Of a DNA stretch of 64,000 bases, positions 1 to 64,000 are shown piece by piece. Source of the DNA: Actinoallomurus spadix (GTDB lineage Bacteria; Actinomycetota; Actinomycetes; Streptosporangiales; Streptosporangiaceae); the NCBI RefSeq assembly GCF_024055725.1, contig NZ_JAMXMX010000008.1, forward strand, positions 1 to 64,000. The letters run 5' to 3'. How positions within the stretch are numbered: the first letter of the stretch is position 1; each line of letters begins with the position of its first letter. The notes under the pieces are model-generated. The model saw nothing but the letters and a program-made list of their open reading frames with translations, did not search any database and was not told the DNA's origin. Position numbers and translations under genes: made by a program.

Positions 1-279
1 GCCGTGATGAGTTTGTTCGCAAGCAGGGTCACCGCGTCAGTGGACTCGGCGATCGACTGGCTCGGTGTTCCCGCGGGCACCTTGTCCAGCGGGCCATAGC
101 AGACGGTGCCCCCCTTTCCCTTCCCCTTCCAGGTCCCGAATGCGCCCGGGCGCAGCTCTTCGATCTTGGCGAAGACCTCCGCGCGGACCGCAACGGGAAT
201 TTTGAGGTCGTTGAGGTCCTTCCCGGTCTGTGGCTTGTCCTTCATGGCCGTGATGAGTTTGTTCGCAAGCACGGTCACC
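1..279. repeat. Direct repeat inside toxin-like gene, 246-bp period
   Basis: Bases 1-33 and 247-279 are almost identical (first 24 bases exact, one mismatch after). The period of 246 bases is exactly 82 codons, so the coding frame is kept. It encodes a recurring LLANKLITA-type segment near the visible end of the partial protein, and more copies may lie outside the window. Confidence 0.75.
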
Positions 280-1433
280 TTGGCCCCTGACACCTTCGGC
301 GTGTCTGAAGGATCACCTCCAGCCGGGTTCGCTCCGCTATCGGCACTCTTCCGCTTCGGCATGCCGATGTGGGGGCTGGCCATGCCGGTGAGCACGGCGA
401 CGATGTCGCGGCTGGACAGCCTCGGGGTGGTGGTGCGGCCGGTCAGGGGTTGTGCGGTGGTCAGGCTGATGTGCAGGGCACGGGTGAAGGCGACCGCGCC
501 GAGCGGGCTGTCGAACCGGTCGGTCATGACGGGTGTGAAGTCGTTGAGCACGGCGGTATGACCGTCGTAGTCCAGGACTTTGACGCCCTCGATGGTGCCG
601 GTGGTGTTGATCAGGATCAGGGCGTGGCTGATCTTCCGGCTGCCGACGATCACGACCGTGGCGGTGTTGTGCCCCGTGACCGTCTCAAACACCGCTTCCC
701 AGGACCGGACCTGTTCCCAGGCATCGGGCGGCTGGTTCAGCCAGCGCCGCGCGCTCAGATCCGCTGAGGCCGCCGCATCATCGGCCGATCGCGCCCCCGC
801 GGGGGGTTTGATGCCCTGGGGGAACAGCCCCGCCAGAACCGCTTCGGTGAACTGCAGACACCGGCCCGCGACATCGGGGACGCGATCGCGCTCCAGCTGC
901 CCGATCGCATACGAGATCACCTCAAGCAGCTCATCATGTGTTCCGGTGGCCTGAGAATCGTCCATCTGGGCCGGTGGCCGATGGGGCAGGCCGTTCTTCC
1001 GGCCGGTGGCCTCGGTCCGGGGCCCGACCGCGCGCACGAACTCCTCCCGCACGCTCAAGCCGGCATCCAGGTCGCGCGGCACCGGCACGTACCGCACCCG
1101 GCCCCGGGCGGTAAAACCCTTCCACCCCCCGCCACCCCGAACCGGCACCCCCACCGACCCCGACGTCCCGGCCCCGGCCCCGGACACACCATGATCGGTG
1201 TCTCCGGCCGCCACGGCCGCCACGGCCGGCGGGGCGGGCGGAACGGACGTGGTGGCAGGCCTCAAGACCAGCGGCCCGCCGGGCACCCCCGGCGCCGGGC
1301 GGGGACCGGTCCCCTGCGTGACCATCCCATCGCGCCACAACGTCGCCCAGCCCACCTCCACACACGCCGCCTCAGCCCCGGCCGCGCTGTACCGCGACGT
1401 ACGCCACCCCACCCAACCACCCGCTACGCCCAT
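1..1433 (-). CDS. DUF397 domain fused to papain-fold toxin-like region (partial)
   Basis: Reading the minus strand from the ATG at 1433 gives an uninterrupted frame of at least 477 codons that leaves the window at base 1, so the C-terminus is unknown. Residues 10-60 look like a DUF397 domain (GWRTSRYS, CVEV, RDG, PGGPLVL), with its usual end (GWKGFTAR) displaced to about residue 103-110 by a Gly/Ala/Pro/Val-rich insert. From about residue 157 follows a region resembling Tox-PL papain-like deamidases: Cys192 in GRCLQFTEAVLAGLFPQG, His270 in ISHALILIN and Asp288/Asp290 in VLDYDG would be the triad. Residues 387-396 and 469-478 repeat the motif LLANKLITA. DUF397 proteins are usually small partners of XRE regulators, so the fusion is unusual. 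The frame is seen directly; the toxin reading is inference. An internal ATG at 965 could instead start the toxin-like part alone. Confidence 0.55.
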   Translation of the reverse strand, partial: MGVAGGWVGWRTSRYSAAGAEAACVEVGWATLWRDGMVTQGTGPRPAPGVPGGPLVLRPATTSVPPAPPAVAAVAAGDTDHGVSGAGAGTSGSVGVPVRGGGGWKGFTARGRVRYVPVPRDLDAGLSVREEFVRAVGPRTEATGRKNGLPHRPPAQMDDSQATGTHDELLEVISYAIGQLERDRVPDVAGRCLQFTEAVLAGLFPQGIKPPAGARSADDAAASADLSARRWLNQPPDAWEQVRSWEAVFETVTGHNTATVVIVGSRKISHALILINTTGTIEGVKVLDYDGHTAVLNDFTPVMTDRFDSPLGAVAFTRALHISLTTAQPLTGRTTTPRLSSRDIVAVLTGMASPHIGMPKRKSADSGANPAGGDPSDTPKVSGAKVTVLANKLITAMKDKPQTGKDLNDLKIPVAVRAEVFAKIEELRPGAFGTWKGKGKGGTVCYGPLDKVPAGTPSQSIAESTDAVTLLANKLIT

Positions 1434-1444
1434 ACCCGGAGACC

Positions 1445-1663
1445 CTAAACGACGTTCTTGCCGGACTTCTTGTCGGCGAAGATCCGGATGCAGCCCGCCT
1501 CGGTCAGAGCGTGCGTCTGCCGGTCCAGGCGCTGCCCGCCGGTGGAGACGCGGGCGTAGCCGATCAGCGCGCCGGTCGATGCGGCCGGTTCGGTGGCGAG
1601 GGGGTTGTCTCCGAGTGAGCCGGCCAGCAGCGAGCCCTCGGGAAGCGCGGCGCTGGTCACCAC
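1445..1663 (-). pseudogene. Truncated serine recombinase (resolvase) N-terminal fragment
   Basis: The 72-residue product contains [16 protein letters not shown] and then [10 protein letters not shown], the start of the resolvase catalytic domain including its catalytic Ser in the ARVST motif. Family members are about 180-300 residues; this one stops right after SGKN, losing the rest of the catalytic core and the DNA-binding domain, so it should be inactive. The GTG start overlaps the stop of the upstream Cys-rich frame (GTGTGGTGA), suggesting the two were once translationally coupled. The stop lies 12 bases before the DUF397 fusion start, so recombination or decay may have joined these genes. 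Confidence 0.7.
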
Positions 1664-1924
1664 ACACCGCGGCCGGGGCGCAGCGGGGTGACGGTCACGG
1701 CCAGCGGCGCACCGAGTGAGAGGTCCCCGGGGCGGGCCATCGCCGCGGTGGCCACCCAGCGGCCGATGCAGCCCTGGCAGAACCGGCGAGCCTCCCGGCC
1801 CGTCCAGTCCGGCGGATCCAGTGCCTCCTCCACGATCTGGAAGTCGGCGTCCATCTCATGGCAGATGCCGCAGTCAGTTACGGGCGTGCGGGTACGGCAG
1901 CACGGGCTCGGGGACGGGTTCCAT
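1657..1924 (-). pseudogene. Small Cys-rich (zinc-finger-like) protein, apparently frameshifted
   Basis: One minus-strand frame starts at ATG 1924 (MEPVPEPVLPYPHARN) and stops at 1874. The next frame carries [24 protein letters not shown] and [11 protein letters not shown] and runs to 1657. Joined by a single frameshift near 1875-1885 they would give an approximately 88-residue protein with paired CxxC motifs, as in small zinc-binding proteins found beside recombinases in actinobacteria. A shorter intact product could start at the ATG at 1854 but would lose the first CxxC. Function unknown. Confidence 0.4.
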
Positions 1925-2171
1925 GCCCGCAAGCGTAGAGAAAAGGGCGCTCGCACTTGTGGAACACCACGATTTCTCAACACGTTTTTCAACGCCTTGA
2001 GCGACGTGGAAAAGCGGTCCGGAGCCCGGCGGGGCGAGGTGTTGTGAATCGAACGAATCTCAACACCCAGGCCAGTCACCCGATCGATGAGGCCAGCCCA
2101 CGCCCGGCGGCGGCCGCCCGATCATGCGAACCCCTCATCCCACCGGGGGCACCGCGCAAAATGTGAGGTGT

Positions 2172-2303
2172 ATGGCTGGTAAGTCCTCTAACTCAAAGGC
2201 ACGGAGCGCGATCACGGGCCGCTACGTGAAGATGTCGACCGCCAAGCGGAACCCGAAGACGACCGTCGTCGAGAAGCCGTCCAAGTCTTCCAAGAAGAAG
2301 TAG
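2172..2303 (+). CDS. Small basic hypothetical protein
   Basis: A 43-residue product, very rich in Lys, Ser, Thr and Arg, begins MAGKSSNSKARSAITGRYV and ends in a Lys run. The upstream GTGAGGTGT is a weak ribosome site. Similar tiny basic proteins built from an ARSA.TGRYV unit occur in actinobacteria with unknown function; nucleic-acid binding is only a guess from charge. It lies about 200 bases before the displaced tRNA-Tyr fragment. Confidence 0.5.
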   Translation: MAGKSSNSKARSAITGRYVKMSTAKRNPKTTVVEKPSKSSKKK

Positions 2304-2508
2304 GACGGCAGGGAGAGTCCGACGTACCGCGGGCTCGTTGAGAAGCGGCCGACCCGCGCTGTCTCGGGTCGGCCGCTTTCTGTGTTCTGCCGATCAGCGG
2401 CTACGACTGCGAGCGCGGGATGTGCGCGGGATGACTCTGCCAGCCAACGAGATGTTGGTTGCTCTAAGCCCTGGTCAGCGGACGCGTGGAGCAATGATCG
2501 CCGACCCT

Positions 2509-2560
2509 CTGTAAATCCGTCGGCTCAGCCTACCCAGGTTCGAATCCTGGACCCGCCACA
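2509..2560 (+). repeat. Displaced tRNA-Tyr 3' half (attachment-site-like), inverted copy
   Basis: These 52 bases are identical to the 3' part of the intact tRNA-Tyr (complement of 18243-18294), running from the anticodon loop to the discriminator base and two bases beyond. The 5' half is absent, so this is not a functional tRNA. It is typical of the core left by a tRNA-targeting integrative element. It sits on the plus strand whereas the intact copy is on the minus strand, so the pair forms inverted, not direct, repeats. Confidence 0.85.
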
Positions 2561-2567
2561 GCAGGGA

Positions 2568-2608
2568 GATCGGCCCCTGACCAGCAGAGATGCGGTCAGG
2601 GGCCGATC
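2568..2608 (+). terminator. Perfect 15-bp hairpin after the tRNA fragment
   Basis: Arms 2568-2582 and 2594-2608 are perfectly complementary, with an 11-base loop. The same hairpin sequence follows the intact tRNA-Tyr at 18195-18234 in the matching orientation, so both ends share more than the tRNA: core, hairpin and part of the flank. It probably served as a terminator for a facing integrase gene and the tRNA. Confidence 0.7.
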
Positions 2609-3522
2609 TTGTTCCGTCCGGCTGTGTCCGGCTCGTTGCGGGCATCTACGACTCTCCGGGTCCAATACGGGTCCACGCTCGGAGGACGGTCGTGCGGCGT
2701 TCCTCCAGACGAACCGACCGGAGTCGTGTTCGGGTGAGGGCTTGCGATCCTCGCAGGGGGCCGCGCTGTACGTGTCGCCGATGGCCGACCCTCTCGGGCC
2801 AGGGACGCACCTTCTTCAGGCCGGCTCGATCCGACCGGCCGCACATGCGGTGTTCCCGTCGGCGGGTCGATCCGAGATGATCTCCGCTCTCTGCAACCGA
2901 CCATCAGGCAGGGATGCTGGCTGAAGTCTTCTCTAGCCAGGCCGGGGAACGTTGCTGATTATGGTCCCCAGGTGCTCCCTCGCGATTGCCTAATCCATGC
3001 CTGAATGGGATTCGGTATGGCCCACTCCTATCGTGGGAGATTTCGAGCATTGCAGGCCGGTACCTGCTCGTTGGTGGAAGGCTAGCGATTCGGAAGAGAC
3101 GGCTGTGCCGGGCTTGTATGAAGTCCTCGATACGGGTGCGGTGAAGGCAACCGTGCACGCCCCGCTTGGGGAAGTATAGTCAGCTGACGACCGAGGGGTG
3201 TCCTGGTCTTCGGATCCGCTCATCAAGAAGCATGCTAGGACAGGACACAGTTACTGGAAAGAGACACCGGGATGGTGACCGAATCGAGCCACCCTTCTTG
3301 GCGCAGATGCCTCGGATCCATTGACAAATCCGCGTGTGCTCACGTACGACGCCGCAACGATCACGATCCTGCCGTCCACCCTTACGGCTTGGTGCATGCT
3401 TCTGAAGAACATGGCGCAATGCCCCATATCGGCGTGACGGATGCATTGCCCAGCCAACTTCCGCGGGGCTGCCGTAGCCTCCTCCGTCCCGTAGGTAACA
3501 GCCAAGGCGCGGACTGCTGGAC
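2609..3522. other. No convincing gene; probable decayed element remnant
   Basis: About 900 bases with mixed composition and only short open frames that lack ribosome sites, codon bias or recognisable domains. Just after the hairpin, 2609-2640 still resembles the flank of the intact tRNA (TTGTTCYGTCCGG), then similarity fades. The segment may be the eroded integrase end of a second element. Confidence 0.5.
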
Positions 3523-4122
3523 ATGTGGGACAGGACCGGTACCGTCCTGTGCGTGAGCACTCCTGAGCGCCCAGAAGAGCTGAGGACGAAGGTCTTCGGC
3601 GAGCGCACGATCTATGACAACCCGTGGGTTCGGCTGACCCTGGTCGACATCGAGCCGCCGGACGGCCGGCGCTTCGAGTATCACGTGGTGCGGCTTCAGC
3701 GCGTCGCCGTCGCCCTGGTCCTCAACGAGGCCGATGAGGTGCTGATGATGTGGCGCCACCGCTTCGTCGACGACTCTTGGGGCTGGGAACTGCCGGGCGG
3801 CATCATCGACCAGGGAGAAGACGGCGCGACAGCGGCGGCCCGTGAGGTCGAAGAAGAGACCGGTTGGCGTCCTGGGCCGATGGAGCACGCGGTGAGCTTT
3901 CAGCCCATGGTCGGGATGGTGGACACCCCGCATGAGGTCTACATCGGCCGCGGCGCCGAGTTGGTGGGCGAGCCGACCGACCTTGAAGAGGCCGCACGTA
4001 TCGACTGGATCCCGATGAGCACCGTTTTGGAACTCATCAGCAAGGGCGAAGTGCTGGGGTCCGGGTCGCTGGTGGGATTGTTGTATCTGCTGGCCAAGCG
4101 TGGCGCCGAGAGTGATTCCTAG
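3523..4122 (+). CDS. NUDIX hydrolase
   Basis: The 199-residue protein would hydrolyse a nucleoside diphosphate linked to another group. The NUDIX box is complete: GIIDQGE, seven residues, then REVEEETGW, with Glu residues placed to bind metal. The N-terminal half has the usual strand pattern (VFGERTIYDNPWVRL, FEYHVVRL) seen in ADP-ribose pyrophosphatase-like members. The ATG at 3523 and a GTG at 3553 are both possible starts; neither has a strong ribosome site. It overlaps the convergent XRE regulator gene by four bases at the stop codons. Confidence 0.85.
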   Translation: MWDRTGTVLCVSTPERPEELRTKVFGERTIYDNPWVRLTLVDIEPPDGRRFEYHVVRLQRVAVALVLNEADEVLMMWRHRFVDDSWGWELPGGIIDQGEDGATAAAREVEEETGWRPGPMEHAVSFQPMVGMVDTPHEVYIGRGAELVGEPTDLEEAARIDWIPMSTVLELISKGEVLGSGSLVGLLYLLAKRGAESDS

Positions 4123-5234
4123 GCCGCGAGACCGACGCTCATGATGCGCTTGCGTTGACGTACGGACCCGACCTGGTTTGCCAGCAGCCGGGCGCGGCGT
4201 AGGTGTGCGCGTGCTTCGTCGAGTTCGCCTTGTGCGGCGAGGGCTTGCGCCAAGTCGCAGCGGAGGCCGGCCGCTGCCCGGACAAAGGACGCGTCCATTT
4301 CGCCGAGTGCCGTCATGAGGTAGGTGATCGCCTCATTGTCGCCGACCTGGGCGAGGCAGTGGCCACGCCACCGAGCGTGGTGAGCTTCGTTGAGCATGAT
4401 GAACGGCAGCGCTGGATCGGTCGTGTCTGCGGTGAGGAACATCGCTGAGCGGTCTAGGGCCGTACGGCACTCATCGTCGGCGAGTGCCGCCTGTACCTCT
4501 GCCTCAACGGCATGCAGCCAGCACAGCAGGAGCGGCGGGCAGCTCCTACCGACGAGCGCTCGTGTCTGGCGTACGAGGCTCAGGGCGTCCGTGAGCCGCC
4601 CGACGTCGTGCAGGACATATGCCTGTTCCCCTGCGGCGTGCGCGAGCAGTACGGGCGATGCTGCCTCGCGTGCGGCGGTCTTGGCGGTCTCGTAGTGCGC
4701 CCACGCCTGCCCCACGGCGCCGACGTCGAGTGCCTGCCAGGCTGCGAGGGCGCCGGCGTCGGCCAGGACCGCGGCGAGCGCTTCCCGGACGGACGGGCTA
4801 AGGCTGTAGCCCAGTAGTTCGGCCAGCGTCGCCATCACAGAGCGGGTCTGTTCCAGCAGCGACGGAGCGCCGAGACGGCGATCGAGTAGCCGGATCTGGT
4901 GGACCTGTTGCTGCATCTGCCGCACCAGCGGCATATCGACCCGCCGCGCGGTGGCCAGGCGCTGCCGAAGGTCATCGGCCGGACTGGCCGTCTCTGGAAC
5001 GGCGGTGCCGGCGAACCCCAACTCTTCGTCGGTACGTCCGTAGGCGAGGCGGTAGAGCTTCCGCCAGTCCTCATCAGGGGTCACTCTGCCGGTCTCATGA
5101 CGCGAGATCGTGGTTTTCAGGCTCTTGTCGCTGCCGAGACTCACCCCAGCGTGTGGGGCACAACGCCGCAACACGGCGATGAGTTGGGACACCTTCCACC
5201 CGAACTCCGCGCGCGTCCGCCGTAGAGGCGTCAT
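4119..5234 (-). CDS. XRE-type regulator with helical repeat domain
   Basis: The 371-residue protein has an N-terminal helix-turn-helix (about residues 5-60, with SLKTTISRHETGRVTPDEDWRKL cut here to its core ISRHETGR) and a long alpha-helical, TPR-like C-terminal region full of Ala/Leu helices, ending RKRIMSVGLAA. This is the common actinobacterial XRE/TPR architecture, often paired with DUF397 or small metabolic genes. The start at 5234 is chosen because AAGGAG lies six bases upstream; a longer frame from 5282 has no such site. A perfect inverted repeat lies in the divergent spacer and may be its operator. A decayed paralogue lies at 7699-8697. Confidence 0.8.
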   Translation of the reverse strand: MTPLRRTRAEFGWKVSQLIAVLRRCAPHAGVSLGSDKSLKTTISRHETGRVTPDEDWRKLYRLAYGRTDEELGFAGTAVPETASPADDLRQRLATARRVDMPLVRQMQQQVHQIRLLDRRLGAPSLLEQTRSVMATLAELLGYSLSPSVREALAAVLADAGALAAWQALDVGAVGQAWAHYETAKTAAREAASPVLLAHAAGEQAYVLHDVGRLTDALSLVRQTRALVGRSCPPLLLCWLHAVEAEVQAALADDECRTALDRSAMFLTADTTDPALPFIMLNEAHHARWRGHCLAQVGDNEAITYLMTALGEMDASFVRAAAGLRCDLAQALAAQGELDEARAHLRRARLLANQVGSVRQRKRIMSVGLAA

Positions 5235-5300
5235 GACCGCTCCTTCGTCACCATCCCAGGTCATGGACTCAGCATGTCCCACCGGTACCGATTCCAGCGC

Positions 5301-5326
5301 CCGGTTAACAGACGCCTGTTAACCGG
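5301..5326. promoter_or_regulatory. Perfect inverted repeat, candidate operator
   Basis: CCGGTTAACA at 5301-5310 and TGTTAACCGG at 5317-5326 are exact reverse complements separated by six bases. It sits between the divergent XRE gene (start 5234) and the plus-strand pair starting at 5415. The geometry suits binding of a dimeric helix-turn-helix protein that controls both directions. Confidence 0.65.
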
Positions 5327-5414
5327 TGCGGGCTTCCGTGAGCCGCGCTGGAGCGATGTCATCGCACCTGGTCGGCACCACATGTCCACACCCGGCGTAG
5401 GAGGGAGACGCGCC

Positions 5415-5798
5415 ATGAGCGTCATGGAGTCAGGTCCGGACGCAACCCCCGAGACGGTCACTCGATTCCTCAACCAACTCACCGCCGCTCTCGTCGACCG
5501 TGGTCTGGTCGCAGAGGTGTTCGGCGCCCGGATGGTGTGGGCCAAGAACCCCGCCGCCGATCCACCGAGCGGTGAACCGCAGGCGGCGGCCATGAGCCCC
5601 GGTCTCCGGCAGGCCGTCGTCTGCCAGCACGATCAGCACTCCGGAGGCCTGGCGTGGTACTGGCTGTGGTCTGGAACGACGCGGGACGCTCCGCCGGAAG
5701 CGGAGTATCTGTGCCCGGCCGAGGACGTGAACCAGGCGGCGGACCGCATCACGCGCGTTCTGCGCCTCGACCGCGCCGACTCTGGAAACCCCGTATGA
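5415..5798 (+). CDS. Hypothetical protein, regulator-linked
   Basis: A 127-residue soluble protein with no signal or membrane segment and no domain I can name. It begins MSVMESGPDATPETVTRFL, preceded by a good ribosome site (GGAGGGAGACGCGCC), which rules out the longer upstream frame. Central motifs include GARMVWAKNP and GLAWYWLW. Its stop overlaps the next gene's ATG (ATGA), so the two are one translation unit. Divergent to the XRE regulator and sharing its palindromic spacer, it is probably a regulated target of that protein. Confidence 0.7.
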   Translation: MSVMESGPDATPETVTRFLNQLTAALVDRGLVAEVFGARMVWAKNPAADPPSGEPQAAAMSPGLRQAVVCQHDQHSGGLAWYWLWSGTTRDAPPEAEYLCPAEDVNQAADRITRVLRLDRADSGNPV

Positions 5799-6019
5799 CG
5801 GCGCCGACGCTGGTCGACGGCCTGACGCCACCGGTCGGAACCGAGGTGGCGTCGGCAGCCTCGATGCTGGGCCGCCGCTTCCCCTCCGCGGTGATGTGGT
5901 TCGGAGCGTTTACGCGCCGGTGGTGGGCGCTGGTGTGGGCCGGCGGCCGGTGGCAGCTCATCGACGCTGCCGGACCGGAAGAACTCACCGGAGCCATCAT
6001 CAACGCTCACAGGAGATGA
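5795..6019 (+). CDS. Small hypothetical protein coupled to upstream gene
   Basis: A 74-residue product starting at the ATG that overlaps the previous stop by four bases. It is rich in Trp (MWFGAFTRRWWALVWAGGRWQLIDA), giving a compact beta-like pattern. No family recognised. A perfect 17-bp hairpin follows about 80 bases downstream and closes the two-gene unit. Confidence 0.65.
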   Translation: MTAPTLVDGLTPPVGTEVASAASMLGRRFPSAVMWFGAFTRRWWALVWAGGRWQLIDAAGPEELTGAIINAHRR

Positions 6020-6101
6020 GGACCCCACGCGGTCGGCCAGGGTCGAGGAGGGCTGGCCGCGCGGTACCCCCACGTCCTTCCGGCGTAGTGGGGTGATCGG
6101 G

Positions 6102-6143
6102 GAGTTCAGCGGCACCGGCTGAGGGACCGGTGCCGCTGAACTC
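6102..6143 (+). terminator. Perfect 17-bp hairpin
   Basis: Arms 6102-6118 and 6127-6143 are exactly complementary with an eight-base loop. It lies downstream of the 5415-6019 pair and upstream of the GntR gene, so it isolates the two units. Confidence 0.75.
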
Positions 6144-6196
6144 TCTCCTGACGATCGATAACTGGGCTTAGACAATACGAGGTGGATTACATCGAA

Positions 6197-6430
6197 ATGG
6201 CCGGTAAGCGACACGAGAAGATAGCCGAGATCCTCCGCTCTCGAATCACCTCGGGTGAACTCAGGCCCCGCCAACGACTTCCATCTCAGAAGCAGATGAC
6301 CACCGAGTTCAATACCTCGAACCAAACCATATCTCGTGCGATTGCCGACCTGCGGGCGCGTCGGTACGTGTGGACGTTGCCGCACAAGGGAAGCTATGCG
6401 CGCCCACCAGAGGATTGGGAGCAGAATTGA
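6197..6430 (+). CDS. Mini GntR-type DNA-binding protein
   Basis: A 77-residue protein that is nearly only a GntR winged helix: IAEILRSRITSGELRPRQRLP, then QMTTEFNTSNQTISRAIADL and a wing ending HKGSYARP. It has no effector domain, so it cannot sense a ligand in the usual GntR way. ATG 6197 is preferred, with GAGGTGG about 10 bases upstream; a GTG at 6182 is also in frame. Codon use is less GC-biased than in the flanking backbone, suggesting recent acquisition. Its stop overlaps a TTG start of the next small gene. Confidence 0.75.
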   Translation: MAGKRHEKIAEILRSRITSGELRPRQRLPSQKQMTTEFNTSNQTISRAIADLRARRYVWTLPHKGSYARPPEDWEQN

Positions 6431-6609
6431 CTTCCCGCGAGGAGCGACTAAATCACTCACTCGCGGAGTTCTACGCGATGCTCGACTCGATGACCTTCAC
6501 CGGCGCGTCTCAAGTAGTGGAGATCCAACAACTCAAAATATTAATCGGCAAGTATCCGGATCAGGCACGGCGATTTCTTGCCAACGTTGAGCCTGAACGT
6601 GAGGAATAG
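6427..6609 (+). CDS. Small hypothetical protein, TTG start
   Basis: A 60-residue helical protein (LTSREERLNHSLAEFYAML, then VVEIQQLKILIGKYPDQARRF). The TTG at 6427 overlaps the previous stop as TTGA, the classic coupling arrangement; a longer frame upstream lies inside the GntR gene and is rejected. It may be a helical partner of the mini GntR protein, but no family is recognised. Confidence 0.55.
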   Translation: MTSREERLNHSLAEFYAMLDSMTFTGASQVVEIQQLKILIGKYPDQARRFLANVEPEREE

Positions 6610-6724
6610 GCCAGCGAATCAGGCCCCAGACGCCATGCAAGCACCCACCGTCGCCGCACCGGGACATGACTCACGACGATCGCACCGACTACCCTGTCCG
6701 TTACATGAAGGTGGAAGGAGCCCT

Positions 6725-7189
6725 GTGGCTAGGCCCAAGAGCAGCGATGCCGTCTACCTCAAGATCGCTGCTGTCCTACGCGACCGTATCCACGAAGGTC
6801 GTCTCAAGCCCGGCGACAAACTGCCCTCCGAGGCGGAGGTTTCGGCCGAATTCGGCGTTGCTCGCGGCACAGCCCGCGAGGCGCTGAAGAAGCTGGAGAC
6901 TGACGGCCTGGTCGACACGCTGCCTGCCGTCGGTCGGATCGTCCGCAGCACGGAACAGGCCGACAAGACCCCACGCTACCGGCGCATCGCCGCCGAACTC
7001 ATCGCCGCCATAGAAGCTGGCGACTACCCGCCTGGCTCACAACTACCCGGCGAGGCACAGCTAGCCGAACAGTTCCATGCATCCCGAAACACGATTCGCT
7101 CAGCACTCGGCGAGCTCGACGGCCGCGGGCTGGTCGAGGTAGTCCATGGCAGGGGCCGAATCATCCTTGCTCGCACGGAAGATAGGTAA
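6725..7189 (+). CDS. Tandem GntR winged-helix protein
   Basis: The 154-residue product contains two complete GntR winged helices in a row and nothing else: residues 9-75 (AAVLRDRIHEGRLKPGDKLP, REALKKLETDGLV) and 84-150 (AAELIAAIEAGDYPPGSQLP, ALGELDGRGLVEV). No effector domain is present. GTG 6725 follows GGAAGGAG at good spacing, while the frame upstream has no coding character. A covalent dimer of DNA-binding domains could act as a compact repressor, like the small GntR repressors that control transfer in actinomycete elements; that role is inference. Confidence 0.8.
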   Translation: MARPKSSDAVYLKIAAVLRDRIHEGRLKPGDKLPSEAEVSAEFGVARGTAREALKKLETDGLVDTLPAVGRIVRSTEQADKTPRYRRIAAELIAAIEAGDYPPGSQLPGEAQLAEQFHASRNTIRSALGELDGRGLVEVVHGRGRIILARTEDR

Positions 7190-7330
7190 GCCAACCACGG
7201 GAAGCAATGGGCGAGGAGCAACGCGACCAACACCGGCCATACTATCGACATCTCAACCACTGCGGATTTTTCCTCTGTAATCTGGCCATCTCAACGAAGC
7301 CAAGCCCGATAGCCCACCAAGGAGAGCGCA

Positions 7331-7669
7331 ATGATTAAGGTTGTCATGGCGACCCCAGAGAATCCAGACTGCGGTGAAGCGTCGCGATCGAAGGACTACA
7401 TTTATCACCCCGAGGTTAGAGGCCCAAAGAACGGCCTCCGAATGCATGCAGGCAAATATGAGATTCGCCAATATCCGGCTGGCTACTACCTTTGCTGGGT
7501 ACACAACCCAGAGCCGGACAAGCCTGCTTGGCATATGGAGTTCGGAGAAGACATCGAAGTCGAAGGTCAACTGTATATCGTTGACTACGGAAGCACTCGG
7601 GCTGGCTGGTATATCTCGGACAAGGTTGCCCTCAAGCGAGGGAGGATAGCGCCGAAGCCAGGGCATTAG
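7331..7669 (+). CDS. Hypothetical protein of foreign composition
   Basis: A 112-residue protein with GGAGAGCG eight to nine bases before its ATG. It carries many aromatic residues (YEIRQYPAGYYLCWV, AGWYISDKVALKRG) and no signal or membrane segment. Codons such as ATA, TAT and TCA are common, unlike the neighbouring genes, which indicates acquisition from a lower-GC source. No domain recognised. Confidence 0.6.
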   Translation: MIKVVMATPENPDCGEASRSKDYIYHPEVRGPKNGLRMHAGKYEIRQYPAGYYLCWVHNPEPDKPAWHMEFGEDIEVEGQLYIVDYGSTRAGWYISDKVALKRGRIAPKPGH

Positions 7670-7698
7670 CCTGGTCGATCACTACCACACATATCGCT

Positions 7699-8697
7699 TT
7701 AGATTTTCCTGTCAAGACTCGCTATGCGACGCTTTTGCCGGAGCGATCCAGTACGGTCCACCAGGATGCGGGCGACTTGTAGGTGTTCATCGGCAGATCT
7801 GCGCTCGCCCCGAACCAGCAAGGCGGTGGCGAGATCGATTCGGGCGCTTGCCTCAGCGCGCGCATACGTTCCATCCACTCCGACGAGCCCGGCACTCAGG
7901 TCTTTTCTCGGACCGCGTCAGCATCGACGCTTCTCATGCTCGCCGCCATCTCGGCTTGCGCGGCCGCGAGCCAGGTTCGCATAAGGTCCGGCACCTTGCC
8001 GGCGGCTTGGTGTCGCGCGTATTCGACCAGTTCGGCAGCCTGCTCCGCGTTCCCCAGGTCGAGAAGTACGTAGGCCTGTTCGGCGGTCGCGAAGGCAAGC
8101 AGCGACGGATCTTCCGCTTCGCGTGCTGCGGACTTTGCGCGTTCGAAGTGTTCCCAGGATTCGCGTGGAGTGCCGACGTCAAGCGCCTGCCAACCAGCCA
8201 GTGCGGGAGGTATCTGCCAGCACTTTGGCGAGCATGGCGCGTACACCGGGCTTCACGGCGTGGCGATGCAACTCCTCGATGTGGGCGATGTGGGCGCGCA
8301 TCTGATCGCGGATGAGTTGGGCGCCCTGGCGTCCATCGAGAAGCCGGAGACCATCCGTCTGGGCCTGAAGCAGGCTGGCGACCTCCGCGTCAACGGACGC
8401 GGCACGTGCGAGCTCGGTCGCGAGCTCGTTGAGCGGTTCCTGATCACTCGCCCTGATCTCCGCCCGTTCAACGAAGCCCAGTTCGGCCGGTGAGCACTCG
8501 TACACCTCGCAGAAGAGCGGCTGGTAGAACTCGCCGACCGGGCCGTGTCCGTTCTCCCAGCGCGCTATCTGGCGGGCGAGGCTCTGAGGCTGGGGAAGCA
8601 CCTCCCCGCGCCTGGCGGCAGCCTGGCGTAGCCGCGCGTCGAGTTGGGTCTTGGTCCATCCGCGTTGCTCACGCTGCGCGCGCAACGGGGTCGTCAC
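7699..8697 (-). pseudogene. Decayed XRE regulator, paralogue of the gene at 4119-5234
   Basis: The N-terminal part (GTG 8697, AGGAG six bases upstream) encodes a helix-turn-helix with QSLARQIARWENGHGPV and continues to VLADTS. There the frame shifts near 8195-8215 and resumes as AGWQALDVGTPRESWEHFE, matching AAWQALDVGAVGQAWAHYE in the paralogue. A second break near 7893 leads into a third frame with ARIDLATALLVRGERRSADEH and ends QKRRIASLDRKI at 7699. Relative to the paralogue about 60-70 residues are missing between the last two parts. Two frameshifts plus a deletion make it a pseudogene. Confidence 0.8.
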
Positions 8698-8758
8698 CAG
8701 CACTCCTAGCCGTACAGGTCGCACATGTTTACTGACCTGCATTCTCCCGGTTCTGCCT

Positions 8759-8796
8759 GGCCTGACAAGGGGATGACAGTCATCCGTTGTCAGGCC
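8759..8796. promoter_or_regulatory. Nested 38-base palindrome
   Basis: Outer arms GGCCTGACAA (8759-8768) and TTGTCAGGCC (8787-8796) are exact reverse complements and enclose a second palindrome, GGATGAC-A-GTCATCC (8771-8785). It lies in the divergent spacer between the decayed XRE gene and the first element gene at 8956. It may be an operator, possibly two nested sites, or a shared hairpin. Confidence 0.6.
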
Positions 8797-8880
8797 GTGT
8801 CATCTACTGCCGGACGACGCCGGCGGCGAACCTGGATCTCGTCGGGCCGACGAGGCCAAGGCTCCACAAGCAGAAGGGAC

Positions 8881-8920
8881 TTGACAGGTGATCGCCAAGG
8901 CGCGTTATCTGTACATGTAC
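8881..8920 (+). promoter_or_regulatory. Candidate promoter with GTACATGTAC palindrome
   Basis: TTGACA at 8881-8886 and TTATCT at 8905-8910 are spaced 18 bases apart. They are followed directly by the palindrome GTACATGTAC (8911-8920), where a repressor could block transcription. The first gene of the element begins 36 bases further on, preceded by GGAGGAGG. Confidence 0.5.
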
Positions 8921-8955
8921 TTCTTGTCTAGCAAACGAGCGGAGGAGGTTCGCTG

Positions 8956-9126
8956 ATGTTCCCCCAGCCGAAGAAGTGGCCGCGCTACGTGGTCGGCGCG
9001 ATCGTCGTGGTCTTCGTGTTCAAGAACCCCACCGCCGCCGCCCACATGGCCAACAACCTCGTTGGCCTCATCTCCCAGGGTGCCGCTGCGCTGGGCAAGT
9101 TCGCTTCCGCTCTGCACGTCGGCTGA
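8956..9126 (+). CDS. Small membrane protein of integrative element
   Basis: A 56-residue protein: a basic start (MFPQPKKWPR) followed by a membrane helix (YVVGAIVVVFVFK) and an Ala/Gly-rich tail (LISQGAAALGKFAS). GGAGGAGG lies seven bases before the ATG. Such short proteins are common at the head of conjugative-element operons in actinobacteria; the function is not known. First gene after the candidate promoter. Confidence 0.7.
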   Translation: MFPQPKKWPRYVVGAIVVVFVFKNPTAAAHMANNLVGLISQGAAALGKFASALHVG

Positions 9127-9180
9127 TCCGCTGCACAGCCACCAAGCACGGCATCGGACCCGCCGCCCCAACCGATCACG
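9127..9180 (+). promoter_or_regulatory. Conserved stem-loop leader element, copy A
   Basis: The constant loop ACAGCCACCAAGCACG is flanked by short complementary arms (TCCG 9127-9130 and CGGA 9155-9158) and followed by CCGATCACG ending at 9180. It lies between the small membrane gene and the WhiB gene, whose start is 25 bases downstream. Its stem is the weakest of the four copies. Confidence 0.75.
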
Positions 9181-9204
9181 TCCCCCATCAACCCGGAGGT
9201 TCGC

Positions 9205-9537
9205 ATGAACACCCACCCCAGCCGACTCCTGCTTTCAGACCTGCGTGACGCATGCCTCGACGGCGCCGAGTGCCTGTTCGACCCCGAACTCCACGACGGC
9301 CCCGGCGACGGCGAGGCCATCGAGCACCCCCACGAGCGGGCGGCACGCGAGGACATCGCCAAGGACATCTGCGGCACGTGCCCGGTACGGGGTGCCTGCT
9401 TGGAGTACGCGGTACGCACCATGCCCGAGCGAGGCATCTGGGCCGGCCTGAGCGCGGAAGAGGTCGCGGCCGTCGCCGATTTGTGCGCCGACCACGAGCA
9501 GCCGACCGGCCGCGCCGCCTACCGAGACGTCGCCTGA
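9205..9537 (+). CDS. WhiB-family iron-sulfur regulator
   Basis: The 110-residue protein has the WhiB cysteine pattern: Cys23 just before FDPELH, then Cys56-x2-Cys59-x5-Cys65 in DICGTCPVRGACLEYA, followed by the G(I/V)W turn GIWAGLSAEE (77-86). These cysteines hold a 4Fe-4S cluster in the family. An extra Cys17 could replace Cys23 as first ligand. GGAGG precedes the ATG. WhiB proteins on mobile elements are thought to control element genes or developmental programmes of the host; here it may sense redox state to time transfer, which is inference. Confidence 0.9.
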   Translation: MNTHPSRLLLSDLRDACLDGAECLFDPELHDGPGDGEAIEHPHERAAREDIAKDICGTCPVRGACLEYAVRTMPERGIWAGLSAEEVAAVADLCADHEQPTGRAAYRDVA

Positions 9538-9579
9538 CGCCTGGCATCCCGATTCGTAGTGAGAGGAGATCAACGCGTC

Positions 9580-10050
9580 ATGTCCGCGATCCGATGTGAT
9601 CTTGCTGGCCTGCTCCGCGAGGGAGCGCGCGGCTACCATCCCGCAGAAGCGTCGATCAACCTGTTGATCGATCACGGAATCTGGCTGCGCCGTCAGGACT
9701 TCGCCGGTGCGTTCGTGGTCTTCAACGATGAGCAGTCGGCCGCCGTCATCGACTGGCGGCAGGCCATCAAGGCGTTGGACGCCGGTGATCTGCCGTGCTC
9801 GACGAGCGAGGCGAAGATTCTCCGCCTGGCCGCCGCTCTCGACGACGGCCCCGGCGTCGTGCTCCGAGAGGTGCTCATCGGCCTCGACGCCCACAACATC
9901 CGCCTCGTGGCCCAAGCCGTCCTTCACGCGAACGGCACCACCAACGGCACCGTCACCGTTCCCGAACCGGGCCGGTTCCCGCCCGGCGTCCGTGTCCTGG
10001 ACGCCGCCGACAACGTCCTGCAGAACGGCCAGGACGAGCAGCGGCCGTGA
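9580..10050 (+). CDS. Hypothetical element protein
   Basis: A 156-residue acidic soluble protein with a GAGAGGAG ribosome site. It has a helical N-terminal half (LINLLIDHGIWLRR-like segment, FAGAFVVFNDE, WRQAIKALDAGDL) and a Pro-rich end. No domain recognised. Position between whiB and the spdB-like gene suggests an accessory role in transfer or maintenance. Confidence 0.7.
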   Translation: MSAIRCDLAGLLREGARGYHPAEASINLLIDHGIWLRRQDFAGAFVVFNDEQSAAVIDWRQAIKALDAGDLPCSTSEAKILRLAAALDDGPGVVLREVLIGLDAHNIRLVAQAVLHANGTTNGTVTVPEPGRFPPGVRVLDAADNVLQNGQDEQRP

Positions 10051-10062
10051 CCCCAAGTATTT

Positions 10063-10115
10063 CCGGCGCACAGCCACCAAGCACGGCGCCGGACAGCGGC
10101 TCCCGACCGATCACG
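10063..10115 (+). promoter_or_regulatory. Conserved stem-loop leader element, copy B
   Basis: Arms CCGGCGC (10063-10069) and GCGCCGG (10086-10092) pair perfectly around the constant loop ACAGCCACCAAGCACG. CCGATCACG follows at 10107-10115, and then the ribosome site of the DUF2637 gene starting at 10135. Confidence 0.85.
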
Positions 10116-10134
10116 CAACCGAAGGAAGGCCATC

Positions 10135-11235
10135 ATGGCTGACCCGTACGTCCCTCCGCGCCTGACCGCCGTTCCGGCCCCGGCCGAACCCACGAGCGAT
10201 GAGCGGACGCGAGCGCTGACCGAGCACGAACAGACCGCCGTCGTGGTGGTCGGCGGCTTGGTCGCGGCCCTGGGGCTGTTGGGATTCGTCAACAGCTTCG
10301 CTCGCGTCGCTGCGGCGGCCCGTGCCTCGTTCGGCTGGTTCGCCTTCACCGTGCCCATCGGTATCGACCTGGGGATTGCGGTGTTCTCCGCGCTCGACAT
10401 CGTGCTTGCCCGGCTGGATATGCGGATTCGGTGGCTGCGGCTGATCCCCTGGTCGCTGACCGGCGCAACCGTCTACCTCAACGTCGCCGGCGAGGCATCG
10501 GTGTTCGGCGTCGTGGCGCACGCGGTGTTGCCCGCCTTGTGGGTCGCGGCGGTCGAGGTCGCCGCGCATGTCGTCCGCACCCGCGCCGGGCTGGCCGCCG
10601 GAACCCGGATGGACTCGATCCGGCTATCCCGGTGGTTGCTTGCCCCCGCGCCTACCGTCCGGCTGTGGCGTCGCATGGTCCTTTGGGAGACCCGGTCCTA
10701 CCCGGCCGCGCTGGTGCGCGAGCGTGACCGCATCCTCGCCCTCACCGACCTGAAAGACACCTACGGCGCCGTCGCGTGGCGGTGGAAGGCGCCCCGCCGG
10801 ACGAAAGCCCTCTACAAGCTCGGTGAACTGATCCCCGCGGTGAACCTTTCCGCTCTGCCCGCCGCACCCACGGCAGCGGACGGTCCCGTAGACGAGACGC
10901 CCGCGCCGTCCGGTACCGCCACGAAGACGGCACGCCGGACGGACGGACCGGCCAAGCGCGGACGGTCCGCCGGACGGGCCACCACTCGGCCCCGGGCGCG
11001 GTCCGGGGCGAAGCGCCGGACCGTCCCGAACGTCGATGAGCTCATGCCGACCGGACGGCGCATCGCCGCCGAGTTGGACGAGCGTGGCGTAGCGCTGACC
11101 CGCGACAGTTTCGCCGCCGCTCTGCGCGAGGCAGGCCAGACCGCCGGTAACGAGCGCGTCGGCGCGTTGCTCGCTCGTCTCAAGGCCGAATCCGCCGCCC
11201 CTGCCGACTCCGACCGTGAAGGAGTGCAGCCGTGA
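10135..11235 (+). CDS. DUF2637 (SpdB-like) membrane transfer protein
   Basis: The 366-residue protein has four hydrophobic segments in residues 35-155 (AVVVVGGLVAALGLLGFV, FAFTVPIGIDLGIAVFSALD, PWSLTGATVYLNVAGEAS, VVAHAVLPALWVAAVEVAAH), the DUF2637 arrangement. A basic Arg/Thr-rich linker follows (about 265-305) and then a helical C-terminus. SpdB-like proteins help spread conjugative elements between hyphal compartments. The stop overlaps the traB start, so the two are coupled. Confidence 0.85.
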   Translation: MADPYVPPRLTAVPAPAEPTSDERTRALTEHEQTAVVVVGGLVAALGLLGFVNSFARVAAAARASFGWFAFTVPIGIDLGIAVFSALDIVLARLDMRIRWLRLIPWSLTGATVYLNVAGEASVFGVVAHAVLPALWVAAVEVAAHVVRTRAGLAAGTRMDSIRLSRWLLAPAPTVRLWRRMVLWETRSYPAALVRERDRILALTDLKDTYGAVAWRWKAPRRTKALYKLGELIPAVNLSALPAAPTAADGPVDETPAPSGTATKTARRTDGPAKRGRSAGRATTRPRARSGAKRRTVPNVDELMPTGRRIAAELDERGVALTRDSFAAALREAGQTAGNERVGALLARLKAESAAPADSDREGVQP

Positions 11236-13409
11236 CCGACCGCACCCGCGAGGCCTCCGCTGAGACGCGCGGCATGGGTGACCTCATCCCCCTGCGCCGG
11301 ACCACCGCCGCGACGGACACCGCCAACGGCCACGAGATGAGCCCGGACCGTGCTGCGCGCGAGACCGCGACGGCGCCGGACACTCACTATGAGGTCACCC
11401 TTGACGACGAGCCGCCCGCCGAAGCCGTCCCTGTGCTGCCTGCGGCCCCGGACGCGTCCGGGCAGTGGCAGCCGATCATCCCGCCCGCTCTGCGTACCTG
11501 GGCGAGCGTCAAGGCGTCGGTGCGGCAGATCATCGGCCGGTGGGCGCACCAGGCCGGCTATCACGCCGTCCGCGCTCCGCAGTACGCCATGCTCGGCGGT
11601 TTCTGGGCCGGTGTCGGCGTCTTCCGGCTGATCGGCCGTCAACTGCGCTGGTGGTGGGTCACCGAACAGAACACCCTCCGCCAGTACGCCGCCGACCGCA
11701 ACGACGCCGAGGTGTGGATGAAGCTTCACCGGGAGGTCAAGGCCACCCGCACGTGGCGGGGCATCGTCCTCCTCGGCGAGACGGCCGGTGTCGGCGTCGG
11801 CGCGTCGATGGTGGCCAACGGTCCATGGTGGGTGAGCGCGGTCACCCTCGCCGTGGCGGTCCCCGCCCTGGCTCATGTTGGCCGCCCGATCGACCGGCCG
11901 ATCATCTCCCCGGCCGTCGTCGCGCCCCGGTTCCGTAAGCTCAACCCCGACATCGTGCTTCGCGCGTACTACGCCGCCAGACTCGGCGACCCCGACAAGC
12001 CCGGCCAGCAGATCCAGTTCGGTTCAACGATGTCCCGCGACGGCGAAGGGTCCCGTGTGCTGATCGACCTTCCGCACGGCAAGGGCCTCGACGACGCCAT
12101 CCGCGCCAAGCCCGCCATCGCCTCAGGGCTGGACGTGGCTCTTTCCCAGGTCTTCATCACCCGCGATCCCACCTCTCACCGGCGCCACGTGCTGTGGGTC
12201 GCCGACCGTGACCCCCTCGCCGTCCCCGCCGGCCGTACGCCGCTGCTGGCGTGCAAGCCCACCGACATATGGCAGCCCGCGCCGTTCGGCCTCGATGAGC
12301 GCGGCAACCGCGTCGGCGTGGACATGATGTGGAATTCGATCCTCGTGGGTGCCCAGCCCCGGCAAGGCAAGACGTTCTCCGCCCGCGCTCTGGCCCTGTT
12401 CGCAGCCCTCGACCCGTACGTCAAGCTCAGTGTGTTCGACGGCAAGGGGTCGCCCGACTGGCGCAAGTTCAAGCTCGTCGCCGACCGGTGCGCGTTCGGC
12501 ATGGCGATGACCCGCGACGGTGACCCCGTCGAGCTGTTCATCGACGCCCTACGCGAGATCGAGCGCGACGTTCAAGACCGCTATCAGCGGCTCTCGGAGC
12601 TTCCGGTGGACGTGTGCCCCGAGGGCAAGCTGACCCGCGAGATCGCCCGTGATCCGAAGTACCGGATGCCGGTCCGGCTCGTCGTGATCGATGAGTTTCA
12701 GGAGTATTTCGACCTCCCGGACCCCGACGCGTCCAAGGAGATCGCCAAGCTGCTGGTGTTCCTGGTCAAGGTCGCCCCCGCGGCCGGCGTCATCGTCCTG
12801 GGCGCCACCCAGAAGCCCAGCGGCATCGGTACCGGCCAGGTCGCCCAGCAGTTCAACGCCTTCCGCGACAACCACCAGATTCGTTTCTCACTGCGTACGG
12901 GCTCGTGGCAGGTGTCGGATCTGGTGCTTGGGTCGGGCGCCTACTCGGAGGGATACGACTCCTCGACGCTGCTACCGACGTACAAGGGCGTCGGGATCCT
13001 GCGCGGCGCGACCGACGCCACCCCGACCGTTCGGACCTACCTTGCCGACGCCGAAGACGCCGAGAAGATCCTGACCGCCGCCCGCACCCACCGGCAGCGC
13101 GCCGGAACGCTGTCCGGCATGGCGGCCGGCGAGGACGTCGCCCGCGAGGTGCGCGACGTGCTCGCCGACGTCCGCCGGATCTACGGACCCCGCGAGCGTG
13201 GCTTGCACTGGCAGCAGATCGCCGCGCGCCTCGCCGAGACGTTCCCCGAGCACTACGCCGACCTGACCGCCGATGCGATCTCCGCCCAAGTCCGCGCGTT
13301 CGGAGTCCCGAGCGTGGACGTCAAGCGTGACGGCCAGGTCCTCAAGGGCGCCAAAGCCGACGCCATCGACGCCGCGATCAACCGCCGCAACGACGCCGCC
13401 GCAGGGTAG
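11232..13409 (+). CDS. traB: TraB-like FtsK/SpoIIIE DNA translocase
   Basis: The 725-residue protein has an N-terminal membrane part (hydrophobic segments about residues 110-135 and 170-215) and an ATPase core with Walker A VGAQPRQGKTFSA (near 372) and Walker B RLVVIDEFQEYF (near 482). After the motor comes a basic-acidic region ending in a small winged-helix-like domain (GLHWQQIAARLAE, VSAQVRAFG-type segment). In actinomycete elements one hexameric TraB moves double-stranded DNA between hyphae, and its C-terminal domain reads octamers in the clt locus. GTG start overlaps the preceding stop. A matching octamer cluster lies immediately downstream. Confidence 0.9.
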   Translation: MTDRTREASAETRGMGDLIPLRRTTAATDTANGHEMSPDRAARETATAPDTHYEVTLDDEPPAEAVPVLPAAPDASGQWQPIIPPALRTWASVKASVRQIIGRWAHQAGYHAVRAPQYAMLGGFWAGVGVFRLIGRQLRWWWVTEQNTLRQYAADRNDAEVWMKLHREVKATRTWRGIVLLGETAGVGVGASMVANGPWWVSAVTLAVAVPALAHVGRPIDRPIISPAVVAPRFRKLNPDIVLRAYYAARLGDPDKPGQQIQFGSTMSRDGEGSRVLIDLPHGKGLDDAIRAKPAIASGLDVALSQVFITRDPTSHRRHVLWVADRDPLAVPAGRTPLLACKPTDIWQPAPFGLDERGNRVGVDMMWNSILVGAQPRQGKTFSARALALFAALDPYVKLSVFDGKGSPDWRKFKLVADRCAFGMAMTRDGDPVELFIDALREIERDVQDRYQRLSELPVDVCPEGKLTREIARDPKYRMPVRLVVIDEFQEYFDLPDPDASKEIAKLLVFLVKVAPAAGVIVLGATQKPSGIGTGQVAQQFNAFRDNHQIRFSLRTGSWQVSDLVLGSGAYSEGYDSSTLLPTYKGVGILRGATDATPTVRTYLADAEDAEKILTAARTHRQRAGTLSGMAAGEDVAREVRDVLADVRRIYGPRERGLHWQQIAARLAETFPEHYADLTADAISAQVRAFGVPSVDVKRDGQVLKGAKADAIDAAINRRNDAAAG

Positions 13410-13570
13410 CGGCACACCCGCTACCGGTCGCGTCCACGCTACCCGGCCCGCTACCCGCCTCACCTGCGCGGATGAGCCCAGGTAGCGGGTAGCGGCCCCC
13501 ACTTCGCACGCCCGAAAACCGTCCCAGGAGGCCACCCGTGACCCTGCTTGCCGCTACCGCAACCGCTACC
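13404..13570. repeat. Eight GGTAGCGG octamers after traB, candidate clt locus
   Basis: GGTAGCGG or its complement CCGCTACC occurs exactly at 13405, 13418, 13448, 13481, 13488, 13551 and 13563, plus one 7-of-8 match at 13436. Three are on the plus strand and the rest on the minus strand. The cluster begins at the traB stop and ends inside the next gene. TraB proteins of Streptomyces plasmids bind 8-bp repeats in clt next to traB; this has the same unit size and place but a different sequence. Confidence 0.75.
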
Positions 13571-13810
13571 GGTGACTCGGCCGGAAGCCTGCTCCTGTTC
13601 GCTCTCGTGATGGGCGCCGGCTACATCGCCGCGTGCGTCATCTGGCCGTTCCGCGCGTGCCGCCACTGCCGGGGCATCGGCCGCTTCCCCTCGCCCACCG
13701 GCCGCGCCTGGCGACCCTGCCACCACTGCAACGGCACCGGCGCCAAGCTCCGTCTCGGCCGCCGCATCTACACCCATTTCAAGAACACCCGTGACCGCGG
13801 CACCCGCTGA
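13538..13810 (+). CDS. Small membrane protein with DnaJ-like zinc knuckles
   Basis: A 90-residue protein with a membrane helix near residues 16-37 (LLLFALVMGAGYIAACVIW), followed by two CxxCxG knuckles (CRHCRGIGRF, CHHCNGTGAK) as in DnaJ zinc-binding regions, and a basic tail. GGAGG precedes the GTG start. Two clt-like octamers fall within its 5' end. Role in transfer is suggested only by position after traB. Confidence 0.75.
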   Translation: MTLLAATATATGDSAGSLLLFALVMGAGYIAACVIWPFRACRHCRGIGRFPSPTGRAWRPCHHCNGTGAKLRLGRRIYTHFKNTRDRGTR

Positions 13811-13894
13811 TCACAGCTTGATCACATCCAGTCGGAATATCACGGCGGTAATAAAGCCCAGCCCGCTCAGTCCTAGCGTCCAGACGCGAAAGCG

Positions 13895-13949
13895 GTCCGG
13901 CGCACAGCCACCAAGCACGACGCCGGACCGCCACCCCCAACCGATCACG
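13895..13949 (+). promoter_or_regulatory. Conserved stem-loop leader element, copy C
   Basis: GTCCGGCG (13895-13902) pairs perfectly with CGCCGGAC (13921-13928) around the constant loop. CCGATCACG follows at 13941-13949, then GAAGGAGG and the ATG at 13973. The stem bases differ from copy B while pairing is kept, which is compensatory change. Confidence 0.85.
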
Positions 13950-13972
13950 TAACCGAAGGAGGCACCTCCATC

Positions 13973-14245
13973 ATGACTCAGGCCCTCCAGCCCGGCCAGC
14001 AGAACGCCCGTACGCGCGCGGTCTGGCTGCTTCCCGAAGACGGCATCATCGACTTCCTCGCGGTCGAGCTTGCCGCCCGCGGCGTGCGGCCCGTCGCGCT
14101 CACGCCCGCTGAGCGGCGCATCGCCGCCGCCTTCATCCTCGCCACCGGCGGCACGCCCACCACGATCGCCAAGCGGCTCCACATGGCGCATTCGACCGCC
14201 CGCGCCCTGGCCGAACAGATCAGCGCCGATCACCTCGCCGCCTGA
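13973..14245 (+). CDS. Small HTH-like element protein
   Basis: A 90-residue protein. The C-terminal half reads LTPAERRIAAAFILATGG, then TTIAKRLHMAHSTARALAEQ, which looks like a LuxR- or sigma-like helix-turn-helix recognition segment. The N-terminal half (RTRAVWLLPEDGIIDFLAVEL) is of unknown fold. GAAGGAGG precedes the ATG. It is probably a DNA-binding regulator in the replication/transfer block. Confidence 0.65.
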   Translation: MTQALQPGQQNARTRAVWLLPEDGIIDFLAVELAARGVRPVALTPAERRIAAAFILATGGTPTTIAKRLHMAHSTARALAEQISADHLAA

Positions 14246-14311
14246 AAGCCGCTTCCGCCCCGCCGCCTCGCGCGGCGGGGCACCCCCAAGCCCTCGAAGG
14301 GAACCACCCCA

Positions 14312-16294
14312 GTGACCAAGCCAACCGCGCTCCGCATCATCGACGGCGACCAGCCCGACGCGGAACCCGGACGCGCGCTCCCGCACAACATCACCGCCGA
14401 ACAAGTCGTGCTCGGCACGATGATGCTCTCACCGGCCGCCCTCACCGAGGTTCGCGAAGTGCTCGACGGCAGCGAGTTCTACCGGCCCGCCCACGCGCGA
14501 ATCTGGGAGACGGTAACCACCCTCGCCGACCGAGGCGCCCCCTGCGACCCCTTGGCCGTCGGCGCCGAACTCGGCCCTGACCTGAGCAAGACGGGCGGGG
14601 CGCCCTACCTACACACCCTCGTCGCCCAGGTCCCCACCGCCGCCAACGCCGGTTACTACGCCCACATGATCCGTGACCTGGCCTACGCCCGGAAAGTGAT
14701 CGAGACGGGAACCCGGCTCATCCAACTCGGCCACGAGGCCACCGGAGAAAGCGCGAGCAACCTCCGTGGCACCGTCACCACCGAAGTCGCCGAACTGACC
14801 TCCGCCGACGTACGCGGATGGCCCGATCCTGTCCCACTGACCGCGACGGCCACCGACTTGCCCGTCTTCCCGCTGTGGACACTGCCGGACTGGATCGGCG
14901 AGTACGCCGCAAGCCTGGCCGAGGTCACCCAGACCCCGCCGGACCTGGCGGGCTGCCTAGCCCTGGCCGTGCTCGCCGTCGCGGCCGGCGGGAAGGTGTG
15001 GGTGCAAGCCCCTGCATGGCGCGAGCCGACGAACCTTTTCACCGTCGTCGTGCTGCCGCCCGGCAACCGCAAATCCGAGGTCTTCCGCGCGATGTGCGCC
15101 CCGATCGTCGAGGCGGAAAAGGCGCTGATCGCCGAGGCTGAACCGGTGATCGCCAGTGCGGTCATCGCCCGCCGAATCGCCGAAGCCGAGGCCGACAGAG
15201 CGGCGAAAGCCGCCGAGAACGCCACCGGCCTGGACCCCGTACAGAAGACACTCGCGATCACCGAGGCCGCTGAGGCGAAACTCGCCCTCGACGCCGCGAC
15301 CGTTCCGCCCCGCCCGCGTCTGTTCTCCGATGACGCCACCGTCGAAGGACTCACCTCACTCCTATGCGAACAGGGCGGGCGCATGGCCGTCCTATCGCCC
15401 GAAGGCGAGATCTTCTCGATCGCCGCCGGACGCTACTCCGGCGCTCCGAACTTCGCCGTCCTGAAGAAAGGTCACGCGGGAGAAGAGATGCGCGTCGACC
15501 GGATGAGACGCGAATCCGAGCACGTCGAGGCCGCCACCGTCACCCTGGGAATCTGCACACAGCCCGGTGTCCTGGCCGAACTCGGCGCGACCCCCCAATT
15601 CCGCGACCAAGGACTACTCGGCCGCCTGCTCTACTCGGTCCCGCGCTCCTTGCTCGGACACCGCAAGCACAACCCCGACCCCATGCCCGCCGACCAAGAG
15701 ACCACCTACCAGACCCGCGCCAAGGCGCTCGTGCTCTCTCTGGCCAAGCTCACCCAGCCCGCCATCCTCACCTTCGCCCCCGACGCCCAAGCCGCGATCA
15801 CGCGGCTTCTGGCCGACACCGAACCCCACTTCCGCCCAGACGGCGACCTGGCGCACATGACCGACTGGGGAGGCAAGTTGGTCGGCGCCGTCGTCCGCAT
15901 CGCCGGACTACTGCATCTGGCCAGGCACCTCCGCGATGGCTGGAATCAGCCGATCAGCGCTGACACGTTCGCCGACGCCCGCGACATCGGCGAATACTTC
16001 ACCGCCCACGCCAAAGCCGCCTACGACGCCATCGGCGCCGACCCCGCCACCGCCGACGCCCGCGCCATCCTCGACTGGGCACGCAACACCAGCGCGGCCC
16101 GATTTGCCGCCCGCGACGTCCAGCCCGCACTACGCGCTCGGTTCAAGAAAGTCACGGACCTCGACCCGGCACTACGCGTCCTGGAAACCCACGGCTGGAT
16201 TCGCCGGCTGCCGCCATCCCCGCGCACCGGACGCGGACGCCCGTCCGCACCGCAATACGAGGTACACCCCTCCGCGCTGGAAACGAACCGATGA
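14312..16294 (+). CDS. DnaB N-terminal domain fused to DUF3987, replication protein
   Basis: The 660-residue protein begins with a DnaB-helicase N-terminal domain (about residues 22-135: ALPHNITAEQVVLGTMM, YRPAHARIWETV). From about residue 185 it has a DUF3987 region with a P-loop-like VVLPPGNRKSEVFRAM and later LFSDDATVEGL and GLLGRLLYSVPRS. The last 90 residues resemble a winged helix (RFKKVTDLDPALRVLETHGW). DnaB-N normally mediates contact with primase or helicase loader, so the protein may load replication machinery on the excised circle. The element has no RepSA or Prim-Pol gene in this window, so this is the best replication candidate. Confidence 0.75.
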   Translation: MTKPTALRIIDGDQPDAEPGRALPHNITAEQVVLGTMMLSPAALTEVREVLDGSEFYRPAHARIWETVTTLADRGAPCDPLAVGAELGPDLSKTGGAPYLHTLVAQVPTAANAGYYAHMIRDLAYARKVIETGTRLIQLGHEATGESASNLRGTVTTEVAELTSADVRGWPDPVPLTATATDLPVFPLWTLPDWIGEYAASLAEVTQTPPDLAGCLALAVLAVAAGGKVWVQAPAWREPTNLFTVVVLPPGNRKSEVFRAMCAPIVEAEKALIAEAEPVIASAVIARRIAEAEADRAAKAAENATGLDPVQKTLAITEAAEAKLALDAATVPPRPRLFSDDATVEGLTSLLCEQGGRMAVLSPEGEIFSIAAGRYSGAPNFAVLKKGHAGEEMRVDRMRRESEHVEAATVTLGICTQPGVLAELGATPQFRDQGLLGRLLYSVPRSLLGHRKHNPDPMPADQETTYQTRAKALVLSLAKLTQPAILTFAPDAQAAITRLLADTEPHFRPDGDLAHMTDWGGKLVGAVVRIAGLLHLARHLRDGWNQPISADTFADARDIGEYFTAHAKAAYDAIGADPATADARAILDWARNTSAARFAARDVQPALRARFKKVTDLDPALRVLETHGWIRRLPPSPRTGRGRPSAPQYEVHPSALETNR

Positions 16295-16449
16295 GCGCCG
16301 CAGAGCGTCACCGTCACCCCGGCGCCCGAACACTCCCGCGCCGTGAAGCACGTAAGCGAAAAGCAGCAAAAACATTTCTGCTGATTTCCGCTTACGCGCT
16401 TACCCCCGCACGCCCGCCACCACCCCGCACCGGCAGACACCGACCGCGA

Positions 16450-16502
16450 CCGGCGAACAGCCACCAAGCACGCCGCCGGCCACGTCACCCCGACCGATCA
16501 CG
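16450..16502 (+). promoter_or_regulatory. Conserved stem-loop leader element, copy D
   Basis: CCGGCG (16450-16455) pairs with CGCCGG (16474-16479) around AACAGCCACCAAGCACGC. CCGATCACG follows at 16494-16502 and the excisionase GTG is 24 bases further on, behind GGAGGAAC. Confidence 0.8.
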
Positions 16503-16525
16503 ACCACCCCGGAGGAACCTGCTCC

Positions 16526-16723
16526 GTGAAGACCGCCGAACGTACCCGCGACAAGCTCACTCTCGCCGAGGTCTGCGCCGAACTCGGTATCTCCCGCTCG
16601 ACCTTCTACGAATGGCGCGCCAAGGGGAAGGCGCCCCGCTGCATCACCCTCCCGAACGGCAGCCTCCGCGTCCGCCGTACCGAACTCGACCGCTGGCTCG
16701 AAGTGCGAGAGGACGCCGCCTGA
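16526..16723 (+). CDS. xis: Excisionase (helix-turn-helix, MerR-like)
   Basis: A 65-residue DNA-binding protein with the excisionase pattern LTLAEVCAELGISRSTFYEW, then LPNGSLRVRRTELDRWL. It would bend att-site DNA so that the integrase excises rather than integrates. The stop overlaps the integrase ATG (TGATG), the usual xis-int order in these elements. GTG start with GGAGG nine bases upstream. Confidence 0.9.
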   Translation: MKTAERTRDKLTLAEVCAELGISRSTFYEWRAKGKAPRCITLPNGSLRVRRTELDRWLEVREDAA

Positions 16724-18102
16724 TGCAGGACATCACCTACGACGTCCGCGTCTACAAGACCGAGGTCTACAAGGGCAAGAAGGTCACCACGTACTACGTC
16801 CGGTGGAAGACCGGCGGCAAACCGTGGAAGGAGCCCTTCCGTAAGGCCGCACAGGCCGACAGCTTCCGTTCCTCGCTCCTGGCCGCGGCCCGTAATGGCG
16901 AGGCGTTCAGTCTCGACACCGGCCGGCCGGTCTCGTGGAAGCGCGAGGAATCCGCGATGTCCTGGTACACGCTGACGCTCGACTACACGGCGGCGAAGTG
17001 GCCATACGCGTCGCCGAACCATCGGCGAGGCATCGCCGAAGCCCTCACCGACGCCACCGAGGTCATGCTCGCCGGCGACGGTCCCCATGATCACGACGAG
17101 ATCCGGCGAGCCCTCCGGACTTGGGCGTTCAGCGATCGTCTGCGCGGCGTTACCGAACCCCCCGCCGACCTCAGCGCCGTTGTCCGGTGGTTGGAAGGCA
17201 ACACGGTCCCCGTCAAGGAACTCACCCAGCCGGGAAGCGGCGCCGTCCGTGTCCGCGCTCTACTCGACCGCATCAGCAGAACCAAGGACGGCAGCACCGC
17301 GGCGGCGAGTACTGCCACTCGCAAGCGCATGACCTTGACCAACATCATGCAGTACGCGATAGAGATCAACGTTCTGCCTGACAACCCGCTCCGCAGCATC
17401 AAATGGAACAAGCCCCGGACGCTCAAGACCGTTGACCCGCGCGCGGTGGTCAACAGTGAGCAGGCACGGCGCTTCCTCGACGCCGTACGCGCCCAGGGCG
17501 AGCGAGGGGCGCGCATGGTGGCCTTCTTCGGCTGCATGTACTACGCCGCGCTGCGCCCCGAGGAAGCGGTGGATCTGCGCCGCGAGAATCTGGTCAGCCT
17601 GCCGGACGAAGGGTGGGGCGAGATGCTGCTGACCCACTCCGAGCCTCGCAGTGGTAGCCAGTGGACGAACAACGGCCAGGCCCGCGAGCGACGAGAGCTG
17701 AAGCACCGGGCACCAGGCGAGACCCGTCGCGTCCCGATCCATCCCGAACTGGTGAAACTCCTCCGCGATCACCTCAAGGAGTTCGGTTCCGCGACCGGCG
17801 GTCGGGTGTTCGTCGGCCCGCGGGGCGGCATCCTCACTGACCGGGCGTACCTGGCCGTCTTCCACGCCGCCCGCGCCACTGCCTTTACCGACGAGGAGAC
17901 GGCGTCTCTCGTGGCCCGCCGCCCGTACGACCTACGCCATGCCGCCGTCTCGACGTGGCTCAACGCGGGGGTGGCCCCTCCGCAAGTCGCGGAGTGGGCC
18001 GGCCACAGCGTGGATGTCCTCTTGCGGGTCTACGCCAAGTGCATCGCGGGACAGCAGGAGGAGGCCAAGCGGCGCATCCTCGCGGCGACCCAGCCTCGAT
18101 AG
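16723..18102 (+). CDS. int: Tyrosine site-specific integrase
   Basis: The 459-residue protein joins and cuts att-site DNA. An SAM-like core-binding domain spans about residues 80-230 and the catalytic domain 240-440. Catalytic residues visible are Arg278 (AALRPEEA), Arg405 (YDLRHAAVS), His428 (WAGHS) and Tyr437 (RVYAK). The first histidine of the HxxR box is Tyr402, a frequent variant in this group. The ATG overlaps the xis stop; the longer upstream frame is noncoding. The 3' end lies 141 bases from the tRNA-Tyr 3' end, the expected arrangement for a tRNA-targeting element. Confidence 0.93.
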   Translation: MQDITYDVRVYKTEVYKGKKVTTYYVRWKTGGKPWKEPFRKAAQADSFRSSLLAAARNGEAFSLDTGRPVSWKREESAMSWYTLTLDYTAAKWPYASPNHRRGIAEALTDATEVMLAGDGPHDHDEIRRALRTWAFSDRLRGVTEPPADLSAVVRWLEGNTVPVKELTQPGSGAVRVRALLDRISRTKDGSTAAASTATRKRMTLTNIMQYAIEINVLPDNPLRSIKWNKPRTLKTVDPRAVVNSEQARRFLDAVRAQGERGARMVAFFGCMYYAALRPEEAVDLRRENLVSLPDEGWGEMLLTHSEPRSGSQWTNNGQARERRELKHRAPGETRRVPIHPELVKLLRDHLKEFGSATGGRVFVGPRGGILTDRAYLAVFHAARATAFTDEETASLVARRPYDLRHAAVSTWLNAGVAPPQVAEWAGHSVDVLLRVYAKCIAGQQEEAKRRILAATQPR

Positions 18103-18194
18103 CCCGTCTGCGAGCCCCTGCCGAACTTGGGCACGTATTCGGCACAGCCATCCGCACACGGCCGTACGCAGCCATAGACAACCGGACAGAACAA

Positions 18195-18234
18195 GATCGG
18201 CCCCTGACCGCATCTCTGCTGGTCAGGGGCCGTT
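18195..18234 (+). terminator. Hairpin between integrase and tRNA-Tyr
   Basis: CGGCCCCTGACC (18198-18209) pairs perfectly with GGTCAGGGGCCG (18221-18232). Lying between two converging transcripts, it can end both. An almost identical hairpin follows the displaced tRNA fragment at 2568-2608. Confidence 0.8.
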
Positions 18235-18242
18235 CCACCTGA

Positions 18243-18294
18243 TGTGGCGGGTCCAGGATTCGAACCTGGGTAGGCTGAGCCGACGGATTTACAG
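18243..18294 (-). repeat. Attachment core within tRNA-Tyr
   Basis: These 52 bases match 2509-2560 exactly in inverted orientation and cover the tRNA from the anticodon loop to just past its 3' end. This is the part that an incoming element replaces, so it marks the right boundary of the integrative element. Confidence 0.85.
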
Positions 18295-18326
18295 TCCGCT
18301 CCCATTGGCCACTCGGGCAACCCGCC
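18245..18326 (-). tRNA. tRNA-Tyr (anticodon GTA)
   Basis: The 82-base gene folds as a class II tRNA: acceptor stem GGCGGGT/ACCCGCC, anticodon stem GCGGA/TCCGT with loop CTGTAAA (anticodon GTA), a long variable arm and the T loop TTCGAAT. The discriminator is A and CCA is not encoded. It is the target gene of the adjacent integrase, and the element supplies its present 3' half. Confidence 0.95.
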
Positions 18327-18486
18327 GGGTAAGCCGCCGTAGCGACGCTCAGAAGGATAGCGGACTCTGGGCCCAAGGGTGACATCGGTTTCGGTCACGG
18401 CGGTCGGCGGCGTCGGTGGCCGTGGAGCGGACACGGGCTCACTAGGCTCTGGGAAGAGATCGTCGTTATCCGTGAGGACATGAACC

Positions 18487-18978
18487 GTGGCTTCGGAAAG
18501 CTCATTCGACATCGTGTCAAAGCTCGACCGGCAGGAGGTGGACAACGCTCTGAACCAGGCCGCCAAGGAGATCGCCAACCGGTTCGACTTCCGTAACGTC
18601 GACGCGGGGATCCGGTGGTCGGGCGAGACCATCGAGGTCCAGGCCAACAGCGAGGAGCGGGCCAACGCCGTCCTCGACGTCTTCCAGGAGAAGCTGGTCA
18701 AGCGCGGCGTCTCCCTGAAGGCGATCGACGCGGGCGAGCCCAAGGCGTCCGGGAAGCTCTACAAGCTCACCATCGGGCTGAAGGAGGGCATCTCCCAGGA
18801 GGACGCGAAGAAGATCAGCAAGATCATCCGGGACGAGGGCCCGAAGGGTATTCGGGCGCAGATCCAGGGTGAGGAGCTGCGCGTCAGCTCGAAGAAGAAG
18901 GACGATCTGCAGTCGGTGATCAACCTGCTCAAGGGCAAGGACCTGGACGTCGCTCTGCAGTTCACCAACTACCGCTGA
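18487..18978 (+). CDS. yajQ: YajQ family nucleotide-binding protein
   Basis: The 163-residue protein matches the YajQ/UPF0234 family throughout: [20 protein letters not shown] at the start, [44 protein letters not shown] and the end LQFTNYR. Some members bind cyclic di-GMP; the biological role is not settled. GTG start with GAGGAC upstream. First backbone gene right of the element. Confidence 0.92.
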
Positions 18979-19687
18979 CGACGGCCCCCTTCCGGCGGAT
19001 CGACGTCCGCGAGGGTTCTGAGCGCCGCCTCGACGCGCCCGGGCTCCGTACGGGGCCCGGGCACAGGTGCGCGCGGGCAGGGTGCCCGACGACGCCGTGA
19101 CCGCTCCAGCGATCGTGGCCCAGGGCCAAGCGAAGCCCCTTGGCGAAGGGGCCTGAATCGCCGGGCGTAGCGGGAGGAACCACCCGGCAGCCGCGGCGAT
19201 CACCGAGCATCCGAGGGGGCGGCCCCTCATCGTTGTACCGTTCGCTTCGCCGTCGTAGTGACCACCTTGACGTCGCAGTGGCCGGTTTGCCGTCGCGGTG
19301 ACCGCGCTTCGTCCTATTTGGGCCTCCTATCCCGTCAACGCCGACGGCAATGCCTCCTTCGCCGGCGCCATGATGACGCCGCCTGTCGGGACGGCGCGGG
19401 GTGGTCAGCCTGGCTTGCCGCTGCATGTCCCTTATGTGCACGGGGAGACGGCCACCCGCACCGCAGGTTCCGCCGCCCGCTGACCTGCGCCCCGTCAACG
19501 CTCCCAAAGTGCGCCGAGGGGCCTCTAACCGGCGCCACCACCGCTGCCCCCGCCGATCACGCCGGCGGCCGGGCGGTCCACGCTCCCCTCCTGTCATTGC
19601 GGCTCTGGCCCCTGGGGCGACGCGTGAGACGACATGCGGGCGGAGGGCAGCGGACGGGCAGGGGGGGTCACGGTGCCGGGCGGGCGG
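18979..19687. other. 709-base gap without a supported gene
   Basis: Open frames here lack ribosome sites and domains and look like chance GC-rich frames. Near 19245-19305 short near-repeats recur (CGTCGTAGTGACC, CGTCGCAGTGGCC, CGTCGCGGTGACC), about 25-30 bases apart. No hairpin strong enough to call a terminator was seen. Confidence 0.4.
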
Positions 19688-20545
19688 TCACCTGCGGTAG
19701 CCGGCCATCTCCTCGAGGCGGGCGATGCGCTGGGCGGTCGGCGGGTGGGTGGAGAACAGGCGGACGAGGCCCTCGCCGCGGAACGGGTTGGCGATCATGA
19801 GGTGGCTGACCGCGGTCAGGCGGCCGTCCTCCGGCAGTGGGAGCCGCCGCGTGCCAGACTCGATCTTGCGGAGGGCGGAGGCCAGAGCGAGCGGGTCGCC
19901 GCTGAGCTGGGCGCCCGAGGCGTCGGCCTGGAACTCGCGGGTGCGGCTGATGGCCAGTTGCACGATGGTGGCCGCGATAGGGCCGAGGATCATCATCAGC
20001 AGCGCGCCGAGCACGCCGGGGCCGTCCTCGTCGTCGGAGTTGCCGAAGGGGATGAGCCAGGCGAGGTTGGCGACCCAGGTGACGACGGCTGCGAGGGCAC
20101 CGGCCACCGAGGAGATCAGGATGTCGCGGTTGTAGACGTGCGACAGTTCGTGCGCGAGGACGGCGCGCAGTTCCCGCTCGTCGAGCAGCTGGAGGATGCC
20201 GGTCGTGCAGCAGACGGCGGCGTTGCGGGGGTTACGGCCGGTGGCGAAGGCGTTCGGCGCGATGGTGGGTGAGATGTACAGGCGTGGCATGGGATGCCGG
20301 GCACCGGTCGACAGCTCCCGGACGATGCGGTACATCGCGGGCTGCTCGACCTCGCTCACGGGCCGGGCGCGCATCGCCGACAGGGCGATCCGGTCGCTGA
20401 AGAAGTACGCGACGCCGTTCGTACCCACCGCGATCACCAGGGCGATGGTCAGACCCGCACGGCCGCCGAGCGCTCCTCCGATGAGGAGGATCAATGCGGA
20501 CATGGCCCCGAGCAGGGCGGCCGTCTTGACACCGTTGAAACGCAA
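19688..20545 (-). CDS. htpX: Membrane zinc metalloprotease HtpX
   Basis: About 285 residues. Two membrane helices near the start ([34 protein letters not shown]), then the M48 zinc site HELSH with the distal Glu in [12 protein letters not shown], and two further membrane segments between. HtpX degrades damaged membrane proteins from the cytoplasmic side. The TTG at 20545 is favoured because GGGGAGG lies eight bases upstream; a GTG at 20554 sits too close to that site. Product then starts (M)[12 protein letters not shown], as in relatives. Confidence 0.9.
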
Positions 20546-20607
20546 CTGCGCCACCTCCCCTTGTCCCCCACAGGGATCAACGGGCTGACCTGGAGAAATG
20601 TTCCCCG

Positions 20608-22065
20608 TTAGGGGACGGCGAGCGCGGCCGCGTGCAGCACCAGTTCAGGCGCCGCGGAGACGACGACGGCTCCGGCGAGGGCGACCGCGATCGCGACGCC
20701 GCCGGCGCGGCCGGCCCGTACGCGCCGGGCCTCACCGGCGGCGAAGAGCCGCGCGGCCCAGGTCAGGTAGTAGTAAAGGCCGATGACGGTGTTCACCGCC
20801 ATGATCACCGCGAGCCAGGTGGCGGCACCGCCGACCGCCGCGCGGAACACCACGACCTTGGCGAGCAGGCCCATGATGCCCGGGGGCAGTCCGGCGAGGC
20901 AGAGGAGGAAGAACGCGAGGGCGAGACCGCTGCCCGGGTTGGCGCGGGCGAGGCCGCGGTAGGACTCCAGGTCGCGGATGCCGCGCCTGGCCGCGACCGT
21001 GACGACCGCGAAGGCCCCGATGTTCATGATCGCGTACATGGCGACGTACGCGGCCGTGGCCGTCATCCACTGGTGCGGGCGGACATGCGCTCCGCCGGCC
21101 ATCGGGGCGAGGATGTAGCCGCTCTGCGCCACCGAGGACCACGCCAGCAGCCGTACGGCGTCGGTCTGGCGGAGGGCGAGGAGGTTCCCGAGCGTCATGG
21201 TCGCCGCGGACAGCACGCCCATCAGCGGGCCCCACGTGTTGCCGTAGGGCCAGAAGCCGGCCGTCAGGACGAGGGTCAGTCCGGCGAAGCCGCCTGCCTT
21301 CGAGACGACGGACAGGAACGCCGCCACCGGCAGCGGTGAGCCCTGGTAGACGTCCGGCGCCCAGAAGTGGAACGGCACCGCCGCGATCTTGAAGCCGAAT
21401 CCGGCGACCGTCAGGGCGATGCCGGCGGCCGCCACGGGCCGTAGGTCGCCGTGGACGTGGGTGAGGCCGGCGGCGACCCGGTCGAGGTGCATCGCGCCGG
21501 TGACGCCGTACACGAGGCTGATGCCGAAGAGCGTCACCGCCGACGACACGACCGACACGAGGAACAGTTTGAGCGCCGCCTCGGACGCCGTCCCGTCGTA
21601 CCTGCGCAGCGCGACGAGCGCGAACACCGGTAGCGACAGCGTCTCCAGCGCGACGACGAGCGTGATCAGGTCCCGGCCCGCCGCGAGCAGCAGCGCCCCG
21701 AGGATCGCGGCGAGCAGCAGGAAGTGGTACTCCCCCACGGGCAGCGCCGACCGCCGCATCTCGCCGTGCGACAGCAGCACGACCACGATGGCCGCCAGCA
21801 GCACCACCGCCTGGAACAGCACGGTGAAGTCGTCGGCGACGTAGGAGCAGGAGACGTGCTCGCCGGCCCGGGTCGCGGCCGCGCAGAACGTCGACCGCCC
21901 GTGGCCGAACGGCAGCGCGACCGCGGCACCCACCAGCGACACGACGGTGAGCCCGCCGATGGCCTTCGCGGGCGCGCCGAACGCGTCGGCCATCAGCACG
22001 GCCACGGACGCCACCGCGACGATCAGGGCGGGGAGGATCGCCAGGTAGCCGATGGACTGGATCAT
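20608..22065 (-). CDS. nuoN: NADH-quinone oxidoreductase subunit N
   Basis: A 485-residue, roughly 14-helix antiporter-like membrane subunit of complex I. Family features include [20 protein letters not shown] with the channel Lys and the segment [16 protein letters not shown]. It conducts protons in the membrane arm. The ATG at 22065 overlaps the nuoM stop by four bases. Last gene of the I-J-K-L-M-N block. Confidence 0.93.
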
Positions 22066-23600
22066 CGTCCCCCCAGGAGCAGGCGTACGGCCCCGTCGGT
22101 GAGGGCGAGGAGCGTCTTCGGCCACAGCCCGATGAAGAGCGTGGCGGTGATCAGCGGGGTCCAGGCCAGCAGTTCGTGCGACCGCACGTCGGCGAACCGC
22201 GTCGTGCGCCAGCGGTCGGCCACCGGCCCGTGCGTGACCCGGGAGAGCAGCCGCAGGAAGTACGCGGCGGTCAGGACCGCGCCGAGCCCGCCGACGGCCA
22301 TGAAGGTGATGAACGTCGGCCGCGGCAGCCCGCTGTGCGGGTCGTACGCGCCGAGCAGGGCCAGCATCTCGCCCCAGAAACCGGCCAGGCCGGGCAGGCC
22401 CATGCTCGCCACCGCGGCGAACGTGAGGATGGAGGCGAGGTACGGGGCCTTGGCGAGCATGCCGCCGCCGAGGGCGTCCAGGTCGCCGGTGCCGTACCGT
22501 TCCTTGATCGACCCGGCCAGGAAGAACAGCAGGCCGGTGATGAGGCCGTGCGCGATGTTGCCGAAGAGGGCGGCGTTCAGCCCGACGGGCGTGAGCGTCG
22601 CGATGCCGAGCAGCACGAAGCCCATGTGCCCGATGGACGAGTAGGCGATCATCCGCTTGAGCTCGCGCTGCGCGAGGCAGGCCAGCGCACCGTACACGAT
22701 GCCGATGACGGCGAGGAGGCCCAGCCAGGGCGCCCACACCTTCGCGCCCTCGGGGGCCATCGGCACGGCGATGCGGACGAAGCCGTACGTGCCCATCTTC
22801 AGCAGCACCCCGGCCAGCAGCACCGAGCCGACGGTCGGCGCCTCGGTGTGCGCGTCCGGCAGCCAGGTGTGCAGCGGCCACATCGGGGTCTTGACCGCGA
22901 AGCCGAGGGCGAGCAGCCCGAACGCGGCGACCTGCGGGCCGTGCGACAGGCCCGCGCCGTGCCGGGCGGTGAGGGCGGTCATGTCGAAGGTGTGGGCGTT
23001 CACCGCGACGATGAGAATGCCGACGAGCAGGAGGCCGGAGCCGAGCAGCGTGTAGAGGATGAACTTGTTCGCCGCGGCCCGGACGCGCGGCGCGGCGTCC
23101 CTGCCCGAGCCGCCCCAGTCGGCGATGACGAAGTACATCGGGATGAGGACGACCTCGAAGAACACGAAGAACAGCAGGAGGTCGAGCGCGACGAACGTGC
23201 CGAGCATGCCGACCTCGAGCAGCAGGACCAGCCCGATGAGCGCCTGCGGCGACCCGGCCCGCGTCCCGCCCGGGGCCGGCAGCGCGCGGGCGGTGTAGAC
23301 CATGCAGAGGAACGTCAGCGCGGCCGTCAGCACGATGAGCGGCAGGGAGATGCCGTCGACGCCCAGGTGGAAGCGGAGCCCGATGGAGCGGGCCCAGGGA
23401 ACGTTCACGCCGAGCTGGGCGCCGCGCCGGCCGTAGTCGAACATGCCCGCCGCCACGACCGCCAGCACCAGCGTCACGCCGGACACGGCCAGGCCGTACA
23501 GCCGCGCCAGGCGCGTCACCCGGCGCGGGCTCCCGGGCAGCGGCACCAGCATCCCCAGCGCGCCGAGGAAGGGCACCACGAGCATCGCCGCGAGGATCAC
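22062..23600 (-). CDS. nuoM: NADH-quinone oxidoreductase subunit M
   Basis: A 512-residue antiporter-like membrane subunit with the typical [20 protein letters not shown] and AYSSIGHMGFVLLG motifs, the conserved Glu in LFFVFFEVVLIPMYF, and many hydrophobic helices. GTG start at 23600 overlaps the nuoL stop (GTGA). Part of the proton-pumping arm. Confidence 0.93.
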   Translation of the reverse strand: MILAAMLVVPFLGALGMLVPLPGSPRRVTRLARLYGLAVSGVTLVLAVVAAGMFDYGRRGAQLGVNVPWARSIGLRFHLGVDGISLPLIVLTAALTFLCMVYTARALPAPGGTRAGSPQALIGLVLLLEVGMLGTFVALDLLLFFVFFEVVLIPMYFVIADWGGSGRDAAPRVRAAANKFILYTLLGSGLLLVGILIVAVNAHTFDMTALTARHGAGLSHGPQVAAFGLLALGFAVKTPMWPLHTWLPDAHTEAPTVGSVLLAGVLLKMGTYGFVRIAVPMAPEGAKVWAPWLGLLAVIGIVYGALACLAQRELKRMIAYSSIGHMGFVLLGIATLTPVGLNAALFGNIAHGLITGLLFFLAGSIKERYGTGDLDALGGGMLAKAPYLASILTFAAVASMGLPGLAGFWGEMLALLGAYDPHSGLPRPTFITFMAVGGLGAVLTAAYFLRLLSRVTHGPVADRWRTTRFADVRSHELLAWTPLITATLFIGLWPKTLLALTDGAVRLLLGGR

Positions 23601-25636
23601 GTCAGCACCACCACCGCGACCACGATCAGCACCACTCCCGCGAAGAGCCCGGAGACGTACGCCTGCGCGTTGCCGTTCTCGGTGACCCGGAGCAGACCGC
23701 CGAGCCGCCGCGCGCCCCGGCCGGAGCCCTCGACGCCGGCGTCCACCACGCGCTCGTCGGCGTGGACGACGAGGCTCGCCAGGGCGCGTACCGGCCGGAC
23801 GATCGCCACGTCGTAGACCGTGTCGAGGTAGAAGGCGGCGCGCAGCACCGGCCGCAGCGGGCCGAGCAGGCGGACGGGGTCCAGGGCCGGGTCGTTGTTC
23901 CAGACGAGGTACACGCCGCCCGCCCCGGCGGCGGCGCACAGCAGCGAGATCACCGCCATCCCCCACTCGGGCCGCAGCTCGGCGCTGCCCAGCCCGAAGA
24001 AGCCGAGGATGAGCGCCGGGATCGCCAGCGCCGCGACCGGCCAGCGCATGAGCGGCGTCGCCTCCCGTGCCCGGACCGCCGACCGCCGCTCGCCGAAGAA
24101 CGTCACCAGCCAGGTCCGGGTGCAGTACGCGGCGGTGATCACGACGGTCAGGAGCCCGGTGATGAGTACGAGCCAGGCGACCCACGACGGGATGTCCGGG
24201 ACCGGCGCGCCCATCAGGTCCCGGGCCTTCGCCTTCACGGCCACGAAGCCCGCAGGGCGTCCCTGCAGGTCCGGTCGCGCGTACAGCGGTTCGAGGGAGA
24301 TCCGGCCGCCGGCGGGTGGTGCTCCGCGATCGTGGGCGGCCTTCCATGCCTGAGACAGGATCGTGTCCTTGCTGAAGAAGCCGCTGGCGGGCGGGATCCC
24401 GGCCAGCGCCGCGAACCCGATCGTCATCGACCAGAACGTCACCGGCATGGCCAGGCGCAGGCCGCCCATCGCGCTCATCAGGTTCGAGCCGACCGCGACG
24501 ATCACGCAGCCCGCGCCGAGGAACAGCAGCGCCTTGAACGCCCCGTGCGCCAGCAGGTGGAAGACCGCACCGTCCCGGGCGCCGACCGCCAGGCCCGCCG
24601 CCATGTACGCGAGCTGGCTGATCGTGGAGTACGCCAGTACGCGCTTGAGATCGTCCTGGGCGAGCGCGGCCAGCGCGGCGCCGAGCATGGAGATCGCGGC
24701 GATGACTCCCAGGACCGCCAGCGACGCGGGCGCGAACCAGAACGCCGGGTAGAGCCGGGCGACGACGTACACGCCCGCCGCGACCATCGTCGCGGCGTGG
24801 ATCAGCGCGCTGATCGGCGTCGGGCCGGCCATGGCGTCCGGGAGCCAGGTGTGCAGCGGGAACTGCGCGCTCTTGCCCGCGACGCCGCACAGCAGCAGGA
24901 GCGTGCCCGCCAGCAGCGCGGTGTGCGACATGATCCCGACCCGCCCGATGATCTCCCGGATCTGGAACGAGTGCGCCGCCAGGCCGAGCACGAAGATCCC
25001 GAACAGGAAGCCCACGTCACCGAGCCGGGTGACGAGGAACGCCTTCACGGCGGCGCGCGAGGTGGCCCGGTCGTGCCAGTAGTGCCCGATGAGGAAGTAC
25101 GAGCAGATGCCCATGACCTCCCACCCGACGTACAGCACGAGCAGGTCGCCGGACAGGACCACGAGCAGCATCGCCGCGGTGAACAGCGACACGAACGCGG
25201 CGTAGGAGGAGTAGCGCGGGTCGTCGCGCATGTAGGCGACGGAGTAGATCTGCACCGCGAGCGCCACGCAGCAGACGAGGAGCGCGACCACCGAGACGAG
25301 CCCGTCGACCTGCAGGGACAGCGCGACGGACGCCGTGCCCGTCGGGACGCGCGTCAGCGTGCCGACGTGCGTCGCGGGGTCGCGCAGTTGGTCGGCGGCC
25401 AGGACCGCGGTGAGCACGGTCGAGGCCGCGACGGGCAGCACGGCGATCAGCGCCGGGCCGTTCGCGGGCATCCGGCGCGCCAGCACGAGCGCGCCGCGCC
25501 GCGAGGCGCCGGGCGCGGGCGTCCGCAGCCGGCGTGCGAGCGGGGACAGCAGATGCGAGACGGTGTGCCCGAACAGCATGCCGATCAGGGCGGCGGCGAA
25601 CGGGAGCACGACCGCGACGGCCGCCACGACGATCAC
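23597..25636 (-). CDS. nuoL: NADH-quinone oxidoreductase subunit L
   Basis: A 679-residue subunit, the distal antiporter of complex I. Motifs: [16 protein letters not shown] with the conserved Glu, [31 protein letters not shown] and GFFSKDTIL. The long C-terminal region holds the lateral-helix segment expected for NuoL. GTG start overlaps the nuoK stop. Confidence 0.93.
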
Positions 25637-25992
25637 CGGCGCACCCCTTCGTCGTCGGTCATGGACCCCGCCTCGGGGTCCGGGTCGCCCTCGGCGAGGG
25701 TACGGAGCCGGTCGACGTCGACCGTCTGCCGGTTGCGGTAGATCAGCAGGATCAGCGCCAGGCCGATGCCCACCTCGGCGGCGGCCAGCACGATGACGAA
25801 CAGCGTCAGGATCTGGCCGCCGTGCAGCCGGTCGGCCCACCGCATGTCGAAGACGACGAGGTTGAGGTTGACGGCGTTGAGCATCAGCTCGACGGACATC
25901 AGCACGAGGATCGCGTTGCGCCGGGCGAGGACGCCGTACACGCCCACGGCGAACAGCAGCGCCGCGATCACCACCGGGTAGACGAGATGCAT
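25633..25992 (-). CDS. nuoK: NADH-quinone oxidoreductase subunit K
   Basis: A 119-residue, three-helix membrane protein with [20 protein letters not shown] and LNAVNLNLV, carrying the two conserved membrane Glu residues (MSVELMLNA and [11 protein letters not shown]). It has a short acidic C-terminal tail beyond the usual 100 residues. ATG overlaps the nuoJ stop (TGATG). Confidence 0.93.
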
Positions 25993-26654
25993 CAGATCTC
26001 CTCGTCCACGCGGGACAGCACGATGGTGTCCTCGTCGTCGGGGGTCGCCCGGCGCCTGGCCGTGCCCAGCCGCCGCGCGACCGTGCCGCGCGGGGCGGCG
26101 GGCCGGCGCCGTGGCTCGGGCTCCTCCTCCTCGGGCTCCGGCCCGGCGCCGCCGATGTCGGTGCGGGACAGCACGATCGCGCCGATCAGCGCGGCCAGCA
26201 GCAGCACCGACAGCGCCTCGAACGGCAGCACCCAGGTCTGGAACAGGCTCCCGCCCAGCGTGTGCGACGACCCGCTGCCGACCCGGTCCTTGATCGGGAC
26301 GTACGCCGAGCGGAACCCGCGGACCAGCGTCGTCACCAGCACGCCCGCGGTCGCCACCGCCACGACGAGGGCGACGATCCTGTTGCCGGAGTCCAGGTCC
26401 TCCGAGCGCCCGATCGGCGCGCGGGTCAGCATGATCCCGAACAGCAGGAGGACGACGACCGCGCCGACGTAGATCAGCACCTGTACCCAGGCGACGAACT
26501 CCGCCGTCAGCACGAGGTACGAGCCGGCCAGCGCGCCGAACGACACGACCAGCCACAGCGCGGCGTGCACGAGCTGCCGGGTGGCGACGACGAGCACACC
26601 GGCGCCCACGGCCACCACGCCGAGGAGCACGATGACGAGGTCCGCCGCGGTCAC
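25992..26654 (-). CDS. nuoJ: NADH-quinone oxidoreductase subunit J
   Basis: A 220-residue membrane subunit with five helices and the NuoJ signatures [37 protein letters not shown] and FGIMLTR. The last 60 residues are a charged Glu/Arg/Pro-rich tail after the final helix. GTG start overlaps the nuoI stop by four bases. Confidence 0.92.
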
Positions 26655-27142
26655 CTGGCCTTCAGCTCCTTGGGCGGCTCCGCGCCGGGGTCGTGCGCGG
26701 GCGGCGGCGGCACCGTCCACATCCACTCGCGGAGGCGCTCCCGTTCGTGCGTCAGCTCGGCGATGTCGTACTCGGCGTACTCGAACTCCGGGGACCAGAA
26801 CAACGCGTCGAACGGGCACGCCTCGATGCAGATGCCGCAGTACATGCACAACGCGAAGTCGATGGCGAACCGGTCAAGGACGTTACGGGTGCGCGCCCGG
26901 CCGCCCGTCGGCGCCGGCAGCGTCTCCTTGTGCGAGTCGATGTAGATGCACCAGTCGGGGCACTCGCGAGCACAGAGCATGCAGACGGTGCAGTTCTCCT
27001 CGAACAGCGCGATCACGCCACGACTGCGCGGCGGCAGGTCGGGCTGCACCTCGGGGTACTGCCGCGTGATCGACCGCCGCGTCATCGTGCGCAGCGTCAC
27101 CGCGAGCCCCTTCGCCAGGCCAGTTCCGGGAAGCCGTGCCAC
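26651..27142 (-). CDS. nuoI: NADH-quinone oxidoreductase subunit I (2x 4Fe-4S)
   Basis: A 163-residue iron-sulfur protein. Two ferredoxin motifs are complete, [15 protein letters not shown] and [16 protein letters not shown], binding clusters N6a and N6b that pass electrons to NuoB. GTG start without a clear ribosome site, perhaps leaderless, since no nuo gene precedes it directly: nuoH lies 5 kb away behind a terminator. First gene of the I-N block. Confidence 0.93.
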
Positions 27143-27249
27143 GGTTCACCATGATTACCTATAGGGAGCGTCTTTCGAACACGACCGTATACCCATCGAG
27201 CCCGAACGGGTTGCGGCGATACGGCGGTCTCCCGGCTTACCATCGGGCC

Positions 27250-27936
27250 ATGACGCGGTCGCCGATGCCCCTGCCCGAACGGCGGCCGTCGGGGCTCCCG
27301 CCGCGCCCTCCGTCCGACGGGCTGGGCTGGGCGGTGGTGCCGCTCATCACCCTCGGCGTCGGCTCGCCGGTCTCGTTCCTGTACGCCGCGGTCCGGCGGC
27401 GTTCGGCGGGGCTGGCGGTCGCCGCGGCGGTGTACGCCGGCGCCCTGGTGGCGGCGTACGAGGCCCTTCTCGCGCAGGGCGACGAGCCGCACACCCTCGG
27501 CCTGCTCCTGCTCCTGGGGACCTGGATCGTCAGCGCGATGCACGCCGTCGGCGCCCGGCCCCGCCTCTACCCGCCCGCCGACCCGAGCGACCAGCGGAAC
27601 CGCCGGGTCGTGGAGGCGGCGCGGTACCGCCGGACGCTCCGCGAGGAGGCCCGCCGGATCGCGCTGGAGGACCGCGGCCTGGCACACGAGCTGCGCATCG
27701 GCCGGCCCGACCTGGGCCCGCGCGCGTACGACGACGGCGGGCTGATCGACGTGAACCACGCTCCGCCGCAGGCCCTGGGCCTGCTGCCGGGCGTGACGCC
27801 GGAGATCGTCGACCGGATCGTCCGCTGCCGGGCCGAGCAGGGCGGGTTCATCTCGGCGGAGGAGCTCGCGCTCCAGGCCGACCTGCCGCCCCGGATCGTC
27901 CCCGACATCGCCGAGTACGGCCTGTTCCTCACCTGA
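27250..27936 (+). CDS. Membrane protein with ComEA-like helix-hairpin-helix
   Basis: A 228-residue protein. Two or three hydrophobic helices (AVVPLITLGVGSPVSFLYAA, LAVAAAVYAGALVAAYEALL, LGLLLLLGTWIVSAMHAVG) precede a cytoplasmic charged region and a C-terminal helix-hairpin-helix: LIDVNHAPPQALGLLPGVTP, IVDRIVRCRAEQGGFIS, EELA. HhH modules bind DNA without sequence preference or join proteins. ATG 27250 is preferred over the upstream in-frame ATG at 27136, which falls over the nuoI start. Divergent from nuoI. Confidence 0.7.
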   Translation: MTRSPMPLPERRPSGLPPRPPSDGLGWAVVPLITLGVGSPVSFLYAAVRRRSAGLAVAAAVYAGALVAAYEALLAQGDEPHTLGLLLLLGTWIVSAMHAVGARPRLYPPADPSDQRNRRVVEAARYRRTLREEARRIALEDRGLAHELRIGRPDLGPRAYDDGGLIDVNHAPPQALGLLPGVTPEIVDRIVRCRAEQGGFISAEELALQADLPPRIVPDIAEYGLFLT

Positions 27937-28062
27937 ACGCCGGCCGGCGGCGGGGGTGGGGTGAACCGAACCCCCGGATCTCCGTACCCGCACGATCGCC
28001 CGGTACGGTGCTCGGCCGCGAGCATGGAGGCACGACATCGCCGCTCGATGAAGGAGACCCCG

Positions 28063-28632
28063 ATGACCGCGCTGACCTCGCATTCCGCGCCGACCACCGG
28101 CCCCGCGAGGACGTCCGCTCTCGCGCCGACCGCCGGTCCCGCGGCGACTGCTCGTTTCGCGTCGACCGCCGGTCCCGCGACGATCGCTGCTTCCGCGCGG
28201 GCCGCCTGGTGGGGGATGCCGTTCACGGCCGACCCCTGGCGGCGCACCGCGTACCTCGCGCTGGCACCGGTCGCGGCGGTGGTGGCGATCGCCGACGGCG
28301 GGCGGCTCCAGCGCCGGCTGGCGGGCGCGCTCCTCGGCCATGGCGTGCGGGCCGGCCGGCTGCGCGGGGCCGCCGTCCTGCCGCTCGCCCTGGTGAGCCT
28401 CGTGGTCACCGGCTACGGATGGTCGCTCGCGGCCCTCAACCTGGGCTACCCGGTACGTTGGCTGATCGGGATGGGCGGATCGTACGAGCACGCGTGGGGC
28501 GGTCCCGCGTTCGCCGGGGTGTGGGCCTTCCACGCCGTGTTCGGCGGGCTGACGTTCCTGTTCCTCATGCCGTGGATTCTGCGCGGCCTCACCGCGCTGC
28601 ACGTCCGGATCCTGGGCCGATGGAACGCCTGA
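28063..28632 (+). CDS. Sensor-domain-like membrane protein
   Basis: A 189-residue protein. Residues 1-50 are a Thr/Ala/Gly/Pro-rich leader with repeating TAGPA units; after it come membrane helices (LALAPVAAVVAIADG, AAVLPLALVSLVVTGYGWSL, VWAFHAVFGGLTFLFLMPW) as in the putative sensor domain found in actinobacterial histidine kinases. AAGGAG precedes the ATG. It overlaps the kinase gene and probably forms part of the same sensing complex. Confidence 0.7.
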   Translation: MTALTSHSAPTTGPARTSALAPTAGPAATARFASTAGPATIAASARAAWWGMPFTADPWRRTAYLALAPVAAVVAIADGGRLQRRLAGALLGHGVRAGRLRGAAVLPLALVSLVVTGYGWSLAALNLGYPVRWLIGMGGSYEHAWGGPAFAGVWAFHAVFGGLTFLFLMPWILRGLTALHVRILGRWNA

Positions 28633-29921
28633 GCGCCGGGGTGGCGTCCCGGCCGGTGGCCGCCGCGCGGGCGGCCTTCGGCCGGCGGGCGGCGGCCGAG
28701 CTGCTGTACGCCGTGGCGAGCCTGCCGCTCGCCGTCCTCGGCTTCGGCTACGCGGCGGCGACGCTCGTGCTCGGCCTGGGCCTGGCCGTCACCGCGGCCG
28801 GCATCCCGCTCCTCGCCGTGGGCCTGCTCGGCGCCCGGTGGTTCGGCGGCCTGTACCGCCGGCTCGCCGGGCGGCTCCTTGGCGAGCGCGTACGGCCGCC
28901 GGCGCCCCACCGGCCCGGCTCCGGGTTCTACGGCCGGGTCCAGGCCGTGCTCGGCGACGCGGCGGGCCGGCGGGCGATGGCGTACCTCCTCCTGCGGCTC
29001 CCCCTGGCCCTCCTCCATCTCTACGTCGTCCTCTTCACCTGGGGGTGGGGCGTCGTCGCGCTGACCTATCCCCTGCAGCGCGCGTTCGGCCTGAACGACG
29101 TGACCACCCGTGACGAGCGCGGGGTGCTCCGGCACGGCTTCGTGATCGGCGGCCTCCACCTCGACACGTGGCCCCGTGCCCTGCTCGTGTCGGTGGCCGG
29201 CGCGGCCCTGCTGTTCCTCGCGCCGCGGGCGGTACACGCGGTCGTGCTGCTGGACCGGATGCTGATCCGGCGGCTCCTGGGCGGCTCGTCCGCCGCGGAG
29301 CGCATCCGCACGCTGGAGGAGACCCGGGCGAGGGCCGTCGACGACGCCGCCGCGACGCTCCGCCGCATCGAGCGGGACCTGCACGACGGCGCGCAGGCCC
29401 GTCTCGTCGCGCTGACGATGCAGCTCACCCTGCTGCGGGAGACCGCGCCGGAGGGCCCTGTCCGGGACCTCGCCGCGACCGCCCAGGCGACGGCGCGCGA
29501 GGCCGTCGCCGAGCTGCGCGAGCTCGTCCGCGGCATCCACCCGCCGGTCCTGGACAGCGGGCTGGACCCCGCCCTGGCCTCGCTCACCGCGCGTGCCGGC
29601 CTGCCCGTCGAGCTGCGCGCCGACATTCCCGTACGGCCCACGGCGGCGATCGAGTCGATCGCGTACTTCTGCGCGGCGGAGCTGCTGACCAATGTGATCA
29701 AGCACAGCGGCGCGGCCCGCGCCGAGATCGAGGTGGTGCAGCGCGAGGACCGGCTGCGGCTGCGCGTGCGGGACGACGGCTCGGGCGGCGCGGTCGTCGG
29801 TGCGGGGTCGGGCCTGCCCGGCCTCGCCGAACGGATCCGGCCGGTCGACGGCCTCCTGGAGGTCGACAGCCCGGCCGGTGGGCCTACGGTGATCACCGTC
29901 GATCTCCCTTCTCACGCCTGA
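28620..29921 (+). CDS. Sensor histidine kinase (HisKA_3 type)
   Basis: A 433-residue membrane kinase. Residues 25-210 hold a sensor domain with four hydrophobic segments; a coiled linker leads to His255 in RRIERDLHDGAQARL, the phosphorylated site, and to an ATPase domain with ELLTNVIKHSGA and DDGSGGAVVGAGSGLPGLAER. It overlaps the preceding gene by 13 bases and is followed by its response regulator. The signal is unknown; a cell-envelope stimulus is likely for this family. Confidence 0.88.
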   Translation: MERLSAGVASRPVAAARAAFGRRAAAELLYAVASLPLAVLGFGYAAATLVLGLGLAVTAAGIPLLAVGLLGARWFGGLYRRLAGRLLGERVRPPAPHRPGSGFYGRVQAVLGDAAGRRAMAYLLLRLPLALLHLYVVLFTWGWGVVALTYPLQRAFGLNDVTTRDERGVLRHGFVIGGLHLDTWPRALLVSVAGAALLFLAPRAVHAVVLLDRMLIRRLLGGSSAAERIRTLEETRARAVDDAAATLRRIERDLHDGAQARLVALTMQLTLLRETAPEGPVRDLAATAQATAREAVAELRELVRGIHPPVLDSGLDPALASLTARAGLPVELRADIPVRPTAAIESIAYFCAAELLTNVIKHSGAARAEIEVVQREDRLRLRVRDDGSGGAVVGAGSGLPGLAERIRPVDGLLEVDSPAGGPTVITVDLPSHA

Positions 29922-29931
29922 GGATCGCCCC

Positions 29932-30570
29932 ATGCGCATCGTGATCGCCGACGACGCCGTCATCCTGCGGGAGGGGCTGGCCCAGCTGCTGGCCGTGCGC
30001 GGCCATGAGGTGGTCGCGGGGGTCGGGGACGCCGCGGCGTTGCGGGAGGCGGTTGCGGCGCACCGGCCCGACGTCGCCGTGATCGACGTACGGATGCCGC
30101 CGACGCACACGGACGAGGGGCTGCGTGCGGCGATCGACCTGCGCCGGGACCATCCGGGCGTGGGGATCCTGCTGTTCTCCCAGTACGTCGAGACGCGGTT
30201 CGCCGCCGACCTGCTGGCCGGGTCGTCCGCGGGCGTCGGCTACCTGCTGAAGGAGCGCGTCGCCGACCTGGACGACTTCGTCGACGCGCTGCGGCGGGTC
30301 GCCGCGGGCGGGACCGCGCTGGACCCGGAGGTGGTCACCGAGCTGCTCGGCTCCCGCCGGCAGGGCGTCGACGCGCTGACGCCGCGCGAGCGGGAGGTGC
30401 TGGCCCTGATGGCCGAGGGCCGGGCGAACGCGGCGATCGCCAAGACCCTTGTCGTCTCCGACCGGGCCGTGGAGAAGCACATCGCCAACATCTTCACCAA
30501 GCTCGGCCTGGCGCCGTCCGGCGACGGCCACCGCCGGGTGCTGGCGGTCCTGCGCTATCTCCGGTCCTGA
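29932..30570 (+). CDS. LuxR-family response regulator
   Basis: A 212-residue regulator. The receiver domain has Asp7-Asp8 and the phosphorylation site Asp52 in AVIDVRMPP, with Lys in YLLKERV. The C-terminal LuxR helix-turn-helix reads LTPREREVLALMAEG, then NAAIAKTLVVSDRAVEKH. It lies 10 bases after the kinase and is its cognate partner. The 3' end overlaps the convergent TetR gene by 16 bases. Confidence 0.92.
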   Translation: MRIVIADDAVILREGLAQLLAVRGHEVVAGVGDAAALREAVAAHRPDVAVIDVRMPPTHTDEGLRAAIDLRRDHPGVGILLFSQYVETRFAADLLAGSSAGVGYLLKERVADLDDFVDALRRVAAGGTALDPEVVTELLGSRRQGVDALTPREREVLALMAEGRANAAIAKTLVVSDRAVEKHIANIFTKLGLAPSGDGHRRVLAVLRYLRS

Positions 30571-31151
30571 ACGCCCTCCGGTCCCGGAGGTCTCACCCGG
30601 AGGCCGCGGTCGACGAAGCCGATCATCCAGTCGAAGCTCTCGTCGGTGTCGCCGCTCCATTGGAAGCCGTTCGCGGTGTGGAGCGCAGCGTACCCGTGGA
30701 AGAGACACCGCAGCGTCCGCAGGGCGTGCACCATCTCGTCCTCCTCGACGCCGTACCCCCGCAGGATCGCGGCCATCGACTCGAGGACCCGGGCGCTCGC
30801 GTCGTACAGCTCGTCGCCGGGGCCGCTGACCTCCGCGCCGATCGTCGCCGTGTAGCGGCCCGGGTGGGCGGTGATGTACGCGCCGAACGCGCGGGCGAAG
30901 GAGGCCAGCGCGTCCGTGCCGGCCCTGCCCTGGATGGCGGCCCGTACGACCTCGCCGAGCTCGGTCATCGCGAGGACTGCGATCCTGCGCCGCAGGTCGT
31001 CCAGGCCGTCGACGTGCTTGTACAGGGACGGCGCGCGGACGCCGAGCCGCTGGGCCAGCGCGCCCATCGCCAGGTCCTGGTAGCCGATCTCGTCGGCCAG
31101 CTCCGCGCCGGCCCGGACGACGTCGGCGGCGGTCAGTCTGCCCCGTGGCAT
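30555..31151 (-). CDS. TetR-family repressor with WHG domain
   Basis: A 198-residue repressor. The N-terminal helix-turn-helix is ALAQRLGVRAPSLYKHVDGL, and the C-terminal half fits the WHG-type TetR ligand domain (FHGYAALHTANGF). It stands 16 bases downstream of the alpha/beta hydrolase gene in the same direction, so the two form an operon. Palindromes in front of that operon are candidate operators for it. Confidence 0.88.
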   Translation of the reverse strand: MPRGRLTAADVVRAGAELADEIGYQDLAMGALAQRLGVRAPSLYKHVDGLDDLRRRIAVLAMTELGEVVRAAIQGRAGTDALASFARAFGAYITAHPGRYTATIGAEVSGPGDELYDASARVLESMAAILRGYGVEEDEMVHALRTLRCLFHGYAALHTANGFQWSGDTDESFDWMIGFVDRGLRVRPPGPEGVQDRR

Positions 31152-31167
31152 CGCTCGTCCTCCTCGC

Positions 31168-32004
31168 TCACGCGGCCGTGTGCTCCTTGAGGAACGGCAC
31201 GATGACCGCGGCGACCTCCTCGGGGAACTGCGCGTGCGGGTAGTGCCCGGCGCCCTCGATCATGGCGACGGCGCCCCGCCCGGCGGGCATCCTGGCGACG
31301 ATGCCGTCCGCCTCTGCCTTCGGGTCGGCCCAGTCGGGGTCGAGCGTGCCCATGACGATCAGCGCCGGGCACGGGAGGTCCGGAAGGTGGGCGTCGGCGT
31401 CGGTCGGCTTGGACTGCCCCATCCTCCGCAGGGCCGCCATCCGCTCCGTGTCGCTCAGGCTCGCGCGGATCGCGCCGACCTGGTCGGCGAAGTCGGCGGG
31501 CTTGGTGCCGGGGTAGGCGTGGTCGAGGTAGCGGGTCCAGGTGTCCACGCTGCCGGACATCGCGGTCCGTAGCAGCAGCATCGCGCCCTTGCGGTAGCGC
31601 CCGACCCGCAGGAGGCCGCCCAGGTCGACCTTCTGCGCCCGGGTGAACGGGGCGATCTCGACGACGGCGCTGACGAGGTCCGGCGCCTGGGCGGCCGCGA
31701 TCGTGGCCGCCCCGCCGGCGAAGGAGTGGCCGACGATGACCGCCGGGCCGCCGAGGTGGCGGATGAGCGCCAGCAGGTCTCCGGCCGTGTCCGTACGGCT
31801 GTAGGAGGCCCAGCCGGTGCTGGACTCGCCTTGGCCGCGCAGGTCGGCGCTCGCCACCCGGAAGCCGGCCGCGACGAGGCGGGGGGCCAGGAAGCGGTAG
31901 GCGCTGCGCAGGTTGCCCATCCCGGGCGCGAGCACGACCAGCGGCCCCTCACCGGCCACCTCGTACGCGATCCGCCCACCGTCGACGTTCATCAACTCGG
32001 TCAT
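31168..32004 (-). CDS. Alpha/beta-fold hydrolase
   Basis: A 278-residue hydrolase. The oxyanion region is LVVLAPGMGNLRSAYR, the nucleophile elbow GHSFAGG gives the catalytic Ser, and a His near the end lies in EGAGHYPHAQFP. The ATG at 32004 is preferred because AAGGAG is six bases upstream, while the ATG at 32010 abuts that site. Substrate unknown. Regulated with the TetR gene that follows it. Confidence 0.85.
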   Translation of the reverse strand: MTELMNVDGGRIAYEVAGEGPLVVLAPGMGNLRSAYRFLAPRLVAAGFRVASADLRGQGESSTGWASYSRTDTAGDLLALIRHLGGPAVIVGHSFAGGAATIAAAQAPDLVSAVVEIAPFTRAQKVDLGGLLRVGRYRKGAMLLLRTAMSGSVDTWTRYLDHAYPGTKPADFADQVGAIRASLSDTERMAALRRMGQSKPTDADAHLPDLPCPALIVMGTLDPDWADPKAEADGIVARMPAGRGAVAMIEGAGHYPHAQFPEEVAAVIVPFLKEHTAA

Positions 32005-32016
32005 CGCCATCTCCTT

Positions 32017-32053
32017 GGCTAACTCTGATAGCCATAAAGCTAATCCGATTAGC
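32017..32053. promoter_or_regulatory. Two palindromes, candidate TetR operators
   Basis: GCTAATC-C-GATTAGC (32039-32053) is a perfect 15-base palindrome, and an imperfect relative GGCTA...TAGCC lies at 32017-32033, 22 bases away. They sit just upstream of the hydrolase-tetR start codon, the usual place for autoregulation. Confidence 0.75.
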
Positions 32054-32090
32054 CGAGCGCCGTCAAGCCTCCACCACCGAGGAAAAGAGA

Positions 32091-32120
32091 GCGCCCGCCC
32101 ACGAGGTCGTGGGCGGGCGC
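32091..32120 (-). terminator. Perfect 14-bp hairpin after nuoH
   Basis: GCGCCCGCCCACGA (32091-32104) pairs exactly with TCGTGGGCGGGCGC (32107-32120), two-base loop. Found 20 bases downstream of nuoH on the minus strand, so nuoB-C-H end here and nuoI-N must have another promoter. Confidence 0.8.
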
Positions 32121-32139
32121 GGGAATCGGCGCGCCGGCG

Positions 32140-33105
32140 TCAGCCGATGGCGATCTTGATGACGCCGGTGAGGGCCAGCTGGACGAGGGCGAGAGGAACC
32201 AGGCCCGCCCAGGCGAGCTTCTGCAGCTGGTCCTCGCGCAGCCGCGGGTAGCTCACCCGCAGCCAGATCACGACGAACGACAGCACGAACACCTTGACCA
32301 GCGTCCAGAGCCACCCGAGCTGCTCATCGAGCACCGGCCCCTTCCAGCCGCCGAGGAACAGCACGGTCGTCAGCCCGGACAGCACCACGATCCCGGCATA
32401 CTCCGCCAGCAGGAACAGGGCGAACCGCAGCCCCGCGTACTCGGTGTACGGCCCGAAGATGATCTCGGAGTCGGCGACCGGCATGTCGAACGGCGGACGG
32501 CGCAGCTCGGCCAGGCCCGCGACGAAGAACACCACCGCGCCGATCACCTGCCAGGGCAGCCACCACCACCGCCACTGGTCGACGATCCCCGACAGGTTCA
32601 GGGTGCCCGCGGCCATCGCCACCGAGGACGCCGCCAGCACCATCGGCAGCTCGTACGACAGCAGCTGGGCGGCGACCCGCATCCCGCCGAGCAGGCTGTA
32701 CTTGTTCGCGCTGGCCCACCCGGCCATGATCGCGCCCAGCACGCCGACGCCGATCATCGCGAGCGCGAAGAACAGCCCGGCGTCCATCGACACGGCCACC
32801 TGGCCGCCCGGCCCGACCGGAATCACGATCAGCACGACGAGGTACGGGATGAGCGCGACCGCCGGCGCGAGCGAGAAGATCCGCCGGTCGGCGGCGGCCG
32901 GGATCACGTCCTCCTTCTGGGCGAACTTCACCCCGTCCGCGACGAGCTGCGCCCAGCCGTGGAACCCGCCCGCGTACATCGGCCCGAGGCGGCCCTGCAT
33001 GTGGGCCATGACCTTGTGCTCGGCCTGCCCGACGAGCAGCGGCAGCACGGCGAACGCGCCGACGACCAGCAGCAGCTTGACGACGACGACCAGGACGTCA
33101 GACAT
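32140..33105 (-). CDS. nuoH: NADH-quinone oxidoreductase subunit H
   Basis: A 321-residue, eight-helix membrane subunit that forms the quinone tunnel. Motifs: GRLGPMYAGGFHGWAQLVADG, KFAQKEDVIP, AELRRPPFDMPVADSEI and the glutamate-rich EYAGLRFALFLLAEY. ATG at 33105 overlaps the nuoC stop by eight bases. Confidence 0.93.
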   Translation of the reverse strand: MSDVLVVVVKLLLVVGAFAVLPLLVGQAEHKVMAHMQGRLGPMYAGGFHGWAQLVADGVKFAQKEDVIPAAADRRIFSLAPAVALIPYLVVLIVIPVGPGGQVAVSMDAGLFFALAMIGVGVLGAIMAGWASANKYSLLGGMRVAAQLLSYELPMVLAASSVAMAAGTLNLSGIVDQWRWWWLPWQVIGAVVFFVAGLAELRRPPFDMPVADSEIIFGPYTEYAGLRFALFLLAEYAGIVVLSGLTTVLFLGGWKGPVLDEQLGWLWTLVKVFVLSFVVIWLRVSYPRLREDQLQKLAWAGLVPLALVQLALTGVIKIAIG

Positions 33106-33748
33106 CGCCGCCCTCCGGGTCGATGCCGCGCGCCCGGCGGCGCGCCGGCCGGTCCCCGGGTTCCTCGGCCGCCCCTCGGCGCGCCTTCCCGGCGGCGCGG
33201 GCCGCCGGACCCCAGTCCTGGGGTACGCCCGGCGGCAGCATGCGGCGGCGGCTCGGCGCCCCGTGCCCGGACTCACCGGGCTCCTTCGCACCCGGCCAGG
33301 GCTTGGCCACCCGCGCCGCCAGGACGAACTCCTTGCGCAGCGGGTGACCTTCGAACCCGTCCGGGAGCAGCAGCGGAGTCAGATCCGGATGCCCATCGAA
33401 GATCACGCCGAACATCTCGTGCGTCTCCCGCTCGTGCCAGTTCGCGCCACGGTAGATCGTGGTCGCGCTCACCAGCCGCGGGTCCTCGCGCGGCACGGTC
33501 GTACGGAGCAGCAGATGGTGCCCCTGCTCGAGCGAGTGGACGTGCATCACGACGGCGAACCCGCGTTCCAGCTCGTCCACCGCGGTGAGCCAGTCGAAGA
33601 AGCCGCAGCCCAGGTCGTCACGCGCGAACGTCAGCGCCTCCTCCCACAGCTCCGGAGGGACATCGACGGTCAGCAGGCCGAAGGACTCCTCCGCGCGGAC
33701 GTCGTCACCGAACCGGCGCGCCCACGACACCGCCAGCTCAATCGTCAT
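33098..33748 (-). CDS. nuoC: NADH-quinone oxidoreductase subunit C
   Basis: A 216-residue hydrophilic subunit; the first 140 residues fit the 30-kDa family ([31 protein letters not shown]). The remaining 75 residues are Pro/Arg/Gly-rich and absent in typical NuoC. It is not fused to NuoD, and no nuoD follows: the next gene is nuoH. It overlaps nuoB by 11 bases. Confidence 0.9.
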
Positions 33749-34991
33749 CGCTCAGCCCCGGGATGATCGTGTGGTCGGTGTCACCGTGCACGGGGGGCGG
33801 CTCGGCGAGCCTTCGCAACCGGCCGCCGAACCGTCGTCTCCGCCTCTCATCCGGCGGGCCGCCGCCGGAGGGCGGCTCGGCGGCCCTCGCGCCGCCGGAC
33901 GCCTCGGGCGGCTCTTCCCCGGCGGTCTCGTCGACCGTGGGCAGGACCTCGGTGGGCTCGTCGGGTCCCTTCAGGGACGGTGGCGCCCCGGCCGGCCGGC
34001 CGGACCCCTCCGGAGCCGGCGTCTCCCGGGCCGTGCCCGGGTCCTCCGGGACCGGCAGGTCCTGGGTGGTGCTCGCGTCGGGGACCGGCGGCAGCACCTC
34101 GGTCGGCCGGTCCGCGACGTCGGAGGGGCTCACCGGGGGGAGTTCGCGCGTGCCCCCGGGATCGACGGCCGGGAGCTCCTGGGTCTCCGCGGCGGTGGCC
34201 ACGTCGCCGGACGCCGGGACCGCGGGGACGGGCAGGTCCTGGGTCTCGACGGAGTCCCGGGTCCCGGCCGAAGACTCCTCCGGCGGCGCCGGGACGGCCG
34301 GCGGGAGTTCCTGGGTCCCCGTCGCCGCGACGTCCTCGCCCAGCACGGTGAGCTTCTGCGTGGGCTGCTCGGCGGCCTCGATCTCCTCCGGCTCGGGCAC
34401 GGGCGGCAGCACGAGCGGACGGCGGAGGACCGCGGGCGTCGGCGGCCGCCGGACGACCGGCGGTGGCGGCGCGACGGCCTCACCGTGCCCGGTGTACCGC
34501 TCGCCGAGCGACTCGGCCGCGATCTTCTCCTGCAGCTTGAGGATCCCATGCAGGAGCGCCTCCGGTCGCGGCGGGCAGCCCGGAACGTACACGTCGACGG
34601 GGATGATCTGGTCGACGCCCTTCGTCACGCAGTACGAGTCCCAGTACGGCCCGCCGCAGTTGGAGCAGGCGCCGAACGAGATGACGTACTTCGGCTCGGG
34701 CATCTGCTCGTACAGCCGCTTCACGGCCGGCGCCATCTTGTCGCTGACCGTGCCGGAGACCACCATCAGGTCGGCCTGCCGCGGCCCTGGCGCGAAGGGG
34801 ATGACGCCCAGCCTGATGAAGTCGTGCCGGGACATCGACGTCGCGATGAACTCGATGGCGCAGCAGGCCAGACCGAAGTTGAACACCCACAGGGAGTACC
34901 GCCGCCCCCAGTTGAGCACGAACTTGATCGGCTTGGGGGCGAGCCGGGAGGCGGGCCCGATACGCGGCTCGGGGAGATCGACGGCACCCAT
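33738..34991 (-). CDS. nuoB: NADH-quinone oxidoreductase subunit B with long repetitive tail
   Basis: A 417-residue protein. Residues 1-170 are a normal NuoB with all N2-cluster ligands: Cys43-Cys44 (ACCAIEF), Cys109 (GACSNCGG) and Cys139 (PGCPPRP). The next ~245 residues are a Pro/Glu/Thr-rich tail made of variants of TQELPPV, TQDLPVP and PTEVLPPV, ending with an Arg-rich patch. NuoB is normally about 160-220 residues. The ATG at 34991 gives the expected [12 protein letters not shown] start; the frame upstream has no coding character. Confidence 0.9.
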
Positions 34992-35156
34992 GCCCCCATT
35001 CTTACGCGTCCGCACACCACGTCGGCGACAAGGTGGATGACGGCGGGACCGTTGGGGCACACTTGTCACAGGTGGGTCACGGTACGCAGCCGCGAGAGTA
35101 GTCGATTGCTCACGGAGCGTACATCGACGTCCATGTCGAGCGAGGAATGACGGCGA

Positions 35157-35789
35157 GTGGTGGCTGAAGTGGCTCCGGAACAGCCCCTTCCACCGCGGTA
35201 TCTGCCAGGGGAGGGCGAGCCTTTCACCATCCACCACCTCCTGGAGATGCCCGGCGACAAGGTCCGCTACGAGCTCTTCGAAGGTGCGCTCCTCGTGAGC
35301 CCGTGGCCCGCGATCAAGCATCAGGCCATCCGTGACGAACTACGCCTGTGCCTGAAGAACAGCGCCCCTCGCGGAGGCAACGTCTTCACGGACGTGACCG
35401 TGCGGCTGGGAAGCGACGTGACCGCTTTCGTCCCGGACATCGTCGTCATCCGGCCACAGGTGAAGTTGGGTGATCGAGGATTCCTCGAGACCGAGGACGT
35501 ACTCGCGGTCGTCGAGGTCGTCTCGCCCGGCAGCGCCGGCACCGACCGGAGATTCAAACCCACGCTCCATGCCGGTGCGGGCATCCCGTGCTTCTGGCTC
35601 GTCGAACCGCAGAGGTTCCGTGGAATTCAGCCCGGGGAGCAGCCGCCCGTCGTGCTCGTGCACGAACTCGACGAGGAGAGCGGCTCCTACCGGCTCGCCG
35701 AGCGCCTGGCCGGCGGGGCGAAGGGGCGGATCACGCTGCCCTATCCGGTCGAGTTCGACCCGGCGGAGCTGCTGCCGCAGGACGGCTGA
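35157..35789 (+). CDS. Uma2-family (DUF820) putative nuclease
   Basis: A 210-residue protein with the PD-(D/E)XK-like Uma2 pattern: [14 protein letters not shown] with the first Glu, FVPDIVVI, then VVEVVSPGS, followed by Asp and Lys in [15 protein letters not shown]. Activity on DNA is assumed from the fold, not shown for most members. It lies on the opposite strand between nuoA and nuoB and so interrupts the complex I genes. A GTG at 35160 is an equal start candidate. Confidence 0.85.
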
Positions 35790-35804
35790 ACCGCCGCCCG
35801 CGGC

Positions 35805-36176
35805 TCAGACCCAGCCGAGGACGCCCTTCTTCCAGGCGTACGCGAGGCCCGCGGCGATGAAGGCGAGGAAGACGAACATCTCGCCGAGCGTGACGTAGCC
35901 GTACCCCTTCGCGGAGAAGACCGTCGCCCAGGGGAACAGGAACACCGCGTCGACCGCGAAGACGACGTACAGGTACGCGAAGACGTAGTAGCGGACGTAC
36001 GACTGCGCCCAGCCCTCGCCGACGGGGTCGACGCCGCACTCGTACGTGGTGAGCTTCTCCGGAGTCGGCCGGTGCGGGCGGAGTGCCCGGTTGGCGAGGA
36101 ACGCGCCGCCCACGATCGCAGCGCCGATCGCGAACAGCACGACGACCGTCAGGTAGGTCCCGTAATAGCCGTGCAC
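35805..36176 (-). CDS. nuoA: NADH-quinone oxidoreductase subunit A
   Basis: A 123-residue, three-helix subunit with the signature TTYECGVDPVGEGWAQ and RYYVFAYLYVVFAVDAVFLF. The usual FDVE of the second helix is AVDA, a small variation at a generally conserved acidic site. It is the first gene of the complex I set but is separated from nuoB by the opposing Uma2 gene. Confidence 0.92.
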   Translation of the reverse strand: MHGYYGTYLTVVVLFAIGAAIVGGAFLANRALRPHRPTPEKLTTYECGVDPVGEGWAQSYVRYYVFAYLYVVFAVDAVFLFPWATVFSAKGYGYVTLGEMFVFLAFIAAGLAYAWKKGVLGWV

Positions 36177-36337
36177 GAGCCTCAGCGTAATCGGATCTCC
36201 CGCGGCGGACGACCTCCCCCGCCCCGCGGACCGGCGCTCGTACGGGCATCGACCGGGTAACAGACCGCTTTTCCGTCTTGTCCGACGATAAGGGTAAACG
36301 TAAGGTCACGGCGTCGATCGTCATACAGGGGACATCA

Positions 36338-38239
36338 TTGAGCACGGAGCGAGACGGCGTTCAGGAGCCGTCGCCGGAACAGCCGGGCAAGCCGGAGGGT
36401 ATCGAGCACGCCGGATCGCCGGAGGAGGCGCGCCCGTCCGCGCCAGGTGAAGGTCCAGCGCAGACGCCGCCCTCCGACCCGCCCGAACCGTCCCCGCAGG
36501 ACGCGGGATCGGTACCCGGCGAGCAGGTGGCCCCGCTCCCCGAAGCATCCCAGCCCGGGCAGTCCGGGTCCGGGGAGTCCGGGTCCGGGGAGTCCGGGTC
36601 CGGGGAGCCGGCGCAGGCCGGCGGCGCGGCCGCCGGTGCCGCCGAAGCGCCCGCCCCGGGGTGGACGCCTTCCTCCTCCCCGCACGCGGGCCCGGGTGGT
36701 CCCGGAGCGCCCGACGGGCCCGCCGGACCGGGCGCGGACCCCGGTGGGTCCGGCCCTTACCCGCAGCACCCTGGCGGCCCCGCTCCCTACCCGGGCGGTC
36801 CGGCCGGGCCCGGGCCCTTCCCCGGAGGTCCCACCGGACCCGGACCGTACGGCGACCCCACCGCCACGCCCGGTCCCTACGGCGACGCCACCCCGGCGCC
36901 CGGTTCCTATGGCGACGCCACCGCCCCGCCTGGACCGTACGGCGACGCCGCCGGGGCACCCGGGCCGTACGCGGGAGGCCCGGCCGGGCCCGGGCCATAC
37001 GGGCAGCAGGCCGGCGGGCCCGGACCGTACGCGGGCAACCCCGCGGGGCCCGGGCCGTGGGAGAACCCCAGTGGCCCTGTCGGACCGACCGCCGGACCGC
37101 AGGGCTGGGGTGGCGGGCAGGGATGGGGCGCGCCTCAGCCGTACGGGTTCGGGCCGCCACCGCGGGCGAAGAAGTCGAAGGGCGTTCTCATCTCGGTGCT
37201 GGCCGGCGCCGGTGTCGTTCTCGTCGTTCTCGCCGTCGTCGGTGTCGTGGCGCTGGGCCGCTCCGGCGACGACGACCCCAAGACCACGTCGGGCAAGGCG
37301 GCGCGCGAGGCGGGTCGCCGGATCGGCCAGGCGGCCGGGCTGACGCTCACGGGCACCTACGGCGGGAACCAGGCGACGTTCGGCGTGACGAAGGCGGGGA
37401 GCGCCCGCGGCACGTTCACCGCGAGCGGTTCGCAGGTCGGGCGGGTCGACGTCGGCGGGACCACCTACCTGAAGGCGAACAGCGGCTTCTGGAACGACCA
37501 GGGGCTGACTTCGGCCGACGCCCAGAAGGCGGGTGACAACTGGACGAAGGCCCCTGACGACCTCACGACGCTCAGCCTGGCCGACCTGGCGCCCTCCCGG
37601 CTCGGGTCCGTCCTCGCCCAGGCGGCGAACGACCCGCTCGCCGTGCGGACGACGGTGGGCGGCGTGCAGGCCGTCAAGATGAGGGTCGCCGCACGGACGT
37701 ACTACATCACGAAGAGCGAGCCTCGCCGGGTGCTCCGGCTGGAGGGCGTCTCGGGGTCGGACCGGTACGTCTTCGACGTCAAGCCGCTGACCTCCGCCAC
37801 CGCCGGTGAGGTGTTCAACGGGCTCCGCACCGATGTGCGCGCGCTGAAGGACGCCTACGATCCCGACCTGACCGTGGTGCCGGCCGGCAAGCTGCAGTTC
37901 GGAAGCTGCACCGAGTCGGGCTGTACGGTGCACGCCGACGTCCGGGCGACGACGCTCCACGACACCGACGGCGGTGTCCGCGTCACGATGAAGATCTCGT
38001 TCAGCGCCACCACCTACGGGTCGTCGGTGTCGACCTGCAGCGACACGGCGTCGGCGAAGCTGGACTCCCAGGTACGGCTGTCCTGCCGGACCAGCGGCGG
38101 TAAGTGGTCGTCCTGGTACCGCTCACACGTCGGGCGGTTCACCATCCACGCGACGCCGTCGTTCTCCGGGACCGTCAACACCGCCGCCGACGTCAACGGG
38201 CTGCTGGACAAGCTCGCGGAGGAGCAGCGGACGAGCTGA
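36338..38239 (+). CDS. Pro/Gly-rich single-pass membrane protein
   Basis: A 633-residue protein. Residues 1-270 are low complexity with repeats such as GPYGDAT, GGPAGPGPY and SGSGE; a membrane helix follows at about 285-312 (GVLISVLAGAGVVLVVLAVVGVV split here by its core). The extracytoplasmic ~320 residues contain GLTLTGTYGGNQATFGVTKAG and a pair of cysteines in SCTESGCTV, resembling actinobacterial lipoprotein-like sensor domains. TTG 36338 follows AGGGGAC; a TTG at 36278 is also in frame. Function unknown; a hairpin follows. Confidence 0.7.
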   Translation: MSTERDGVQEPSPEQPGKPEGIEHAGSPEEARPSAPGEGPAQTPPSDPPEPSPQDAGSVPGEQVAPLPEASQPGQSGSGESGSGESGSGEPAQAGGAAAGAAEAPAPGWTPSSSPHAGPGGPGAPDGPAGPGADPGGSGPYPQHPGGPAPYPGGPAGPGPFPGGPTGPGPYGDPTATPGPYGDATPAPGSYGDATAPPGPYGDAAGAPGPYAGGPAGPGPYGQQAGGPGPYAGNPAGPGPWENPSGPVGPTAGPQGWGGGQGWGAPQPYGFGPPPRAKKSKGVLISVLAGAGVVLVVLAVVGVVALGRSGDDDPKTTSGKAAREAGRRIGQAAGLTLTGTYGGNQATFGVTKAGSARGTFTASGSQVGRVDVGGTTYLKANSGFWNDQGLTSADAQKAGDNWTKAPDDLTTLSLADLAPSRLGSVLAQAANDPLAVRTTVGGVQAVKMRVAARTYYITKSEPRRVLRLEGVSGSDRYVFDVKPLTSATAGEVFNGLRTDVRALKDAYDPDLTVVPAGKLQFGSCTESGCTVHADVRATTLHDTDGGVRVTMKISFSATTYGSSVSTCSDTASAKLDSQVRLSCRTSGGKWSSWYRSHVGRFTIHATPSFSGTVNTAADVNGLLDKLAEEQRTS

Positions 38240-38263
38240 GAAAGCACTGAGCACGAACTGCGG

Positions 38264-38303
38264 ACGGCAGGCGCCGGGTCCCTGCGGCCCCGGCGCCTGC
38301 CGT
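38264..38303 (+). terminator. Perfect 15-bp hairpin
   Basis: ACGGCAGGCGCCGGG (38264-38278) pairs exactly with CCCGGCGCCTGCCGT (38289-38303) around a ten-base loop, 24 bases after the stop of the preceding gene. Confidence 0.8.
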
Positions 38304-38772
38304 GCCCGTTTTCATGGGCTTTCACGGCGTTCACCGGCCGGCTTCGCCCGGGCCGGGGCACCCGCCGGGGACATGCCACGCCTCCCCGTTTCGAGGAATG
38401 CCGAGGGTCAGGCCCTATAGTTCGGCACGTGTCCGGACTCCTGCTCTTCGCACGGCTGCACGTCGACCTCTGCCGGTCGGCGAGCGCCCTGTGTCCGGAA
38501 TCGACGGCGGCCTGATCCGGCCGCCCGGCGCGGCGCACCGGTCCGCCGCTCGCATGAATGGCGACGCCATGGCCTGGGAAGTCAGTACGAGGGCGTGATG
38601 CGAGCGGGGCGGATCACTGGGCGCTGCGACGCATCTCACAAGCGCGCTTCTAGCAGCCAATGTTGAAATAACCACGTGATCCGGGACGTAGCATGAAGGT
38701 AAGCCTAAGTGGCACGTCGGTGGCGGATGCCCCCCTCCGCCCGAGTGCCGCGCGTCGAGGAGGTCCTGCTCT
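38304..38772. other. Leader of the kor operon, no gene seen
   Basis: Nearly 470 bases without a supported open frame. TTGAAA near 38663 and TAGCAT about 20 bases later are a weak promoter candidate. GAGGAGG lies 9 bases before the korA GTG. Confidence 0.4.
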
Positions 38773-40611
38773 GTGACCAAACAGGTCCGGCAACTCGACC
38801 GCGTCATCATCCGTTTCGCCGGGGACTCCGGCGACGGCATGCAGCTGACCGGCGACCGCTTCACTCAGGAGACGGCCGCGTTCGGCAATGACCTGTCAAC
38901 ACTGCCCAACTTCCCCGCCGAGATCCGCGCGCCGGCAGGCACGCTTCCCGGCGTGTCCAGCTTCCAGCTGCACTTCGCCGACCACGACATCCTGACGCCG
39001 GGCGACGCACCGAACGTCCTGGTCGCGATGAACCCCGCGGCGCTCAAGGCCAACGTCGGCGACCTGCCGCGCGGCGCGGACCTCATCGTCAACACCGACG
39101 AGTTCACGAAGCGCGCGCTGGCGAAGGTCGGCTACGCGGCCAACCCGCTCGAGGACGGCTCGCTCGACGAGTACCGCGTGCACTCGCTGCCGCTCACGTC
39201 GATGACGGTGAAGGCGCTCGAGGACTTCGACATCTCCAAGAAGGACGCCGAGCGGGCGAAGAACATGTTCGCGCTCGGGCTGCTGTCCTGGCTGTACCAC
39301 CGGCCGACCGAGGCGACGGTCCGGTTCCTCGAGGTGAAGTTCGCCAAGAAGCCCGAGATCATGAAGGCCAACATCGCGGCCTTCCAGGCGGGCTGGAGCT
39401 ACGGCGAGACGACCGAGTCCTTCTCGGTGTCGTACGAGGTCAAGCCGGCGACGCTGCCGCCGGGGCTGTACCGCAACATCTCCGGCAACATGGCTCTGGC
39501 GTACGGGCTGATCGCGGCGAGCGTCCGGTCCGGACTGCCGCTGTTCCTCGGCTCGTACCCCATCACGCCGGCCTCCGACATCCTCCACGAACTGTCCAAG
39601 CACAAGCGGTTCGGGGTTCGAACGTTCCAGGCCGAGGACGAGATCGCGGCGGTCGGGGCGGCACTCGGCGCGTCGTTCGGCGGCGCGCTCGGCGTGACGA
39701 CCACGTCCGGTCCGGGCATCGCGCTGAAGGCCGAGACGATCGGCCTGGGCGTCGCGACGGAGCTGCCGCTCGTCGTCATCGACGTGCAGCGGGCGGGCCC
39801 GTCGACGGGCATGCCGACCAAGACCGAGCAGGCCGACCTGCTGCAGGCGATGTACGGCCGCAACGGCGAGGCGCCCGTGCCCGTGGTGGCGCCGGCGACG
39901 CCGTCGGACTGCTTCGCCACCGCGGTGGAGGCGGCGCGCATCGCCGTGAAGTACCGGACGCCGGTGATCCTGCTGTCCGACGGGTACCTCGCGAACGGCT
40001 CCGAGCCGTGGCAGGTGCCCGGCGTCGACACGCTGCCGCAGATCGACCCGGCCTTCGCGCAACCCGGCCAGGAGGACTTCCAGCCGTTCAAGCGGGACCC
40101 GGACACGCTGGCCCGCCCCTGGGCGGTGCCGGGCACTCCGGGACTGGAGCACCGCATCGGCGGCATCGAGAAGGCCGACGGCAGCGGCAACATCTCCTAC
40201 GACCCGGACAACCACGACCTGATGGTGCGGCTCCGCCAGGCGAAGATCGACGGGATCGCCCGCGACGTCGCGCCGCTGGCCGTCGACGACCCCGACGGTG
40301 AGGCGCGCGTGCTCGTGCTCGGCTGGGGCGGCACGTACGGCGCGATCGCCGCGGCCGTGCGGCGCATCCGGGTCTCCGGGGACAAGGTCGCGCAGGCGCA
40401 CCTGCGTCACCTGAACCCGTTCCCGGCCAACCTCGAAGAGGTGCTGCGCTCGTACGACAAGGTGATCGTGCCGGAGATCAACCTGGGTCAGCTCGCGCTG
40501 ATCCTGCGCGGCCGTTTCCTCATCGACGTGATCGGCTACAACCGCGTCCGCGGCCTGCCTTTCAAGGCGGAAGAACTCGCGGACGTCATCCGGGATGTGA
40601 TCAACTCATGA
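38773..40611 (+). CDS. korA: 2-oxoacid:ferredoxin oxidoreductase, fused gamma-alpha subunit
   Basis: A 612-residue protein. The gamma domain comes first (residues 10-190: RVIIRFAGDSGDGMQLTGD), then the pyrimidine-binding alpha domain (FLGSYPITPASDILHEL, FQAEDEIAAVGAALGAS, TTTSGPGIALKAE, SDGYLANG). With KorB it oxidises 2-oxoglutarate or a related acid with CoA and passes electrons to ferredoxin. GTG start with GAGGAGG upstream. korB overlaps it by four bases. Close to the incomplete complex I genes, which may re-oxidise that ferredoxin. Confidence 0.93.
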   Translation: MTKQVRQLDRVIIRFAGDSGDGMQLTGDRFTQETAAFGNDLSTLPNFPAEIRAPAGTLPGVSSFQLHFADHDILTPGDAPNVLVAMNPAALKANVGDLPRGADLIVNTDEFTKRALAKVGYAANPLEDGSLDEYRVHSLPLTSMTVKALEDFDISKKDAERAKNMFALGLLSWLYHRPTEATVRFLEVKFAKKPEIMKANIAAFQAGWSYGETTESFSVSYEVKPATLPPGLYRNISGNMALAYGLIAASVRSGLPLFLGSYPITPASDILHELSKHKRFGVRTFQAEDEIAAVGAALGASFGGALGVTTTSGPGIALKAETIGLGVATELPLVVIDVQRAGPSTGMPTKTEQADLLQAMYGRNGEAPVPVVAPATPSDCFATAVEAARIAVKYRTPVILLSDGYLANGSEPWQVPGVDTLPQIDPAFAQPGQEDFQPFKRDPDTLARPWAVPGTPGLEHRIGGIEKADGSGNISYDPDNHDLMVRLRQAKIDGIARDVAPLAVDDPDGEARVLVLGWGGTYGAIAAAVRRIRVSGDKVAQAHLRHLNPFPANLEEVLRSYDKVIVPEINLGQLALILRGRFLIDVIGYNRVRGLPFKAEELADVIRDVINS

Positions 40612-41639
40612 GCGACCCTCTGGCCCTCGTGCCGAAGGACCCCGAGCGGCAGACCGCGAAGGACTTCAAGACCGACCAGGAGGTCCGCTGGTGCCCCGGG
40701 TGCGGTGACTACGCCATCCTCGCGGCGGTGCAGGGCTTCCTGCCGGAGCTGGGCCTGAAGCGGGAGAACATCGTCTTCGTCTCGGGCATCGGCTGCTCGT
40801 CGCGGTTCCCGTACTACATGAACACCTACGGGATGCACTCGATCCACGGGCGCGCTCCGGCGATCGCGACCGGGCTGGCGTCCTCGCGCCCGGACCTGTC
40901 GGTGTGGGTCGTGACCGGCGACGGCGACGCGCTGTCGATCGGCGGCAACCACCTGATCCACGCGCTGCGCCGCAACGTGAACCTGAAGATCCTGCTGTTC
41001 AACAACCGGATCTACGGGCTCACGAAGGGGCAGTACTCCCCGACCTCGGAGGTCGGGAAGATCACCAAGTCGACCCCGCTGGGGTCGCTGGACTCCCCCT
41101 TCAACCCGATCTCGCTGGCCATCGGCGCGGAGGCGTCGTTCGTGGCCCGGACGATCGACTCCGACCGCAAGCACCTGCAGTCGGTGCTGCGGGAGGCCGC
41201 CACGCACAACGGCACGGCGCTGGTCGAGATCTACCAGAACTGCAACATCTTCAACGACGACGCGTTCGCGCCGCTGAAGAACCCCGAGACCCGCGACGAC
41301 GTGACGATCCGGCTCGAGCACGGTGAGCCCATCGTGTTCGGCGCGAACCGGGACAAGGCGCTGCGGCGGTCGGCCTCCGGCTCGCTGGAGGTCGTCCCGG
41401 CCGACTCGCCGGACGTCCTGGTGCACGACGCCACGAACCCGGACCCGTCGCTCGCGTTCGCGCTGTCCCGGCTCGACTCGCCGACGTTCGAGCACACGCC
41501 GATCGGGATCTTCCGCAACGTCGAGCGCCCGTCGTACGACGAGCTGATGCGGACCCAGATCGACGAGGCGATCGCCCAGCAGGGCCCGGGCGACCTCGCG
41601 GCACTGCTCGGCAGCGGGGACACCTGGCGCATCGACTGA
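40608..41639 (+). CDS. korB: 2-oxoacid:ferredoxin oxidoreductase beta subunit
   Basis: A 343-residue thiamine-diphosphate subunit. It has WCPGCGDYAILAAVQ with two Cys for the 4Fe-4S cluster, GIGCSSRFPYYMNTYGMHSI, the TPP motif GDGDALSIGGNH and NNRIYGLTKGQYSPTS. This is the KorB type, which lacks a separate delta ferredoxin subunit. ATG overlaps the korA stop. Confidence 0.93.
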   Translation: MSDPLALVPKDPERQTAKDFKTDQEVRWCPGCGDYAILAAVQGFLPELGLKRENIVFVSGIGCSSRFPYYMNTYGMHSIHGRAPAIATGLASSRPDLSVWVVTGDGDALSIGGNHLIHALRRNVNLKILLFNNRIYGLTKGQYSPTSEVGKITKSTPLGSLDSPFNPISLAIGAEASFVARTIDSDRKHLQSVLREAATHNGTALVEIYQNCNIFNDDAFAPLKNPETRDDVTIRLEHGEPIVFGANRDKALRRSASGSLEVVPADSPDVLVHDATNPDPSLAFALSRLDSPTFEHTPIGIFRNVERPSYDELMRTQIDEAIAQQGPGDLAALLGSGDTWRID

Positions 41640-41762
41640 CCGCGGCGAGCCGACGAGCGAGCGGAGTGGTCGGTGAGGGACGAGCCGGCCGCGTAGCGAG
41701 TGAGGAGGCGAGCGCGGCATGAGCACCGCGGCAGTGAGCCCGCTTGTTACGCCCGCGCGCCC

Positions 41763-42581
41763 ATGGAATCGTTCGGTTCCATGGGCGTTCGCGTGGAGAA
41801 GCAGGGGCCGGTGACGACCGTGGTGCTGGCCCGTCCCGAGGTGCGTAACGCCGTGGACGGGCCGACCGCGCGGGCGCTGGCCGAGGCGTTCCGGGCGTTC
41901 GACGCCGACGCGGAGGCGAGCGTCGCGGTGCTGTGGGGCGAGGGCGGCTCCTTCTGCGCGGGCGCGGACCTGAAGGCGCTGGGCACCGACCGCGGCAACC
42001 GCGTCGATCCGCCCAGCGTCGGTGCCTCCGCGCACGACGTGTCCCACGCGGCAGAGGGCCCGATGGGCCCGACGCGGATGCGGTTGTCCAAACCCGTCAT
42101 CGCGGCGATCAGCGGGCACGCCGTCGCGGGCGGCCTCGAACTGGCGCTCTGGTGCGACCTGCGCGTCGCCGAGGAGGACGCGGTGCTGGGCGTCTTCTGC
42201 CGTCGCTGGGGCGTCCCCCTGATCGACGGCGGCACCGTGCGCCTGCCGCGCCTGATCGGCGAGTCGCGGGCGGCGGACCTCATCCTCACCGGCCGCGCCG
42301 TGCCGGCGGCCGAGGCGCACGAGATGGGCCTGGTCAACCGCGTCGTGCCGCCGGGACGGGCGCGCGCGGCCGCGGAGGAGCTGGCCGCGCGGATCGCGGG
42401 GTTCCCCCAGGACTGCCTGCGGCACGACCGGATGTCCATGCTCGAGCAGCGGGGCCTGGAAGAGGACGCCGCGCTCGCGAACGAGTACCGCCACGGCCGG
42501 GCCGTACTCGAGGAGACCGGCCTGGCCGGCGTCCAGCGGTTCCGGGACGGCGCCGGCCGGCACGGCGCCGTCGACCGCTGA
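41763..42581 (+). CDS. Enoyl-CoA hydratase/isomerase family protein
   Basis: A 272-residue crotonase-fold protein. Features: TTVVLARPEVRNAV, GGSFCAGADLKAL for the first oxyanion hole, SGHAVAGGLELALWCDLRVA for the second, and CRRWGVPLIDGGTVRLPRLIG. The last motif is typical of a subgroup often annotated as enoyl-CoA hydratase with unknown substrate. ATG 41763 and ATG 41781 are both plausible; neither has a clear ribosome site. It follows korB after a repetitive GAGCGAGNGG-like spacer. Confidence 0.85.
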   Translation: MESFGSMGVRVEKQGPVTTVVLARPEVRNAVDGPTARALAEAFRAFDADAEASVAVLWGEGGSFCAGADLKALGTDRGNRVDPPSVGASAHDVSHAAEGPMGPTRMRLSKPVIAAISGHAVAGGLELALWCDLRVAEEDAVLGVFCRRWGVPLIDGGTVRLPRLIGESRAADLILTGRAVPAAEAHEMGLVNRVVPPGRARAAAEELAARIAGFPQDCLRHDRMSMLEQRGLEEDAALANEYRHGRAVLEETGLAGVQRFRDGAGRHGAVDR

Positions 42582-43820
42582 TCAGACCGACGACACGGAC
42601 CGGCTCGTCGTCGACGTGGCGCCCGGGCTCGGAGTCGACGTCGTCCCGGTGGGCGCCGGGGTCGGCGACGTCGACGAGGTCGAGGTGGACGTCGGGTCCG
42701 GGGTGGGCGTGGGGGTCTGCGTCGGCGTGGATGGCGGGGTCAGGGTCGGTGCCGGCGGCGTGTAGACGGGGGCCGGGGTGGGCACCGGCACTCCCTTTCC
42801 CGTCTTGAGCCGGTTCACGATGTCCTCCGCGGCGCTGCGGCTGAGGTCGCCGGTGATGAGCACCCGGCCCTTGGTGATCGGGGCGTCCACCTTGGGCGCG
42901 GCCACGACCTGGTCGCGCACGGTCAGCGCGTACATGCGGCCGGTCGCGTTGCGGGTGAGGCGCTTCAGCGCCCGGCCGTCCGCCGGCGTGAGGCTGATCG
43001 AGACGGCGTACCCGCCGGCCTTCTTGGCGCGCTCAACGTGGAGGTCGTTCACCCGTTTGATGGTGATGCCGGTCGTCAGTTCGTAGCAGACGGGACCGAT
43101 GCCGCTCTGGCCCATCATGCCCTGGACTCCGGGCGGGCACTGCTGCCCGGGAATGGCCTGCGCGACCGGGAAGATCTTCAGCGGTGCGGCGAAGCGCGTC
43201 GGATGCTCCTGGGAGAACGCGACGATGAGCGTTCCGGTCAGGGCGATGGCGGCGATGACGAGCCACAGGATGACGATGGTCGCGATCAGTCCCGGCCGGC
43301 CGGCGGCCCGCCGCGCGGCTCCCGCGCCGGACCCGCGGTCCGGCCGTTCGCCCGTACGCCGCACGATCCGCAACACCGACCTCCGTTCCTCCGGTCTCCC
43401 GGAGGAGGACGGCTGTCCGCCGCCGGAGGTTGTCGTGCCGGCGGCGTCCGGTGGCACGGGGGTGATCGGGCTCCCGATCGGAGGCATCGTGCGCGTCCGG
43501 CCGGCAGACGCGGCCGACTCGGCCGGTACCGCCGGTGCCGCCGGCTCGGCCGATGCGGCCGGCTCGACCGGTGCCGCCGGCTCGACCGGTGCCGCCGGCT
43601 CGGCCGGTGCCGCCGGCTCGGCCAGTGCCGCCCGCTCGGCCAGTGCCGCCCGCTCGGCCGGTGCGGAAGGCGCCGTGCCCGGCGCGGGAGCGTCGGTGGG
43701 CTGCGAGGGCGGGACCGGAGGCATCGGACGGGTCGTGTCCTCGGCGTCGCCGCCGGGCTCCTGGGGTCGTCCGTGCGGGGAGACCGGTCGGCGTGCGGAC
43801 CGGTGAACCGCGAACCTCAA
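42582..43820 (-). CDS. Membrane protein with SecD P1-like domain
   Basis: A 412-residue protein. Residues 1-130 are Pro/Ala/Glu-rich with repeats of PAEPAAPVE; a membrane helix near residues 180-205 (LIATIVILWLVIAAIALTG) leads to an external domain resembling the SecD first periplasmic domain: YAVSISLTPADGRALKRL, KGRVLITGDLSRSAAEDIV. The last 65 residues are a Ser/Thr/Pro tail. SecD itself has six helices; this protein has one, so it is not a working SecD. Role unknown. The start is uncertain within the low-complexity region. Confidence 0.65.
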   Translation of the reverse strand: MRFAVHRSARRPVSPHGRPQEPGGDAEDTTRPMPPVPPSQPTDAPAPGTAPSAPAERAALAERAALAEPAAPAEPAAPVEPAAPVEPAASAEPAAPAVPAESAASAGRTRTMPPIGSPITPVPPDAAGTTTSGGGQPSSSGRPEERRSVLRIVRRTGERPDRGSGAGAARRAAGRPGLIATIVILWLVIAAIALTGTLIVAFSQEHPTRFAAPLKIFPVAQAIPGQQCPPGVQGMMGQSGIGPVCYELTTGITIKRVNDLHVERAKKAGGYAVSISLTPADGRALKRLTRNATGRMYALTVRDQVVAAPKVDAPITKGRVLITGDLSRSAAEDIVNRLKTGKGVPVPTPAPVYTPPAPTLTPPSTPTQTPTPTPDPTSTSTSSTSPTPAPTGTTSTPSPGATSTTSRSVSSV

Positions 43821-44161
43821 GGTGTCTTCTCCTCCGCGTGGGGGCGGGCGGAAGGCTCTCGCCGGGGGTGAATCGGGTCAATGGCATCATGCGGACGGCC
43901 TGGTGCGCCAGACCGGGGGGCGTCCACGGCCGCGGCCGACCGGCCGTATTCAGGTTTTCGGCGGCCGGAGCCGGGTAGCCCGTGCCGCGGAACTCCGCGC
44001 CGTGAGCCCGGAGGCGCGCGGGTCCGGAACCGTTTTGGATCTTCCGTACGCCGTTCGGGGCTCACTCGGCGCAGTCGGGCGTTAGCGTCAGGTCATCGGC
44101 GTCCTCGGTGCGGGTCTCGGCCGGTCCGAGGGCCAGGGAGAGCACGGAGAGGGGACGGAAG
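43821..44161. other. 341-base divergent spacer
   Basis: Lies between the divergent SecD-like gene and the LLM gene and should carry promoters for both. No clear -10/-35 pair, palindrome or RNA was recognised. AGAGGGGACGGAAG precedes the LLM ATG. Confidence 0.4.
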
Positions 44162-45127
44162 ATGGTTGCCATCGGATACACGATGATGTGTGAGCAGGCG
44201 GCTCCGGACCAGTTGGTACGCGATGTCCGGTCCGCCGAGAACGCCGGGTTCGACTTCTCGGTCATCAGCGACCATTACTTCCCGTGGCTGCCCGCACAGG
44301 GCCATTCCGGCTATGCCTGGGCGATCCTGGGAGCCGCGGCGCAGGCCACGGAGCGCATTCCGCTGATGACCTTCGTGACGTGTCCGACGATGCGCTATCA
44401 CCCGGCGATCGTGGCCCAGAAGGCCGCCACCGTGCAGATCCTGTCCGGCGGGCGGTTCCGCCTCGGCCTGGGCGCCGGGGAGAACCTCAACGAGCACGTG
44501 GTGGGCAAGGGCTGGCCGATGACGAGCGTCCGGCACGAGATGCTGAGCGAGGCGATCGAGGTGATCTCCGCGCTGTTCGACGGCGGGACGATCGACTACC
44601 GGGGCGCCCACTTCGACGTGGAGTCGGCCAAGCTGTGGGACCTGCCCGACCGGCGCGTGCCGATCGGCGTCGCGGTGTCGGGGCCCGAGTCCTGCCGGCT
44701 GGCCGGCGAGCAGGCCGACATCATGATCGCGACCGAGCCGAAGGGCGAGCTCGGTGAGATGTTCGACGCGGCGGGCGGATCCGGCAAGCCGCGTGTCGGG
44801 CAGCTCGCCATCGCGTACGACACCGACCGGGAGGCGGCGGTCAAGCGGGCCCACGAGCAGTTCCGGTGGTTCGGCCTCGGCTGGCCGGTGAACGCCAACC
44901 TGCCGGGGACGGGCGCGTTCGAGTCGGCGAGTCGGTTCGTCACGCCGGAGCAGGTCGCGCAGCAGCTGTCGTGCGGCCCGGACGTCGACGAGCACGTGGA
45001 GAAGATCAAGGGTTTCGTCGACGCGGGGTTCGACGAGGTCGCGATCGTGCAGATCGGCGCCGAGCACCAGGACTCCTTCATCTCCTGGGCCGAACGCGAC
45101 CTGCTGCCCGCGGTCCGCTCACTGTGA
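44162..45127 (+). CDS. LLM-class F420-dependent oxidoreductase
   Basis: A 321-residue TIM-barrel flavin/F420 enzyme of the luciferase-like family. It has AGFDFSVISDHYFPW, LMTFVTCPTMRYHPAIVAQ, GGRFRLGLGAGENLNEHV and a C-terminal DEVAIVQIG. The pattern NEHV and the HYFPW stretch are typical of the F420-dependent, glucose-6-phosphate-dehydrogenase-like branch; the substrate cannot be told. GGACGGAAG precedes the ATG. Confidence 0.88.
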   Translation: MVAIGYTMMCEQAAPDQLVRDVRSAENAGFDFSVISDHYFPWLPAQGHSGYAWAILGAAAQATERIPLMTFVTCPTMRYHPAIVAQKAATVQILSGGRFRLGLGAGENLNEHVVGKGWPMTSVRHEMLSEAIEVISALFDGGTIDYRGAHFDVESAKLWDLPDRRVPIGVAVSGPESCRLAGEQADIMIATEPKGELGEMFDAAGGSGKPRVGQLAIAYDTDREAAVKRAHEQFRWFGLGWPVNANLPGTGAFESASRFVTPEQVAQQLSCGPDVDEHVEKIKGFVDAGFDEVAIVQIGAEHQDSFISWAERDLLPAVRSL

Positions 45128-45251
45128 GGTCCGGTCAGGGAGCCTTCAGGTCGGCGTAGTCCGAGCACTTCCCCGGGCGGCCGGCCACGACCGTCCGATC
45201 ATGTGGGAGGCTGCCCGCTCTCGCCGGGGAGCGCCGCGTAGGGTCTACGCC

Positions 45252-47852
45252 ATGAGGCGGGGGCGGTGGGCGGCGGTCGCCGGCGCGGTGGCCGTGCTGG
45301 CGGGCGGGGTGGCCTGGGCGGCGCTGCCGGGGCCGCCGCGCGTACGGGCGTCGGAGCAGCGCGTCGCGGTCGTCGACGGGCCGCACGACGACCGGCACAT
45401 CGCCCTCGACACGACCTTCTTCGCGCCCGCCGGCCGCGGGCGCGCGCCCGCGGTGCTGCTCGCGCACGGGTTCGGCGGCAGCAAGGACGACACCCGTGGC
45501 GAGGCCGAGCGGCTGGCCCGGCACGGGTACGCCGTGCTCACCTGGTCCGCGCGCGGCTTCGGCCGCTCGGACGGTGAGATCACCCTCGACTCCCCCGACT
45601 ACGACGTGAAGGACGTCCGGCAGCTGATCGACTGGCTGGCCCGCCGCTCCGAGGTGCGCCTCGACGCGCCGGGTGATCCGCGCGTCGGCGTCGCCGGGCA
45701 GTCCTACGGCGGCGCGATCACTCTGCTGGCCGCCGCGTACGACCGCCGCGTCGACGCCATCGCGCCGCAGGTCACCTGGTACGACCTGGCCGACTCGCTC
45801 TTTCCCGACGCCACCGGCCGGGGTGCCGCGAACGGCGTGTTCAAGAAGGTCTGGGCCGGGATCTTCTTCACCGGCGGCGCGTCGTCCACAGCCTGTGGAC
45901 GGTTCCTGCCGTCGCTGTGCGCGATGTACCAGAGGGTCGCGGAGACCGGGGCGCCCACGCCCGAGGCGATCGCGACGCTGCGCCGGTCCAGCACCTCCTC
46001 CGTCGCCGGCCGGATCCACGTCCCGACCCTCCTGGTCCAGGGCCAGTCGGACTCGCTGTTCCCCCTCGACCAGGCCGACGGCAACGCGCGGGCGGTCACC
46101 GGCGCTCCGGTGAAGGTCGTCTGGTTCCAGGGTGGGCACGACGGCGGCGACCCGGAGACCACCCGGATCCGCGGGCTCGTCACCGGCTGGTTCGACCGTT
46201 ACCTCAAGGGCGACCGTACGGCGGCGGAGAGCGGGTTCACCGTCACCCGGAGCGGCGGCATCGACTCCTCCACCCAGCGCGTCGTCGTCACCGCCGCCAC
46301 CGCGCCCCGGTACCCCGGCCTGTCCGGCGCGGCCCGGCGCACGTTCCCGCTGGGCGGCCAGGAGCAGACGATCCAGAACCCGCCCGGCGGCTCCCCCGCC
46401 TCCGTCTCCACGCTGCCCGGGCTCGGCGCGCTGAACGCGGCCGGCGGGCTCGGCGCCGGCGGGGCGCAGTTCGACCTGCCCGGCCAGTCGGCGGCCTTCG
46501 AGACCGAGCCGCTGGACGCACCGGTGACGCTCACCGGATCCGCGCGTGTCCGCGTCCACGTCGCCGGCGGGCGGGCCACCCTGTTCGCCAAGGTGTACGA
46601 CGTCGGGCCGGACGGCCAGGCCACACCGGCCCGCCGCCTCGCCGCCCCGTTCACCCTCGACGGCACGGCGGACGTCGCCCTGCCCGCCCTCGACCACCGC
46701 TTCGACGCGGGTCATAGCATCCGGGTCGTCTTCGGCACCACCGACATGGGCTTCGCCTCCCCGGCCCGCGCCGCCTCCTACCGCGTGTCCGTGGACTCCC
46801 CGCTGACCGTCCCCGCCGACCCGGCGCTGCGCGCGCCGTCCGCCCCGCTGCCCTGGTGGGTGTGGGGGCTTCCGGCGATCGCGGTGGCGGCGGCCGTCGT
46901 CCTCGTCGCGACGGGACGTGGGCGGCGCCACGGCGGCGGCGAACCCGGCGACCCCGAGGTGCCGCTGGAGATCAGCGGGCTCACCAAACGCTACAAGAAC
47001 GGCCACCTCGCCGTGGACGACCTGTCCTTCCGCGTCGAACGCGGGCAGGTCTGCGGCCTGCTCGGCCCGAACGGCGCCGGCAAGACCACCACGCTGCGCA
47101 TGCTCATGGGCCTCATCCACCCCGACGCCGGGCAGATCCGCATCTTCGGCGAGCCCGTACGGCCCGGCGCTCCCGTGCTGGCCCGGCTCGGCTCGTTCGT
47201 GGAGGGCCCCGGCTTCCTGCCGCACCTGTCCGGCCGCGACAACCTGGAGCTGTACTGGAAGGCCGCCGGGCGCGGCGAGGCGTACCTCGACGAGGCCCTG
47301 GAGATCGCCGGGCTGGGCGACGCGATCCGCCGGCCGGTGCGGACCTACTCGCAGGGGATGCGGCAGCGGCTCGCCATCGCCCAGGCCATGCTCGGCCTGC
47401 CCGACCTGCTCGTCCTCGACGAGCCGACCAACGGCCTCGACCCGCCGCAGATCGCCGAGATGCGCGAGGTCCTCGTGCGGTACGCCGCCGCGGGCCGGAC
47501 CGTCATCATCTCCAGCCACCTGCTCGCCGAGGTCGAGCAGACCTGCACCGACGTCGTCGTCATGCACCGGGGCACGCTCGTCGCCGCCGGTCCCGTGGCC
47601 GAGATCGCGGGCCACGACGGCTCGATCCTGGTCGGCACCCCGGAGGTCGACCGCGCGATGAGCGTGCTGACCGCGCTGGAGGGCGTCGAGGGCGCGGAGC
47701 CGTACGCCCCCGGTGTCCTCGTGCACCTGAACGGCTCGGGCCCCGCGGCCGTGGTCGCGGCCCTGGTCGCGGGCGGCGTCCCGGTCGACCGGGTGACGCC
47801 GCACCGCCGCCTGGAGGACGCCTTCCTCGCGCTGATCGGAGACGGCTCATGA
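45252..47852 (+). CDS. PepX-like hydrolase fused to ABC transporter ATPase
   Basis: An 866-residue fusion. After a signal-anchor (residues 5-25) comes an alpha/beta hydrolase of the X-Pro dipeptidyl-peptidase type: LLAHGFGGSKDD, nucleophile GVAGQSYGGA, acid in QGQSDSLFPLDQ, His in QGGHDGGD, and a beta-sandwich with PVTLTGSARVRVHVAGG. A membrane helix near 545 (PWWVWGLPAIAVAAAVVLV) connects to an ATPase with GPNGAGKTT, YSQGMRQRLAIAQAM and LLVLDEPTNGLD. The permease gene overlaps its stop. An external hydrolase and a cytoplasmic ATPase in one chain, separated by one helix, is topologically sensible. Confidence 0.88.
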   Translation: MRRGRWAAVAGAVAVLAGGVAWAALPGPPRVRASEQRVAVVDGPHDDRHIALDTTFFAPAGRGRAPAVLLAHGFGGSKDDTRGEAERLARHGYAVLTWSARGFGRSDGEITLDSPDYDVKDVRQLIDWLARRSEVRLDAPGDPRVGVAGQSYGGAITLLAAAYDRRVDAIAPQVTWYDLADSLFPDATGRGAANGVFKKVWAGIFFTGGASSTACGRFLPSLCAMYQRVAETGAPTPEAIATLRRSSTSSVAGRIHVPTLLVQGQSDSLFPLDQADGNARAVTGAPVKVVWFQGGHDGGDPETTRIRGLVTGWFDRYLKGDRTAAESGFTVTRSGGIDSSTQRVVVTAATAPRYPGLSGAARRTFPLGGQEQTIQNPPGGSPASVSTLPGLGALNAAGGLGAGGAQFDLPGQSAAFETEPLDAPVTLTGSARVRVHVAGGRATLFAKVYDVGPDGQATPARRLAAPFTLDGTADVALPALDHRFDAGHSIRVVFGTTDMGFASPARAASYRVSVDSPLTVPADPALRAPSAPLPWWVWGLPAIAVAAAVVLVATGRGRRHGGGEPGDPEVPLEISGLTKRYKNGHLAVDDLSFRVERGQVCGLLGPNGAGKTTTLRMLMGLIHPDAGQIRIFGEPVRPGAPVLARLGSFVEGPGFLPHLSGRDNLELYWKAAGRGEAYLDEALEIAGLGDAIRRPVRTYSQGMRQRLAIAQAMLGLPDLLVLDEPTNGLDPPQIAEMREVLVRYAAAGRTVIISSHLLAEVEQTCTDVVVMHRGTLVAAGPVAEIAGHDGSILVGTPEVDRAMSVLTALEGVEGAEPYAPGVLVHLNGSGPAAVVAALVAGGVPVDRVTPHRRLEDAFLALIGDGS

Positions 47853-48715
47853 CCCGGGAGGGACTCGTGGCCGAGGAGCCCGCGTACCGGCGGCGCCGAA
47901 CGCTGCCGCTGTGCGTCGAGGCCGTGCGCCAGTTCCGCCGGCGCCGCACCTGGATCGCGTTCCTGGTCCTGCTGGCCCTGCCCTGGGTGCTCGCCGCCGC
48001 CTTCAAGATCGGCGGCTCGCCGTCGGGGAACGACGCGAACACCCCCGGCCTCGTCACGGTCGCGACCGCGGGCGCGCTGAACTTCACGGCGTTCACGCTG
48101 TTCGCATCCGCGGGCTTCCTGCTCGTCGTGGCGGTGGCGCTGTTCTGCGGCGACACGGTGGCGAGCGAGGCGGGCTGGGCGTCCCTGCGCTACCTGCTCG
48201 CCGCCCCGGTGCCGCGCGTCCGCCTGCTGCGCCAGAAACTGATCGTCGCCCTCGCGTACGCCGCGCTGGCCGTCGTCAGCCTGCCCGCCATGGCGATGAT
48301 CACTGGGATCTACGTATTCGGCTGGGCCCGCCTGCGGGTGCCGGGCGCGGACGTCGCGCTGCCGAACGGCACGGCCCTCACCCGGTTGCTCATCATCGTC
48401 GCCTACATCCTGGCGTCCGAGCTGGTGGTCGCCGCCCTGGCGTTCCTGCTGTCCGTCACCACCGACTCGCCGCTCGGCGCGGTCGGCGGCGCGGTCGGCC
48501 TCGTCATCCTCAGCAACATCATCGACGCGGTCACCGCGCTCGGCCACTGGCGGGAGTTCCTGCCGACGCACTGGACGTTCGCCTGGACCGACGCCCTCCA
48601 GCCGCACCTGGAGTGGACCGGCATGATCAAGGGCACGGCCCTGTCCGCCTCGTACGCGGTGGTGTTCCTCGCCCTGGCCGTCCGCCGCTTCCGCGCCAAG
48701 GACGTCGTCAGCTGA
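47849..48715 (+). CDS. ABC transporter permease
   Basis: A 288-residue membrane protein with about six helices (IAFLVLLALPWVLAAAFK, NFTAFTLFASAGFLLVVAVALF, LIVALAYAALAVVSLPAMAMI, IIVAYILASELVVAALAFLL, ASYAVVFLALAVRRF). It has the ABC-2 layout and the SLRYLLAAPVPR coupling segment. ATG overlaps the ATPase stop (ATGA), so it is the membrane partner of the fusion protein. Confidence 0.87.
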   Translation: MTREGLVAEEPAYRRRRTLPLCVEAVRQFRRRRTWIAFLVLLALPWVLAAAFKIGGSPSGNDANTPGLVTVATAGALNFTAFTLFASAGFLLVVAVALFCGDTVASEAGWASLRYLLAAPVPRVRLLRQKLIVALAYAALAVVSLPAMAMITGIYVFGWARLRVPGADVALPNGTALTRLLIIVAYILASELVVAALAFLLSVTTDSPLGAVGGAVGLVILSNIIDAVTALGHWREFLPTHWTFAWTDALQPHLEWTGMIKGTALSASYAVVFLALAVRRFRAKDVVS

Positions 48716-48788
48716 TCCGATTCCCGGAGTACCCGGCCGGTGATCCGGTCGCGGCAGATCGATGGTGACGAATGGGGCTGTTCCGGGC

Positions 48789-49772
48789 ATGATCGAGGCG
48801 GACGCGCGGGAGGCGATGCGGGTGACCGGTACCGAATTCGAAGAGCTGCTGGTGTTCGGCGGATCGGGCAGTCCGCGGCTCACCGCCGCGATCTGCGACC
48901 ACCTGGGCATCAAGCCGGGCCGCGGGGAGGTCATCCGCTTCTCCGACGGCAACCTGTTCGTGAAGGTCAACCAGAACGTCCGCGGCCGGCACGTGCACCT
49001 CGTGCAGTCGTCGGTGTTCCCTGCCAACGACAATTTCATGGAGCTGCTGTTCTGGATCGATGCGTTCAAGCGGGCCAGCGCGGCATCGGTGACGGTGCTG
49101 ATGCCGTACTTCAGCTACGCGAAGGCCGACAAGAAGGACGAGCCGCGGGTGTCGATCCGGGCCCGGGTGTGCGCGCAGTCGATCGAGGCGGCCGGGGCCG
49201 ACCGGGTCGTCACGATGGACCTGCACGCGCCGCAGATCCAGGGATTCTTCACGCGGCCGGTCGACGACCTGTACGCCCTCCCGCTGCTCGCCGAGGCCAT
49301 CGGTGACTCCGGCGACCTGGTCGTCGTGTCGCCGGACGCGGGATTCGCCAAGCAGGCCCGCAAGTACGCCAGACGGCTCGGCGCACCGCTCGCCATCGCC
49401 GACAAGGAGCGCGTCGACCACAGCGAGACCGCGCGGGTCGTCGACCTGATCGGTGACGTACGCGGCCGCGACGCGGTGATCGTCGACGACTTCACGATCA
49501 CCGCCGGCACGCTCACCGAGGTCGCGGAGTCCGTGATGGAGCACGGCGCGCGGAGCGTGCGCGCGGCCGTGACGCACGGCGTGTTCACCGGCAAGTCGAT
49601 GGAGCGGCTGGACTCCAGCCCGATCTCGCGGCTCTACGTGACCGACACGGTGGAGAACCAGCCGGTGCGCCTGTCGCCGAAGGTGCAGAAGGTCTCGGTC
49701 GCGCCGCTCTTCGCGGAGGCGATCACCCGTATCCACCGCCGCGAGAGCATCAGCGTCCTGTTCGACTTCTGA
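48789..49772 (+). CDS. Ribose-phosphate pyrophosphokinase family protein
   Basis: About 327 residues. It contains the PRPP synthetase motifs VVTMDLHAPQIQGFF, the loop YAKADKKDEPRVSIRA and the ribose-5-phosphate loop VIVDDFTITAGTL. Both catalytic loop and DDFTITAG differ slightly from classical Prs (DDMIDTAG), marking a divergent paralogue found in actinobacteria; whether it makes PRPP is unproven. The start is uncertain: ATG 48762, 48789 and 48819 are in frame; GGGAGG lies too close to the last. Confidence 0.85.
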   Translation: MIEADAREAMRVTGTEFEELLVFGGSGSPRLTAAICDHLGIKPGRGEVIRFSDGNLFVKVNQNVRGRHVHLVQSSVFPANDNFMELLFWIDAFKRASAASVTVLMPYFSYAKADKKDEPRVSIRARVCAQSIEAAGADRVVTMDLHAPQIQGFFTRPVDDLYALPLLAEAIGDSGDLVVVSPDAGFAKQARKYARRLGAPLAIADKERVDHSETARVVDLIGDVRGRDAVIVDDFTITAGTLTEVAESVMEHGARSVRAAVTHGVFTGKSMERLDSSPISRLYVTDTVENQPVRLSPKVQKVSVAPLFAEAITRIHRRESISVLFDF

Positions 49773-49896
49773 CCCTCGGCGTCCCGCGCCGGGCACGCTC
49801 CACGGCGACACGCATACGCACCGCCGATGACCAGCGGCTTTACAAATGTGGTCGAAAACCGGGATGGCGCGCGGCCGATATCGCTATTTTGTCGTA

Positions 49897-51330
49897 ATGA
49901 TCTTGAACCGTTATCGTAAGCACGGTCGGGGGTGGCTTGCGCTGGGCGGTGCGGTGATGCTGCTGGCCACCGTCGCGCAGCCGGCGCAGGCGGCCGAGCC
50001 GGACACCAGCGGTGTCGCGCGAAAGCTCCAGAAGACCATGGCCGCGCTGAAGTTCGGCGAGGTCCTGGACACCGAACCCCCCACGTCAACCATGGCGACG
50101 AAGTCCGCCTCGGTCGACGTCGACCCGGAGAAGAAGCTCGCGGGACGGGATCGGGCCCCCAGGCTGAAGGCGGCGGCCACCGCGGCCGCGACCCAGATCC
50201 ACCAGCAGCCCAACGTCGACGTGACCGTCCTCGAGCTCGACGGCAAGGGCCGGCCCGTCTCCTCCGGCACCGTCGTGACGAGCCCGACGTACAAGAACGG
50301 CGTCATCGTCCCGGTCGACCGGAACTTCCACACCACCGCGGTGCGCTACCGGCACTGGGACACCACCCTGTGGAACACCGACAACGGGCAGGGCGACACC
50401 GACGTCGTCCCGGGCCGGGAGAACGCGCCCATCGACTTCATGTCGCCGTACCCGGCATCGACCCTCAAGCTGCTCGTCGGCTTCGGCGTCCTCCAGCTCG
50501 TGGACAAGGGCACCATCACCCTGGACGACACGTACGCCTACCAGCCGACGCAGGCCTCCTCCCTGTGCGGTGACGCCACCACCGACACCGTCCGCAACTA
50601 CTTCGACCGCATGATCACCGTCTCCGACAACGGCTCGACGTGCGCGCTGATCAAGCTGCTGAACGACAAGGGCGCGATCGACGGCCTCAACCAGACCTTC
50701 CAGGACATCGGCCTGGAGACGCTGCAGCTGAAGGACACCAACCCAGCCAACGGCGGGAACTGGACCTCCGGCATCAACATGTCCTCGCTGGACACCGCCA
50801 AGCTGCTCGCGCTCGTCAACGGCGTGTCGGGCACGGCGTGGACCGCTCCGAACGGCAAGGCGGTCACCAGTGACGTCCTGAGCAGGTCCTCCCGGGAGTT
50901 CTTCCTGAAGGAGCTCGGCGAGCAGGGCTGGAACAACGTCCTGTCGACGACGAACTACTGCGGTTACACCTACCCGGCGGCGGGCATGCCGCAGCGGATC
51001 GCGCAGCGGTGGATCGGCCCCGACGGGACCGTGACGGTCAACGACGACCCGACCGACGGCAAGTACCTGTACCCCGTGCAGCCCTGCCAGGACGCCGCGC
51101 AGGTGACGTTCGCCCACAAGACGGGGCTGTCGGAGAACGCGGTGAGCGACGCGGGCATCGTCAAATCGCTGCCCGGCAAGCCGAACCGGCACTACATCAT
51201 CGCCGCGTTCAGCAACCTCGGCTACCGGTACATCGACCCGAACCGCCAGGATGTTCAGCCGTCGGTCAACCGGACCGAGAAGTTCGCGCTGCTCGGCCGC
51301 ACGATGGACGCCTACGAGGCCGCCCACTGA
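49897..51330 (+). CDS. Secreted class A beta-lactamase-like serine hydrolase
   Basis: A 477-residue exported protein. The signal peptide has a basic start (MILNRYRKHGRG), a hydrophobic core and QPAQAAE as likely cleavage site. The hydrolase part shows Ser188-x-x-Lys191 (PASTLK), SDN at 243-245 and KTG at 408-410, the three active-site motifs of penicillin-recognising enzymes. It is longer than a class A beta-lactamase (about 290 residues), with an extra N-terminal region of about 140 residues, so a peptidoglycan-related role is as likely as resistance. A hairpin terminator follows. Confidence 0.82.
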   Translation: MILNRYRKHGRGWLALGGAVMLLATVAQPAQAAEPDTSGVARKLQKTMAALKFGEVLDTEPPTSTMATKSASVDVDPEKKLAGRDRAPRLKAAATAAATQIHQQPNVDVTVLELDGKGRPVSSGTVVTSPTYKNGVIVPVDRNFHTTAVRYRHWDTTLWNTDNGQGDTDVVPGRENAPIDFMSPYPASTLKLLVGFGVLQLVDKGTITLDDTYAYQPTQASSLCGDATTDTVRNYFDRMITVSDNGSTCALIKLLNDKGAIDGLNQTFQDIGLETLQLKDTNPANGGNWTSGINMSSLDTAKLLALVNGVSGTAWTAPNGKAVTSDVLSRSSREFFLKELGEQGWNNVLSTTNYCGYTYPAAGMPQRIAQRWIGPDGTVTVNDDPTDGKYLYPVQPCQDAAQVTFAHKTGLSENAVSDAGIVKSLPGKPNRHYIIAAFSNLGYRYIDPNRQDVQPSVNRTEKFALLGRTMDAYEAAH

Positions 51331-51348
51331 CCCGGCCGGACACGAAGT

Positions 51349-51376
51349 GAAGGGGCCGGGAAATCCCGGCCCCTTC
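51349..51376 (+). terminator. Perfect 12-bp hairpin
   Basis: GAAGGGGCCGGG (51349-51360) and CCCGGCCCCTTC (51365-51376) pair fully around a four-base AAAT loop, 19 bases after the preceding stop. Confidence 0.85.
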
Positions 51377-51489
51377 CCTCATCCGCCGACGATGCCGGCT
51401 TCTTCGCGGGTTCCGCGGACCGGCGGATGGCCGGGATCGTCATATCCGCGTCATTGCGGCCACCGCATCGGGGCGGCGACGCTGAGGAC

Positions 51490-52440
51490 GTGCGGATCAC
51501 GTTCCTCGTCCACCCCGGCTTCCAGTCGCTGGACCTCACCGGCCCCCTGGAGGTCTTCGCCCTGGCCGGTGGCACCTACGCCACCGAGGTCGTCGCCGCC
51601 GAACGTGCGCCGGTCGAGTCATCCAGCGGTCTCGCGGTCCTTCCGCACCGGGCCTTCCACGACGACCCCGTCGACACCCTGATCGTGGTGGGCGGTCCCG
51701 GCACCGCGGAGGCCGTCCGGGACGAGCGGACGATCGCCTGGATCACGACCACCGCGCGGCGCGCCCGCCGCGTCGGCTCGGTGTGCAGCGGCGCGTTCCT
51801 GCTGGCACGGGCGGGTCTGCTCGACGGCCGGCGGGCGACCACTCACTGGTCGGCCTGCCGTCTGCTGGAGGAGCGATTCCCGTCCGTCGAGGTCGACCCG
51901 GATCCCATCTTCGTACGGGACGATCCGGTCTGGACCTCCGCGGGGGTGACCGCGGGGATCGACCTGGCGCTCGCGATGGTCGAGGACGACCTCGGCGCCG
52001 CGGCCGCCCGGACGGTCGCCCGGCAACTGGTCGTGTTCGTGCAGCGGCCGGGCGGGCAGGCGCAGTTCAGCGCGCAACTGGCCGCGCAGCGGCCGGACCG
52101 GCCCGGCCTGCGCGAACTGCAGCGGTGGATCGCCGACCACCTGACCGCGGATCTGTCCGTCGAGGCGCTGGCGGCCCGGACGGGGCTGAGCACGCGCCAC
52201 TTCGCCCGGGTCTTCCGCGACGACGTCGGCGTGACGCCGGGGGCGTACGTCGAATCGGTGCGGGTCGAGGCGGCCCGCCGGCTGCTGGAGACCTCCGCCC
52301 GCCCGCTCGACGTGATCGCCCGCGAGTGCGGCTTCGGCACGCCCGAGACGATGCACCGCAGTTTCAGGAGGACCGTGTCCGTCACTCCCGGCGACTACCG
52401 CCGCCGGTTCCGTGGCCACGCTTCCGTGGCGTCCCGATGA
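51490..52440 (+). CDS. GlxA-family transcriptional regulator (DJ-1 + AraC)
   Basis: A 316-residue regulator. The first 165 residues are a DJ-1/PfpI fold (FLVHPGFQSLDLTGPLEVF, VVGGPGTAEAV, VCSGAFLLARAGLLDG with the reactive Cys). The last 110 are an AraC double helix-turn-helix (LSVEALAARTGLSTRHFARVF, RPLDVIARECGFGTPETMH). GTG 51490 follows TGAGGAC. Its stop overlaps the next DJ-1-like gene, which is probably its target or partner. Confidence 0.9.
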   Translation: MRITFLVHPGFQSLDLTGPLEVFALAGGTYATEVVAAERAPVESSSGLAVLPHRAFHDDPVDTLIVVGGPGTAEAVRDERTIAWITTTARRARRVGSVCSGAFLLARAGLLDGRRATTHWSACRLLEERFPSVEVDPDPIFVRDDPVWTSAGVTAGIDLALAMVEDDLGAAAARTVARQLVVFVQRPGGQAQFSAQLAAQRPDRPGLRELQRWIADHLTADLSVEALAARTGLSTRHFARVFRDDVGVTPGAYVESVRVEAARRLLETSARPLDVIARECGFGTPETMHRSFRRTVSVTPGDYRRRFRGHASVASR

Positions 52441-52451
52441 GGAGCATTCCC

Positions 52452-53081
52452 GTGCAGATCGTGTTCGCGCTCTACGAAGGGTTCACCCCGCTCGACGCCG
52501 TCGGGCCACATGAGGTCCTGTCGCGCCTGCCGGGCGTCACGACGGTCTTCGCGGCGGCCGAACGCGGACCCGTCCGTTCGGACGGGACGCTCACCGTGTC
52601 GGCCGACGCGGCCCTGGACGAGCTGGACCGCTGCGACGTCCTCGTCGTGCCGGGCGGTCCGGGCACCCGCGAGGTCGTGCTCGGTGATCAGCGGTACGTC
52701 GACTGGGTCCGGCGCGTGCATCGCACGACCCGGTGGACCACGTCGGTGTGCTCCGGCTCGCTGATCCTCGGTGCGGCCGGGCTGCTCGACGGCCTGCCGG
52801 CGACGACGCACTGGGGCGCGCGGAAACAGCTCGAGGCGACCGGCGCGACGTACGTCCCCGAGCGCGTCGTGACGGCCGGGAAGATCGTGACGGCGGCGGG
52901 CGTCTCGGCCGGCATCGACATGGCGCTGACCCTGGCCGCCCGCATCGGCGGCGACGTCGCCGCGCAGGCGATCCAGCTGTGGATCGAGTACGACCCGCGA
53001 CCGCCCTTCGACAGCGGCTCACTCCCGAAGGCGTGCCCGGAGGTCCTGGACTTCGTCACCGCCCACCTGGCGACCGGATGA
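52452..53081 (+). CDS. DJ-1/PfpI-family protein
   Basis: A 209-residue protein, a stand-alone DJ-1 fold: VFALYEGFTPLDAVGPHEVL, VVPGGPGTREVV, TTSVCSGSLILGAAGLLDG with the nucleophile Cys, and ATTHWGARKQLEATG. Relatives include isonitrile hydratases. The GTG at 52452 is preferred, with GAGGAG seven bases upstream; the ATG at 52437 overlaps the upstream stop but has no ribosome site. It shares the fold of the first half of the preceding regulator, suggesting duplication. Confidence 0.88.
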   Translation: MQIVFALYEGFTPLDAVGPHEVLSRLPGVTTVFAAAERGPVRSDGTLTVSADAALDELDRCDVLVVPGGPGTREVVLGDQRYVDWVRRVHRTTRWTTSVCSGSLILGAAGLLDGLPATTHWGARKQLEATGATYVPERVVTAGKIVTAAGVSAGIDMALTLAARIGGDVAAQAIQLWIEYDPRPPFDSGSLPKACPEVLDFVTAHLATG

Positions 53082-53088
53082 CGGGCGC

Positions 53089-53400
53089 CTAGGATGTTCG
53101 GCCCTCGGCGGGCGGTTCCGCCAGGTCCGGGTGGACGCGGGCGGCGTCGATGGTGACGATCTCATACGCGGCCAGGCCTGCCCGGACGAAGGGGTCCTCG
53201 GCGATGATTTCCGCGATCCGCCTCCGGTCGACGCCGCGGGCGACGATCGCGCCGCCGTCCTCGGCCGGCACCGTCTGCCCGGACGCCAGGAACGTGCCGG
53301 TCCCGTGGTGGCGCTCCAGGTAATCGACGTGGCCGGGAATGTGCTCGGCGATCGCATCCGGCGAAGCGGTGTACCTCAGAAGCAACAAATGCAACTCCAC
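53089..53400 (-). CDS. YciI-family protein
   Basis: A 103-residue, ferredoxin-like-fold protein of the YciI/YCII family: LLLLRYTASPDAIAEHIPGH, SGQTVPAEDGGAIV and AEIIAEDPFVRAGLAAY. The paired His in EHIPGHVDYLERHH fits the family. Function in metabolism is unknown. Convergent with the PfpI gene, with seven bases between. Confidence 0.88.
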   Translation of the reverse strand: MELHLLLLRYTASPDAIAEHIPGHVDYLERHHGTGTFLASGQTVPAEDGGAIVARGVDRRRIAEIIAEDPFVRAGLAAYEIVTIDAARVHPDLAEPPAEGRTS

Positions 53401-53419
53401 GCCCGCATGATTCCACGTG

Positions 53420-53560
53420 GTCCGGCGGGGCCGGATGCGCCGCTCGGTCCACGAGGCGGAACTCGTGGCCCGCCGGGTCGCGCATCACCTGGCATCGACC
53501 GTGGGTGTCGGTGCGCAGGTCGCCCGGGCCCCACTCCCCGGTCCGGCGGATCGGGCGGAG
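53420..53560 (-). pseudogene. VOC (glyoxalase-like) C-terminal remnant
   Basis: The minus strand reads RTGEWGPGDLRTDTHGRCQV followed by MRDPAGHEFRLVD, the usual last strand of VOC-superfamily proteins with its metal-side Glu. No start or N-terminal half is present upstream, where the HD gene's promoter begins. It is a broken fragment left between two intact genes. Confidence 0.5.
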
Positions 53561-53640
53561 ATTGCCGTTCGCTTACCGTTTCATCTGCGGGAAGTCGTCT
53601 ACCGTGAGATACCCGGGCGGCCGAGAGTGAGGGGGCAGGC

Positions 53641-54234
53641 ATGCCGGAGGAGCTGGCGCGCTTGACGGAGTTCGTCTACGAGATCGGACTGCTCAAGCGC
53701 TACAAGCGGAGCGGCTGGCTCGTCGCCGGCGTCGCCGCTCCCGAGAGCATCGCGGATCACTCCTTCCGGGCGGCGGTGTTGGCCGGCGTCCTGGCCGCCC
53801 TGGAGGGCGCGAGTCCCGAGCGGGCCGTCCTGCTCAGCCTCTTCCACGACAGTCAGGAGACCCGGCTGACCGACCTGCCGTACCTCGCCAAGCGGTACGT
53901 CACCCGCATGCCCAACGAGCAGGTCACCGCGGACCAGGTGCGCGGGCTGCCCGCGCCGGTGGCCGACCTGGTCTCCGGTTCGGTCGCGGAGTACGAGCAG
54001 CGGACCAGTCTGGAGTCGCGCTGCGCGCGGGACGCCGACAAGCTCGAATGCCTGTTGCAGGCCATCGAGTACCGGGACCAGGGGCATCACACGATCCAGC
54101 CGTGGATCGACAGTTCGCTCGCCGCGCTGCAGACGCCGTCCGGGAAGAGGCTCGCCGATGAGGCGCTCGCCACCGGGTCGCTCGACTGGCTTCACGGCGC
54201 GGTGAACGGGGAGGACGACCCGGTCGCCGGCTGA
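53641..54234 (+). CDS. HD-domain phosphohydrolase (YfbR/HDDC2-like)
   Basis: A 197-residue hydrolase. Metal ligands are His40 (ESIADHSFRAA), His69-Asp70 (SLFHDSQETRLTDL) and Asp131 or Asp133 (ARDADKLECLLQ), in the order of 5'-deoxynucleotidases and HDDC2 proteins. It likely removes phosphate from nucleoside monophosphates. GAGAGTGAGGGGG upstream of the ATG is a fair ribosome site. Confidence 0.88.
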   Translation: MPEELARLTEFVYEIGLLKRYKRSGWLVAGVAAPESIADHSFRAAVLAGVLAALEGASPERAVLLSLFHDSQETRLTDLPYLAKRYVTRMPNEQVTADQVRGLPAPVADLVSGSVAEYEQRTSLESRCARDADKLECLLQAIEYRDQGHHTIQPWIDSSLAALQTPSGKRLADEALATGSLDWLHGAVNGEDDPVAG

Positions 54235-54358
54235 CGCTCTCCACGGTCCGGCCCGGATGTCCAGATCCGCACGCCGTGAGGTTCGTTACTTAGATGTTCC
54301 TGACAAGCCGAGTTAGGGTCAGTCACGTGCATAGTGCATCCGATGAGGAGGCGTTCGC

Positions 54359-56158
54359 ATGTGCGGGATTGCCGGCTGGGTGGACTACGACCGCGACCTC
54401 ACGCGCGACGGCGAGACCGCCCGCGCGATGACGCGCACGATGGCGCTCCGGGGCCCCGACGCCGAAGGGCTCTGGATCGAGTCCCATGTCGCGCTGGGGC
54501 ACCGGCGCCTCGCCGTGATCGATCTCGAGGGCGGCGCACAGCCGATGAGCGAGGGGCCCGTCACCCTCGTCTACAGCGGCGAGACGTACAACTTCCGTGA
54601 GCTCCGCCGGGAGCTGGAGTCCCACGGGCACCGGTTCCGCACCCGCAGCGACACCGAGGTCGTCCTGCGGGCGTACCTGCGGTGGGGGGCCGACCTCGTC
54701 GAGCACCTGAACGGGATGTACGCGTTCGCGCTGTGGGACCGGCGGACCGAGGAGCTCCTCCTCGTACGGGACCGGATGGGCATCAAGCCGCTGTACTACG
54801 CGCCGACCCGCCACGGTGTGCTGTTCGGCTCCGAGCCCAAGGCCATCCTCGCCAATCCGCTGTTCGGCCCGCGCCTTCGCGACGAGGGCCTGTTCGAGCT
54901 GCTCACCACCGCGAAGACGCCGGGTCACGCCGTCTTCGACGGCATGTACGAGGTCGAGCCCGGGCACGTCGTCCGCGTCTCACGCGACGGGCTCACCGAC
55001 CGGCGCTACTGGGCGCTGACCGCCCGGGAGCACACCGACGGCATCCCCAGGACCGTCCGGCGCGTCCGCGAGCTCTTGGAGGACATCGTCGCGCGGCAGC
55101 TCATCTCCGACGTCCCGCTGTGCACGCTGCTGTCGGGCGGGCTGGACTCCAGTGCCCTCACCGCGCTGGCCGACCGGGCGCTGGGGATCGGCACCGTACG
55201 CAGCTTCGCGGTCGACTTCACCGATGAGGGCGGCGGCTTCGTGCCGGACGCCGTGCGGGACACGCCCGACACCCCGTACGTCCACGACGTCGCCAAGCAC
55301 GTCGGGTCCCATCACACCGACGTCGTCCTCGGCAGTGAGAGCCTGGCCTCGCCCGAGGCCGTCGAGTCGGTGCTGCGTGCCCGGGACCTGCCCGGCGGCG
55401 GCGACATGGACACCTCGCTGTACCTGCTGTTCGCCGAGATCCGCCGGCATTCCACGGTCGCGCTGTCGGGTGAGTCCGCCGATGAGATCTTCGGCGGGTA
55501 CCGCTGGTTCCACGATCCGGCCGCGGTCGCCGCGGAGGCGTTCCCCTGGCTCCGCGGCCTGGGCGGGACGATGGACCTGGTGGACCGGGATCTCGACCGG
55601 CGCGCCGGCGCGTACCTCACCGAGCGGTACCACGAGGCGATCGACGAGGTGCCCCGCCTGCCCGGCGAGGACGGCGCCGAGCGCCGGATGCGGGAGATCT
55701 GCCACCTCCACCTCACCCGGATGGTCCGCCTCCTCCTCGACCGCAAGGACCGGATGAGCATGGCGGTCGGCCTGGAGGTCCGCGTGCCGTTCTGCGACCA
55801 CCGGCTCGTCGAGTACGTCTTCAACACACCGTGGGCGTACAAGACCTATGACGGCCGGGAGAAGAGCCTGCTGCGCGGCGCCACCTCCGACCTGCTCCCC
55901 GAGTCGGTCGTACGGCGGCGGAAGAGCCCGTATCCGGCCACGCAGGATCCCGGGTACGAACGGGCCGTGCGCGAGCGCCTGTCCGGCATCCTCGCCGATC
56001 CGAACGCCCCCGTACGGCCCTACCTCGACGAGAAGGCCGCGCGCGCCGTGCTGCGCCGGCCGATCGGCCGGGCCAGCCTCCAGCAGAACCGGACCGCGAT
56101 GGAACGGATCGTCGGCCTGAACGACTGGCTGACGGCCTATCGTCCCGAACATATCTGA
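54359..56158 (+). CDS. asnB: Asparagine synthetase (glutamine-hydrolysing)
   Basis: A 599-residue enzyme. The glutaminase half begins with the catalytic Cys2 (MCGIAGWVDYD) and has RGPDAEG and GHRRLAVIDLEGG; GETYNFRELR replaces the usual GEIYNYRELR. The synthetase half has the PP-loop LLSGGLDSSALTAL and SGESADEIFGGYRWF. It moves amide nitrogen from glutamine to aspartate with ATP. GAGGAGG lies before the ATG. The size and motifs fit the actinobacterial AsnB, although similar enzymes serve in natural-product pathways. Confidence 0.92.
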   Translation: MCGIAGWVDYDRDLTRDGETARAMTRTMALRGPDAEGLWIESHVALGHRRLAVIDLEGGAQPMSEGPVTLVYSGETYNFRELRRELESHGHRFRTRSDTEVVLRAYLRWGADLVEHLNGMYAFALWDRRTEELLLVRDRMGIKPLYYAPTRHGVLFGSEPKAILANPLFGPRLRDEGLFELLTTAKTPGHAVFDGMYEVEPGHVVRVSRDGLTDRRYWALTAREHTDGIPRTVRRVRELLEDIVARQLISDVPLCTLLSGGLDSSALTALADRALGIGTVRSFAVDFTDEGGGFVPDAVRDTPDTPYVHDVAKHVGSHHTDVVLGSESLASPEAVESVLRARDLPGGGDMDTSLYLLFAEIRRHSTVALSGESADEIFGGYRWFHDPAAVAAEAFPWLRGLGGTMDLVDRDLDRRAGAYLTERYHEAIDEVPRLPGEDGAERRMREICHLHLTRMVRLLLDRKDRMSMAVGLEVRVPFCDHRLVEYVFNTPWAYKTYDGREKSLLRGATSDLLPESVVRRRKSPYPATQDPGYERAVRERLSGILADPNAPVRPYLDEKAARAVLRRPIGRASLQQNRTAMERIVGLNDWLTAYRPEHI

Positions 56159-56231
56159 TTGTTCAGCATATATCGCTATTGCCGAGTGATCAATTCGCGG
56201 TCGATGGCATGGCCGGTTTAAAGTCCCGGCC

Positions 56232-57125
56232 ATGCCATCGCTGAGTCACGAATCGCTCGCCCTGTTGTTCAAGAACCGCCCGCCTCTGGCCGCAGAAATT
56301 CTCCATAACGCCTTAAAAGTCGACATCCCGGACTATGAGGAAATCCGGGTTGAATCCGGCGATCTCACCGAGTGGAACCCCGCGGAGTTCCGCGCGGACG
56401 CCGTGGTCGTCTTCGAGGCGGCCACCCCCGTGCTGGCCGTGGTCGTGGAGATCCAGCTCGGCCGTGACCAGGGCAAGCGATGGAGCTGGCCGGTCTACCT
56501 CGCGGGTCTGCGCGCACGAACGCGCTGCCCGGCGATCCTGCTGGTGATCTGCGCCGACGCGGCCGTCGGCGACTGGTGCGCCGAGCCGATCGACCTCGGC
56601 CATCCCGGCTGGACTCTTACTCCGCTGGTGCTCAAGCCCGAGGCGGTCCCGGTCGTGACCGACGTGGCGGAGGCCGTCCGCGCGCCGGAGCTCGCGGTGC
56701 TGTCGACCATGACCCACGGCGCCGCCTACGACCGGGCGCGGATGTTCCACGCCCTTCTTTCCGCCCTCGCCACCATCGAGGACGGTGACCGCGCGAAACT
56801 GTACATTGACATCGTGCTCGCGGCACTGCCCGAGACGCCGGCCACCGAACTGGAGGCAATCGTGCGCAGCGATACATCTCCCTACAAAAGCGACGCCTTC
56901 CGCAGGACCTACGCCGAAGGCGAAGCCAGCGGCGAAGCCAAGGGCGTGGCCAAGGGAGAGACCAAAGGCAGGGTGGAGACCCTCCTTCAGGTGCTCGAGG
57001 CCCGGGGCGTCATGGTCCCGGACGAGGCGCGCGAACGCATCACCGCCTGCACCGACGTCGCCCAGATCGAGGCCTGGGTCAAGCGGTCCGTCATCGTCCG
57101 CACCGTCGACGCCCTCTTCGACTGA
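56232..57125 (+). CDS. Putative PD-(D/E)XK nuclease-like protein
   Basis: A 297-residue protein of a family abundant in actinobacteria, usually annotated hypothetical. PSLSHESLALLFKNRPPLAA opens it; Asp56 (RADAVVVFE) and Glu73-x-Gln75 (VVVEIQLGRD) fit a PD-(D/E)XK core as in Rpn-like proteins. The C-terminal EGEASGEAKGVAKGETKG is a flexible Lys/Gly repeat before a small helical end. Nuclease action is inferred from fold only. Upstream sequence to 56200 is AT-richer than average. Confidence 0.65.
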   Translation: MPSLSHESLALLFKNRPPLAAEILHNALKVDIPDYEEIRVESGDLTEWNPAEFRADAVVVFEAATPVLAVVVEIQLGRDQGKRWSWPVYLAGLRARTRCPAILLVICADAAVGDWCAEPIDLGHPGWTLTPLVLKPEAVPVVTDVAEAVRAPELAVLSTMTHGAAYDRARMFHALLSALATIEDGDRAKLYIDIVLAALPETPATELEAIVRSDTSPYKSDAFRRTYAEGEASGEAKGVAKGETKGRVETLLQVLEARGVMVPDEARERITACTDVAQIEAWVKRSVIVRTVDALFD

Positions 57126-57176
57126 ACCGCGCGGGCGGTCGGTCCAGGCCGGCGCGGTCGGTCCAGAACGGCCCGG

Positions 57177-58601
<1,425 letters not shown>

Positions 58602-58603
58602 TC

Positions 58604-58708
58604 ATGCGTCCTGCGTACGTGTCCCCCCAGCAGGCAGTCGCCACCTACGCAGAGGACACGACGCTTCGTGCATTCACCGACGCGACCGGCGCGGAGAGAC
58701 GCCGGTAA
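58604..58708 (+). CDS. Possible 34-residue peptide before ABC exporter
   Basis: ATG 58604 has GAGGAG at ideal spacing, a much better ribosome site than any start of the overlapping ABC gene. It reads MRPAYVSPQQAVATYAEDTT and stops at 58708 after AERRR. It may be a small leader gene that couples translation to the transporter, or the true N-terminus of the transporter joined by a frameshift. Confidence 0.35.
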   Translation: MRPAYVSPQQAVATYAEDTTLRAFTDATGAERRR

Positions 58709-60443
58709 GACCACTCAGACCACCGTCCTGGGCTGCCTTCGCCCGGGCCTTCGCGCGACCGCGGCCCTCGCCGCCGCCGTCACGGCGGCGACCGCGCTGC
58801 CGCTCGTCGCACCGCAGCTCACCCGGCGTTTCGTCGACGACGCCATCGGCGGTGCGAGCACCCGCCACCTGGTGTTCGTCGCCGTCGGCTACCTGATCCT
58901 CGCCGTCGCCGGGCAGGGCGCCCGTACCCTCACCGCCTGGCTGGCGAGCCGCCTGGCCTGGGACGGCACCAACCGCCTCCGGGAGCGGCTGGCCGAGCAC
59001 ACCCTCGGCCTCGACCTCGGCTTCCACGGGCGGCGTACCCCCGGCGAGCTGATCGAACGCGTCGACGGCGACGTCGTCGCCATCGCCGAGTTCGTCGTCG
59101 CCTTCCTGCTGGACGTCGTGGCCGGCGTCCTCCTCCTGGCGGGCGTGCTCGTCGTCATGCTGACCGTCGAACCGCGCGTCGGCGCGCTGCTGCTCGCGTA
59201 CTGCGCGCTGATCGGGTTCGCGATGGCCCAGGCGCAGCGGCTGGCCGTGCCGTCGGCCGCCCGGTCCCGCGCGCGGTACGCCGCGCTGTTCGGCGACATC
59301 GAGGAGCGCCTGGCCGGCCTGGAGGACCTGCGTGCGAACGGCGCCGGCGAGCACGCCGTGAACCGCGTCCACCGGGCGAGCGGCCGGATGTACCGCGCGG
59401 AGTTCCGGTCCGAGCGCATCGGCAGCGGCCTGCTCGCGGGCACGTCGGTGGCCTTCGCGGCGGGTACGGCGCTGGTCGTCGCCCTGGCCTCCTGGGCCCG
59501 CTGGTCCGGGACGCTGACCGTCGGCACCGCCGTGCTGCTGCTGCAGTACACCCAGATGGTCCGGACGCCGTTCGAGCGGCTGATCGACCAGTTGCGGCAG
59601 TACCAGGCGGCCCTCGCCGGTGTCGCCCGCGTCCGGGACCTCCTGGCCGAACGCCGTACGCTGCCGGAGCCCGCCGATCCCCGGCCGTTGCCGGCGTCGG
59701 GCCCGCTCGGCCTGCGCCTCGACGGAGTGGGCTTCGCGTACGCCGACGACGGCGCGCCGGTGCTGTCCGGCGTCGACCTGACGCTGGCGCCGGGTGAGAC
59801 GCTCGGCCTGGTCGGCCGGACCGGCAGCGGCAAGACCACCATCGCCCGGCTCATCCTGCGGCTGTACGACCCGACCGAGGGCGCCGTACGGGTCGGCGGG
59901 CTGGACCTGCGGAACGCCGACCCGGCGTCCGTACGGCGGCGGATCGGCGTGGTCACCCAGGACGTGCAACTGTTCACCGCGAGCGTGCGGGACAACCTGA
60001 CGCTGTTCCGGCCGGACCTCGCCGGCGACCGGCGGCTGCGGGAGATCCTCGCCGAGGTCGGTCTCGGCGACTGGCTGGCCGGGCTGCCCGACGGCCTCGA
60101 CACCGGGCTGGGCGGCGACGCGGTCGGCGTCTCCGCCGGTGAGGCGCAACTGCTGGCGTTCGCCCGTACGCTGCTCACCGACCCGGGGCTGGTGGTGCTG
60201 GACGAGGCCTCGAGCCGGCTCGACCCGGCGACCGAGCGACGCGTCGAGGCCGTCGTGGACCGGCTCCTCGCCGGCCGTACCGGGGTGCTCATCGCCCACC
60301 GGCTGTCCTCCCTGGCACGGGTGGACACGGTCGCGGTCGTCGACGGCGGCCGGATCGTCGAGTACGGCCGCCGGGACGACCTGACGGCCGACCCCGGCAG
60401 CCGGTTCGCGCGGCTGCTCAGCGCGGCGGGGGTGGCGCGATGA
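58668..60443 (+). CDS. ABC exporter half-transporter (first of pair)
   Basis: About 591 residues: six-helix exporter domain (residues 20-310: ATALPLVAPQLTRRFVDDAI, FVVAFLLDVVAGVLLLAGVL, GTALVVALASWARWSG) and an ATPase with GRTGSGKTT, signature VSAGEAQLLAFARTLL (a variant of LSGGQ) and Walker B LVVLDEASSRLD with the catalytic Glu. The GTG at 58668 is only a guess: the first clear transporter residues begin near 58710. The next half-transporter overlaps it by four bases. Confidence 0.85.
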   Translation: MHSPTRPARRDAGKTTQTTVLGCLRPGLRATAALAAAVTAATALPLVAPQLTRRFVDDAIGGASTRHLVFVAVGYLILAVAGQGARTLTAWLASRLAWDGTNRLRERLAEHTLGLDLGFHGRRTPGELIERVDGDVVAIAEFVVAFLLDVVAGVLLLAGVLVVMLTVEPRVGALLLAYCALIGFAMAQAQRLAVPSAARSRARYAALFGDIEERLAGLEDLRANGAGEHAVNRVHRASGRMYRAEFRSERIGSGLLAGTSVAFAAGTALVVALASWARWSGTLTVGTAVLLLQYTQMVRTPFERLIDQLRQYQAALAGVARVRDLLAERRTLPEPADPRPLPASGPLGLRLDGVGFAYADDGAPVLSGVDLTLAPGETLGLVGRTGSGKTTIARLILRLYDPTEGAVRVGGLDLRNADPASVRRRIGVVTQDVQLFTASVRDNLTLFRPDLAGDRRLREILAEVGLGDWLAGLPDGLDTGLGGDAVGVSAGEAQLLAFARTLLTDPGLVVLDEASSRLDPATERRVEAVVDRLLAGRTGVLIAHRLSSLARVDTVAVVDGGRIVEYGRRDDLTADPGSRFARLLSAAGVAR

Positions 60444-62254
60444 GGCCCGTACCGACCGTGATGGCCGGTCTCGCCCGCTCCTCCGGGCTGCGCCGGTACC
60501 TCCTCGGCGGCCTGCTGTGGCTGCCGACGTACCTGTTCCCCATCGGCGGCGGCCTGCTGCTGAAGCGGCTGTTCGACCAGCTCAGCGGGGATCGGGCCGC
60601 CGACCTGACGGGGGCGCTGTGGCTCTGCGCCGCGTTCGCCGGGCTGGAGGTGGTCCGCGGCCTGAACATCGTCACCGCCTGGGCGTACGGCGTGTACTGG
60701 TGGGAGGCCGCCGCGACCACGCTGCGCGTCAACGTGCTGCGCTCGATCCTCACCGCCCGCGGCGCCGCCGCGGCCCGGCTGCCGTACGCGCCGGGTGAGG
60801 CGCTGGCGCGGCTTCGCGACGACGTGTCCGACCTCGTCCAGGTCACCGACGACCTGGTGGACCTGGCCGGCACGGCGCTGTTCGGCGGCACCGCACTGGT
60901 GATCATGGCGGCGATCGACCCCGCCGTCACGCTCGCGCTCGTCCTGCCGATGGTCGCCGCAGCGGTGCTGAGCCGGCTGCTCGGCACCGTCATCCGGCGC
61001 CTGCACCGCCGCGCCCGGCGCCTCGGCGCCGCGGTGACCGCCCATCTCGGCGACGCGTTCGCGGGCATCCTGGCGATCAAGACGGCGGGCGCGGAGGACG
61101 CGGTGCTGGCGCGCCTCCGCGCGCACAACCGCCGGCGGCGGAACGCCGCCGTCCGGGACCGGCTCGCGACCGACCTCCTGGACACGGTGACGAGCGCGAC
61201 CGTCGAGATCGGCATGGGCATCGTCCTGCTCATCGCCGCCCCCGCGATGCACCACGGGAGCTTCACGGTCGGCGACCTGGCGCTCTTCACCGGCTACCTC
61301 GGCTGGCTGACCGCGCTGCCGCGCTCCCTCGGCACGTTCCTGTACCGCCTGCCGCAGGCCGCGGTCGCCACCGAACGCCTCGGCCGGCTCATGGCCCCGC
61401 ACGAGGACGTCCATGACCTCGCGCGGGTGAGCGGCGTCTGGTTCCGCCGGGACCCGCCACCGGTCCCGGCGCCGCCGCCGCACCCCGACCCGCTGAAGGT
61501 GATCGAGGGCCGCGGCCTGACCGTGCGGTACGGGTGTGGCCGCGGGCTGGACGCCGTCGACCTGCGGATCGAACGCGGGTCCTTCACCGTGGTCACCGGA
61601 GCCGTCGGGACCGGCAAGACCACGCTCGTACGGGCACTGCTCGGGCTCGTGCCCCTGGACGCCGGAACGATCACCTGGAACGGCCGGCCCGTCGAGGACC
61701 CGGGAACGTACCTGGTCCCCGGCCGCGTCGCGTACGCGAGCCAGATCCCCCGGCTGTTCTCCGACTCGCTCCGGGAGAACCTCCTACTCGGCGCGGACGA
61801 CGACCGGCTCGCCACCGCCATCCGGCTGGCGGCGTTCGACACGGACGTGGCGGACATGCCGGACGGCCTCGACACGGTCGTCGGTCCCCGCGGCGTACGA
61901 CTGTCCGGCGGACAGGTGCAACGGGCCACGGCCGCCCGCGCCCTCGTACGGAACCCGGACCTGCTCGTCGTCGACGACCTGTCCTCCGCGCTGGACGTGG
62001 AGACCGAGCGGTCCCTGTGGGAACGGCTCGCCGACGCGGCGCGCGACGGACGCGGACCGGCGACGCTGCTGGTCGTGTCGCACCGCCGGGCGGCCCTCGA
62101 ACGAGCCGACCGGATCGTGGTCCTCGATCGTGGCCGCGTCGCCGGTCACGGCCGGCTCGACGAACTCCTGGAGAACTGCGCGGAGATGCGCCGGCTGTGG
62201 ACCGGCGAACTCCTCATCGAGGCCGAGGAACAGGCGGACCCCACCGTCCGCTGA
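60440..62254 (+). CDS. ABC exporter half-transporter (second of pair)
   Basis: A 604-residue protein with six helices and an ATPase. Walker A is GAVGTGKTT and the signature RLSGGQVQRATAARAL is canonical, but Walker B is LLVVDDLSSALD, with Asp instead of the catalytic Glu. The first subunit has the opposite: a variant signature and an intact Walker B Glu. Together this is the degenerate-site layout of heterodimeric exporters such as TM287/288. The cargo is unknown. ATG overlaps the partner's stop; a hairpin follows. Confidence 0.9.
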   Translation: MRPVPTVMAGLARSSGLRRYLLGGLLWLPTYLFPIGGGLLLKRLFDQLSGDRAADLTGALWLCAAFAGLEVVRGLNIVTAWAYGVYWWEAAATTLRVNVLRSILTARGAAAARLPYAPGEALARLRDDVSDLVQVTDDLVDLAGTALFGGTALVIMAAIDPAVTLALVLPMVAAAVLSRLLGTVIRRLHRRARRLGAAVTAHLGDAFAGILAIKTAGAEDAVLARLRAHNRRRRNAAVRDRLATDLLDTVTSATVEIGMGIVLLIAAPAMHHGSFTVGDLALFTGYLGWLTALPRSLGTFLYRLPQAAVATERLGRLMAPHEDVHDLARVSGVWFRRDPPPVPAPPPHPDPLKVIEGRGLTVRYGCGRGLDAVDLRIERGSFTVVTGAVGTGKTTLVRALLGLVPLDAGTITWNGRPVEDPGTYLVPGRVAYASQIPRLFSDSLRENLLLGADDDRLATAIRLAAFDTDVADMPDGLDTVVGPRGVRLSGGQVQRATAARALVRNPDLLVVDDLSSALDVETERSLWERLADAARDGRGPATLLVVSHRRAALERADRIVVLDRGRVAGHGRLDELLENCAEMRRLWTGELLIEAEEQADPTVR

Positions 62255-62260
62255 CCTGGC

Positions 62261-62291
62261 GGCGGCGGTGGGCTCCGGCCCACCACCGCCG
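62261..62291 (+). terminator. Hairpin after ABC exporter operon
   Basis: GGTGGGC (62267-62273) pairs with GCCCACC (62278-62284) around TCCG, extended outward by GGCGGC against GCCGTC-like bases with a bulge. It lies just after the second transporter gene. Confidence 0.6.
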
Positions 62292-62447
62292 TCCAGCCGT
62301 TCCGTTCAGCCACTGTGACGTCGCTATTGACGGAACAAGCCCGGCGAACCGGTCATGCGTCCGTCAACGATGACGGCCACGTGGCTCCGACGGCGGTGAG
62401 GTGACCACAGAGGTGTCAGCGGTACCCGTAGCTCGTAGGCTCGGGGA

Positions 62448-63311
62448 ATGGTCTGGAGTCTGCTGGGGGCGGTCGCCGCCGCCGTGTGCTTCGGCACGGG
62501 AAGCGTGCTGCAGGCGCTCGCCGCGCGCACCGCGCCGACGGGCGCGGGCGTCGATCCGCGGTTGCTGGTCCGTCTCGTCCGGCGGCTCCCGTTCCTCGTC
62601 GGCACGGGGCTGGACCTGCTCGGCTTCGTCGCCGAACTGGCGGCGCTGCGGTCACTGCCGCTGTTCGTCGTGCAGGCGGTGATCGCCGCCAACCTGGCGG
62701 TCACCGCGGTCGTCGCCGCCTGGGTCCTGCACATCAGGCTGTCCGCCCGCGAGTGGGGCGCGGTCGCCGCGGTCTGCGCCGGCCTGGCCCTGCTCGGCCT
62801 GGCCGCCGGTCACGAGAATCCGGCGTCGGTGAGCCTGGCGTTCAGGCTCGCGCTGCTCGGCTGCGTCGTCCTCATGGGGGCGGCGGGGATGCTGGCGGGG
62901 CGCCTGCGCGGAGAGACCCGGTCCGCGGTGCTCGGGTTCGTCGCGGGCCTGGGGTTCGGCTTCGTCGCCATCGGCGCCCGCGTGCTGGTGAGCCTGTCCC
63001 CGCTCGACCTCCTGGGTGACCCGGCGACGTACGTCGTGGCGGGCGGCGGCCTGTCGGCGTTCCTGTTCTTCGCGACCGCGCTGCAGCGCGGCTCGGTCAC
63101 GACGACCACCGCCGCGATGGTCGTCGCCGAGACCGTCGTACCGGCGCTGGTCGGGGTCGTCCTCCTGGGCGACGACACCCGTCACGGGTACACCTGGAGC
63201 GCCGTGCTCGGCTTCCTCATGGCCGTGGTGGGCACGCTCGTCCTCGCCCGCTTCGGCGAACCCGCCGCGGAGACGGCCGAGGCCGCCCCTGCGCCGACGT
63301 CACATCACTGA
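62448..63311 (+). CDS. DMT-superfamily-like integral membrane protein
   Basis: A 287-residue protein with ten predicted helices in two halves, including LLGAVAAAVCFGTGSVLQAL, LPLFVVQAVIAANLAVTAVV and VVPALVGVVLLGDD. The layout matches drug/metabolite transporter-like proteins of actinobacteria (often annotated as membrane protein or EamA-like). The substrate is unknown. The ATG follows GGCTCGGGGA. Confidence 0.75.
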   Translation: MVWSLLGAVAAAVCFGTGSVLQALAARTAPTGAGVDPRLLVRLVRRLPFLVGTGLDLLGFVAELAALRSLPLFVVQAVIAANLAVTAVVAAWVLHIRLSAREWGAVAAVCAGLALLGLAAGHENPASVSLAFRLALLGCVVLMGAAGMLAGRLRGETRSAVLGFVAGLGFGFVAIGARVLVSLSPLDLLGDPATYVVAGGGLSAFLFFATALQRGSVTTTTAAMVVAETVVPALVGVVLLGDDTRHGYTWSAVLGFLMAVVGTLVLARFGEPAAETAEAAPAPTSHH

Positions 63312-63319
63312 GTCCGGGC

Positions 63320-63511
63320 TCAGACGCGGTCTCGAGCGCGGGACTTGTTCTGCTTCCAGGACAGCGGGCCGGGCAGGTCGACCCGATGCGCGCGGGATCG
63401 GGAGTTCCACGACCATCGGCCGATTTTGATGCTCCAGGAAGAAAACCCGTGCTCGGTGAAATTGAGGATCAGCGGCCCGAACTTCTGCCGTTTACGGAAC
63501 ATCACGCCCAT
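63320..63511 (-). CDS. DUF4236-like small protein
   Basis: A 63-residue product, MGVMFRKRQKFGPLILNFTE followed by a Ser/Trp-rich part. The start FRKRQKFGPL fits the DUF4236 pattern (RFRKRIKLGPG...N.S..G.S). ATG 63511 has GGGGAG eight bases upstream; a longer frame to 63577 lacks a site. Function unknown. Stop lies nine bases after the convergent membrane gene. Confidence 0.55.
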   Translation of the reverse strand: MGVMFRKRQKFGPLILNFTEHGFSSWSIKIGRWSWNSRSRAHRVDLPGPLSWKQNKSRARDRV

Positions 63512-63761
63512 CGCTGCGCTCCCCTTCGTGGCTCGTAAGCAGGTGTGCCAGCGAATGCCCGCGATGCCCCGAGCCAAACTTTCCGCAGTTCACGCCGGGC
63601 CACCGGCGTCAGGCGGCGGCCGTATCATTCCCGCCAGGCGGAACCGGGGCGGCAACCGTAGTGCTGCAGCACCATTAGCGGTTAGGACGTGGGGCTCTAC
63701 CCTCGGCTTCCCCCGATCAACATGATGTGGCCGTCGGTCCCTTCTACCCGCAGAGGAAACG

Positions 63762-64000
63762 ATGACCACTTTCCGGATCTCCCGTCGCGTCGGCATGCTC
63801 TCGGTCGCGACCGCGGCCGCGGCGGCGTTCACGCTGGCGCCCATGGCCTCGGCTCAAGCCGCTCCCGCCTCCCCCAAGGCCGACGCCCCCGTCAAAATCG
63901 CGGGCGCCTCGAAGAAGACGTACTTCACCTTGAGCGGGCTGGGCACCAAGCTCAGCGGCATCCCCAAGGGCAAGGCCTGGGTCGGCTGGCACGACGGGTT
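63762..64000 (+). CDS. Secreted protein, cut by window end
   Basis: The first 79 residues of an exported protein. Signal peptide: MTTFRISRRVGMLSVATAAA, then AFTLAPMASAQAAP with AQA-A as likely cleavage site. The mature part begins with KIAGASKKTYFTLSGLGTKL. CAGAGGAAACG precedes the ATG. The family cannot be told from this fragment. Confidence 0.75.
   Translation, partial: MTTFRISRRVGMLSVATAAAAAFTLAPMASAQAAPASPKADAPVKIAGASKKTYFTLSGLGTKLSGIPKGKAWVGWHDG

Follow-up and report, generated by a model that had tools for sequence, protein, structure and literature searches.

Promoters of the bacteriophage N4 virion RNA polymerase consist of a hairpin in the template strand, located immediately ahead of the point where transcription starts and read partly through its loop; these hairpins have a short stem and a small loop and serve a phage polymerase. 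Antisense-RNA control in IncFII/IncI-type plasmids uses kissing loops with UUGGCG/CGCCAA hexamers. In phage nut sites and in hairpin leaders bound by proteins, a variable stem and a constant loop are combined with an adjacent conserved box, nut being present once per operon. In the leading region of the F plasmid, the Frpo elements are described as single-stranded DNA promoters whose fold rebuilds the -35 and -10 boxes, with 92% identity between Frpo1 and Frpo2 (PMC9849209).

The window analysed here, a stretch of 64,000 nt from Actinoallomurus spadix, carries four copies of a hairpin leader on the forward strand. The 16-nt loop ACAGCCACCAAGCACG was found exactly at 9135-9150, 10070-10085, 13904-13919 and 16457-16472. 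When up to three mismatches were allowed, the window gave five matches against 0.60 expected, and none of 100 shuffles reached five. The motif CCGATCACG follows at 9172, 10107, 13941 and 16494, with a spacer of exactly 21 nt from the loop in all four cases. The end of the tail is 24 nt from the start codon of whiB (9205), 19 nt from that of a DUF2637 gene (10135), and 23 nt each from those of a gene for 90 aa (13973) and an HTH_17/xis gene (16526). The common loop, spacer and tail before four starts, as noticed in the initial annotation, are confirmed; three of its copy starts were off by 1 nt, which is immaterial. In the whole 8.0-Mb genome, the two-part pattern of loop and CCGATCACG gave four forward and no reverse matches, and the window copies were the only exact ones. 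The exact 13-mer of the loop occurs only at these four copies, and the reverse strand gave no exact match.

Copy 1 (9127-9158; arms 9127-9134 and 9151-9158, loop 9135-9150) has the stem TCCGCTGC/GCATCGGA with a single C.T mismatch, C9131 x T9154, and scores 47.1 bits with model R2; its tail ACCGATCACG lies at 9171-9180. Copy 2 (10062-10093, loop 10070-10085) forms a perfect 8-bp stem, TCCGGCGC/GCGCCGGA (45.7 bits), with the tail at 10106-10115. Copy 3 (13892-13931, loop region 13903-13920) forms a perfect 11-bp stem, GCGGTCCGGCG/CGCCGGACCGC (57.7 bits), with the tail at 13940-13949. Copy 4 (16445-16484, loop 16457-16472) pairs 6 bp, CCGGCG/CGCCGG, and further outer pairs past A.C and C.A mismatches (47.7 bits), with the tail at 16493-16502. 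The loop 9-mer ACCAAGCAC and the tail 9-mer ACCGATCAC are the same at 7 of 9 positions; from this likeness, the two may be two binding sites. Copies 1 and 2 lie close behind stop codons and could simply be co-transcribed with the genes before them.

Compared with the described systems, these hairpins share with Frpo a location in mobile elements, repetition upstream of several genes and, possibly, the action of one DNA strand in expression. They differ from Frpo in that the stems vary between copies, unlike the 92% identical Frpo1 and Frpo2. No -35/-10 hexamers were found at the hairpins by a consensus scanner or a positional test: TTGAC-like and TANNNT-like hexamers showed no enrichment at a fixed place on either strand of 94 dereplicated copies, and the scanner reported no sigma-70-like site on the forward strand of 8500-17000 and one on the minus strand, at 8768-8741. 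Moreover, the transfer protein of the elements here is of the FtsK type, which PMC3218068 links to the translocation of double-stranded DNA. Unlike in the N4 case, no RNA polymerase gene was found among the ten window genes scanned with Pfam. The hexaloop CRCCAA of the gene strand, UUGGYG on the minus strand, resembles the IncFII/IncI hexamer pair; however, the loop here is nearly constant across families rather than diverging, it occurs at several loci per element, and no minus-strand promoter signal was seen at the 94 dereplicated hairpins. The variable stem, constant loop and adjoining conserved box recall nut sites, but the copies stand before individual genes, and no N-like or NusG-like gene was recognised among the ten scanned.

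Of 341 genomes of the host's family, 80 contain relatives of the hairpin, and a few other families have them too; the CCGATCACG tail may be present or absent. Twelve letters of their loop are nearly constant, and the stem letters vary yet pair. Loop-to-tail spacing varies among them, and most copies among those listed are without the full tail, which is over-represented in the copy set because the searches used it. As proposed in the initial annotation, a 42-nt covariance model was searched in actinobacterial elements, yielding further hairpins before element genes, several per element. The nine non-actinobacterial stretches obtained from the loop and tail pattern included eight without a stem (score below 15) and one, L073, scoring 17; two actinobacterial copies, L009 and L038-6122, were also without a stem. 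A search of window 1-30000 against Rfam release 15, with E up to 10 allowed, matched none of the four copies. Three of the eight parts of viral_contigs gave 0, 0 and 1 match, the sole match lying, by eye, within an open reading frame. Six loci, five of them from plasmid records, scored only 18-24 bits with R2, and the three best were without the constant loop. A distant blastn search of plasmids produced matches of E 0.5-6 and none better, three regions from plasmid blastn matches reached up to 22.3 bits with none having the constant loop, and the TraB protein had no phage match. Nothing describing this hairpin was found in the parts of the literature that the search reached. The hairpin appears to be a control element that actinobacterial mobile elements share and that has not been described before.

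The stems covary. The mean pairing score of 104 copies, picked by their loop and tail only, was 25.0 with their own arms and 15.5 with swapped arms (0 of 2000 permutations), and 75 distinct left arms gave 23.5 versus 14.3. The covariation score of 66 distinct copies found by the model was 0.623, compared with 0.142 after shuffling. These two copy sets provide the fairer tests. For alignment A3, 24 of 49 rows were retained that fit a single pairing register and had good stems, which biases its covariation upward; alignment A1 holds 58 of 63 dereplicated sequences (five poor fits were dropped by eye) and three more window copies, and its source set had already left out L009, L046, L058 and L073. 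The compensatory stem change noticed in the four copies is therefore strongly borne out in homologues (0 of 2000 permutations; 0.623 versus 0.142), but is thin within the window, where a single T-A pair replacing G-C in copy 1, next to the mismatch, is essentially all there is. Aligned homologues without covariation had been named as evidence against a structure; on checking, covariation was present.

The hairpins also keep a common direction and place. In 21 element stretches, all copies of a given stretch are co-directional (64/64, counted on 64 of 68 model matches after the four weakest were dropped, each stretch having been oriented by its hairpins), and the neighbouring genes in the gene maps listed run in the hairpin direction. 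For the 39 of 70 copies with a start from the gene caller, the median hairpin-to-start distance is 39 nt (quartiles 37-48.5). This distance is constant across unrelated genes, even with an upstream gap of about 150 nt. The targets, which include WhiB, DUF2637, DnaB/DUF3987, HTH_17, Prim-Pol, PAPS reductase, C5 DNA methylase and DpdA, have regulation, transfer, replication, DNA-modification and excision functions. The regulon-wide switch between maintenance and transfer that the initial annotation raised is conjectural for this range of targets. Given the stem covariation, the constant loop, the constant position before unrelated genes and the several copies per element, a shared expression element is likely.

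The explanation we favour, tentatively and at somewhat under even odds, is that the hairpin leader controls expression of the next gene, that a trans-acting factor reads its loop and that the template strand, rather than the mRNA, folds. On this explanation, the leader would be a module of actinomycete integrative elements that controls the gene it immediately precedes. The factor would recognise the constant loop (AGCCRCCAAGCA on the gene strand), and the stem would need self-complementarity only. Folding would probably take place on the template (antisense) strand, either in DNA that is extruded or single-stranded or in an antisense RNA. The observed covariation, loop constancy, common direction, start-codon distance and mismatch asymmetry are the features from which we infer control, factor and strand. 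Points that speak against this explanation are the missing hexamer enrichment, the absence of an RNA polymerase among the ten genes scanned, the possible co-transcription of copies 1 and 2, the two stemless actinobacterial copies and, as described below, strand composition and the share of the minus loop in the energy difference.

Which strand folds was addressed through the mismatches. Non-canonical pairs of the gene strand comprised 33 independent A.C and 5 G.U cases (p 4e-6 against 1:1), or 28 and 2 with stricter flanks (p 9e-7 against 1:1), while tRNA acceptor stems of the same loci, used as a control, showed the opposite trend (A.C 0, G.U 6). The wobble tolerance of the sense strand expected of an mRNA leader, G.U above A.C, was not seen. 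A and C abound in the leader. Measured against base composition in the stretch 14-30 nt beyond the loop, from which a G.U share of 0.159 is expected, the surplus of A.C loses significance (p 0.42 and 0.12). The composition expectations for the G.U share were 0.345 and 0.159, or about 0.30 and 0.13 with flanks measured within the mismatch count itself. Of 109 distinct hairpins, 108 had the lower RNA energy on the minus strand, with a mean of -26.2 kcal/mol against -21.0 kcal/mol for the gene strand. Perfect stems differ as well (-25.4 on the minus strand versus -21.3), so that part of this gap comes from the minus loop itself, which is G/U-rich. The mismatch spectrum fits template-strand or DNA folding better than mRNA structure, with strand composition weakening the inference. 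Because the A.C excess is not significant under leader composition, strand-neutral DNA, or a sense fold without a G.U advantage, is possible.

The strongest rival, somewhat unlikely, is the idea of the initial annotation: a sense hairpin in leader or intercistronic mRNA, bound by a protein or another factor, would determine how the following gene is translated. Stem covariation, the location before the SD and the shared direction of hairpins and genes all agree with it. Copy 1 is moreover intercistronic: its first base directly follows the stop codon of a small gene for 56 aa (8956-9126; no Pfam match), upstream of which lie a promoter-like TTGACA (8881-8886) and the palindrome GTACATGTAC (8911-8920), making transcription through copy 1 plausible. 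Among the 11 elements listed, 10, the window included, have TTGAC at a similar place ahead of the small gene; the window TTGACA is absent from the output of the consensus promoter scanner. Against such an mRNA structure stands the large excess of A.C over G.U in the stems, opposite to the tRNAs. A second hairpin hiding the SD, with the tail in its loop, was also rejected: 87 leaders scored 9.89 with their own sequences and 9.76 when permuted, and 1355 of 5000 permutations equalled or exceeded the own score. By inspection, no complementary stretch would allow loop and tail to form a pseudoknot with each other or with the SD. A 16S gene was not found in this assembly.

Binding by one element protein had also been proposed, and here no candidate emerged: in the clusters listed for 21 and for 41 stretches, no protein was present in all hairpin-bearing elements and absent from the others, which counts against the mRNA structure too. 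In the clustering of 41, 14 stretches were labelled hairpin-negative, a label that is partly wrong: three of them (L228, L231, L233) hold hairpins that the model scores at 34-43 bits, and L223, L226, L232 and L237 have weak matches of 18-27 bits. A particular form of template-strand control, which we regard as improbable, is a cellular multi-copy DNA hairpin system. A factor common to Streptosporangiales and some other actinobacteria would read the constant loop of the template strand, folded (cruciform or single-stranded) upstream of each regulated gene, and start or gate transcription. A whole element regulon would then depend on DNA supercoiling or on strands becoming single during excision and replication.

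More doubtful still is a single-strand site for replication priming or a recombination or module junction, placed before genes only because gaps occur there. The copies are indeed repeated and co-directional, Prim-Pol genes occur in relatives, and there is one clear case of a junction: between the window and the sister element L235, a segment of 86.6% identity stops right after the tail of copy 4, and past this boundary the xis and int proteins are 43% and 39% identical. Right alignment ends fell at hairpins in 29/149 cases versus 42/387 control starts, and left ends in 13/149 versus 7/387, but these counts are biased because a conserved island alone makes local alignments end there. The constant start-codon distance before unrelated genes, even with about 150 nt of upstream gap, argues against such a site, as does the lack of Prim-Pol among the ten window genes scanned. 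A double-stranded DNA operator read by primary sequence would agree with the constant loop and tail exactly 21 nt apart in the four window copies, but is very improbable, as this spacing varies in relatives, the full tail is missing from most copies among those listed, and a plain operator would have no use for arms that vary yet stay complementary.

State switching of integrative elements has been studied mainly through DNA-binding repressors. The hairpin is a candidate shared handle on this switching, because 80 genomes out of 341 in a single family contain it and it stands before regulation, transfer, replication, DNA-modification and excision genes. If the template strand is indeed the one that folds, hairpin-directed expression, as in the F-plasmid leading region and N4-like phages, would extend to chromosomal elements of actinobacteria. 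Either way, a defined 42-nt covariance model is available for the hairpin.

The genes behind the copies belong to one element. The whiB-like gene (9205-9537; Pfam Whib E 9.9e-13) has the SD GGAGG at 9195-9199. The DUF2637 gene (10135-11235; E 1.4e-16) is overlapped at its end by the gene for a TraB-like FtsK-type transfer protein (11232-13409), which is without its own hairpin and has plasmid homologues annotated as FtsK/SpoIIIE. The 90-aa gene (13973-14245), read as HTH in the initial annotation, has no Pfam match. It is followed by a replication-type gene with DnaB N-terminal and DUF3987 domains by Pfam (14312-16294), which has no hairpin in the window; its counterpart in the relative L160 does. 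The xis-like HTH_17 gene (16526-16723, GTG start; E 4e-13) precedes a tyrosine integrase (16724-18102), whose start we tentatively put near 16724 on account of the xis stop preceding it; Pfam Phage_integrase (E 1.6e-7) was matched for the listed frame 16291-18102. All these genes are on the forward strand. A tRNA-Tyr next to the integrase (18244-18326, minus strand) is a possible attachment site, and no exact repeat of 15-60 nt that could be att was found within the window. Replication genes of AICEs (actinomycete integrative and conjugative elements) are given as RepSA, RepAM (DUF3631) or Prim-Pol in PMC3218068. The window has the integrase by Pfam and the FtsK/SpoIIIE transfer protein through its annotated homologues, there being no Pfam match at 0.001. 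None of the three replication genes was found among the ten window genes scanned, where DnaB N-terminal plus DUF3987 takes this place; a Prim-Pol gene is present in the hairpin-bearing relative L013.

All four copies of the stem-loop leader that the initial annotation had placed before genes of the element were real. They lie on the forward strand at window positions 9127, 10062, 13892 and 16445, before the whiB-like, DUF2637, small 90-aa and HTH_17 (xis-like) genes, and share one layout: an identical 16-nt loop, exactly 21 nt, the tail box CCGATCACG, 19-24 nt and the start codon. A pattern search of the 8.0-Mb genome gave these four forward matches and no reverse match, with no copy elsewhere. 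Loop and tail each contain a 9-mer, ACCAAGCAC and ACCGATCAC respectively, and the two were alike at 7 of 9 positions (9127-9180, 10062-10115, 13892-13949 and 16445-16502), as if the same site might be offered once in a hairpin loop and once unpaired in the tail.

Gene calls, Pfam and homologue annotation showed an integrative element with AICE layout in the window. Its genes are ordered as a 56-aa small gene, whiB-like, a 163-aa gene, DUF2637, a TraB-like FtsK-type gene, a 90-aa gene with DnaJ-like cysteine motifs (below the Pfam cut-off), a 90-aa small gene, DnaB-N/DUF3987, HTH_17 (xis-like) and a tyrosine integrase, which adjoins tRNA-Tyr. Upstream of the small gene preceding copy 1, a TTGAC-type promoter-like site was observed together with the palindrome GTACATGTAC (8881-8920), possibly a repressor operator; some relatives, also with a TTGAC-type site, carry CCAAACG-type repeats where the window has the palindrome.

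The stems vary and still pair, as had been proposed. In 104 copies picked by loop and tail alone, and thus without selection on the stem, the mean pairing score was 25.0 for own arms versus 15.5 for swapped arms, and none of 2000 permutations came up to the own-arm value. Restricting the set to 75 distinct left arms gave 23.5 and 14.3. Among 66 distinct model-found copies, standard pairs occupied 87.3% of cells versus 53.4% after shuffling, and 218 cells versus 74.8 were changed on both sides; these copies were fitted to the model, so both measures lean towards it. Shifting the partner by 1-3 columns lowered every pairing measure in this set.

The direction of all 64 examined copies in 21 stretches was the same, each stretch being oriented by its own hairpins, and genes around the hairpins run in the hairpin direction among the gene maps listed. 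The tail was present with at most one mismatch in 53 of the 64, a share inflated by how the copies were found. Distances from hairpin to start, measured in the 39 of 70 copies for which a start was called, spread narrowly (median 39 nt, quartiles 37-48.5); those from the upstream stop, measured in 50 of 70, were looser (median 28, quartiles 14.5-75). In nine elements with the hairpin in the xis-like context, the upstream gap was 141-196 nt and the hairpin was still 31-40 nt from the start. The downstream genes are unrelated, encoding WhiB, DUF2637, HTH_17, DnaB/DUF3987, Prim-Pol, PAPS reductase, C5 DNA methylase and DpdA, with several small cysteine-rich genes (by eye) and, in another family, short peptides as further targets. 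Such a constant position before unrelated starts, in gene direction, suggests that the hairpin would control expression of the next gene. The constancy of the loop across genera and families points to a conserved reader, which would recognise the hairpin through this loop. Protein clustering of hairpin-bearing and other stretches gave no shared binding protein among the clusters listed, and no promoter was found at a fixed place relative to the hairpin. A link to a maintenance/transfer switch is a guess. The DpdA-like protein (deoxypurine in DNA) is encoded by a hairpin-preceded element gene at 2544-3386 of stretch L092.

The main rival, folding of the sense mRNA, seems somewhat less likely than the reading preferred below. 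In a sense RNA fold, G.U is expected to be preferred. Inside stems, on the gene strand, 33 independent A.C and 5 G.U mismatches had a canonical pair on each side, and 28 and 2 had two; 38 acceptor stems of tRNAs from the same loci contained six G.U and no A.C, and G.U made up 29 of 436 pairs in stems of 20 tRNAs overall. Against 1:1, p was 4e-6 with one flanking pair per side and 9e-7 with two. The composition 20-60 nt before the loop predicts a G.U share of 0.345, and against it p was 0.0029 and 0.0004; the very A/C-rich stretch 14-30 nt past the loop predicts 0.159, giving 0.42 and 0.12. Taken together, these comparisons disfavour folding of a sense RNA that tolerates wobble in the ordinary way; a sense fold gaining nothing from G.U is possible. 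Of the RNA structure originally proposed, the stem covariation held and the ordinary sense fold was disfavoured. Gene-strand A.C is G.U on the opposite strand, and mismatch counts do not separate strand-neutral DNA from antisense folding. Tentatively, we prefer an expression-control hairpin that is read at its loop; the strand concerned is probably the template or antisense one.

This hairpin had no match in Rfam, and no description of it was among the results listed in literature searches; it would work like hairpin leader elements and was not placed in any named family. Pattern search with up to 3 mismatches in 297 family genomes gave matches in 19, some by chance. A scan of named genomes yielded 68 stretches, 59 actinobacterial (Actinomadura, Nonomuraea, Actinoallomurus, Saccharopolyspora and neighbours) and nine from Proteobacteria or Chloroflexi, of which eight had no stem and one (L073) scored 17. 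With the hairpin-only covariance model R2, 80 of 341 family genomes from 18 of 68 genera gave a match (E 0.01 or better, with rough E-values and about 3 chance matches expected), as did 6 of 35 genomes from a different family and, under stricter filters, 3 of 396 genomes phylum-wide, the window's own counted. A tail-bearing model matched 16 of 394 genomes of the class. Several model-found copies had no tail, the hairpin lying directly 5′ of the SD with loop AGCCGCCAAGCA. Across 156 distinct stems, the loop read AGCCACCAAGCA in 64 and AGCCGCCAAGCA in 59, the loop pattern allowing 2 mismatches. Tail-less hairpins also precede 36-47-aa peptides starting MKHAL in five stretches of another actinobacterial family (L106, L107, L108, L117 and L189).

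Stretches L223-L226 encode TraB 64-65% identical to the window's, yet have no match above 27 bits (L223 has a 20-bit variant, loop end CCAAGCA, before its xis-like gene), whereas the sister element L235 has four hairpins and a TraB just 30% identical. The hairpin is therefore an add-on, not an invariable component of the transfer genes. A block 86.6% identical between the window and L235 stops just after copy 4; their xis/int modules differ, the switch lying directly after copy 4 and its tail (compared at window 16445-16507). Across every pairing of 19 stretches, alignment ends were commoner at hairpins than at other starts (right ends 29 of 149 versus 42 of 387; left ends 13 of 149 versus 7 of 387), a pattern that a conserved island alone also yields.

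In one family genome (contig G1057:C1), hairpins at 1832068, 1836834 and 1841600 are spaced by exactly 4766 nt, with a fourth 3888 nt on at 1845488, which suggests a tandemly duplicated segment. Inspection by eye showed another kind of long hairpin closely 5′ of an SD-like AACCGAAAGG at about 5960-6060 of L249, a Nocardiopsis linear plasmid rich in small genes; it is a possible analogue of the constant-loop hairpin.
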